Assembly: GCA_012719455.1 (NCBI GenBank)
Contig: JAAYAJ010000005.1
Span: 1 to 32,940, forward strand
DNA: 32,940 bases
DNA from: Acidobacteriota bacterium
GTDB taxonomy: Bacteria; Acidobacteriota; UBA6911
Direction: 5' to 3'
Position 1 is the first letter of the stretch, and the number at the start of each line of letters is the position of its first letter. Positions 1-32,940 of this stretch are shown here, piece by piece. Below the pieces are notes generated by a model. The model had not been told where the DNA came from and made no database searches. It saw nothing but the letters and a program-made list of their open reading frames with translations. A program made the translations under genes and the position numbers.

Positions 1-1
1 A

Positions 2-27
2 CCGGGGGCGCGGCGCCGCGCCCCCGG
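2..27 (-). terminator. GC-rich palindrome after the CoA-transferase gene
   Basis: A perfect 26-base inverted repeat with 13-base arms (CCGGGGGCGCGGC and its complement) lies 13 bases beyond the stop codon of the leftward gene. It can form a very stable hairpin and probably marks the 3' end of that transcript. The window ends too soon to see whether a T-run follows on the minus strand, so intrinsic termination is an inference. Confidence 0.5.
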
Positions 28-40
28 CGGTGGATGCCGA

Positions 41-1564
41 CTAGGCGGCCGATTCGGGGAAGGAGCTGCAGGCGGCGTCGTAATCCTTCCACCAACCTTC
101 GAGCAGATCCATGTTGGCCAACCGGGGTTGGTCCCCATCGCCTGCGATCTTCAGGTAGTCGTGCAGGACCGGGCGGAAATGGGGGTGTGCGCACTTGGAG
201 ATGATGTCTTCCGCACGGCGGCGCGCCGAACGGATCTCGGTGTTCAGGGCGAATCCCTGCTCGGTGACCACGCAGTGGATATCGTGTTCGGTGTGGTCGA
301 TGTGGCGCACGTACGGCAGCACGCAGCTGACCACCCTCCCGTCCCTCAGGCGCCGGACCGAGGGGGTGTGGACGACGCTGAGGTAGGCGTGCCGGAAAAA
401 GTCTCCGCTCCCGCCGAGGCCGTTGACCACCCGGGAGCCGTCGATATGGGTCGAATTGACATGCCCGTAGATATCGACCTCGATTGGGGTGTTCATGGCG
501 ATTACGAACAGGCGCGTGATCACCTCCGCGTTGTTCGACAGCCACATCGGCCGCAGGACCACCTTCTCGCGGCACCGGGAAAAGAGCCGCATGAATTCCT
601 GCCGGGACTCCGCCGAGAAGGAAACCGAAGTGGCCGAGGCATGATCGAACTTCTCGTCGTCCTCGACGTAGCGCATCATGCCGTCCTGGAACACTTCGGT
701 CCAGAAGCGGATCTTCTGGAACGGGGATTTATAGAGTTCCCCCACGATGGCGTTGGCCACGTTGCCGACTCCCGACTGGATGGGGGGGAGGCGGCTGCCC
801 CAGTGGAACGTCTTGTGGCAGTACATCAGGAACTCGATGACGTTCTGGGCGATCCGGGTCTCGACTTCGGTCGTCGGCTTGAAGCTCACGGGGTAATCGG
901 GCTTTTCGGAGTGGATGATGGCGGCCACCCGGCTCTTGTCGATCTCCACGTAAGGAAGGCCGACGCGGTCACCGACATTGACGATGGGGATGGGCCAGCC
1001 CACCTTCGGGTGGACGCTCGGAAGGGCGATGTCGTGAAACCCGGTGTAATCGGGGATCGCCGTGTTCACCTCGAGGACGATCTTCTTCGCAATGGTCAGC
1101 GCTTCCGCCGAAACTCCGACCGAACCGGACAGGACCACGCTGCCATCGGGGCGGATGCGTGAGACCTCCACCACGGCGAGATCGATCCCGCCGTAAAACC
1201 CGTAGAGGAGGTTCCGGGCGAAGGAAGAGAGGTGGACGTCGGTGAAGTCCATTTTCCCCGCGTGGATCAGCTTCCGGGAAGCCTTGGAGGACATGTACGG
1301 GCCGCGCTTGCCGATGAACGGGGCGATCGGTCCCTCCACCTCCTCCGAAAGCGAGGCCCCGCTGAAGAGGCCGATCCTGGTGTCGGGCGCGTGCTGCTCC
1401 AGGTGGCGCGCCAGGGCGGGAATGAAGGTCTTGGGTTCCCCCGTCTTGGTAAAACCGCTGATGGCGATCTTCGACCGATCCCCGACCAGCTTGACCGCCT
1501 CTTCCACGGGCACCAGCTTATCCAACAATTCCCTGCACTGCACACGCTCGGTTAAAAGTGACAT
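41..1564 (-). CDS. acetyl-CoA hydrolase/transferase family protein (succinyl-CoA:acetate CoA-transferase-like)
   Basis: A 507-residue cytosolic enzyme of the acetyl-CoA hydrolase/CoA-transferase family, which moves CoA between acetate and another acyl group (often succinate) through a glutamyl-CoA intermediate. The family signature GVGNVANAI is followed by RFWTEVFQDG, whose Glu290 matches the catalytic glutamate of AarC/Cat1-type enzymes. The glycine motif NGLGGSGDF and the C-terminal VVTEQGFAL are also present. The start chosen is the ATG at 1564, because GGAG lies six bases upstream and the family normally begins near MSLLTERV; the upstream in-frame extension of 32 residues is Arg/Ser-rich and unlike the family. 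The gene is monocistronic in this window and divergent from serC. Substrate specificity (acetate with succinate, or butyrate/propionate) cannot be decided from sequence alone. Confidence 0.9.
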   Translation of the reverse strand: MSLLTERVQCRELLDKLVPVEEAVKLVGDRSKIAISGFTKTGEPKTFIPALARHLEQHAPDTRIGLFSGASLSEEVEGPIAPFIGKRGPYMSSKASRKLIHAGKMDFTDVHLSSFARNLLYGFYGGIDLAVVEVSRIRPDGSVVLSGSVGVSAEALTIAKKIVLEVNTAIPDYTGFHDIALPSVHPKVGWPIPIVNVGDRVGLPYVEIDKSRVAAIIHSEKPDYPVSFKPTTEVETRIAQNVIEFLMYCHKTFHWGSRLPPIQSGVGNVANAIVGELYKSPFQKIRFWTEVFQDGMMRYVEDDEKFDHASATSVSFSAESRQEFMRLFSRCREKVVLRPMWLSNNAEVITRLFVIAMNTPIEVDIYGHVNSTHIDGSRVVNGLGGSGDFFRHAYLSVVHTPSVRRLRDGRVVSCVLPYVRHIDHTEHDIHCVVTEQGFALNTEIRSARRRAEDIISKCAHPHFRPVLHDYLKIAGDGDQPRLANMDLLEGWWKDYDAACSSFPESAA

Positions 1565-1998
1565 GATCTGCTCCAACGAATTCTTTAGGCGACGGGAACG
1601 CGATTCCGGGCACGGAGACCGAAACGACCCGGACCGCCGCCTTCCGGGGGCGGTCCGCAAACGGGTGCCGTCGGGTTATAAAACTTGAATATCTCACACT
1701 TTAGCTGAGGTATAAAGCCGGGTGGAACGGGACCTCAAGCCGGACTTGCAGCCCGGCCCAGCGCCGGCCGCAGGCGCCGGCGGGCGTATGTCGCCCCCCC
1801 TACCGCCGCCGGTCGAATTGTACCCGCCCCACGCCCCAAGTCAAGACCAAACCGGCCGGCCCCACGGCGGCGCCGGACGAAAAATCGATTTCGCGTCTGT
1901 TTCCCGGGAGGAGTTGTGGCATCATTGGAATTCCGCGTCGGGGTCCGGATCCCGGCGTACAACGGAAGACAATCCGGTTTTCCTGAAGGAGACGACAG
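1565..1998. other. 434-base divergent intergenic region before serC
   Basis: No convincing gene is seen here. On the plus strand a TATAAA (1711-1716) lies 20 bases after TTGAAT (1685-1690), a poorly spaced promoter candidate. GC-rich hairpin-forming sequence follows near 1763-1785 (CGCCGGC and GCCGGCG arms). If transcription starts near 1722, serC would carry an unusually long leader of about 275 bases. I see no run of T before serC, so no terminator-type attenuator. A GTG at 1916 with GGAGGA in front opens a frame that overlaps the start of serC, but its product shows no family resemblance. Confidence 0.4.
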
Positions 1999-3078
1999 AT
2001 GGCCCGCATACATAATTTCAACGCAGGTCCGGCGGCGATGCCGCTGGAAGTCATCGAGAAGGCGCGCGCGGAACTGCCCGACCTGGGAGGCATCGGCATG
2101 TCCGTCATGGAGATCTCCCACCGCTCGAAGGAATTCCAGTCCATCGTGGACGCCGCCGAGGCCGGGATCCGGCGCCTGATGAAGGTGCCCGAGGACCATG
2201 TCATCCTCTTCCTCCAGGGAGGGGCCAGCCTGCAGTTCGCCATGCTGCCGATGAACCTGCGGCGGGCGGGCAGGAGCGCCGACTACGTCGACACCGGGAA
2301 CTGGGCCACCCGGGCCCTGAAGGAGGCCCGGATCACGGGCGCCGTCAACGTGGCCTGGAGCGGGAAAGAAGACCATTACGCCCGGATCCCCAAGCCCGGG
2401 GAACTCGCTCTCCTCCCGGACGCGGAGTATGTCCATATCTGTTCGAACGAGACCATCGGCGGCATCCGCTGGACCCGGTTTCCCGAGACGAAAGCCCCGC
2501 TGGTCGTGGACATGTCAAGCGACATCCTCTCGCGCGACATCGACATCGCTCCGCTGGGAGCCGTCTACGCCGGCGCCCAGAAAAACCTGGGGCCATCGGG
2601 TTTGGCGGTCGTGATCCTGCGCCGCGACCTCGCCGAACGGGTGCCGGAGACCGTCCCCCTCTTCCTGCGCTACTCGACCCATATCGCCGACGGCAGCCTG
2701 TACAACACCCCGAACACCTGGGCCATCTACATGCTCAAGCTCACCTGCGAATGGCTGGAAGCGCGCGGGGGGGTGGCCGCCATGGAGCGGGAGAACGAGC
2801 GCAAGGCGGCGGTCCTCTACGGGGTCCTGGATTCCAGCGCATTCTGGCGCTCCCCGGTCGAGGTGGAGAGCCGCTCCATCATGAACGTCGTTTGGCGCCT
2901 GGGCAGCGAGGAACTGGAGGCGCGCTTCATCGCCGAGGCCAAAGCGGCGGGAATGGTCGGCCTCAAGGGGCACCGCTCGGTCGGCGGCATCCGGGCCAGC
3001 ATCTACAACGCCGTGCCGACCGCTTCGGTCGAGGCGTTGGCGGAATTCATGCGGGAATTCGAGCGGAAAAACGGGTAG
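1999..3078 (+). CDS. serC: phosphoserine aminotransferase
   Basis: A 359-residue PLP-dependent class V aminotransferase that converts 3-phosphohydroxypyruvate and glutamate to phosphoserine in serine synthesis (and 3-hydroxy-4-phosphohydroxythreonine in PLP synthesis). Near-complete family features are visible: the N-terminal NFNAGPAAMP, the GGAS substrate/phosphate loop near residue 75, the ICSNETIGG segment, and the PLP lysine Lys195 in GAQKNLGPSG. The C-terminal GHRSVGGIRASIYNA is the usual SerC ending, and the length fits the family (about 360). The ATG is preceded by AAGGAGA with good spacing. It converges with the ODC-like gene, 30 bases beyond its stop. No serA or serB is present in the window. 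Confidence 0.96.
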   Translation: MARIHNFNAGPAAMPLEVIEKARAELPDLGGIGMSVMEISHRSKEFQSIVDAAEAGIRRLMKVPEDHVILFLQGGASLQFAMLPMNLRRAGRSADYVDTGNWATRALKEARITGAVNVAWSGKEDHYARIPKPGELALLPDAEYVHICSNETIGGIRWTRFPETKAPLVVDMSSDILSRDIDIAPLGAVYAGAQKNLGPSGLAVVILRRDLAERVPETVPLFLRYSTHIADGSLYNTPNTWAIYMLKLTCEWLEARGGVAAMERENERKAAVLYGVLDSSAFWRSPVEVESRSIMNVVWRLGSEELEARFIAEAKAAGMVGLKGHRSVGGIRASIYNAVPTASVEALAEFMREFERKNG

Positions 3079-3108
3079 CCGCCCGCGGAGAAACGTGCCC
3101 CCGGCGGA

Positions 3109-4242
3109 TCACACGTTGATGTGAACCACCTGCGCGGGGGGGAAGCCGTTGAACCAGGTGGAAGACGCGTGGCTGTAGGCCCCGATGTTCTCAGAGTAGA
3201 CCAGGTCGCCCAGCTCGAGTTCGGGCAGGTCTTCGGCCCGCGAAACCGTGTCCAGCGCGTCGCAGGTAGGGCCGAAGACGGCCGAAATCCGCTTCGGCCC
3301 CCGTTTGAACGCCTTCAGGTGGTACTGGCAGTGGTCGAACAGGATCCCCGAGAAGGTGTGGTAGATGCCGTCGTTGATGTAGTAGCACCGCTTGCCGTCG
3401 CGCTCCGATTTGCCGATCACCTCGGCCACCGCCGTGGCGGCCGTGCCCACCATGTAACGCCCCGGTTCGGCGATGATCTCCAGTTCCTTCGGGAACAGCC
3501 GCCGGATTTCCGCACCCAGGATCCGGGCCAGGTCCCGGAAGGGGCGCACGTTGCGGTCGTAGCGCGCCGGAAAGCCGCCCCCTATGTCCAATAGCTTCAG
3601 CTTGATCCCGCGGGCCTCCGCTTCCTCCATGATGGCGGCCGAGGTCGCCAGCGCCTGGACATAGTTATCGAAATTCGTGCACTGGCTGCCCACGTGAAAT
3701 GTAAGCCCCTCCACCGCAAGGCCCGCGTCGATCGCCCGGGCCATGAGGTCCACCGCTTCCCCCGGGGCGGCCCCGAACTTGCTCGACAGCTCCACCATCG
3801 AGCCCGTGTTCGGAACCCGGATGCGCAGCGCCAGCCCGGCATTGGGCGCATGCCGGCGGATCTTCCCTATCTCTTCGACGTTGTCGTAGACCACCAGGGG
3901 GCGGTAGCGGTCGAGCTCCTCCAGGGTACGCCGGTCCTTGATGGGGTTGGCGTAGATGACCTTGTTCCAGATGAAGTCCTGCTGCTCCTCGGCCGGGAGG
4001 GCGCGGATGTTCTCGTAAACGAGGTTGAACTCGGCGATCGAAGCCACGTCGAAGCTCGACCCGATCCGGAAGAGGGTGCGGATGATCTCCGGGTCGGGGT
4101 TGGCCTTGACCGCGTAGTACGGCTGCACCCGCGGCAGGTAGCTCCGGAATGCCCGGAAATTTCCGCGCAGGACCTCGTGATCCACGACAAACAGGGGCGT
4201 CCCGTGCTTCTTCGCCAGCTCTTTCAGTTGCGACGTTTTCAT
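3109..4242 (-). CDS. type III PLP-dependent decarboxylase, ornithine decarboxylase-like
   Basis: A 377-residue fold-III (alanine-racemase-like) decarboxylase. The PLP lysine is Lys46 in YYAVKANP; the glycine-rich phosphate site is LDIGGGFP, and EPGRYMVG follows. The C-terminal GPTCDALD supplies Cys327, the signature of ornithine/lysine decarboxylases of the eukaryotic-like group rather than of diaminopimelate decarboxylase. Ornithine decarboxylation to putrescine is the likeliest reaction; lysine decarboxylation is possible. The ATG at 4242 begins MKTSQLKEL, the usual start; the longer in-frame reading adds 28 Pro/Arg-rich residues running back to the upstream gene's stop. It lies 49 bases after a deoxyhypusine-synthase-family gene on the same strand, so the pair probably forms a polyamine operon. 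Confidence 0.87.
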   Translation of the reverse strand: MKTSQLKELAKKHGTPLFVVDHEVLRGNFRAFRSYLPRVQPYYAVKANPDPEIIRTLFRIGSSFDVASIAEFNLVYENIRALPAEEQQDFIWNKVIYANPIKDRRTLEELDRYRPLVVYDNVEEIGKIRRHAPNAGLALRIRVPNTGSMVELSSKFGAAPGEAVDLMARAIDAGLAVEGLTFHVGSQCTNFDNYVQALATSAAIMEEAEARGIKLKLLDIGGGFPARYDRNVRPFRDLARILGAEIRRLFPKELEIIAEPGRYMVGTAATAVAEVIGKSERDGKRCYYINDGIYHTFSGILFDHCQYHLKAFKRGPKRISAVFGPTCDALDTVSRAEDLPELELGDLVYSENIGAYSHASSTWFNGFPPAQVVHINV

Positions 4243-4291
4243 AGGCAAGCGCGCAGCCGGCGGCGGGGCCTCCACGCCGCCGGTCCTCCCG

Positions 4292-5449
4292 TTACAAGGT
4301 CTTGTTGTGCTTCCAGTACTCCTCACTCACCAGTTCCATGATCTCCGGAAGCCGGTCGTACAGCCGCTTGAGCTTCCGCGGCTTGGAACGGGCAAGGGCG
4401 TAGTGCGCCAGCAGGGGAAAGGCCACCGTCGAATCGACGTAGCAGACGACGGCGTCGGGGAGCTGCGACGGGTCCACCTTGCCCCAGGTGACCGCTTCCT
4501 GCGGGGTCGCACCGGAAAGGCCTCCGGTGTCGGGGCGCGCGTCGGTGAACTGGATGAAGTAGTCGTGCCCCTCCTCCTTGACGCGCAGGATTTCCTGGAT
4601 CTGCGGCTCCGTCTGGAGCGTGAAGTTCTTGGGTGAACCGCCGCCGATCAGCAGCGTCCCGGTCTTGTGCCCCGCGCGCTTGGCGGCCAGCACGATCCCG
4701 GTGCTCTCGTTGACGTCGCGCGAGGGGTTGATGCGCAGGGCGTTCTTGCGCAGCTCCAGCCCGGCCACGTTCATACCGATGGTGGAATCGCCCGGTGAGG
4801 GGCAGAAGCACGGGACCCCGGCGCGGTAGGCGGCGGCCAGCAGCGAGCTGTCCTTGCGCCCCGTCTGCTCCTCGAACTCCGCGCAGTACTTCCCCAGGAG
4901 GTAGTGCAGCTCCGTGGTCCCCATCTCTTTCTGGAACTCCGGCTGCATCAGCATCTGGCGCAGGACATGGTCCGTGGCCATGAGGACGTCGTTGTAGTCG
5001 AGCAGGATATCGTAGATGCGCACGACGCCCATGCGCCTGAGCTCCTGGTCGGGGGAAAAGGGGGAGCCGCGGTAGAGAGGAAGGTTCATCGCGTAGTGCA
5101 TGTCGTGGTACAGGTTGGCCCCGGTGGCCACGATCCAGTCCACGAACCCGGCCTTGATCAACGGGACCACCACGGCGGCCCCCAGTCCGGCCGGCGTCAA
5201 CGCCCCCGCCAAGCTCATGCCCACCGTCACCTTCGGCCGGGTCATCTTCTCCGTGAACAGGCGGCAGGCTTCCTGCAGCCGCCCCCCGTTGTAGGCCAGG
5301 AATACACCGTCGATCAGGTCGGGGAGCGGCTCCTTCCCCGTGATCGGCGCGGGCAGGATGCGCCGCCCGCGCAGGAACTGCTGCTTCCCCTTGGAGAACT
5401 TGTGGGGATACTTGCTCACAAAATTCCGGGGCAATTTGACCTCGCCCAT
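4292..5449 (-). CDS. deoxyhypusine synthase family protein (probable polyamine-modifying enzyme)
   Basis: A 385-residue member of the deoxyhypusine synthase family, which uses NAD to take the aminobutyl group of spermidine and transfer it to an acceptor. The family core is clear: [57 protein letters not shown], and VTWGKV containing Lys324 at the position of the catalytic lysine of eukaryotic enzymes. In eukaryotes and archaea the acceptor is eIF5A/aIF5A; bacteria lack that protein, and bacterial members are thought to act on small polyamines (homospermidine-type synthesis) or on unknown acceptors. Adjacency to an ODC-like gene supports a small-molecule polyamine role. The ATG has GGGAGG six bases upstream. 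The exact product is inference. Confidence 0.85.
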
Positions 5450-5546
5450 TGTCGCCTCCCGAATGGACCCGCAAAGCGGGCCTATAAAGAAACGCCCCCC
5501 GGAATCGCCGGGAGGCCTCCCGTACACCAGCCGACCGCGCCGACGG

Positions 5547-6647
5547 CTAGCTGGATGCCCTGCCGGCCGTCCCCTTGGCCTTGCCGATATTTTTCTTCGC
5601 CGGCTCCTTCGGCCTCAGGGCGCGCGTCGCCTTGCCCGCCAGCCACATCTCGGAGTTGGCCATGGCGTTCAGTTCCTTGGCCAGCTGCTTCTGGTAATTG
5701 GGCTTGCCGCAAGATTCGAGCACCCGCTTGGTCTCCTCCCCGTTGGCCACCCGCTTGTAGAGTTCCGTGAACACCGGCTTCACCGCCTTCTTGAATTTCG
5801 GCAGCCAGTCCAGGGCGCCGCGCTGGGCTGTGGCGGAGCAGTTGGAGTACATCCAATCCATGCCGTTTTCCGAGACCAGGCGGATCAGGCTCTCGGTCAG
5901 TTCCTCGACCGTTTCGTTGAAGGCCTCGCTGGGGCTGTGGCCGCGGCGCCGGAGCACGTCGTACTGGGCCTCCATCACCCCCGCCAGCGCCCCCATCAGG
6001 ATGCCTCGCTCCCCGGTCAGGTCGCTGTAGACCTCCTTCTTGAACGTCGTCGGAAACAGGTACCCCGACCCCACCGCGATCCCGAGCGCCAGGCAGCGTT
6101 CAAGGGCGCGGCCCGTGGCGTCCTGCTCCACGGCGAAGCTCGAATTGATGCCCGCACCGGAAAGGAAATTGCGGCGCAGGGAGGTCCCTGACCCCTTGGG
6201 GGCCACCATGATGACGTCGACGTCCTTGGGCGGGACGACGCCCGTCTGCTTGCGGTAGACGATGGAAAAGCCGTGGGAGAAATAGAGCGCCTTGCCCGGG
6301 GCCAGGCGTTCCTTGACCAGGGGCCAGATCTCCCGCTGGGCCGCGTCCGACACCAGCATCTCGATGATGGTCCCCCGCTCGCAGGCCTCCTCGATCGTGA
6401 AGAGGGTCTTGCCGGGCACCCACCCGTCCTTCCTGGCCCGTTGCCAGTCCTGCGGGTACTTCTTCGACTGCCCGACGATGACGTTGAACCCGTTGTCCTT
6501 CATGTTCAGGGCCTGGGCAGGCCCCTGAACGCCGTATCCGATGACGGCAATCGTCTCCCCCTTGAGCGCCTTGCGCGCCCGGCTCATAGGAAACTCCTTG
6601 CGCGTGACGATCTCTTCCTTAACGCCGCCAAAATCGATGAGAGCCAT
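5547..6647 (-). CDS. ilvC: ketol-acid reductoisomerase, fungal-like type
   Basis: A 366-residue acetohydroxyacid isomeroreductase acting in isoleucine and valine synthesis with NADPH and Mg2+. The Rossmann loop is [12 protein letters not shown]. The catalytic domain carries [38 protein letters not shown] and [19 protein letters not shown], with its metal-binding acidic residues. These segments and [17 protein letters not shown] resemble the yeast mitochondrial Ilv5 more than the common 330-residue bacterial class I enzyme. The C-terminal 25 residues are Lys/Pro/Ala-rich and look like a disordered tail. The start is supported by AAAGGAGG about ten bases upstream, and a fair promoter precedes it. 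It is not next to ilvB/ilvN. Its stop lies 97 bases upstream of the start of the deoxyhypusine-synthase-like gene on the same strand, so co-transcription is possible. Confidence 0.93.
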
Positions 6648-6718
6648 GATTGCGTCCCCTCCTTTTTAGGGTAGTAAATGTTCAGCCGCCGGCGCCTGCA
6701 TCCAGGCATGGGAAGGTT

Positions 6719-6747
6719 TTTATAAGTCATCCAAGGGCCGGGTTCAA
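6719..6747 (-). promoter_or_regulatory. probable sigma-70 promoter of ilvC
   Basis: On the minus strand TTGAAC (6742-6747) is separated by exactly 17 bases from TATAAA (6719-6724). Transcription would start near 6712 and give a 5' leader of about 65 bases containing a small GCCTG/CAGGC hairpin and then the strong AAAGGAGG site. I saw no leader peptide or terminator here, unlike in front of cimA. Confidence 0.55.
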
Positions 6748-6844
6748 GGCGAAACCTTCCTACGCCACCAGCCATTCTAGCAGAAGCGCGGAGGAGAACG
6801 CCCATATTCTTTATCCCTTCCGACCGGCGGGAATCTGTTTTATT

Positions 6845-8074
6845 ATGCCGACGGCCGCCCCCGACCGGCGGGTCTCGGACGGGAAGCGGGTTCCCGCCGG
6901 AACCCTCTCGGGCGCCGTGACCACGATGACGATGATCCTTTTCTTCGCGCTCTCTTGCACCGTCCTGGGGCTGATCAGCTGGTACCTCTTCATCCGCGGG
7001 CTCGCCGCCTTCCCCCCCGGCTCCGCGTTCCGCCGTCCCTACATCGTCCTCTTCTGGTTCCTGACCCTCTCCTTCGTCGGCGGACGCGTCTTTGAACACC
7101 TGCTCCCTTCCGCGCCGGCCACCATCCTCATCTGGATCGGCTCCTTCTGGCTGGGCGCCGTCGTCTACCTCCTGATCGCCGCCCTCTTCGTCGACCTGCT
7201 GCGGCTGGTCCACCGGTTGCGCCCCTTCTTCCCCGCAGCCGTCACGCGCGATGCCGCCCGGGCGAAGCGCCGGACCCTCGCGGTGGTCCTCCTCGCAACG
7301 GCATCGTGCCTGGCCGGGGGATACGTCAATTCCCTGTTCCCGCGGGTCCGGACCCTCGAGATCACGGTACCGGCCCATTGCGGCGGCATGGAGCGCCTCG
7401 ACATCGTGGCCGCTTCCGACATTCACCTCGGGACCATCATGGGGCGCTCCCGCCTGGACGGCATCGTCGCCACGATCAACCGCCTGCACCCCGACATCGT
7501 GCTGCTGCCGGGGGACATCGTGGACGAAGACCTCGCCCCCGTGATCCGGCAGGATCTCGGAGCGGCGATCGAGAGCCTCCGTTCCCGCTTCGGGACTTAC
7601 GCCGTCACCGGGAACCACGAGTATATCGGCGGGGTGGAGGAGGCCGCCGCCTACCTCGGCGCCCACGGCGTCACCCTCCTGCGGGACGAGAGGGTCCGGA
7701 TCGGAGACGCGTTTCACCTCGTGGGGCGCGAGGACCGCTCCATCACCCGTTTCACCGGGCGCCGCCGCAAGGGGCTCGGCGAACTCACCTCCGGCATCGA
7801 CGACGGCTGCCCCGTCATCCTGCTCGACCATCAGCCTTTCGACCTGGAAGAAGCGGCGGAGCACGGGGTCACGCTCCAGATTTCGGGCCACACGCACTAC
7901 GGCCAGCTGTGGCCCCTGCACCTCGTCGTCAAGATGATTTACGAAGTCCCTTGGGGATACCGGCGCACCGGCGCCACGCACTACTACGTGTCCTCCGGGG
8001 TCGGGACCTGGGGGCCGCCCATGCGCATCGGGAACCGCCCGGAAATCGTGCACATCCGCCTCCGCTTCCCGTAG
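6845..8074 (+). CDS. membrane-anchored metallophosphoesterase (YaeI/YkuE-like)
   Basis: About 409 residues. Four hydrophobic segments come first (starting MILFFALSCTVLGL, then IVLFWFLTLSFVGG, ILIWIGSFWLGAVVYLL and LAVVLLATASCLAGG). A calcineurin-like phosphoesterase domain follows, with the dinuclear-metal motifs SDIHLG, GDIVDE, GNHEY and GHTHYGQ. Related proteins hydrolyse phosphodiesters of lipid or cell-envelope precursors (YaeI/YkuE, LpxH-like), so a role at the membrane face is likely, but the substrate is unknown. The start is uncertain: ATG at 6845 lacks a clear ribosome site, and GTG at 6917 or ATG at 6926 just before the first membrane segment is also plausible. The gene is divergent from ilvC. 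Confidence 0.82.
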   Translation: MPTAAPDRRVSDGKRVPAGTLSGAVTTMTMILFFALSCTVLGLISWYLFIRGLAAFPPGSAFRRPYIVLFWFLTLSFVGGRVFEHLLPSAPATILIWIGSFWLGAVVYLLIAALFVDLLRLVHRLRPFFPAAVTRDAARAKRRTLAVVLLATASCLAGGYVNSLFPRVRTLEITVPAHCGGMERLDIVAASDIHLGTIMGRSRLDGIVATINRLHPDIVLLPGDIVDEDLAPVIRQDLGAAIESLRSRFGTYAVTGNHEYIGGVEEAAAYLGAHGVTLLRDERVRIGDAFHLVGREDRSITRFTGRRRKGLGELTSGIDDGCPVILLDHQPFDLEEAAEHGVTLQISGHTHYGQLWPLHLVVKMIYEVPWGYRRTGATHYYVSSGVGTWGPPMRIGNRPEIVHIRLRFP

Positions 8075-8103
8075 ACCGCCGCGGCGGGGTCCTTCGCTTT
8101 CGG

Positions 8104-8140
8104 GAGCCGGGCCCATTTCCGGATTGCCGGAACCGGGCTC
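8104..8140 (+). terminator. hairpin after the metallophosphoesterase gene
   Basis: TTCCGG (8117-8122) and CCGGAA (8127-8132) pair around a four-base loop, and an outer GAGCC/GGCTC pairing (8104-8108 with 8136-8140) closes a larger imperfect stem. It is followed only by a weak T-containing stretch. It is a likely transcript end, of modest quality, about 70 bases before the next start. Confidence 0.4.
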
Positions 8141-8213
8141 TTGGCCTTATGATGGACCCGCCAGGCCGGGCGCGGATCCACCGCTCCGGAAAAAAACAAT
8201 TGGAGGTTCTCCC

Positions 8214-8480
8214 ATGGCCGTTAAAAAACCGGCGCACGTGCTTCTGCTAGTCCATGTCACCGATCGCCTGAAGAAGGCCCCTTCCGTCCAGAAATCGCTC
8301 TCGGCATTCGGCGACGCAATCCGGACGCGACTCGGGCTCCACGAGATCCGGGAAGGGTACAGTTCCCCCGAGGGGGTGCTGGTGCTGGACATCGTGGGAG
8401 AAGCCCGGGCGAAAGAACTCAAAAAGGCGCTCGACGGAATCGAGGGGATCGAGTCGAAGCTGGTGGTATTCCGGCACTGA
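8214..8480 (+). CDS. small ACT-like ferredoxin-fold protein, possibly TM1266-type
   Basis: An 88-residue protein with a strong ribosome site (GGAGG, eight to nine bases before the ATG). The alternation of a hydrophobic strand (HVLLLVHV), a helix, the segment IRTRLGLHE, a second strand (GVLVLDIVG), a second helix (KELKKALDGI) and a final strand (SKLVVFRH) suggests a beta-alpha-beta-beta-alpha-beta ACT-like fold. This resembles the small TM1266-type proteins noted near iron-only hydrogenase systems, in which RLGL/RMGL before a strand is typical. No hydrogenase gene is in the window. The assignment rests on pattern similarity only; ligand and role are unknown. It precedes the cimA leader but is probably a separate unit. 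Confidence 0.7.
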   Translation: MAVKKPAHVLLLVHVTDRLKKAPSVQKSLSAFGDAIRTRLGLHEIREGYSSPEGVLVLDIVGEARAKELKKALDGIEGIESKLVVFRH

Positions 8481-8513
8481 TCCCCTTTTCCTCCACCCGG
8501 GCCCGCCCGGCCC

Positions 8514-8542
8514 TTGCAAACGGCCCCGCGCTGTGGCAACGT
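8514..8542 (+). promoter_or_regulatory. candidate promoter of the cimA leader
   Basis: TTGCAA (8514-8519) is followed after 17 bases by CAACGT (8537-8542), a good -35 with a poor -10. A start near 8550 would place the leader-peptide ribosome site and the whole attenuator in the transcript. The position fits; the -10 match is weak. Confidence 0.35.
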
Positions 8543-8572
8543 AAACGGGCAGGGAAATTTTCAGGGGACAGG

Positions 8573-8644
8573 ATGCATCCAGACCGCGGAATAGACACCA
8601 GAATCGCCATTACCGGCATTACCGGGGGGACTCCCGGCGGGTAG
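8573..8644 (+). CDS. Ile/Thr-rich leader peptide of the cimA attenuator
   Basis: A 23-codon open frame begins at ATG 8573 and stops at TAG 8642-8644. AGGGG lies five bases before the ATG. The middle reads I-D-T-R-I-A-I-T-G-I-T-G-G-T: four isoleucine codons (ATA, ATC, ATT, ATT) and four threonine codons within 14 positions. That density is typical of amino-acid-specific leader peptides such as ThrL and is well above chance in this high-GC, Ala/Arg-rich genome. The stop codon sits inside the antiterminator segment, so a ribosome that finishes translation would cover it. The next gene makes citramalate, the entry to a threonine-independent isoleucine route. Its proposed role is to sense charged isoleucyl- and threonyl-tRNA. 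Confidence 0.8.
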   Translation: MHPDRGIDTRIAITGITGGTPGG

Positions 8645-8684
8645 AGGCGTACAAAGGTGCGTGCACCCAGCCCTCACCCGTCGG
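8634..8684 (+). promoter_or_regulatory. antiterminator pairing of the cimA attenuator
   Basis: The segment 8634-8647 (CCGGCGGGTAGAGG) can pair with 8672-8684 (CCTCACCCGTCGG) over 13 pairs, with one G-U pair (8637 with 8681) and a single bulged A at 8643. The latter segment is most of the 5' arm and the loop of the terminator, so the two structures exclude each other. An earlier protective hairpin, CCGGG 8622-8626 with CCCGG 8633-8637, can sequester the first segment. This gives the full set of 1:2, 2:3 and 3:4 pairings of a classical translation-coupled attenuator. The pairings are read directly; the regulation is inferred. Confidence 0.75.
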
Positions 8685-8704
8685 CGGGTGAGGGCTTTTT
8701 TTTT
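8670..8704 (+). terminator. intrinsic terminator in the cimA leader
   Basis: A perfect 11-bp stem, GCCCTCACCCG (8670-8680) with CGGGTGAGGGC (8685-8695), closes a TCGG tetraloop and runs straight into nine T (8696-8704). It lies 26 bases after the leader-peptide stop and 45 bases before the cimA start, so it must be overridden for cimA to be expressed. It is the strongest canonical terminator in the window. Confidence 0.92.
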
Positions 8705-8748
8705 GGGCCCCGGCGCGCGGAGTCGCCCGCGGGCCCGCGGAGGCAGGC

Positions 8749-10317
8749 GTGGAGAAGAAGATATTCGTTTACGACACCACCCTAAGGGATGGGGCCCAGG
8801 GCGAAAACGTGTCGTTCTCGGTGCAGGACAAGCTGAGGGTGGCGCGGAAACTGGACGAACTGGGGGTCCACTACATCGAGGGGGGATGGCCCGGCTCGAA
8901 CGAAAAGGACGCCGAATTCTTCCGGCTCGCCGCCGACCGGAGCTGGCAGACAGCCAAACTCGCCGCCTTCGGCAGCACCGCCCTGGCCAAAAACCAGCCG
9001 AGCGAGGACCCGAACCTCCAAGCGCTGCTAGCGGCCCGGACCCCCGTGGTCACGATCTTCGGCAAGACCTGGGATTTCCACGTGCACGCGGCCTTGAGGA
9101 TCCCCCTCACGCGGAACTGCGAGCTCATCCGGGCATCGGTCGCCTACCTGAAATCCCAGGGACGGGAGGTGATCTTCGACGCCGAACACTTTTTCGACGG
9201 GTTCGCCGCCAATGCCGACTACGCCCTGCAGACGCTCAAAGCGGCGGCCGACGGGGGCGCCGACCTGATCTCGCTCTGCGATACCAACGGGGGATCCCTC
9301 CCTTCGCGCATCAGGGAAGCCATCGGCCGGGTCCAGGCGACGGTCCGGCTCCCCCTGGGGATCCACTGCCACAACGACTCCGAACTCGCGATCGCCAATA
9401 CGATCGCCGCCGTGGAGTGCGGCGTCGTCCAGGTGCAGGGGACCATGAACGGCTACGGGGAACGGTGCGGAAACGCAAACCTGTGCTCCATCATTCCCAA
9501 CCTGGAACTGAAGATGGGCTTGGACGTCATCGGGGAGGATCGGCTCCGGCTGCTCACCAGCGCTTCCCGGTTCGTCAGCCAGATCGCCAACCTGCGGAAC
9601 CGCAAGGACCTCCCCTTCGTCGGGGAGAGCGCCTTCGCCCACAAGGGGGGGGTCCACGTCAGCGCCGTCATCCGTGACGCCGCCACTTACGAACACATCC
9701 TCCCCGAAATGGTGGGGAACGAGCGCCGCATCCTGGTCTCGGAGCTCTCCGGCAGGAGCAACCTCCTGTTCAAGGCCAGGGAGATGAACCTGGACATCGC
9801 CGAGCACGAGGAAAAGCTCAAGCTCGCCCTCCAGCAGATCAAGAAGCTGGAGAACCAGGGGTACGAGTTCGAAGCGGCGGAAGGCTCCGTGCGCGTCCTG
9901 CTGGAAACGGCCATCAACGGGGAACGGGAATTTTTCCGGGTCGACTATTTCCGCGTGGTCACCGACATGCACCGGACCGGGGAGGTCATCTGCGAAGCCA
10001 CGGTGAAGGCGCGCGTGGGGGACAAGTCGGTGCACACGGTGGCGGAGGGGGACGGACCGGTGCACGCCCTGGACAAGGCCCTGCGCCTCGCCCTGAACCA
10101 GTTCTTCGAACCGTTGCGCTCCGTGACGCTGATCGACTACAAGGTCCGGGTCCTGACCGGGTCCCACGGCACCGCCTCCCGGGTGCGCGTGCACATCCAG
10201 CAGACGGACGGGGAGGAGATCTGGACGACGGTAGGGGTGTCGGTAAACATCCTGGAGGCGAGCTACATCGCCCTCGCCGACGGCATTCGCTACAAGCTCC
10301 TGAAGACGCTGGCCTGA
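8749..10317 (+). CDS. cimA: (R)-citramalate synthase
   Basis: A 522-residue enzyme of the isopropylmalate/citramalate synthase family that condenses pyruvate with acetyl-CoA to citramalate, starting the threonine-independent isoleucine route. The TIM-barrel begins VYDTTLRDGAQGENVS (catalytic Arg13, metal Asp14). GIHCHND supplies His206 and His208 for the metal, followed by QGTMNGYGERCGNANL. The C-terminal regulatory (LeuA-dimer) domain, residues about 380-520, carries the allosteric-type segments VRVLTGSHGTASRVRV and TTVGVSVNILEASY. Length and the YIEGGWPGSN motif fit the CimA group (about 530 residues) rather than LeuA. The GTG start at 8749 has GGAGG five bases upstream. It is controlled by the Ile/Thr attenuator described above. 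No leuC/leuD/leuB is nearby. Confidence 0.93.
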   Translation: MEKKIFVYDTTLRDGAQGENVSFSVQDKLRVARKLDELGVHYIEGGWPGSNEKDAEFFRLAADRSWQTAKLAAFGSTALAKNQPSEDPNLQALLAARTPVVTIFGKTWDFHVHAALRIPLTRNCELIRASVAYLKSQGREVIFDAEHFFDGFAANADYALQTLKAAADGGADLISLCDTNGGSLPSRIREAIGRVQATVRLPLGIHCHNDSELAIANTIAAVECGVVQVQGTMNGYGERCGNANLCSIIPNLELKMGLDVIGEDRLRLLTSASRFVSQIANLRNRKDLPFVGESAFAHKGGVHVSAVIRDAATYEHILPEMVGNERRILVSELSGRSNLLFKAREMNLDIAEHEEKLKLALQQIKKLENQGYEFEAAEGSVRVLLETAINGEREFFRVDYFRVVTDMHRTGEVICEATVKARVGDKSVHTVAEGDGPVHALDKALRLALNQFFEPLRSVTLIDYKVRVLTGSHGTASRVRVHIQQTDGEEIWTTVGVSVNILEASYIALADGIRYKLLKTLA

Positions 10318-10327
10318 AACCGGGCCC

Positions 10328-12136
10328 TCAGTCCAGCGTCCCCGTCGCCCGCTTCAGCTCCACCAGCGCCTTGGCGTACGCGGCCTGGGCCTCGACGGTG
10401 GCCAGCCGGGCGGCGCTGTACTCCCGCTGGCGGCGGATGACTTCGTACGGCACCGAGGCCCCTTCGCCCAGCCGCGCCTCCTCGGCCGCCATCACCTCCC
10501 CGCTCAGCCGTTCCGCCTCCCGGGCGGCCTCGACCCGGGCCCGGCTCTGGGCCAGGTCGATCAGGACCCGGCGCACTTCCAGGGCGATCCCGTTGCGCGT
10601 GCGCTCGAGTTCCGTCTTGCTCTGGGCTTGCTCCCGCCGCGCCCGGTGATAATCCGCCTCCGCCGCCCGGTTCCGGATATTGAGCGAGAAGGAGAACCCG
10701 ACGGCATACTCCGGGTAGCTCCAGCCGCGCACCTGCCGCAGCGCCTGGGACAACCCCCCGGGATAGAGCACCGGGTTCCCGTCCAGGTCGGGGAGGCGGC
10801 GGTCGCCGTGCAGGCCGGAGCTGTTGAAATTCGCGAAGACCAGGAGGCTGGGCCGAAGCAGGTCCTTGCTGTAGCGGACGGCGATCTCCTGGATGCGCAA
10901 GCCGGTCTCCTCCTGCACGATCTCCGGCCGGTGACGCATGGCCAGGTCGAGCGCCGCGTCGAGTTCCGGGACCTCTCCATCCCGCAGGACGGGGAGGCCG
11001 TCGGCCGGCTCGATGCGCACCGCGTCCCATTGGCCCGGGTCCCGGCTGATCAGGTTCTTCAGGTCCATTTCGCGTATTTCAAGCGTCGCGCGGGCCTTTA
11101 CCAGGTCCCGCCGGCGGGCGGCGACCTCGCTTTCGGCCGTCACCACGTCGAGCCCCGACATGGTCCCGAACTCGTCCTTGATCCTCGTGTCCTCGAGCAG
11201 CTGCTCGGCCACGGCCAGGGACTGCTCGGCGACCCCAAGGCTCTCCCGGGCGGCGACGAGGTCCCAGTAAGCCCCCTGCGCCCGGGCCAGGGTGGTGCTG
11301 ACCTGGAGCCGCACTCCCTCCTTCATGACTGTCTCCGAGTTTTTGACCACGTCCAGGAAGCGTCGGCCGATTTTCCTGCCGAACCCGCTCAGCAACTGCT
11401 GCGTCACGCTGACGGACAGCTGGGAAACGACAGCGGGATTGTAGAAGAGGAAACGCTGGGTCGAACTCTGGCGCATGTTGTTGAAGGAGACGCTGAGACT
11501 GCTCCCCGTGGTGAAGGCCTGCGAATAGCGCGCCAGCAGGGCGGTCGAGCGGGTCGAAACCTCGGGGATGCCGGAGACGACGATCGAGTTGAGCGGGCTG
11601 GTCGTGCGATCGACGCTGAACCCGAGGGCCAGGGTCGGGTCGTAGCTTCCGCGCGGGAACCCGAACACCTGGCGGGCGCCCCCCGTGATCCCTCCCGCCC
11701 CCCCGAATCCGCCCAGTCCCCCGGCCCCCCCGACCCCGGCGCCGATGGCGCCCGCGAAAAGGCCGCTGGGGATCTGCACTCCCGCTCCGCCGCGGGGGGC
11801 GCCGCCCCCCTTGACCCGCAACAGGTCCGTCTCGGCGTACCGGGCCGCGTTTTTGGAGAACAGGATGTCCAGGTTGTTTTCCCTGACGGCGGTTTCGAGC
11901 CGACCCAGGGAAAGGCGCAGCGTTTTTCCCGCCGCGGACGACAGCAGCCCGTCAGGGTTGGAGAGATCCGGTTCCGGGAGCGGCCGCATGACGTAGGGCC
12001 GGTAGACCCGCGGGAACCACTCCGGGTTGCGCGCGAGACCGCGCGCGGGCTCCTGCGCCCCGGCGGCTGCGGCGAAGACACACAGCAGCAGGGCCGCCCG
12101 CGCCGGACGGCCGAAGAGGCGCAGCGCCGCCGCCAT
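10328..12136 (-). CDS. TolC-family outer-membrane efflux protein (second of a tandem pair)
   Basis: A 602-residue outer-membrane factor of the TolC family. An N-terminal signal peptide (ALLLCVFAAAAGAQ) precedes two repeats of coiled-coil helices rich in Ala, Glu and Arg, such as SLAVAEQLLEDTRIKDEFGTM and the C-terminal RQREYSAARLATVEAQAAYA. A glycine-rich insertion at about residues 110-155 precedes a strand-rich segment (YDPTLALGFSVDRTTSPLNS). The length exceeds the usual 450-480 because of this insert. Its ATG overlaps the stop of the upstream paralogue in TGATG, with GGGAGG in front, so the two are translationally coupled. No RND or ABC pump or adaptor gene lies in the window, so the partner pump must be elsewhere. 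It converges with cimA, ten bases apart. Confidence 0.88.
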   Translation of the reverse strand: MAAALRLFGRPARAALLLCVFAAAAGAQEPARGLARNPEWFPRVYRPYVMRPLPEPDLSNPDGLLSSAAGKTLRLSLGRLETAVRENNLDILFSKNAARYAETDLLRVKGGGAPRGGAGVQIPSGLFAGAIGAGVGGAGGLGGFGGAGGITGGARQVFGFPRGSYDPTLALGFSVDRTTSPLNSIVVSGIPEVSTRSTALLARYSQAFTTGSSLSVSFNNMRQSSTQRFLFYNPAVVSQLSVSVTQQLLSGFGRKIGRRFLDVVKNSETVMKEGVRLQVSTTLARAQGAYWDLVAARESLGVAEQSLAVAEQLLEDTRIKDEFGTMSGLDVVTAESEVAARRRDLVKARATLEIREMDLKNLISRDPGQWDAVRIEPADGLPVLRDGEVPELDAALDLAMRHRPEIVQEETGLRIQEIAVRYSKDLLRPSLLVFANFNSSGLHGDRRLPDLDGNPVLYPGGLSQALRQVRGWSYPEYAVGFSFSLNIRNRAAEADYHRARREQAQSKTELERTRNGIALEVRRVLIDLAQSRARVEAAREAERLSGEVMAAEEARLGEGASVPYEVIRRQREYSAARLATVEAQAAYAKALVELKRATGTLD

Positions 12137-14034
12137 CACTCCACCTCCCGCGCGCCGTCGGGGCTAAAGGGGGTCACCGGATTCCGGGAGAGTTCGCCGC
12201 GCAGCGCCTCGGCGTATTCTATCCCGTTTCGGTCCAGCACCAGGCCGCGGGCGCGGTCCATCTCCACCATCGCCTTCACCCAGGCGGCCTGCGCGGCGAC
12301 CTCCGCCTGCCGGGCCGCGGTGAAATCCCGCTCCCGCAAAATCACCTGGTAGGAGGTGGACGCCCCCTCCTCCAGCCGGATCTTCTCCCCCTCCCAGATC
12401 CGGCGCGCCAGCTCGGTCGCCTTCCGCGCGGCCTCGACCTGTGCCTTCCCCTGGATCAGCCCGATGATGGCTTTGCGCACCTCCAGTTCGATCGAATTGC
12501 GGGAGCGCTGCCGGCTGATCAGCAGCTGGTTGCGCTCGAGCTGCGAGCGGAGGTTGTCCGCCTGCGCCGCCCGGTTGCGCAGCGGGATGTTCAGGCTGAA
12601 CCCCCCGGCGTATTCGGGATAGGTCCCCCGCATGCTCTGGGAAAAGGCGTCGAAGATCCCCGATTCCGACTCCTCCGAGGTCCCCTGGAGTCCGGCGCCG
12701 GCGTAAAAACCGAAAACGGCCAGGCTGGGCTTGAGCGCATTCCGGGTGAAGCGGACCGAGATATCCTGGTTTTTGAGGTTGATGTCCGCCTGCTCGAGTT
12801 CGAGCCGCTTCTCGAGGGCGACGGCGAGCGCCTCCCCCACCTCGGGGATGTCCGGATCGCCCGGCTGCGGCATGCGGTCGAGGAGCACGATCCGGGCGGC
12901 GTCCAGTTCCGGGGTCACCCTGGTCGCCAGCATGTTCTTGAGGGTGGCCTCCTGGAACCGGAGGTTCGTCCGGGCCACGGTCAGGTCGCGCATACGGGCG
13001 GCCACTTCCGATTCCGCGGCGGTCACGTCAAGCGGGGACATGGTGCCGACATCCAGCCGGATCCGGTTGTCTGCGAGCAGCTGTCGCGCCACCGCCAGGG
13101 ATTGCTCCGCCACCTTCACGCTCTCCTCGAGGGCGGCCAGGTCCCAGTAGGCGTTCTCCACCGCCACCACGGTGCTGATCAGCTGGAGCCGGAACACGTT
13201 TTCGGCCACCCGGGTGTTGTTGCGGGCCACCATGATGTAGCGCTCGTTGGGGAGCCGTCCGAACCCGTTCAGGAGCGGCTGGTTGACCCCCACCGCGAAG
13301 CGGGTGACGGAGGCGGGGTTGTAGAGCAGGTTGCGCTGCGTCGAACTCTGGCGCTGGCCCGTCAGGGTCAGGGAATAGCTGGTGCCCAGGCCGAAGAGCT
13401 GCGCGTAGCTGGCGCTGAAAGCCGTGTTCTTCCCGGTCACGTTGTAGATCCCGGAAACGACGCTCGAATTCAGGGGCGAGGTCACGTGGTCGTAGCTGAA
13501 ATTCACGCTCAGGGTGGGATCGAAATTCCCCGCGGAGCCGACCTGAACCGACCCGCCGCCGCCGGTGATCCCCCCGGCGCTCCCTACCCCGGACCCGGCG
13601 CCCGATCCGCTGATCCCGGCGCCCAGGGCGCCCGAGGTCAGTCCCCCGGGGGTCGACCCCCCCGTAAACCCGCGCGGCGACTGCCCCGCCCGGCTCCGCA
13701 GCAGGTCGGTTGCGGAGTACTCCGGGACGAAGCGCTGCACCGCGATGTCGAGATTGTTCTCGAGCGCCAGCGCGAGCGCGTCGGACAGGGTCAGCTCGAG
13801 CCCCCCGCCGCGGATCAGGCTCTCGATCCGGGGGGAGTTCTCCAGCACCGGGGTGGGAACGGGGCGCGCACTGAAAATCCGCAAGGGGTTGGCGCCGCCT
13901 CCCGTTGCCGCCCCCTCGGTCCCGAAAAAGGAAAAACGCTCCGGTCCGGGCTGGGCGAAAAGCGACGTCCGGGGCAGCATCCAGGCCAGGGCAAGCGCCG
14001 CCACGATCACCGGTCGACGGGATCTCTCAATCAT
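12136..14034 (-). CDS. TolC-family outer-membrane efflux protein (first of a tandem pair)
   Basis: A 632-residue paralogue of the next gene, with a signal peptide ending near LPRTSLFAQ and the same layout. Residues about 60-100 hold an early helix (LSDALALALENNLDIAV, a hallmark of TolC-family N-termini). A Gly/Ser-rich insert follows at about 115-165, then the strand segment FDPTLSVNFSYDHVTSPLNS, then long helical repeats to about 610. The start is the ATG at 14034, with GGAGG five bases upstream; a TTG four codons earlier is unlikely. The shared insert and strand segment in both copies point to an old duplication followed by divergence, not to a recent one. The pair could form mixed or alternative exit ducts for drug, metal or polymer export. 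Confidence 0.88.
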   Translation of the reverse strand: MIERSRRPVIVAALALAWMLPRTSLFAQPGPERFSFFGTEGAATGGGANPLRIFSARPVPTPVLENSPRIESLIRGGGLELTLSDALALALENNLDIAVQRFVPEYSATDLLRSRAGQSPRGFTGGSTPGGLTSGALGAGISGSGAGSGVGSAGGITGGGGSVQVGSAGNFDPTLSVNFSYDHVTSPLNSSVVSGIYNVTGKNTAFSASYAQLFGLGTSYSLTLTGQRQSSTQRNLLYNPASVTRFAVGVNQPLLNGFGRLPNERYIMVARNNTRVAENVFRLQLISTVVAVENAYWDLAALEESVKVAEQSLAVARQLLADNRIRLDVGTMSPLDVTAAESEVAARMRDLTVARTNLRFQEATLKNMLATRVTPELDAARIVLLDRMPQPGDPDIPEVGEALAVALEKRLELEQADINLKNQDISVRFTRNALKPSLAVFGFYAGAGLQGTSEESESGIFDAFSQSMRGTYPEYAGGFSLNIPLRNRAAQADNLRSQLERNQLLISRQRSRNSIELEVRKAIIGLIQGKAQVEAARKATELARRIWEGEKIRLEEGASTSYQVILRERDFTAARQAEVAAQAAWVKAMVEMDRARGLVLDRNGIEYAEALRGELSRNPVTPFSPDGAREVE

Positions 14035-14069
14035 CGCAACCTCCAAAAAATGGGGACGGACCAGGGCAT

Positions 14070-14098
14070 ATTATTGCAAACAAACATCTTGCACTGAA
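14070..14098 (-). promoter_or_regulatory. candidate extended -10 promoter of the tolC-like pair
   Basis: On the minus strand TGCAATAAT gives an extended -10 (AATAAT, 14070-14075, preceded by TGC), with a weak TTCAGT -35 (14093-14098) 17 bases upstream. Transcription would start about 30 bases before the ATG. The stretch 14099-14250 shows a GC-rich hairpin near 14218-14240 that may end the PilZ transcript, and no gene. Confidence 0.4.
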
Positions 14099-14250
14099 AA
14101 CACGCAGGATCGCGGGCAATCGTCCGGGGATGGTTTTCGTCCGATGCGGCTATGGCATCAATGCCGGGCGCCCAACGGTCAACGCTTGAAAATACGCCCG
14201 ACATGGAACCTTGTTTCGCCCCGCGGCAAAGCCCGCGAGCCGAAAAGTTC

Positions 14251-14541
14251 CTATTGCATGACGCACTTGCGCGCCGTCTCGTAGACCGGGTCTTCCACCT
14301 TCAGCCCGATGACATAATCCCCGGCCTGCGGTTTGCAATACATCAATTCCCCGGTGAAGGTGACATCGCCCCAATCCACCCTGACGAGGGTGCCCTCGGG
14401 GAGACTTTCTTGCAGGATGAGGCTGAGGCCGTGAACCGAAAGATCCGCCAGGCGCGCACGGACCGGGGAGCCGGGAAGCTCCGCACAGGTCACATTCACC
14501 GTAAGGTCCGTTTTAAAGCGCATCCGGGTTCTTCTGTTCAT
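14251..14541 (-). CDS. PilZ-domain protein (c-di-GMP receptor type)
   Basis: A 96-residue single-domain protein. The N-terminal RRTRMRF holds the RxxxR motif (Arg4, Arg8), and DLSVHGL holds D/NxSxxG (Asp33, Ser35, Gly38); both contact cyclic di-GMP in PilZ domains. The remaining beta-barrel strands (TLVRVDWGDVTFTGELMYC) fit the fold. The ATG has GAGGGGAC just upstream. There is no second domain, so it would act as a stand-alone adaptor that binds c-di-GMP and touches a partner protein, for example of motility, export or polymer synthesis. The neighbours do not identify the partner. It diverges from the nitroreductase gene. Confidence 0.85.
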   Translation of the reverse strand: MNRRTRMRFKTDLTVNVTCAELPGSPVRARLADLSVHGLSLILQESLPEGTLVRVDWGDVTFTGELMYCKPQAGDYVIGLKVEDPVYETARKCVMQ

Positions 14542-14609
14542 GTCCCCTCAATCGGTCGCCGGCTCCGCTCCCCTTAAAGGAAAAACTCGGCCGAAAGGGG
14601 TGCGACGGT

Positions 14610-14638
14610 TTGACAACGGCTTCACGGCCCACTATCCT
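14610..14638 (+). promoter_or_regulatory. sigma-70 promoter of the ferredoxin-nitroreductase gene
   Basis: A perfect TTGACA (14610-14615) is followed after 17 bases by TATCCT (14633-14638). A start near 14645 gives a leader of about 70 bases before the ATG at 14717. The matches and spacing are among the best in the window. Confidence 0.65.
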
Positions 14639-14716
14639 GTGCCGAAAAGCGCCCGCCCGGGGCTTCACGGAAAAAGGGCCTGGTATCACATCGGCAGAAG
14701 GGAGACAACCAACAGC

Positions 14717-15538
14717 ATGGGGCTCATAACGATCGACGAAGGCAGGTGCCGGAAGGACGGCTTCTGCGCGCGGGAATGCCCGGCGGCCATCATCGAGCTT
14801 CCGGGGGACGGATTCCCCCGCATCAAGCCCGGCCGGGAGGAAGGGTGCACGGAGTGCGGCCACTGCGTAGCCGTCTGCCCCCACGATGCGCTCCGCCACG
14901 AGCGCATCCCGGCGGCGGGGTCCCCGGCGCTGCGGGACGACCTCCGCCTCAGCGAGGCCCAGGCGGCGCAATTCCTGCGCTCGCGCCGGTCGATCCGGCA
15001 CTTTGCCGACAAGCCGGTGGAACGGGAGACGATTCGGAAGCTGATCGAGACGGCGCGCTACGCGCCCTCCGGCGGCAACCGGCAGGGGGTGGAGTGGCTA
15101 GTGATCGGCGACCGGGGCCGGCTCCGGAAAATCGGGGCGCTCACGGTGGACTGGATCCGCAAGCTCGCAAAGGACCCGCGCGCCGTCGCCGCCGCCCCCT
15201 ACCTGCTCCCCACCATCGCCGCCTGGGACGCGGGGCAGGACACGGTGCTCCGGGGCGCTCCAGTGCTGGTCGTCGCCATGGCCCCGGCGGAGGTGGCGAC
15301 CGGTTCGGCCGACGTGGTGATCGCCCAGGCCCACCTCGACCTCTATGCCCCCGTCCTGGGACTGGGGACCTGCTGGGCCGGCCTGCTCCAGGGAGCCATG
15401 GCCAACTCCCCGGAAACCAGGGCGGCCGTGGGGGTGCCCGACGGCTATCCCCACCACTACGCCCTGATGCTGGGGTATCCGGACGTCAGGTTCTTCCGTG
15501 CCCCGGAGCGCAAAGCGCCCAAGATCACCTTCACCTAG
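14717..15538 (+). CDS. ferredoxin-nitroreductase fusion protein
   Basis: A 273-residue cytosolic flavoprotein. Residues 1-65 are a ferredoxin-like domain: the second cluster motif CTECGHCVAVCP is complete, while the first (C11, C17, C21, spaced x5 and x3) lacks the usual CxxCxxC and may bind only one cluster or an atypical one. Residues about 80-273 are an FMN-binding nitroreductase domain, beginning RSRRSIRHFADKPV and continuing ETARYAPSGGNRQGVEW (FMN phosphate contact). Such fusions are common in anaerobes and pass electrons from ferredoxin to nitro, quinone or enoate substrates; the real substrate is unknown. GGGAGA lies about 12 bases before the chosen ATG, and the in-frame upstream extension is not family-like. 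Confidence 0.88.
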   Translation: MGLITIDEGRCRKDGFCARECPAAIIELPGDGFPRIKPGREEGCTECGHCVAVCPHDALRHERIPAAGSPALRDDLRLSEAQAAQFLRSRRSIRHFADKPVERETIRKLIETARYAPSGGNRQGVEWLVIGDRGRLRKIGALTVDWIRKLAKDPRAVAAAPYLLPTIAAWDAGQDTVLRGAPVLVVAMAPAEVATGSADVVIAQAHLDLYAPVLGLGTCWAGLLQGAMANSPETRAAVGVPDGYPHHYALMLGYPDVRFFRAPERKAPKITFT

Positions 15539-15550
15539 GACCCGCTCCTT

Positions 15551-15585
15551 GGCCGCCCGCGGAGGATTAGCCCGCGCGGGCGGCC
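15551..15585. terminator. hairpin between the convergent nitroreductase and malic enzyme genes
   Basis: GGCCGCCCGCG (15551-15561) and CGCGGGCGGCC (15575-15585) form a perfect 11-bp stem around a 13-base loop, placed between two convergent stops. It probably serves both directions. No T-run is visible on either side, so termination strength is uncertain. Confidence 0.6.
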
Positions 15586-15597
15586 GGCCCGGCTCCG

Positions 15598-16983
15598 CTA
15601 CCGGTCAACCACCGGACTGATGATCCCCTCCTTCATCTTGACCTCGGTCTCCCTGCGGGCGCGGCTGATCATGAGCTCGGCCTGCCGGTAGAGCTGGTCA
15701 CGCGTCAGGACCTTGCGGGCAACCCCCTGCTCGATCGCCTTCATACCGACAGCCACCGCTTCCCGGATGAAGACGTTGGGCTCGTCCATCTTGGGGATGA
15801 TGGAATCGGCCCGGAGACCCCGGTCCTCGGCGCACTTGGCCAATTCGGTGGCCGCGGCGATGCACATCCCGTCGGTAATGGTCGTGGCGGCCACGTCGAG
15901 GGCGCCGCGGAAGATCCCCGGGAACCCGAGTGAATTGTTGATCTGGTTGGGGAAGTCGCTTCTCCCGGTGCCCACCACGCGGGCGCCCGCCTCATGGGCG
16001 TCCCACGGCCACATCTCCGGGATCGGGTTCGCGGTGATGAACACGATGGCGTCCTTGGCCATGCTGGCGACCCACTCCTTCCGGAGGGTGTCCGGCCCGG
16101 GGGTGGAGGCGGCCGAGAGCACGTCGGCCCCGGCGATCGCTTCCGCTACCCCGCCGACCAGCTGGTCGCGGTTGGTGATCTGGCACATCTCCCATTTTTC
16201 CCGGTAGACCCCCCGGAGCTCCGTGCGCCCCTTGTGCAGCGTGCCTTTGCTGTCCACGTAAATCAGGTTCCCGGGCTTGGCGCCGTAGGCCATGTAGAGC
16301 GCCCCGATGCGGATATTCGCCGCCCCGGACCCGACCAGGGTGATCTTGACATCCTCGATCCGCTTGCCGACGATCTTCAGCGCGTTGATCAGCCCGGCCA
16401 GGCACACGGTCGCCGTCCCCTGCTGATCGTCGTGCCACACCGGGATCCGGCAGCGCCGACGCAGTTCCGCCAGGATCTCGAAACACTTGGGCTGGGAGAT
16501 GTCCTCGAGGTTGATCCCCCCGAAGGAGGGTTGCAGCACCTCCACCGTGCGGATAATCTCCTTGGGGTCCTTGGTGTCAAGGCAGATCGGGAACGCGTCC
16601 ACCCCGCCCAGGTACTTGAACAGGACCCCCTTCCCTTCCATGACGGGGAGGCCCGCTTCCGGACCGATGTCGCCCAGGCCCAGGACCCGGGTGCCGTCAC
16701 TCACCACCGCCACCATGTTCCCCTTGTTCGTGTGCTCGTACACTTTTGCGGGATTTGCATGGATATCCTTGCAAACCTCGGCCACGCCCGGGGTGTACCA
16801 GATGGCGAAGTCGTCGAAGTCGCGGATGCAGCACTTCGGCGAGGTCTCCAGCTTCCCCTTGTAATAAGGATGCAGCTTCATGGCATCCTCGGCCGGCTTG
16901 TAGGCCTTGGCCAGCAATTCCTCCTTGGTCATGCGCTTCGGCTCCGACGCCTGCGCAGCGTCCCCTGGTGACGAAATATCCAT
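15598..16983 (-). CDS. malic enzyme (NAD(P)-dependent, oxaloacetate-decarboxylating)
   Basis: A 461-residue malic enzyme that oxidatively decarboxylates malate to pyruvate with NAD or NADP and a divalent metal. The N-terminal catalytic part has FAIWYTPGVAEV (general acid Tyr63) and the metal/substrate segment INLEDISQPKCFEI, then PVWHDDQQGTATV. The dinucleotide loop is VGSGAANIRIGAL, and ITANPIPEMWPWDA and GRSDFPNQINNSLGFPG follow. It lacks the C-terminal phosphotransacetylase-like domain of MaeB-type proteins. AGGGAGG lies about 11 bases before the ATG. Cofactor choice cannot be read with confidence. It links the C4 acids to pyruvate, which feeds cimA and ilvC, but it stands alone here. Confidence 0.94.
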   Translation of the reverse strand: MDISSPGDAAQASEPKRMTKEELLAKAYKPAEDAMKLHPYYKGKLETSPKCCIRDFDDFAIWYTPGVAEVCKDIHANPAKVYEHTNKGNMVAVVSDGTRVLGLGDIGPEAGLPVMEGKGVLFKYLGGVDAFPICLDTKDPKEIIRTVEVLQPSFGGINLEDISQPKCFEILAELRRRCRIPVWHDDQQGTATVCLAGLINALKIVGKRIEDVKITLVGSGAANIRIGALYMAYGAKPGNLIYVDSKGTLHKGRTELRGVYREKWEMCQITNRDQLVGGVAEAIAGADVLSAASTPGPDTLRKEWVASMAKDAIVFITANPIPEMWPWDAHEAGARVVGTGRSDFPNQINNSLGFPGIFRGALDVAATTITDGMCIAAATELAKCAEDRGLRADSIIPKMDEPNVFIREAVAVGMKAIEQGVARKVLTRDQLYRQAELMISRARRETEVKMKEGIISPVVDR

Positions 16984-17122
16984 GATTTTTGGTCCTCCCT
17001 ATGCGCCGCAGCAGGCGCACGCCGCGGCCGGATCGCGTCCGGCGCGCACACCCGCGCGGCAATTGTCGTATTTGGATGATTCCCCGTCATCACAATACTA
17101 TCGCGCCTCGGGGGAATGCAAG

Positions 17123-17142
17123 GCCCAGCCGCGGCGGCGGGC
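17123..17142 (-). terminator. hairpin at the end of the TonB-receptor gene
   Basis: On the minus strand the bases just after the stop fold into a nested stem (GCCC with GGGC, and GCCG with CGGC, three-base loop), followed by CTT. It is a probable weak terminator for the trpB2-receptor transcript. The remaining gap to the malic enzyme start (16984-17122) shows only GC-rich sequence and no clear promoter. Confidence 0.4.
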
Positions 17143-19004
17143 TAGGGAGTGCGCAGGGTGACGCCCAGCCACCGTCCGGGCATGTCGACCCCCCGGATCT
17201 CCTGGTAGGCGCCGTCGAGCAGGTTGGTCCCCTCGATCCCGAGGGTGAAACGGGGAAATGAACGGGACAGCGCGCCGTCGAGGATCCAGTACGCGCGGCC
17301 GTCCGCGCGCCGTTTGTAAATGAGGGAATGCCGGGACCGGATCCCGAGCGGAAGGGAGAAATGAGCGGAGGAGGACCAGGCGACGCGCGCGTAATCGAGC
17401 ACGTACTTGGAGACGTAATCCACGGAGCTCGCGCCGGATGCGAGCAGAGCGAGGCGCGTCTCCACCCCCGCCCGCGGGCCCGGGGAGTGCCTGAGCCCGA
17501 CTTCCACCCCGTCGGTCCGGAGGCGGCGGATGTTGGCGGTGCGCCATTTCTCCCCGGGCGAGGGGCGGACCCAATCGATGACGTCCCGCTCCCGGCGCGA
17601 GAAGAGGGCGAGGGTCCCGAGCCAGCCGTCGGCGGGAATGAAATCGGCGACCAGTTCGGCCGACCAGGCCCGCTCGGGCCCGAGCCTGGGGCTCGCTTCG
17701 TGATTCGGGTCGCGGTAATAGAGCTCGGTGAAGGTGGGGATCCGGAACGCCCGGCCGATGGAGGAACGAAGCCGGATGCGCTTGGTGACCCACAGGCCGC
17801 CGCTGAGGGAGGGGCTCAGGGCGGAGCCGAAACGGGAATAACGGTCGACGCGGATCCCCGGGTAGAGGAACGCCCGCTTCCCCGCGCTCCATCCGAGTTC
17901 GGCGAACAGGCTCGTCCACGCAAAGGAGTGGTCCCCGAGGCTCGTCGAGGCGATCCAGTCCGCGCCCGCCTCGCCCCCCAGCGTGAGGGCGGCCGAGTCG
18001 CCCAGCGGCTTGAGCGCCCGGGCCGATACCCCGGTGGCGTGCGTGCGGTGGCGGCTCTCGAAGAGACCGGGAGTGCGGACATCGTACAGGAAGCGGTCCC
18101 CGTGCGTCCGGTACCAGCCCCGGACGTCGGCTCGGACGCCCGATGCCGCCTGGTGGCTGCGGGAGAGGGAGACCAGGGTCTGGTTCGTCCATTCCCTGGA
18201 AGGGGCCGGCCCGTAAAACCCTTCGGCGCCGAATTCACGGTCGGCGTGCGACACCGCCAGGGTCGTGGCGTCCCCGATCCGCGAACGGGCGGAAAGGGTC
18301 ACGCCGTGAAAATCACGGTCGGGGCGGAATCCCGAGGAGCGGCTGAAGGCGACGCCGAGCGCCTGCCGGAGCGCGCCCTTTTCAATGCCGGCGGAGAAGG
18401 AGCCCCCGGCGAACCCGTGCGCTCCGGCGCCGACGGTCGCGCGCACCCCCGGATCCGGGGCGCGCGTGATGATGTTGACGGTGCCGCCGAAGGCGTCCGC
18501 CCCGTAGATCGAGGAACCGGGACCGAGCAGGACCTCGATCCGCTCGATCTCCTCCATGGGGATGGGGATGTCGGCGTTATGGTGCCCCGTCTGCGAATCG
18601 TTGAGCCGCACCCCGTCGACCAGGACCAGGACCTGGGAAAACGAGGACCCGCGCAGCCGGATGTCCGCCTGCATGCCGGAGGGGGCGCGGGAGCCGATGT
18701 CGGCGCCGGCGTGCGCCAGGATGTCGGGGATGGAGTGAACCGGGAGTTCGGCGATATCCTCGCGGGTCAGGACGGACACCGTCCGCGACAGGTTCCCGAA
18801 CGGGACCGGGTAAGCGTTGGCCGTCACCACCACCTCCTCGTCGGGAGGATTCCCGGCGCCCATCAGGGCGGCGTCGAAAAAAGGGGGGGCCAGCAGGAGG
18901 GGGGCCAGGACGGCAACGGCTGAAAAACGGAATGGCGCGGCCCGGGAAAAGCGCGGGTCCGGGCCGGCGGCCCGGACCCGCCGGATCCGAAGATCCTTAC
19001 GCAT
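17142..19004 (-). CDS. TonB-dependent outer-membrane receptor, BtuB-like
   Basis: A 620-residue receptor. A hydrophobic signal segment ([17 protein letters not shown]) is followed by a TonB-box-like EEVVVTA. The plug domain (about residues 55-165) shows [44 protein letters not shown] and [26 protein letters not shown]. The rest is a 22-strand-type barrel ending in an aromatic-poor terminal strand ([11 protein letters not shown]). Length and plug resemble BtuB and related cobalamin/siderophore/peptide receptors; the substrate is not decidable. The ATG at 19004 overlaps the end of trpB2 by eight bases (ATGCGTAA), so the two are translationally coupled, an unusual partnership. No tonB/exbB or ABC importer is in the window, and no cobalamin riboswitch was recognised. 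Confidence 0.88.
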
Positions 19005-20307
19005 CCAAACCCATCTTGCCACTGAGGTATTTTTCGTAGGCCGCCATGTCGAAGTGCCCATGGCCGGAGAGGTTGAAGAGAATGACCTTCTTTTCCCCGG
19101 CTTCGCGCGCCTCCAGCGCGTGCACGATGGCGCTGTGGATGGCGTGGGCGCTTTCGGGCGCGGGAATGGTCCCCTCGCACTGGGCAAAGCGGATGGCGCT
19201 CGCGAAACAGTCCTCCTGGCTGTAGGCTTCCGCCTCGATGAACTTCCCGGCCAGCAGGTGGCTCACCAGGGGGGCGGAACCGTGGTAGCGCAATCCACCG
19301 GTGTGAACCGGGGGAGGGATGAATTTGTGCCCCAGCGTGTGCATCATCAGCAGCGGGGTGTTCCCCGCCACGTCGCCGAAGTCGTACTCGCGCGTCCCCT
19401 TGGTCAGGGTGGGGCAGGAGAGCGGTTCCACGGCGATCACCCTCAACTTCGATTCCGTCCCTTTCAGGCGGCCCTTGAGGAAGGGGAACGCCAGGCCGGC
19501 GAAATTGCTCCCGCCGCCGTGGCACCCGATCACGTAATCGGGATATTCCCCCGCCATTTCCATCTGCTTCATCGCTTCCAGGCCGATGATGGTCTGGTGG
19601 AGCAGGACATGGTTCAGCACGCTCCCCAGGGCGTACTTGGTATCGTCCCGCTTGATGGCGTCCTCGACCGCCTCGGAAATGGCCAGGCCGAGGCTTCCGG
19701 GGGAATCGGGGTTTTCGGCCAGGGCCCGGCGGCCGGCCTCCGTCAGTTCGGAGGGACTGGCGACGATGTTCCCGCCGTAGGTGTTGACCATGATCCGGCG
19801 GTACGGCTTCTGATCGTAGCTGACGCGCACCATGTAGACCATGCATTCGAGGTCCATCAGCTTGCAGGCGCACGCCAGCGCGCACCCCCACTGCCCGGCG
19901 CCAGTCTCGGTGGACAGCCGCTTGACCCCCTCCTGCTTGTTGACCCAGGCCTGCATGAGGGCCGTGTTGAGCTTGTGGCTCCCCACCGGGCTGACATGCT
20001 CCGACTTGTAGTAGATATGCGCCGGTGTGTCCAGCGCCGCTTCGAGGGCGCGCGCGCGGTAGACCGGGCTCGGACGGTAGAGGCGGTAAATGTCCCTCAC
20101 CTGGTCGGGGATTTCCACCGTGGGCTCGAGCGAGACCTCCTGCTGGATCAGGCCCATGGGGAAGATCGGGGCCAGGTCCGCGGGGCCGACGGGCTTCCGG
20201 GTGACGGGATGGAGCGCCGGGGGCAACGGGGTCGGAAAATCAGCCTGGATATTGTAAAAGTGCGTGGGAATTTCAGATTCCGGCAGAGTGATCTTGTTAT
20301 CGGTCAT
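18997..20307 (-). CDS. trpB2: tryptophan synthase beta chain, TrpB2 type
   Basis: A 436-residue PLP enzyme of the TrpB2 group, which joins indole (or phosphoserine-derived intermediates) with serine to make tryptophan. It has the longer N-terminus typical of TrpB2. The PLP lysine Lys112 is in [12 protein letters not shown], and [12 protein letters not shown] carries the catalytic glutamate. [15 protein letters not shown] binds the cofactor phosphate, and [13 protein letters not shown] is a TrpB2 signature. The start at ATG 20307 has AAGGAGA upstream; the longer in-frame reading contains the ribosome site itself. There is no trpA, as is usual for TrpB2, which often acts alone or salvages indole. 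It probably heads an operon with the overlapping TonB receptor. Confidence 0.94.
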
Positions 20308-20336
20308 GACCTGTTCTCCTTCAATTTTAGAGTGCG

Positions 20337-20365
20337 AGCATAGCACAGGGCGGGCCGCACGTCAG
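20337..20365 (-). promoter_or_regulatory. probable promoter of trpB2
   Basis: On the minus strand CTGACG (20360-20365) stands 17 bases before TATGCT (20337-20342). The start would be about 20330, leaving a leader of roughly 23 bases with the AAGGAGA site. So no room remains for an attenuator or leader peptide, and no Trp codons occur there. Confidence 0.5.
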
Positions 20366-20427
20366 CCGGGATAATGCAGCGGTGGCACATTCCCGGCCCC
20401 GTTCTCGCCCATCGGCGCCACGCATTG

Positions 20428-20979
20428 TCAAGGCGGAGATGTCCGCCGGCGGCCGAGAGCCGCCAGCTGCCGGCGGTAGCGCGCGCGGATCTCCGCCAGG
20501 TCCCCGTCGTAGCGGCCGTCGCTGAAGTCGGGGAAGGTCCACTCGAAAGGCTGGTAACGGCCGGCGCGGTAGCGGGCAACCAGGTCGGCCCAGACGCCGT
20601 CGGCGAGGTAGAGCTTCTGGCCCGCCCCCTTGAAGCTGCCCAGGACGATCTTGTGGAGGTCCAGGTACCCCACGTCCAGGTTCACCCGCCTCCCTCTCCC
20701 CGCAGCCAGTTCCGCCTCGACGGCGTTCGATTCGTGCTTGGCCTCCACCAGCCGGCCGGGGGGAACCAGCGGCTCGAAGGACACCAGGCGGCGCCTGAGA
20801 CCCGGCCCCATCTCCGGCTCGTAGTAACCGGTCAGATCGAAGGGGCGGTCCGCCCCGGCGAAATCGATCGCCCCCCACCGGACGCGCAAACGCTCAAGCG
20901 CCGCGCCGAGCGCCGCCTCCCCTGCCCACAAAATGGCGACGAAAAGCTTGACCGGGTCGACGTCCCGAGGCTGGGCCAT
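20428..20979 (-). CDS. DUF4416-type protein of unknown function
   Basis: A 183-residue protein that I place in the DUF4416 group from its conserved blocks: the start DPVKLFVAILWA, FDLTGYYEPEMGPGLRR, LVEAKHESNAVE, RRVNLDVGYLDLHKIVLGS, and a C-terminal YQPFEWTFPDFSDGRY. The family is found mostly in deep-branching anaerobes and has no known function. No signal peptide or membrane segment is seen. ATG 20979 is preferred to an upstream ATG at 21021 because the family starts just before PVKLF. It begins four bases after the stop of the acetyltransferase-type gene, so the two are almost certainly co-transcribed. Confidence 0.8.
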   Translation of the reverse strand: MAQPRDVDPVKLFVAILWAGEAALGAALERLRVRWGAIDFAGADRPFDLTGYYEPEMGPGLRRRLVSFEPLVPPGRLVEAKHESNAVEAELAAGRGRRVNLDVGYLDLHKIVLGSFKGAGQKLYLADGVWADLVARYRAGRYQPFEWTFPDFSDGRYDGDLAEIRARYRRQLAALGRRRTSPP

Positions 20980-20983
20980 GGCG

Positions 20984-21769
20984 TCACCCCCGCTCCCCGA
21001 CAATCGCCAGCGCCCGCGCAATCACCGCCGGCGCCATCCGGAACTCGGCGGCGATGCGGGCCACCCACTCCCCCTCCGGCACCCGGGTGCGCCCGGTCGC
21101 TTCGCCTCGGGTGACCTGCAGCATCGACCCGCGCACATAGACCTGCCCGGACTCCGTCGCGCGCGCGAGCAGGGGGTAGCGCATCATCTCCCAGCCGAAG
21201 GAAGCGTCCCAGGCCCGATGGAAATGCATGCGCGGCGCGGGCGCGGTCTTGTAGGTCAGGCGCAGGGTCCGTGCGCCGCGGCGCACCGTGGACAGATCGA
21301 TCCGCCCCCCCGCGGGGTCGGCCGAGAGCACCAGGGGGCGGCACCCCGTTGCGCATTCCCGCTCCCCGGCGAACCCGAGCGGAATAGGCTCGACGACCAG
21401 GTAGCCCGGGTCGAGGAGGTGGGGGACCCCGTCGATCCGCACCAGGAGAGCGCAGTGGGTATCGGGCCCGTAGGGGCGGTCGGCCAGGATGGGCTCGGCC
21501 TCCCAGCCGAGGGCGCGCACCAGGTGGAGGAGGGTCGAAGTCAGGGCGAAGCAGGTGCCCCCCGCCCCCCAAGCCTTGTGATCGGCCAGGACCTCCCCGG
21601 GCGCGCGGCGCGCCCTTTCGGGAATCCCGCACCCGGCGTACTTGATGATCTTGGTGAGATTCTCGTAGGGGAGCCGGGCGAAAGCGGCGGTTGTCTCCCC
21701 CAAGACCCGCCGCGGGGGGCCGTCGCGCGCGATGCCGAAATGTTCGAGAAACCCTCCCAGAACGTCCAT
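20984..21769 (-). CDS. arylamine N-acetyltransferase family protein
   Basis: A 261-residue member of the NAT family. The Cys-His-Asp triad can be read as Cys73 (GAGGTCFALTSTL), His105 (DTHCALLVRI) and Asp120 (HLLDPGY), in the usual order and spacing. The conserved N-terminal LPYENLTKI is also present. Family members transfer acetyl from acetyl-CoA to arylamines or hydrazines; some act in secondary metabolism as amide synthases. The C-terminal third (from about residue 150) is less typical, so the true acyl donor and acceptor are open. The ATG at 21769 lacks a good ribosome site; the start agrees with family length. It is the first gene of a two-gene unit with the DUF4416-type gene and diverges from the FAD oxidoreductase. 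Confidence 0.83.
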   Translation of the reverse strand: MDVLGGFLEHFGIARDGPPRRVLGETTAAFARLPYENLTKIIKYAGCGIPERARRAPGEVLADHKAWGAGGTCFALTSTLLHLVRALGWEAEPILADRPYGPDTHCALLVRIDGVPHLLDPGYLVVEPIPLGFAGERECATGCRPLVLSADPAGGRIDLSTVRRGARTLRLTYKTAPAPRMHFHRAWDASFGWEMMRYPLLARATESGQVYVRGSMLQVTRGEATGRTRVPEGEWVARIAAEFRMAPAVIARALAIVGERG

Positions 21770-21879
21770 GTTCTTATTGTAGCAGCGGACTCCCCACGGG
21801 TCAGCGATTCTTCGCCCGCCGGGGCCCCGGCCCCAGAGAATGGAATGTGCCCCGGTCGCGCTCCCCAAGCCGTCTGTTA

Positions 21880-21888
21880 TGGTATTAT
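21880..21888 (+). promoter_or_regulatory. candidate extended -10 element before the FAD oxidoreductase
   Basis: TGGTATTAT gives TATTAT (21883-21888, five of six to consensus) with the upstream TG of an extended -10. No convincing -35 hexamer is seen 17 bases upstream. The start would lie about 58 bases before the ATG at 21953. Confidence 0.4.
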
Positions 21889-21952
21889 GCCCGATTCCGG
21901 AAACCGAGGCACCGGTCGCGCCGGAGCGGAAAAACGACAGCGGGAGTCCACG

Positions 21953-23062
21953 ATGAGCAACGATCGGATTGTGATTATCGGCGCCGGCATGGCGGGAGCC
22001 GCTACCGCCTACTTCCTGGCGGAGAGGGGCCGGCGCAACCTCTGCCTGCTCGAAAAGGAAAAGATCGCCGGAACCCAGTCGACGGGCCGCAATGCCGCCA
22101 TCCTGCGCACGATGATCCCCGATCCCCTGCTGAACCGGATCGCCTGCACCTCCGCGGAATTTTACCTGCGCCCCCCGGAAGGGTTCTCAACCGAACCGCT
22201 GGTCGAAAGGACAGGGGTCTATCTCGCCGCCGGCGGGGGGCACGTCGCGACGCTCGATTCGTGGTGCGAGGAGAATCCCGAAAACGGGCAGGTGCCGGTG
22301 GACCATTCCGTGATGTACAACCGGATCCCGATCCTGGCCCCGGGACTTACCCGCGTCACCCACAAGGCCGATGACGGGGTGATGGACGTGCACGCCATCC
22401 TGCAGGGCTTTATCCGCGGCGCCTGCCGGCAAGGGGCGGAGCTCCTCCTCGGACGCGAGTTCCTGGGACTGAGGGTCGCCGCCGGCCGGCTCGAGGGGGT
22501 GGAGACCGCCGAAGGGTTCATCGCGGCGGACAAGGTCGTGATCGCCAACGGGGGGTGGGCGGCGGCCGCGCACCTCTTCGGTCCCTACGCACTTCCATTC
22601 ACCCCCTACCGCCGCCACCTCATGGTGACCGCCCCGCTGCGCGAGGTGGACCCCCGCTGGCCCGTCGTGTGGATCGTGGGGGAGGAGTTCTATTTTCGGC
22701 CGGAAAGCGGCGGGCTCCTCCTGTGCGGGTGCGACGCGGTGAAGGTGGCGCCCGAGCAGGGGGCGGTCAGCGATCCCGCCGAACTGGAAAAGACCGCCGC
22801 CAAGGCCGCCCATTGGCTCCCGGGGCTCGCCGACACCCGGATCGCCCGCTCCTGGGCGGGGATGCGCACCTTCGTGCCGGACGACCTCTTCGTCATCGGC
22901 GCCGACCCGCGCCTGGAGGGGCTCTTCTGGGTCGCCGGGCTCGGCGGCCACGGCATCACCTGCGCCCCCTTCATCGGCCGCCTGGCGGCGGAATGGATCA
23001 CCACCGGGGGGAGCGCTCACCCGGCGGCCGCCGACCTGGCTCCCGCGCGCCTGATCGGCTAA
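21953..23062 (+). CDS. FAD-dependent oxidoreductase (D-amino-acid/glycine oxidase-like)
   Basis: A 369-residue flavoprotein of the DAO family. The N-terminal dinucleotide fold is IVIIGAGMAGAATAYFLAERG, with the acidic end of the second strand in LLEKEK. QSTGRNAAILRTM is the usual flavin-contact segment, and GGHGITCAPFIGRLAAEWI is the C-terminal FAD motif. Members oxidise amines or amino acids (glycine, sarcosine, proline, D-amino acids) and pass electrons to oxygen or to a carrier. The middle substrate domain (about residues 90-270) is divergent, so the substrate is unknown; a dehydrogenase role is more likely than an oxidase role in an anaerobe. The start at ATG 21953 is supported by CGGGAG just upstream. 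It is followed by a decayed region with no co-oriented partner. Confidence 0.86.
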   Translation: MSNDRIVIIGAGMAGAATAYFLAERGRRNLCLLEKEKIAGTQSTGRNAAILRTMIPDPLLNRIACTSAEFYLRPPEGFSTEPLVERTGVYLAAGGGHVATLDSWCEENPENGQVPVDHSVMYNRIPILAPGLTRVTHKADDGVMDVHAILQGFIRGACRQGAELLLGREFLGLRVAAGRLEGVETAEGFIAADKVVIANGGWAAAAHLFGPYALPFTPYRRHLMVTAPLREVDPRWPVVWIVGEEFYFRPESGGLLLCGCDAVKVAPEQGAVSDPAELEKTAAKAAHWLPGLADTRIARSWAGMRTFVPDDLFVIGADPRLEGLFWVAGLGGHGITCAPFIGRLAAEWITTGGSAHPAAADLAPARLIG

Positions 23063-23131
23063 CGATTTGCGGTTGGCGAAGGCGCCGGACGGTCTAGGTT
23101 CTGGGAAGCGGCGCAACCAATCACCGAGGGA

Positions 23132-23266
23132 ATACTCACGGCAACGACCGAAGACAACCTGAAAGAGGTCTATGCGGGAGAGAGCCAGGCCAACCTGAAG
23201 TATCGCGCCTTCGCCCGGAAGAAGGAACGGGGGCGCCACCCTAATCTTTGCAAGGTGGAAAATTGA
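23132..23266 (+). pseudogene. rubrerythrin remnant (N-terminal fragment without start)
   Basis: The 44-codon frame reads TATTEDNLKEVYAGESQAN and then LKYRAFARKKERG, which matches the first helix of rubrerythrins, including the iron-ligand glutamate in AGESQAN and the downstream HPN (normally before the AKLF segment). After HPNL the match is lost and a stop follows within six codons. There is no ATG or GTG at the expected start, although GAGGGA just upstream looks like an old ribosome site. The ferritin-like four-helix core and the rubredoxin domain are missing, so it is non-functional. The bases after the break (GTGGAAAATTGACCCC) recall the end regions of some insertion sequences, but this is a weak resemblance. 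The rest of 23267-23354 shows nothing. Confidence 0.72.
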
Positions 23267-23354
23267 CCCCCCGCCTCCCGCTGCGGAATTGAGGTCCGGT
23301 GCTGTGCGCCGTCCGCCGATCCTTCCCCCGAGAGACCTCATGGAGCAGGTTGGA

Positions 23355-23384
23355 TTGACAAGCAAGCCCCCGCCGCCATAAAAT
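23355..23384 (+). promoter_or_regulatory. strong sigma-70 promoter of the TPR gene
   Basis: A perfect TTGACA (23355-23360) is separated by 18 bases from TAAAAT (23379-23384, five of six). The start near 23391 leaves a 45-base A/T-rich leader ending in AGGAGG before the ATG at 23436. High expression of the downstream exported protein is likely. Confidence 0.7.
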
Positions 23385-23435
23385 TACGGCGTACCGGATA
23401 TTTGGGCTTTTTTGCATAAATGATCAGGAGGCAGC

Positions 23436-24452
23436 ATGAGACTATTTCCACCGAAGGTGTTCGTGTCGTCCGCCCTTTTGCTGGGGTTATTGATGGTATG
23501 GACCTCTCCCGGAATGGCGCAGAGCCGCGCGGTCAAGGGAAAGGTGACCGACGAAAACGGTCAGCCCGTTGAAGGGGCGAAGATAAAAATCGAGGGAACG
23601 GACATCTACCGGGTGTTCGAGACGAAGACCAACAAGAAGGGGGAGTATTTCCACCTGCTGGGCCTCCAGTCGGGCGTCTACCGCGTCATCGTCCGGAAAG
23701 ACGGCTTCCAGCCGGCGTACCAGGAAAATGTCCGGGCCGAAATGGGGGAGGAAAAAGCGGTCGACTTCCAGCTCACACCGGGAAAGGACCGGAAGCTGCC
23801 GTTTGAGATGTCCGATGCCGACAAGGCCGAGTACATGAAGAAGTACGAAGAGCAGCAGAAGCGGATGAAATTCTCGGCCGAGGTCCAGGCCAAGTTCAAC
23901 CAGGGAGTGACATTCTTCGACGCCGGCCAGTACGCGGAAGCCCTGGCGGAATTTCAGGCCGCCCTCGAAATCGACCCCAAGCAGCCCGGCATCATGGCCC
24001 GCATCGGCGACTGCCTCCTGAAGCTGGACAGGAAGGAGGAAGCGCTGGACTCCTACAACAAGGCCATCGAGCTCCACCCGGAAGACCCCTCCTTTTATAC
24101 CAACAAGGGCGTTATCCTGAGCCAGATGGGAAGGGCGGAAGAATCCCAGGAGATGTTCAAGAAGGCGGCGGAACTGGATCCGATGGCCGCGGCCCAGAAT
24201 TTCTACAACCTCGGGGTCACCATGGTCAACACCGGGGACATTGATAACGCCGTCGCAGCGTTCAGGCGCTCGATCGAGGCGGACCCGGGTTACGCCGAAT
24301 CGTATTACCAGCTGGGCATGAGTCTCTCAGGAAATTTGAAGACCATTCCGGAAGCCATCTCGTCCCTGAAGAAATACCTCGAACTGGGACAGAAGCCCGA
24401 GCAGGTCGAGGTGGCCAAGCAGATCATCAGCGCCCTGGAAGCGTCCCAATGA
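23436..24452 (+). CDS. exported carboxypeptidase-regulatory-like/TPR protein
   Basis: A 338-residue secreted or periplasmic protein. A signal peptide (residues 1-29, ending GMAQS) is followed by a carboxypeptidase-regulatory-like beta-sandwich (about 33-115: VKGKVTDENGQPVEGAKIKI, KKGEYFHLLGLQSGVYRVIV). A charged helical linker (about 125-150) leads to four TPR repeats to the end, for example GVTFFDAGQYAEALAEFQAALEIDP and NKGVILSQMGRAEESQEMF. The architecture is a protein-protein scaffold; the partner is unknown. Such domain pairs are frequent in Acidobacteriota. It has its own promoter, an AGGAGG ribosome site and a strong terminator, so it is monocistronic. Confidence 0.88.
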   Translation: MRLFPPKVFVSSALLLGLLMVWTSPGMAQSRAVKGKVTDENGQPVEGAKIKIEGTDIYRVFETKTNKKGEYFHLLGLQSGVYRVIVRKDGFQPAYQENVRAEMGEEKAVDFQLTPGKDRKLPFEMSDADKAEYMKKYEEQQKRMKFSAEVQAKFNQGVTFFDAGQYAEALAEFQAALEIDPKQPGIMARIGDCLLKLDRKEEALDSYNKAIELHPEDPSFYTNKGVILSQMGRAEESQEMFKKAAELDPMAAAQNFYNLGVTMVNTGDIDNAVAAFRRSIEADPGYAESYYQLGMSLSGNLKTIPEAISSLKKYLELGQKPEQVEVAKQIISALEASQ

Positions 24453-24503
24453 TTCCCTAGGCGGACAGGTCCTCTTGACACGTCCGCCTGAACGCAAGCC
24501 CTC

Positions 24504-24545
24504 GCACCGGAGGGGGATCGAACGGTCCCCCTCCGGTGCTTTCCT
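24504..24545 (+). terminator. intrinsic terminator of the TPR gene
   Basis: GCACCGGAGGGGG (24504-24516) pairs perfectly with CCCCCTCCGGTGC (24527-24539), with a ten-base loop that can close by one further A-T pair. The stem is followed by TTTCCTT. It lies about 50 bases after the stop codon. Confidence 0.85.
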
Positions 24546-24588
24546 TCCCTTTCCGCATCCTTCTTCTTCCTCCCGCCCGCACCCGCAG

Positions 24589-24649
24589 TGGTACAAAAAG
24601 TGCCACCCATTGTCCCGTCCCGCTTTCTCCCGGATCGGATAATGGGTGG
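24589..24649 (+). promoter_or_regulatory. sigma-54-like element and 9-bp inverted repeat
   Basis: TGGTACAAAAAGTGCC (24589-24604) has GG and GC ten bases apart, as in -24/-12 promoters, with one mismatch in TGGCAC and one in TTGC. Next to it CCACCCATT (24603-24611) and AATGGGTGG (24641-24649) form a perfect 9-bp inverted repeat with a 29-base spacer. Together they may be the control region of the lost redox operon downstream. No enhancer-binding protein gene is nearby, so this is tentative. Nothing else was seen from 24650 to 24784 except a 19-codon frame at 24756 with GAGG before it, which is probably accidental. Confidence 0.3.
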
Positions 24650-24784
24650 ACATGGAATGGAAAAGGGTGTGGTAGTGTATCGGAAGATGGACAGAAAATT
24701 GGGCGCACTCCCCGGCCCGATTGGAATAGTATTTCTTCTCTCACAGAGGTAGCCTATGGACACCAGAAAACCGGAGGCCGGCGC

Positions 24785-25012
24785 ATGCCGGCGGAAAGAC
24801 CTCTCGATGTGCTGATCATGGACGACGAGGATCTTTTCGCGGACGCCTGCCGCCGCACCCTCGAGGAGGCGGGCCCGAGTGTGACCACGGCAGGCAGCGG
24901 ACGTGAAGGACTGGCCCTGGCGCAGTCGGCCCCTTTCCCCGTCCTGAGCACACTCAAATATTTCCGCGGGGAGTACGCGGGCACTCCGCCTCCGGCCGGA
25001 AAACAAGTGTAG
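24785..25012 (+). pseudogene. chimeric remnant: receiver-domain start joined to a NuoF/HydB-type tail
   Basis: A 75-residue frame. Residues 1-46 match the start of a response-regulator receiver: strand DVLIMDDED with the acidic pair Asp13/Asp14, helix FADACRRTLEEAG, then SGREGLALA. The phospho-acceptor aspartate strand that should follow is absent. From about residue 47 the text reads QSAPFPVLSTLKYFRGEY and ends PAGKQV, which fits the C-terminus of NuoF/HydB/HoxF-type NADH-binding subunits (commonly SAPNPVLSTLRYFRDEY, then CPAGVC). The junction at about 24917-24930 falls where both parent sequences would read similar residues. A single deletion that removed the rest of the receiver and nearly all of the NuoF-like gene explains this. 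It stops 12 bases before a HoxU/NuoG-like gene, the expected neighbour. Confidence 0.62.
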
Positions 25013-25024
25013 CGCGAGGTCACC

Positions 25025-25564
25025 ATGAAGAATGTAACCCTGGAAATCGACGGTCGCACCGTTGAAGTCGAGGAGGGGGCCACTATCCTCGAGGCGGCCC
25101 AATCGGTCGGCATCAAAATCCCCACCCTGTGCCACGACACCCGGATGCAGCCGTACGGCGCATGTCGCATGTGCATGGTGCACATCGAAACCTCGTGGGG
25201 GCGCAAAAGGCTGGTGGCCTCCTGCGTCTACCCCGTGGAAGAGGGCCTCCTCGTCCGGACCGACACGGAAGAAGTGAAGCGCGTCCGCAGGATGGTCATC
25301 GAACTCCTCTGGCCCTCCTCGCAGGCATACGCCGAGGAGTACGGGGTCACCGGGTCCCGCTTCAAGACAGGTACGACCGACTGCAGCCTCTGCGGCCTCT
25401 GCCTCCGGTACTGTTCCGAAATCAAGGGAGAGAACCGGATCTACTTCGAGGGGCGGGGGGTCGACCGGCGCCCGGCCCTCGTCGAGGGGTCGGAACTCAC
25501 CTGCCGGGCCTGCGGCGAATGCTTCAACCTGTGCGGCAGCGGCTGGGTCGCCTCAAGGTGCTGA
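25025..25564 (+). CDS. HoxU/NuoG-N-terminal-like iron-sulfur protein
   Basis: A 179-residue electron-transfer subunit. Residues 1-85 are a [2Fe-2S] ferredoxin domain with cysteines in PTLCHDTRMQPYGACRMCMVHI and VASCVYP. The middle lacks the His-Cys3 [4Fe-4S] motif usually found in NuoG/HoxU. Residues 120-179 hold two CxxCxxCxxxC sets (CSLCGLCLRYC and CRACGECFNLC) for two [4Fe-4S] clusters. Such subunits pair with NuoE/NuoF-like NADH modules of hydrogenases, formate dehydrogenases or heterodisulfide-reductase-linked complexes. Those partners are missing here, and the gene lies directly after the remnant of a NuoF-like tail, so it may be an orphan. The frame is intact. The ribosome site is GAGG before ATG 25025. 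Confidence 0.82.
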   Translation: MKNVTLEIDGRTVEVEEGATILEAAQSVGIKIPTLCHDTRMQPYGACRMCMVHIETSWGRKRLVASCVYPVEEGLLVRTDTEEVKRVRRMVIELLWPSSQAYAEEYGVTGSRFKTGTTDCSLCGLCLRYCSEIKGENRIYFEGRGVDRRPALVEGSELTCRACGECFNLCGSGWVASRC

Positions 25565-25579
25565 ACAAGGAGACCGTAA

Positions 25580-26377
25580 ATGAAAAAGGGAATCTGCCTG
25601 CTCGCCATCCTCCTGCTCCTTCCGGCCGCCCGGCCGACGGCGGCTGAAGATTACCGTCCCGTCGTAGGGCAGCAGGGGAAGGACGTCATCTGGGTGCCGA
25701 CCCCCGAGGACTTCATCGAGGCGATGCTCGATGCCGCCAGGGTGACGTCCGACGACTACGTCATCGACCTGGGCTCGGGGGACGGACGCATCGTCATCGC
25801 CGCCGCCCGGCGCGGAGCCCGCGCGCTGGGGATTGAATACAACCCGGACCTGACGGAACTGTCGAGGCACAAGGCGGAAACGGCCGGGGTGGCGGACCGG
25901 GCCCGTTTCGTTACCGCCGACATTTTCGCGAGCGACCTCGGCCGGGCCACCGTCATCACCATGTACCTGCTCCCGGACCTGAACCTCCGGCTGCGTCCCA
26001 CCCTCCTGGGACTCGCCCCCGGCACCCGGGTGATTTCCCACGCCTTCCACATGGCGGAATGGGCCCCCGATGAAACCATCCTGGTCGCCGACCGGGAAGC
26101 CTATCTCTGGATCGTCCCCGCCCGGGCGGACGGGGTCTGGGCCCTCCGGGACGGGGGCGCGCCCTCCGAGCTGCGCATCGTCCAGAACTTCCAAAAGATC
26201 GAAGGGACGGTGCGGCCCGGTCTCCCGATTGCGGTCGGGCAGATCCTGGGGGACCGGATCTCCTTCCGTGCCGGCGCCGCTTCCTACGAGGGACGCATCG
26301 CGGGGGATGCGATGGAGGGGACCGTGAATGACGGAGGGAGCAAACGCACCTGGTCGGCCTCCCGGACCGGGCGGTAA
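25580..26377 (+). CDS. exported class I SAM-dependent methyltransferase
   Basis: A 265-residue protein with a clear signal peptide (MKKGICLLAILLLLPAARP, cleavage near TAAED). A Rossmann methyltransferase domain follows: motif I VIDLGSGDGRIVIAAA (Gly65, Gly67, Gly69), the acidic end of strand 2 in LGIEYNPD (Glu86), and TADIFASDL and VITMYLLPDLNLRLRP further on. The last 80 residues form a separate beta-rich tail (GTVRPGLPIAVGQILGDRISF). An exported SAM-dependent enzyme is surprising because SAM is cytosolic; it may have been recruited to another ligand, or the hydrophobic start may act as an anchor. AAGGAGA supports the start. It lies 15 bases after the iron-sulfur gene and 8 before the SDR gene, so a three-gene unit is likely. 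Confidence 0.82.
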   Translation: MKKGICLLAILLLLPAARPTAAEDYRPVVGQQGKDVIWVPTPEDFIEAMLDAARVTSDDYVIDLGSGDGRIVIAAARRGARALGIEYNPDLTELSRHKAETAGVADRARFVTADIFASDLGRATVITMYLLPDLNLRLRPTLLGLAPGTRVISHAFHMAEWAPDETILVADREAYLWIVPARADGVWALRDGGAPSELRIVQNFQKIEGTVRPGLPIAVGQILGDRISFRAGAASYEGRIAGDAMEGTVNDGGSKRTWSASRTGR

Positions 26378-26385
26378 GGCGCAGC

Positions 26386-27168
26386 ATGAAGGAACATACG
26401 GCCATCGTCACCGGAGCTTCCAGCGGCATCGGGGAGGCGTTCGCCCGGCGCCTCCACAGGGAAGGATACCGCCTGGTCCTGGTGGCACGCCGTACGGACC
26501 GTTTGGAATCTCTAGCCCGCGAGCTGGCCCCCGCCGAAGCCCTCGGGGCCGATCTCGCCCTGGACGGGGAGATCGAGCGCGTCGCTGTCCGCATCGCCGC
26601 CGAACCCGGTCCCGCACTGCTGGTCAACAACGCCGGGTTCGGAGCTCCGGGCCGGTTCTGGGAAACGGACGCGCGGACGCTCGACCGGATGCACCGTCTC
26701 CATGTCCTCTGTGTCCAGCGGCTCACCCGGGCCGCCCTGGAAAAGATGGTGCCGGCGGGGCGGGGGGGCGTCATCAATGTCGCTTCGATATCCGGCTGCT
26801 TCCATGTCCCGGGCGCCGTCGCCTATGGAGCGACCAAGGCCTGGATCATCCACTTCACCGCGGGCCTCCACCTGGAGCTCCGAGGCATCGGTTCCCCGGT
26901 ACGCGTACAGGCGCTCTGTCCCGGATTCACCCGCTCCGGGTTTCACGAGGCGGCCGGGATGGTCGCCGCCGCCATCCCTCGGCCGCTCTGGATGACGGCC
27001 GAGGAAGTGGTCGACGCTTCGCTCCGGGCGCTCGGGCGCAACCACGCCGTCGTCTTCCCCGGATGGACCTACCGAATGACGGCGGCCCTGGGGCGCGTCC
27101 TCCCCCGCTTTTTAACCGACGCGGCTCTCCTCGCATACAGCCGCAGAACGAACACCCGCGACCGCTGA
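26386..27168 (+). CDS. short-chain dehydrogenase/reductase
   Basis: A 260-residue classical SDR that oxidises or reduces a hydroxyl/keto group with NAD(P)H. It has the cofactor loop TGASSGIGEAFA (residues 10-20), NNAG (81-84) and the catalytic triad Ser134, Tyr147 and Lys151 (YGATK). Arg residues after strand 2 (VARRTDRL) favour NADP. The C-terminus is slightly extended and ends with a hydrophobic/basic segment (MTAALGRVLPRFLTDAALLAY), as in the DltE/YqjQ-like or steroid-dehydrogenase-like groups. The substrate is unknown. It overlaps neither neighbour but sits eight bases after the methyltransferase stop. The ATG has a modest GGTAAGGCGCAGC context. Confidence 0.88.
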   Translation: MKEHTAIVTGASSGIGEAFARRLHREGYRLVLVARRTDRLESLARELAPAEALGADLALDGEIERVAVRIAAEPGPALLVNNAGFGAPGRFWETDARTLDRMHRLHVLCVQRLTRAALEKMVPAGRGGVINVASISGCFHVPGAVAYGATKAWIIHFTAGLHLELRGIGSPVRVQALCPGFTRSGFHEAAGMVAAAIPRPLWMTAEEVVDASLRALGRNHAVVFPGWTYRMTAALGRVLPRFLTDAALLAYSRRTNTRDR

Positions 27169-27237
27169 CGCCGGCGCGGTTGCTACAGTAGGGGAACCAC
27201 GAACATCCAGGCGCCCCGGAACCGAAAGGAGTTGGCA

Positions 27238-28962
27238 ATGAAAAGAGGATTGAGCCTGCTGCTGGTCCTGGGCTTCGTCGCCGCCGTTGTGTTATCCGGC
27301 GCCGGCAGGGACCGGGAGCCGAAAATCACCGTGCACAACCCGCTGGGGCAGCCCCCCGCGATCGCGCGTGTCCCCATGGCCCCCCGCATCGACAGCCTCG
27401 AGGGGAAAACCATCTACATCGTGGACATCGGGTTCACCGACACCCACCAGTTCTTCACCGAGATGCGCGACCTGCTGAGCTCCAGGTACCCCGCGACCAC
27501 CTGGGTGGTCCGGACCAAGATAGGCACCTATTTCGACGACGACCCCGCGCTCTGGGCGGAGATCAAGGAGAAGGGGCACGGCATGATCATGGGGATCGGG
27601 CATTGAAGCTCCTGTTCGCCGTCGGTCGTCGGCCACAGCTGGACAGTCGAAAAGCTTGGAATCCCCACCGCCCCGGTCGTCACCCGGGTGTTCGAGGAAC
27701 TCGTCAAAACCTACACCTTCAAGAAGGGGATGCCCAACCTGCGCTTCACCTTCGTACCACACCCGATCACGGGCATCCCGGCGGCCGCCTGCCGCAAGTT
27801 CCTCCAGGGGAACGACCCGCTGACGGGCAAGCCCGTCCTCGATGAGATCATCGCCGCCCTCACCCTCCCCCTCAGCGCCGAGGACTCCAAAAAAGGATTC
27901 ATCGAAAGGCCCACCCCCAGGATGGTGCCCCCCGACACGGAGGAGAACCTGCACCGCCTTTTCCTGGAAAACCAATGGACCGACGGTCTCCCCATCGTGC
28001 TGCCGACCGAGGCCCGCGTGGCCGAAATGCTCAAGGGGACCAGCCACGCCCCGGACGAGCCGGTGGGGAAAATGCAGCCCTCCTCCCCGCACGAAGCCTG
28101 GAGCTACGACGTGGAAAGGGTGGCCGTCAACGCCGTGATGGCGGGCGCCCGCCCGGAGCACCTCCCCGTGATCCTGGCCCTGGCCTCCACGGGGGTCCCC
28201 TCCCTGTACACCTCGACGACATCGTTCGCGCGCATGGTGGTGGTCAACGGACCCATCCGGAACGAACTCAGGATGAACGCGGGGATCGGCGCCCTCGGCC
28301 CGTTCAACCAGGCCAACAGCGTCATCGGAAGGGCCTGGACCCTGATGTCGATCAACCTGGCGGCCGCGGGAAAGGCGGGGGAAACCTACATGGGAAGCCA
28401 GGGGAACAACTACAACTACAACAACCTGTGCATGCCCGAAAACGAGGAGGAGCTCCCCGAGGGGTGGAAGCCGTTCCACGTGCAGTTGGGTTACAAGCCG
28501 GGGGAGAGCGTCGTCAGCACCTTCAACGGCTGGGCCTTCATCCACCCCGACCAGAGCTTCGGCAAACCGTTCCACGCGCAGATCCCGTTCTGGCTCAAGT
28601 TCGTCAGCCCCTTCTCCCCCGCCACGCTCCTGTTGGACCCCACCATCATCCACCAGCTCAAGGAGCGGGAGGGGTTCGACTCCAAGGAGCAGCTGATCGA
28701 GTGGATCCACAAGAACACGAAGGTGAGCGTCGGGGACTGGCTGGATAATTTCTACAGCGTCCAGAACTTCGTCCACCCGGTCGGGAGGAGGGGGGTGGAG
28801 CCTTACGCTTCCTGGCTCAAGCTCCCGCGCGAGGAGATGATCCCGCAGATCGCCAGCCCGGACAACATCCACATCCTGTCGGTGGGAGGGGGGACCAACC
28901 TCTTCTGGCAGGCGGGTGACTTCGGCCACGTTTCTAGCGCCTCGGTGGACAAGTGGCGCTGA
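27238..28962 (+). CDS. exported two-domain UGSC-like selenoprotein (in-frame TGA = Sec123)
   Basis: Read through TGA 27604-27606, this is one 574-residue protein. Residues 1-24 form a signal peptide. Residues 30-210 resemble the UGSC (seleno)protein family: NPLGQPPAIARVPMAPR, DSLEGKTIYIVDIGF, then MIMGIGH-Sec-SSC, VVGHSWTVEKLGIPTAPVVT and FVPHPITGIP. The redox motif is U-S-S-C (Sec123, Cys126) instead of U-G-S-C. Residues 235-574 are a second domain (NQWTDGLPIVLPTEARV, RVAVNAVMAGARPEHLPVIL, GNNYNYNNLCMPENEEELPE), usually encoded near such proteins; its function is unknown. The frame is continuous on both sides of the TGA, the downstream part has no ribosome site or suitable start, and a SECIS-like hairpin follows at once. 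AAAGGAG precedes the ATG. Alternative reading: a nonsense-mutated pseudogene, judged much less likely. Confidence 0.82.
27607..27640 (+). promoter_or_regulatory. bacterial SECIS-like hairpin after the Sec codon
   Basis: Directly after TGA the RNA can fold as AGC (27607-27609) with GCT (27638-27640), a TCC bulge, TGT with ACA (27613-27615 with 27635-27637), a small internal loop, then GCCG with CGGC (27618-27621 with 27630-27633). The apical loop is TCGGTCGT and begins 16 bases after the TGA. It contains GGTC, the loop feature that SelB recognises in Escherichia coli fdhF. The position and loop are as expected for a bacterial SECIS; the stem is short and interrupted. Confidence 0.62.
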
Positions 28963-28968
28963 AACACC

Positions 28969-28998
28969 GCCGCCGGGGCTGTCGACAGCCCCGGCGGC
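28969..28998. terminator. bidirectional palindromic terminator-like hairpin
   Basis: A perfect 30-base palindrome: GCCGCCGGGGCTG (28969-28981), loop TCGA, then CAGCCCCGGCGGC (28986-28998). It lies between the convergent selenoprotein and aldehyde oxidoreductase stops and can serve both. No T-run follows. Confidence 0.65.
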
Positions 28999-29002
28999 CC
29001 GC

Positions 29003-30841
29003 TTACAGGTCGGAAACCAGCTCGGCGAGCCCCAGTTCGGCGAGGCATTCCGGGGAAGGCTTCCCGGAGCGGACGTCCCACTTCATCTCGGCGAAGTACC
29101 CGTCGCGCAGCGCCCCATGATCGGTTTTCGTGGTGGACCTGATCCGCTTGGGAAGCTCGAACTTGTCCGGGGTGAGTCCTTCCCGGGCGTTGAACGCCTG
29201 GCGCAAGGTCAGGATCCGGCGCCCCGCCCGCAGGGCCTCCTCCCACCCGAAATCCCACCCAGTGGCCCCGGCGATCAGGTCGGCGATGGGAGGGGGAGCG
29301 GTGGCCACGGTATAAAGAGAACAGAGACCGGCGGCGTTCAGGAGCTGGTGGTAACTGCTTCCGATGGCATGCAGCGCGAACGGGCTCTGCCCGGAAGCCC
29401 GCAGCGCGGGGTCCGTTCCAATCGAGGCGCCCTGGGCCAGCATGCCGGAAATCTGGCTGTCCATGTGGTGCGCGGGATTGGCGTCGGCGATGTTCGCCGT
29501 GCCGAGCGCCGGGGATATCCGCGGGTCGTGGTAGGCCAGGCTCTTGCCGCGGATGGCGATGGCGTACCGCTCGGCCCCCTTGCCGATCCTCTCGGCCGCC
29601 TTCCCGGTCCCGTCGGCCAGCACCGCGCCGAACCCATCCCGCCGGGCGATCTTTTCCACCAGCTCGACGATGGCGTCGGCGTTTCCCCAGGAGAGATCCA
29701 GCCCGTCGGTGTCCTCCCTGCCGATCAGCCCCCTTTCGTAGCACTCCATCGCCATGGCGATCGTGCCCCCGACCCCGACGGTATCGATGCCGTAGCGGTT
29801 GCAGAGGTCGTTGGCCTTGATCACCGACTCCAGGTTGTCGTTCATCAGCATCCCGCCCAGGGCGGCCAGTGACTGGTATTCAGGGCGGTGCATCTCGTCC
29901 CTGATGGCGTAGCGCCCCTCCCCCTGCCGGATGATGGCGCCGCAGGTGATCGGGCAGGCATAGCAGCCGTAGCTGCCCACCTTGTACTTGTCCATGTTCC
30001 CGCTGTCCAGGTTCGAGATGGTGGGGAGGGCGTCGAGCCCGCTCAACTGCCAGTTCTTGAGGGGCGCGTCCCCGACGGCGACCAGGAAGCTGATGTTGTT
30101 GCCGGTCCCAGACCGGGAGAGGGCCCGGGCAAATTCGTTGGTGTCGATGATGGCCAGGAATTTTTCGAGCGCGGCGGCGAATTGTTCCGGGTCGGCGGGC
30201 CGGATGGCGCACGCTCCACCCCGGATCGCGACCGCCTTGAGGTTCTTCGACCCCATGACGGCGCCGACGCCGTTGCGCGCCGCGATCCGCCCCCGCTCGC
30301 TGACGATGCCGGCCAAAAGCGACCTGGACTCTCCCGCCGGGCCGATGCAGGCGATTTTGACCTCGGGATCCCGCAGCGATTCGTGCAGCCGGTCCTCCGT
30401 CTCGTAGGCGTCGAGGCCCCAGAGCTCCGAGGCGTCCCTCAACTCGGCGGCTCCGTCCCGGATATCAAGGTAAACCGGGCGGGAGGAAATCCCGGTGAAG
30501 AAGACGGCGTCGTAGCCCGCACTCTTGAGCTCGGGCCCCAGGGTCCCGCCCGAATTGGATTCGGCCCAGGTGCCCGTAAGCGGCGACTTGGTCACCAGCA
30601 TGTGACGTCCGCTGCCGGGGGATGCCGTCCCGGTCAGTCCCCCGACGACAAACCCGAGGATGTTTCCGGGCCCCAGGGGATCGGTCCCTGCCTGCATCCT
30701 TTCATAGAGGACGCGGACACCCAGCCCGTTGGCCCCCACGAAATGCCGGTAGACCTCGGCGGAGAGCCGCTCCTCGCGGATTTGACCTTGCGTGAGATCG
30801 ACATTCAGAATTTTGCCTGCGTAACAGCTGGGGATCTCCAT
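29003..30841 (-). CDS. aldehyde:ferredoxin oxidoreductase family protein (tungstopterin enzyme)
   Basis: A 612-residue AOR-family enzyme, which oxidises aldehydes to acids (or runs in reverse) with a tungsten bis-pterin and one [4Fe-4S] cluster, passing electrons to ferredoxin. The N-terminal domain shows YAGKILNVDLTQGQIR, FVGANGLGVRVLY and SPLTGTWAESNSGG. The cluster cysteines are Cys293, Cys296 and Cys300 (CYACPITC) with Cys507 in AAGLCSLY. Pterin-contact blocks GAVMGSKNLKAVAI, NRYGIDTVGVGG and IRGKSLAYHDPRISPALG are present. The length is typical (about 605-620). The C-terminus is intact. AGGTGAT precedes the ATG. The aldehyde substrate is unknown. It is a marker of an anaerobic life style and points to tungsten transport and molybdopterin genes elsewhere. 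Confidence 0.93.
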   Translation of the reverse strand: MEIPSCYAGKILNVDLTQGQIREERLSAEVYRHFVGANGLGVRVLYERMQAGTDPLGPGNILGFVVGGLTGTASPGSGRHMLVTKSPLTGTWAESNSGGTLGPELKSAGYDAVFFTGISSRPVYLDIRDGAAELRDASELWGLDAYETEDRLHESLRDPEVKIACIGPAGESRSLLAGIVSERGRIAARNGVGAVMGSKNLKAVAIRGGACAIRPADPEQFAAALEKFLAIIDTNEFARALSRSGTGNNISFLVAVGDAPLKNWQLSGLDALPTISNLDSGNMDKYKVGSYGCYACPITCGAIIRQGEGRYAIRDEMHRPEYQSLAALGGMLMNDNLESVIKANDLCNRYGIDTVGVGGTIAMAMECYERGLIGREDTDGLDLSWGNADAIVELVEKIARRDGFGAVLADGTGKAAERIGKGAERYAIAIRGKSLAYHDPRISPALGTANIADANPAHHMDSQISGMLAQGASIGTDPALRASGQSPFALHAIGSSYHQLLNAAGLCSLYTVATAPPPIADLIAGATGWDFGWEEALRAGRRILTLRQAFNAREGLTPDKFELPKRIRSTTKTDHGALRDGYFAEMKWDVRSGKPSPECLAELGLAELVSDL

Positions 30842-30941
30842 ATCACCTGCACCTCGACAATTCCCGGGGTTGGCCCCTCCAGGGAGAGCGGGGCGGGAGG
30901 GGATTCCTCCCTCTTTTCAGAATAGCATGGGAGGGGAGACA

Positions 30942-30966
30942 GGGGGAGAATCGGGGATTCTCCCCC
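30942..30966 (-). terminator. hairpin after the PEP-CTERM-type gene
   Basis: GGGGGAGAAT (30942-30951) pairs perfectly with ATTCTCCCCC (30957-30966) around a five-base loop, just beyond the stop on the minus strand. The following minus-strand bases are pyrimidine-rich (TGTCTCCCC) without a pure T-run. A second 7-bp repeat (CCCCTCC/GGAGGGG, 30874-30902) lies before the oxidoreductase start. Confidence 0.6.
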
Positions 30967-30974
30967 CCGCGCGT

Positions 30975-31796
30975 CTATTTTCCGACCCGCCACCGGAGAA
31001 TGAAAAGCGCCGACAGGCCGGTCAGCAGGAGCGCCAGGGTCCCGGTTTCGGGCACGACGACGTCGTCCACGGAGCCGACCGAGAAGAGCGGGCGATAATA
31101 ATGCGGCAGGAACGAGGGACGCTGAGCCGTGACGAAGGAGTCGAACGGAGGCGCCGGGACCAGGGCCAAGCCGGTTTCAGGAAGCGGGGAGAGATCGGGG
31201 TCGGCCGATGGCGGAGCCATCCGGGCCAATTCCGGGAAATCGAACGACTCCATCAACGGCTCCTCGTCGGAAACGGGAAGCTGGGGCGAAGCCGACACCC
31301 GGTTGCCGCAACGGGCGCGCACTTCGCACTCGCCGTCGGTGAGCAGGGCCTCCCCTGCCGGGATGTTCACCTTGTTGGCCGTCCAGTAGACCTGGTCGTC
31401 CCGACGGTAGGACACGTGCATCTTCCGGGTCTCGGCGGCCCGCACCATCCGGGCCGCGTCGACATTGAAGTCGGCGAAGTGATCGGCGACCACGCGGTCC
31501 CCGGCCATGGAGGCTGCCAGTTCCTCGCGGCTGCGCACCCCGCCGGGAATGACCGAGTAGGGGTAGACGACCCTGTCGTACCGGGCGGCCTGGAAATTCC
31601 CCACCAGGCCCGAATCGGCCGCCACGACCGGATCGGCGGGCAGGGGGGACTGAACGGCGGTCTGTATGCGGCCGGCCAGGGCAACGGCAAGAAACAGGAG
31701 CCCGGCTCCCACGAGCCCCAGCAGCATGAAGCCGCGCCGCTTGAGGATGGAGCGCTTTTTTCTCACCTTCTTGCGAATGTAGATCACATTCTTCAT
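30975..31796 (-). CDS. PEP-CTERM-type exported protein with an N-terminal membrane segment
   Basis: A 273-residue envelope protein. A basic start (MKNVIYIRKKVRKKRS) leads into one membrane segment (GFMLLGLVGAGLLFLAVAL). The middle holds YPYSVIPGGVRSREEL, VSYRRDDQVYWTANKV and TDGECEVRARCGNRVS, blocks I have no named family for. The end is a sorting-type signal: VVVPETGT, a hydrophobic helix LALLLTGLSALFIL, and basic RWRVGK. This matches the PEP-CTERM layout with Thr replacing the second Pro of VPEP. Such tails are cut by an exosortase; none is in the window. The two cysteines (ECEVRARC) could pair. GAGAGGA precedes the ATG. It is divergent from the CAP gene with a CRP/FNR-like site between. 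Confidence 0.8.
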   Translation of the reverse strand: MKNVIYIRKKVRKKRSILKRRGFMLLGLVGAGLLFLAVALAGRIQTAVQSPLPADPVVAADSGLVGNFQAARYDRVVYPYSVIPGGVRSREELAASMAGDRVVADHFADFNVDAARMVRAAETRKMHVSYRRDDQVYWTANKVNIPAGEALLTDGECEVRARCGNRVSASPQLPVSDEEPLMESFDFPELARMAPPSADPDLSPLPETGLALVPAPPFDSFVTAQRPSFLPHYYRPLFSVGSVDDVVVPETGTLALLLTGLSALFILRWRVGK

Positions 31797-31857
31797 ACGG
31801 TCCTCTCGATCGGGCTGGTCCGCACCCGCCGGATGAAATTTCTTCCGATCCCGGCAA

Positions 31858-31873
31858 TGTGACGCCTGTCACT
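31858..31873. promoter_or_regulatory. CRP/FNR-family-like operator in a divergent promoter region
   Basis: TGTGA-N6-TCACT (31858-31873; on the other strand AGTGA-N6-TCACA) matches nine of ten positions of the CRP half-site pair. It lies between divergent genes, 62 bases from the PEP-CTERM-type start and 115 from the CAP start. On the plus strand a TATTAT (31908-31913) could be a -10, which would put the site about 55-60 bases upstream of the transcript start, a usual activator position. No regulator gene is nearby. The rest of 31797-31987 holds no gene. Confidence 0.5.
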
Positions 31874-31987
31874 AATAACTATCGGCAATTGGGCCCCAGG
31901 GGTCCAGTATTATTTTTCCTCCTGATTCGGCCTAATCCCCGAAGGCTCCTGGACGATAAGATCCATGAAACGGGGTGAAACGGTCAT

Positions 31988-32902
31988 ATGAAAAAGCAAT
32001 CGGCACGCAAATGGATCCTCAGCCTTCTCCTTGGAGCCCTGGCGCTCACCGGAGTCCTGCCGTGGCGGGCGGCGGAATGCCGTGCGGCCGAAGGCCTCCC
32101 CGGCTACCAGGCAACTCCTTATGCTACAACAGCATGGGAACAGGAATTGCTGGAGTTCACCAATCGGCACCGAATGGAGCAGGGGCTTGCGCCCCTGGTC
32201 ATGGACGAGGAGCTGATGGCGATCGCCCGCAGCCATTCCATGGACATGGCCCGGCAGGGATTCATCAGTCACGACCTCCCTTCCGGGAACCTCCAGACCC
32301 GCCTGGTCCGCGCCGGGTACCATTCGGAAGTCGCCAGGGAAAATGTCGCCAGCGCCCGGACGGTCCGCCGAGCCCACAAGGCCCTGCTCGCCAGCCCCCC
32401 GCACCTGAAGAACATTCTCGCGACCGACGTCACCCGGATCGGCATCGGGGTGGTCCGCCATCCGTCCCTTTGCGACGAATACCTCTACGTCACGGAGGTT
32501 TTCACCCGGCCGATCGAGCGACAGCCCGACTCGATGGTTCAAAGCCTGCTCGAGGACAAGGTACGAGACCTGCGCCGCGAGGGGGACGGCCCGATGGAAG
32601 CTGACCCCCTGCTCCATGAAATCGCCTCGAAATCGGTCCAGTCTCTCAGCGTGCCGTACGACCGGACTCAGCTCCGCAGCCTGCTCGAGGCTTCCGCCGG
32701 AACCCTGCAGGAATCCGGGAAAAACCACCTCTCGCGGCTCGAGGCCGTCGTCCAGATGGTGCGCAATCTCGGCAACCTGCGCCTCCCCGATCGCAATCCC
32801 GAGAGCCGGGCTAAGAGCTACGGCTCGGCCTTCCGCCGGATCACCGACGATCAGAACCAGCCCGCCTTCCTGGTCCTGACCCTGATCGGAATCGGGCGCT
32901 GA
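31988..32902 (+). CDS. exported CAP/SCP-domain protein
   Basis: A 304-residue secreted or periplasmic protein with a signal peptide (WILSLLLGALALTGVLPWRAAECRAAEG). A CAP (SCP/PR1) domain spans about residues 50-180: LLEFTNRHRMEQGLAPLVMD, MAIARSHSMDMARQGFISHD, the conserved ARENVAS, SPPHLKNILATDVTRIGIGV, and LYVTEVFTRP. The His residues of SHD and PPHLKN lie at the usual cation/active-cleft positions. The C-terminal 120 residues are helical and polar, with no recognised domain. CAP proteins in bacteria have varied, mostly unproven roles (envelope binding, lipid binding, peptidase-like). The ribosome site is poor (GGGGTGAAACGG). It may share control with the divergent PEP-CTERM-type gene. Confidence 0.87.
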   Translation: MKKQSARKWILSLLLGALALTGVLPWRAAECRAAEGLPGYQATPYATTAWEQELLEFTNRHRMEQGLAPLVMDEELMAIARSHSMDMARQGFISHDLPSGNLQTRLVRAGYHSEVARENVASARTVRRAHKALLASPPHLKNILATDVTRIGIGVVRHPSLCDEYLYVTEVFTRPIERQPDSMVQSLLEDKVRDLRREGDGPMEADPLLHEIASKSVQSLSVPYDRTQLRSLLEASAGTLQESGKNHLSRLEAVVQMVRNLGNLRLPDRNPESRAKSYGSAFRRITDDQNQPAFLVLTLIGIGR

Positions 32903-32940
32903 AGAGCTTATTCCGCTTCCAGGCAAAATTCCGGAGCATC

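Follow-up and report, generated by a model that had tools for sequence, protein, structure and literature searches.

A UGSC-family selenoprotein gene of an acidobacterium, with a predicted export leader, a remote relation to selenoprotein B, and many paralogs in its genus

The gene and its in-frame TGA codon

The window that we analyzed, a 32,940-nt stretch of an Acidobacteriota genome, carries at 27238–28962 of its forward strand one 574-codon gene with an in-frame TGA at 27604–27606. The two reading frames on either side of this TGA are in phase, as seen in both the sequence and its translation, and the second (27607–28962) runs from stop to stop and lacks its own start codon; the first GTG within it is at 27688. 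When the TGA is taken as selenocysteine (Sec), the gene is complete down to its true end at DKWR-TGA, and the 574-residue product displays U at residue 123 within the motif GIGH-U-SSC, with Cys126 as the partner of a UxxC pair. This bears out the earlier note on this DNA, which had joined the split frames into one selenoprotein gene. Together, the sequence, a profile match, and an AlphaFold2 model define three parts in this protein: a signal peptide, a UGSC (Sec) domain, and a C-terminal domain of the Unknown_1 type. A strong 13-bp hairpin is predicted directly 3' of the stop codon (28969–28998, forward strand), which is terminator-like and lacks a T-run. The neighboring genes encode a short-chain dehydrogenase (26386–27168) and an aldehyde ferredoxin oxidoreductase (29003–30841). 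A functional link of the gene to these neighbors was considered and dropped since the adjoining set is not shared by the genus orthologs examined, except the closest one (L168).

We then considered how the TGA is decoded. A scan of bacterial genomes yielded 79 loci, and 66 of the 78 scorable relatives, from many phyla, have a TGA where the Sec codon is expected. Cys takes this position in six close copies from alphaproteobacteria and actinobacteria, so both of the residues that the earlier note proposed to look for at the residue-123 column do occur there, and a few others have Leu or Met. The TGA is kept in five orthologs from the same genus. Downstream of it, dN/dS is 0.06–0.17 between our gene and its four closest genus orthologs, indicative of strong purifying selection, and 0.48 for the most divergent ortholog, which may be a paralog. 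Close relatives ending in a true stop and showing no conservation beyond it, which would have spoken against recoding, are thus not what we found. The source genome also encodes the machinery whose absence would have done the same, with selA, selB, selC (tRNA-Sec), and selD all present, and each of nine other genomes of the genus has exactly one selB above the cut-off.

Two side observations concern these sel genes. A second, clustered selC-selD-selA-selB set is found at G000:C5:7081–14224 (loci L001, L018, L026, L035, and L037). Since no other genome of the genus has a second selB above the cut-off, this set was not counted as the genome's own, and the contig C5 may be contamination or may have been acquired recently. 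In addition, a SelD match at G000:C54:2390–3322 (L038) is interrupted by one in-frame TGA, which suggests that SelD is itself made as a selenoprotein.

Downstream of the TGA lies a putative bacterial SECIS element, the hairpin GCCGTC-GGTC-GTCGGC (27618–27633, forward strand), with its loop at 27624–27627, which is proposed on the basis of its pairing and its recurrence in relatives. The core has five of six pairs and one T-T mismatch. The GGTC apical loop is as the earlier note described it, but the hairpin had been placed one base after the TGA, whereas its core starts 12 nt after the TGA and only an AGCT/AGCT outer pairing begins directly there. An unconstrained fold of this copy favors a structure other than the GGTC hairpin; folding predictions for relatives often do return that hairpin, which recurs across clades at a fixed distance from the TGA. 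Pairing in the Sec genes was 4.62, compared to a mean of 4.18 and a maximum of 4.48 in 300 synonymous resamplings, and in six Cys homologs the hairpin is mostly absent (mean pairing of 2.0 of 6). Because the shift in folding energy is small (mean z-score of −0.80 for 75 Sec genes, against −0.16 to −0.50 at other offsets) and covariation measured by arm permutation is weak (p about 0.03), we treat this modest signal as supportive only.

The presence of the Sec machinery, the exchange of TGA and Cys at one column, the purifying selection after the TGA, and the recurring GGTC hairpin make it very likely, as judged from sequence, that UGA 123 is read as Sec. If the TGA were a genuine stop, the locus would encode two products or be a pseudogene; under the standard code, translation from the ATG at 27238 would indeed end after 122 residues, and a GTG is available downstream at 27688. 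We consider this highly improbable, since the orthologs keep both the TGA and selection after it, relatives replace it with Cys, nine paralogs of the genome share it, and the Sec machinery is present.

Domain architecture, predicted fold, and relation to GrdB/PrdB

The Sec residue lies in a UGSC domain (PF24696; 27331–27798, forward strand), as the earlier note had proposed. Residues 32–187 match the Pfam UGSC profile with 97.3 bits, well above the gathering cut-off of 25, and U123 and C126 provide the UxxC pair with Sec or Cys in first place that typifies the family. In contrast, the score against NCBIfam NF041046 is 69.3 bits, under the 125-bit equivalog cut-off. The protein further departs from the described UGSC proteins by its U-S-S-C in place of U-G-S-C, its signal peptide, and its being one of ten such genes in the genome. 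The departure from U-G-S-C had been remarked upon previously, correctly, but it is one of many variants in the family, which include USTC, UDGC, UPGC, UGSC, USLC, and USQC. A second large domain, also anticipated, occupies about residues 229–574 (27922–28959, forward strand); it is defined by conservation and the model and has D249, P252, P256, T268, G338, G364, R365, G389, and E401 as invariant residues. This fusion is not new: a 2008 description (PMC2398784) reports UGSC fused to a domain named Unknown_1, ranks UGSC proteins among the most abundant environmental selenoproteins, and supposes a Trx-like fold for them. The C-terminal domain is presumably the same Unknown_1.

AlphaFold2 gives confident models (pLDDT 93.4 and pTM 0.90 for the full protein), which predict a flavodoxin-like alpha/beta fold for the UGSC domain, with Sec placed after strand 3 where a helix begins. 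The top 50 Foldseek matches of the N-domain model include no thioredoxin-like structure, and neither sequence search nor Foldseek with the full model or the N-domain returned a convincing solved relative, including for the C-terminal domain. Weak matches were to flavodiiron proteins, periplasmic binding proteins, and hydantoin racemase. According to the model, therefore, the Sec domain does not adopt a thioredoxin fold. These results bear on an alternative in which the protein is an exported thiol/selenol-disulfide or peroxide oxidoreductase that acts, like DsbA, Trx, or Prx, on proteins or peroxides rather than on a small carbon substrate. The UxxC redox pair, which is shared with thioredoxin-fold UxxC selenoproteins, would suit it, as would the fold supposed in the 2008 text and a 2026 review that puts UGSC among Trx-fold proteins (PMC13188914), but a Sec that follows the third strand in a sheet of flavodoxin type would not.

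Profile comparison points instead to selenoprotein B of glycine and D-proline reductases (GrdB/PrdB). We aligned the UGSC Sec domain by hhalign with a GrdB/PrdB profile, for which the GrdB-family sequences came from the relatives' genomes, and obtained a match of 95.5% (E 1.3e-8) that places Sec on Sec and has both UxxC and an E..GIPT segment in common. The match remained at 87% when the Sec and Cys columns were masked, whereas controls reached at most 4.1% (column-shuffled), about 1% (reversed), and at most 6.5% (other families). This supports, at the level of sequence profiles, the UGSC Sec domain being a distant homolog of the GrdB/PrdB Sec domain, which argues against the thioredoxin-like alternative. 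The protein is nonetheless distinct from GrdB/PrdB. Pfam GRDB (PF07355) does not match it up to E = 1, and its USSCSPS lacks the third Cys of the GrdB UxxCxxC motif. Its second domain is a different one, with no detectable relation by profile to GrdB or to the pyruvoyl subunit GrdE (0.3% with a two-sequence GrdE profile), and the protein is predicted to be exported. The earlier note missed this relation, as well as the genus-wide multigene family described below. In the literature searched, including passages from three papers that mention both GrdB and UGSC, the UGSC family and its two-domain fusion are already described, and we found neither the GrdB link nor the expansion in the genus.

Export, gene neighborhoods, and expansion in the genus

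Residues 1–23 (MKRGLSLLLVLGFVAAVVLSGAG; 27238–27306, forward strand) form a basic-hydrophobic leader, in line with the signal peptide noted before; its cleavage site is uncertain, and the model has a helix at residues 3–20 with low pLDDT. The other eight Sec paralogs of the genome also start with such a leader. By a simple hydrophobicity rule, 19 of 67 scorable relatives have a leader, some of them twin-arginine, and 48 have none, so UGSC family members would be found both inside and outside the cytoplasm. The protein itself is predicted to be exported, and to be periplasmic or membrane-facing. As a separate observation, the acidobacterial relatives L049, L053, L057, L059, L061, and L070 share a twin-arginine leader (RRKLLSLLG or RRKMLSLLG).

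A gene for a thioredoxin-reductase-like flavoprotein is nearby in 14 of the 79 loci, from several phyla, and often just 7–37 nt away. Such neighbors accompany 11 of 48 cytosolic relatives and none of the 19 exported ones. Since they belong to the cytosolic forms, any electron donor proposed for the exported protein is conjectural; the source genome encodes a full-length DsbD. Two other UGSC genes of this genome adjoin FAD_oxidored genes, a TonB-receptor-like gene precedes the UGSC-motif paralog in some members of the genus, and selA and selB are within 5 kb at three loci. In cytosolic relatives, partner genes of the thioredoxin-reductase type extend the likeness to GrdB/PrdB, glycine reductase operons also carrying thioredoxin-system genes. 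At one locus (L150; G007:C100:25000–44500), several UGSC-domain genes are clustered with a thioredoxin-reductase-like gene and with genes that, by their sequences only, are CaiB-, MaoC-, and DapA-like, in what looks like a catabolic operon.

The reductase neighbors would also be expected for the thiol-disulfide or peroxide oxidoreductase discussed above, but the large conserved second domain and the catabolic-type neighbors of relatives are at odds with it, and on balance we regard that alternative as unlikely, if still worth keeping in mind. The earlier note had suggested a periplasmic redox or selenol/metal-binding role, and our results favor the redox part and lend no support to metal binding. 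A protein that binds or detoxifies metals or metalloids through its selenol and thiol is conceivable because a periplasmic UxxC pair could hold soft metals; moreover, several family members come from MAGs labeled Zod, which we take to stand for the sulfidic Zodletone spring. We noticed no metal-resistance genes beside the UGSC family, though, and both the homology to a catalytic reductase domain and the dedicated flavin reductases that adjoin cytosolic relatives argue against such a role, which appears improbable.

How widespread is this gene within its genus? The source genome has ten UGSC-domain genes, nine of which contain a single in-frame TGA, located at the Sec column. All ten genomes examined from the genus have 10–27 such genes, compared to at most 2 in each of 386 other Acidobacteriota genomes (from a draw of 396), and a TGA is present in 127 of 146 same-genus matches by hand count among the matches listed. 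The gene and its relatives are mostly from metagenome assemblies, with genes called by a simple longest-ORF rule. The nine Sec paralogs are spread over several deep clades and are interspersed with relatives from other phyla. The set would thus have arisen through old duplications and transfers, and recent duplication within the lineage is rejected as its sole origin. The tenth gene (G000:C89:52778–53143, L034) has no TGA, Met at the Sec column, and no signal peptide, and it is followed by a FAD_oxidored gene.

A candidate function for the exported paralogs

From sequence, model, and analogy, we propose that the product of 27238–28962 is probably an exported Sec reductase of a GrdB-like kind, with a thiol relay that returns its UxxC pair to the reduced state. 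This builds on what was computed above, namely the read-through, the export leader, the fold, the remote GrdB homology, the reductase neighbors of cytosolic relatives, and the genus expansion; the chemistry, the periplasmic electron route, and the substrate diversity are inferred. The N-terminal domain, with its flavodoxin-like fold, would present the Sec123-x-x-Cys126 pair where a helix begins, and, by analogy with GrdB/PrdB, the selenolate would attack a bond in a small substrate that the C-terminal domain delivers. Release would follow as Cys126 forms a selenenyl-sulfide, which the relay would reduce again. For the exported paralog this relay might be of the DsbD type, in the periplasm, and for the cytosolic relatives it might be the dedicated thioredoxin-reductase-like flavoprotein. 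Paralogs with different UxxC motifs may handle different substrates.

A broader and more speculative reading, which we offer tentatively and hold to be less likely than the reductase role itself, is that the genus has assembled a large family of GrdB-related selenoenzymes, 10–27 genes in each genome and mostly exported, which act outside the cytoplasm and cleave various small substrates reductively. If true, this would be a selenium-based parallel to the families of exported reductive dehalogenases. The expansion of exported copies points to heavy selenium chemistry outside the cytoplasm and, together with the GrdB/PrdB link and the reductase neighbors, would turn UGSC, a family without known function, into a testable enzyme class.

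Finally, some UGSC-domain genes lack Sec altogether. Tandem arrays of paralogs without TGA are found at L151 and L152 (G008:C58 and G005:C67), and at L045, L060, and L111, UGSC-domain genes, two of which are without Sec, lie beside an apparent glycyl radical enzyme and its activase, both named from their sequences only.
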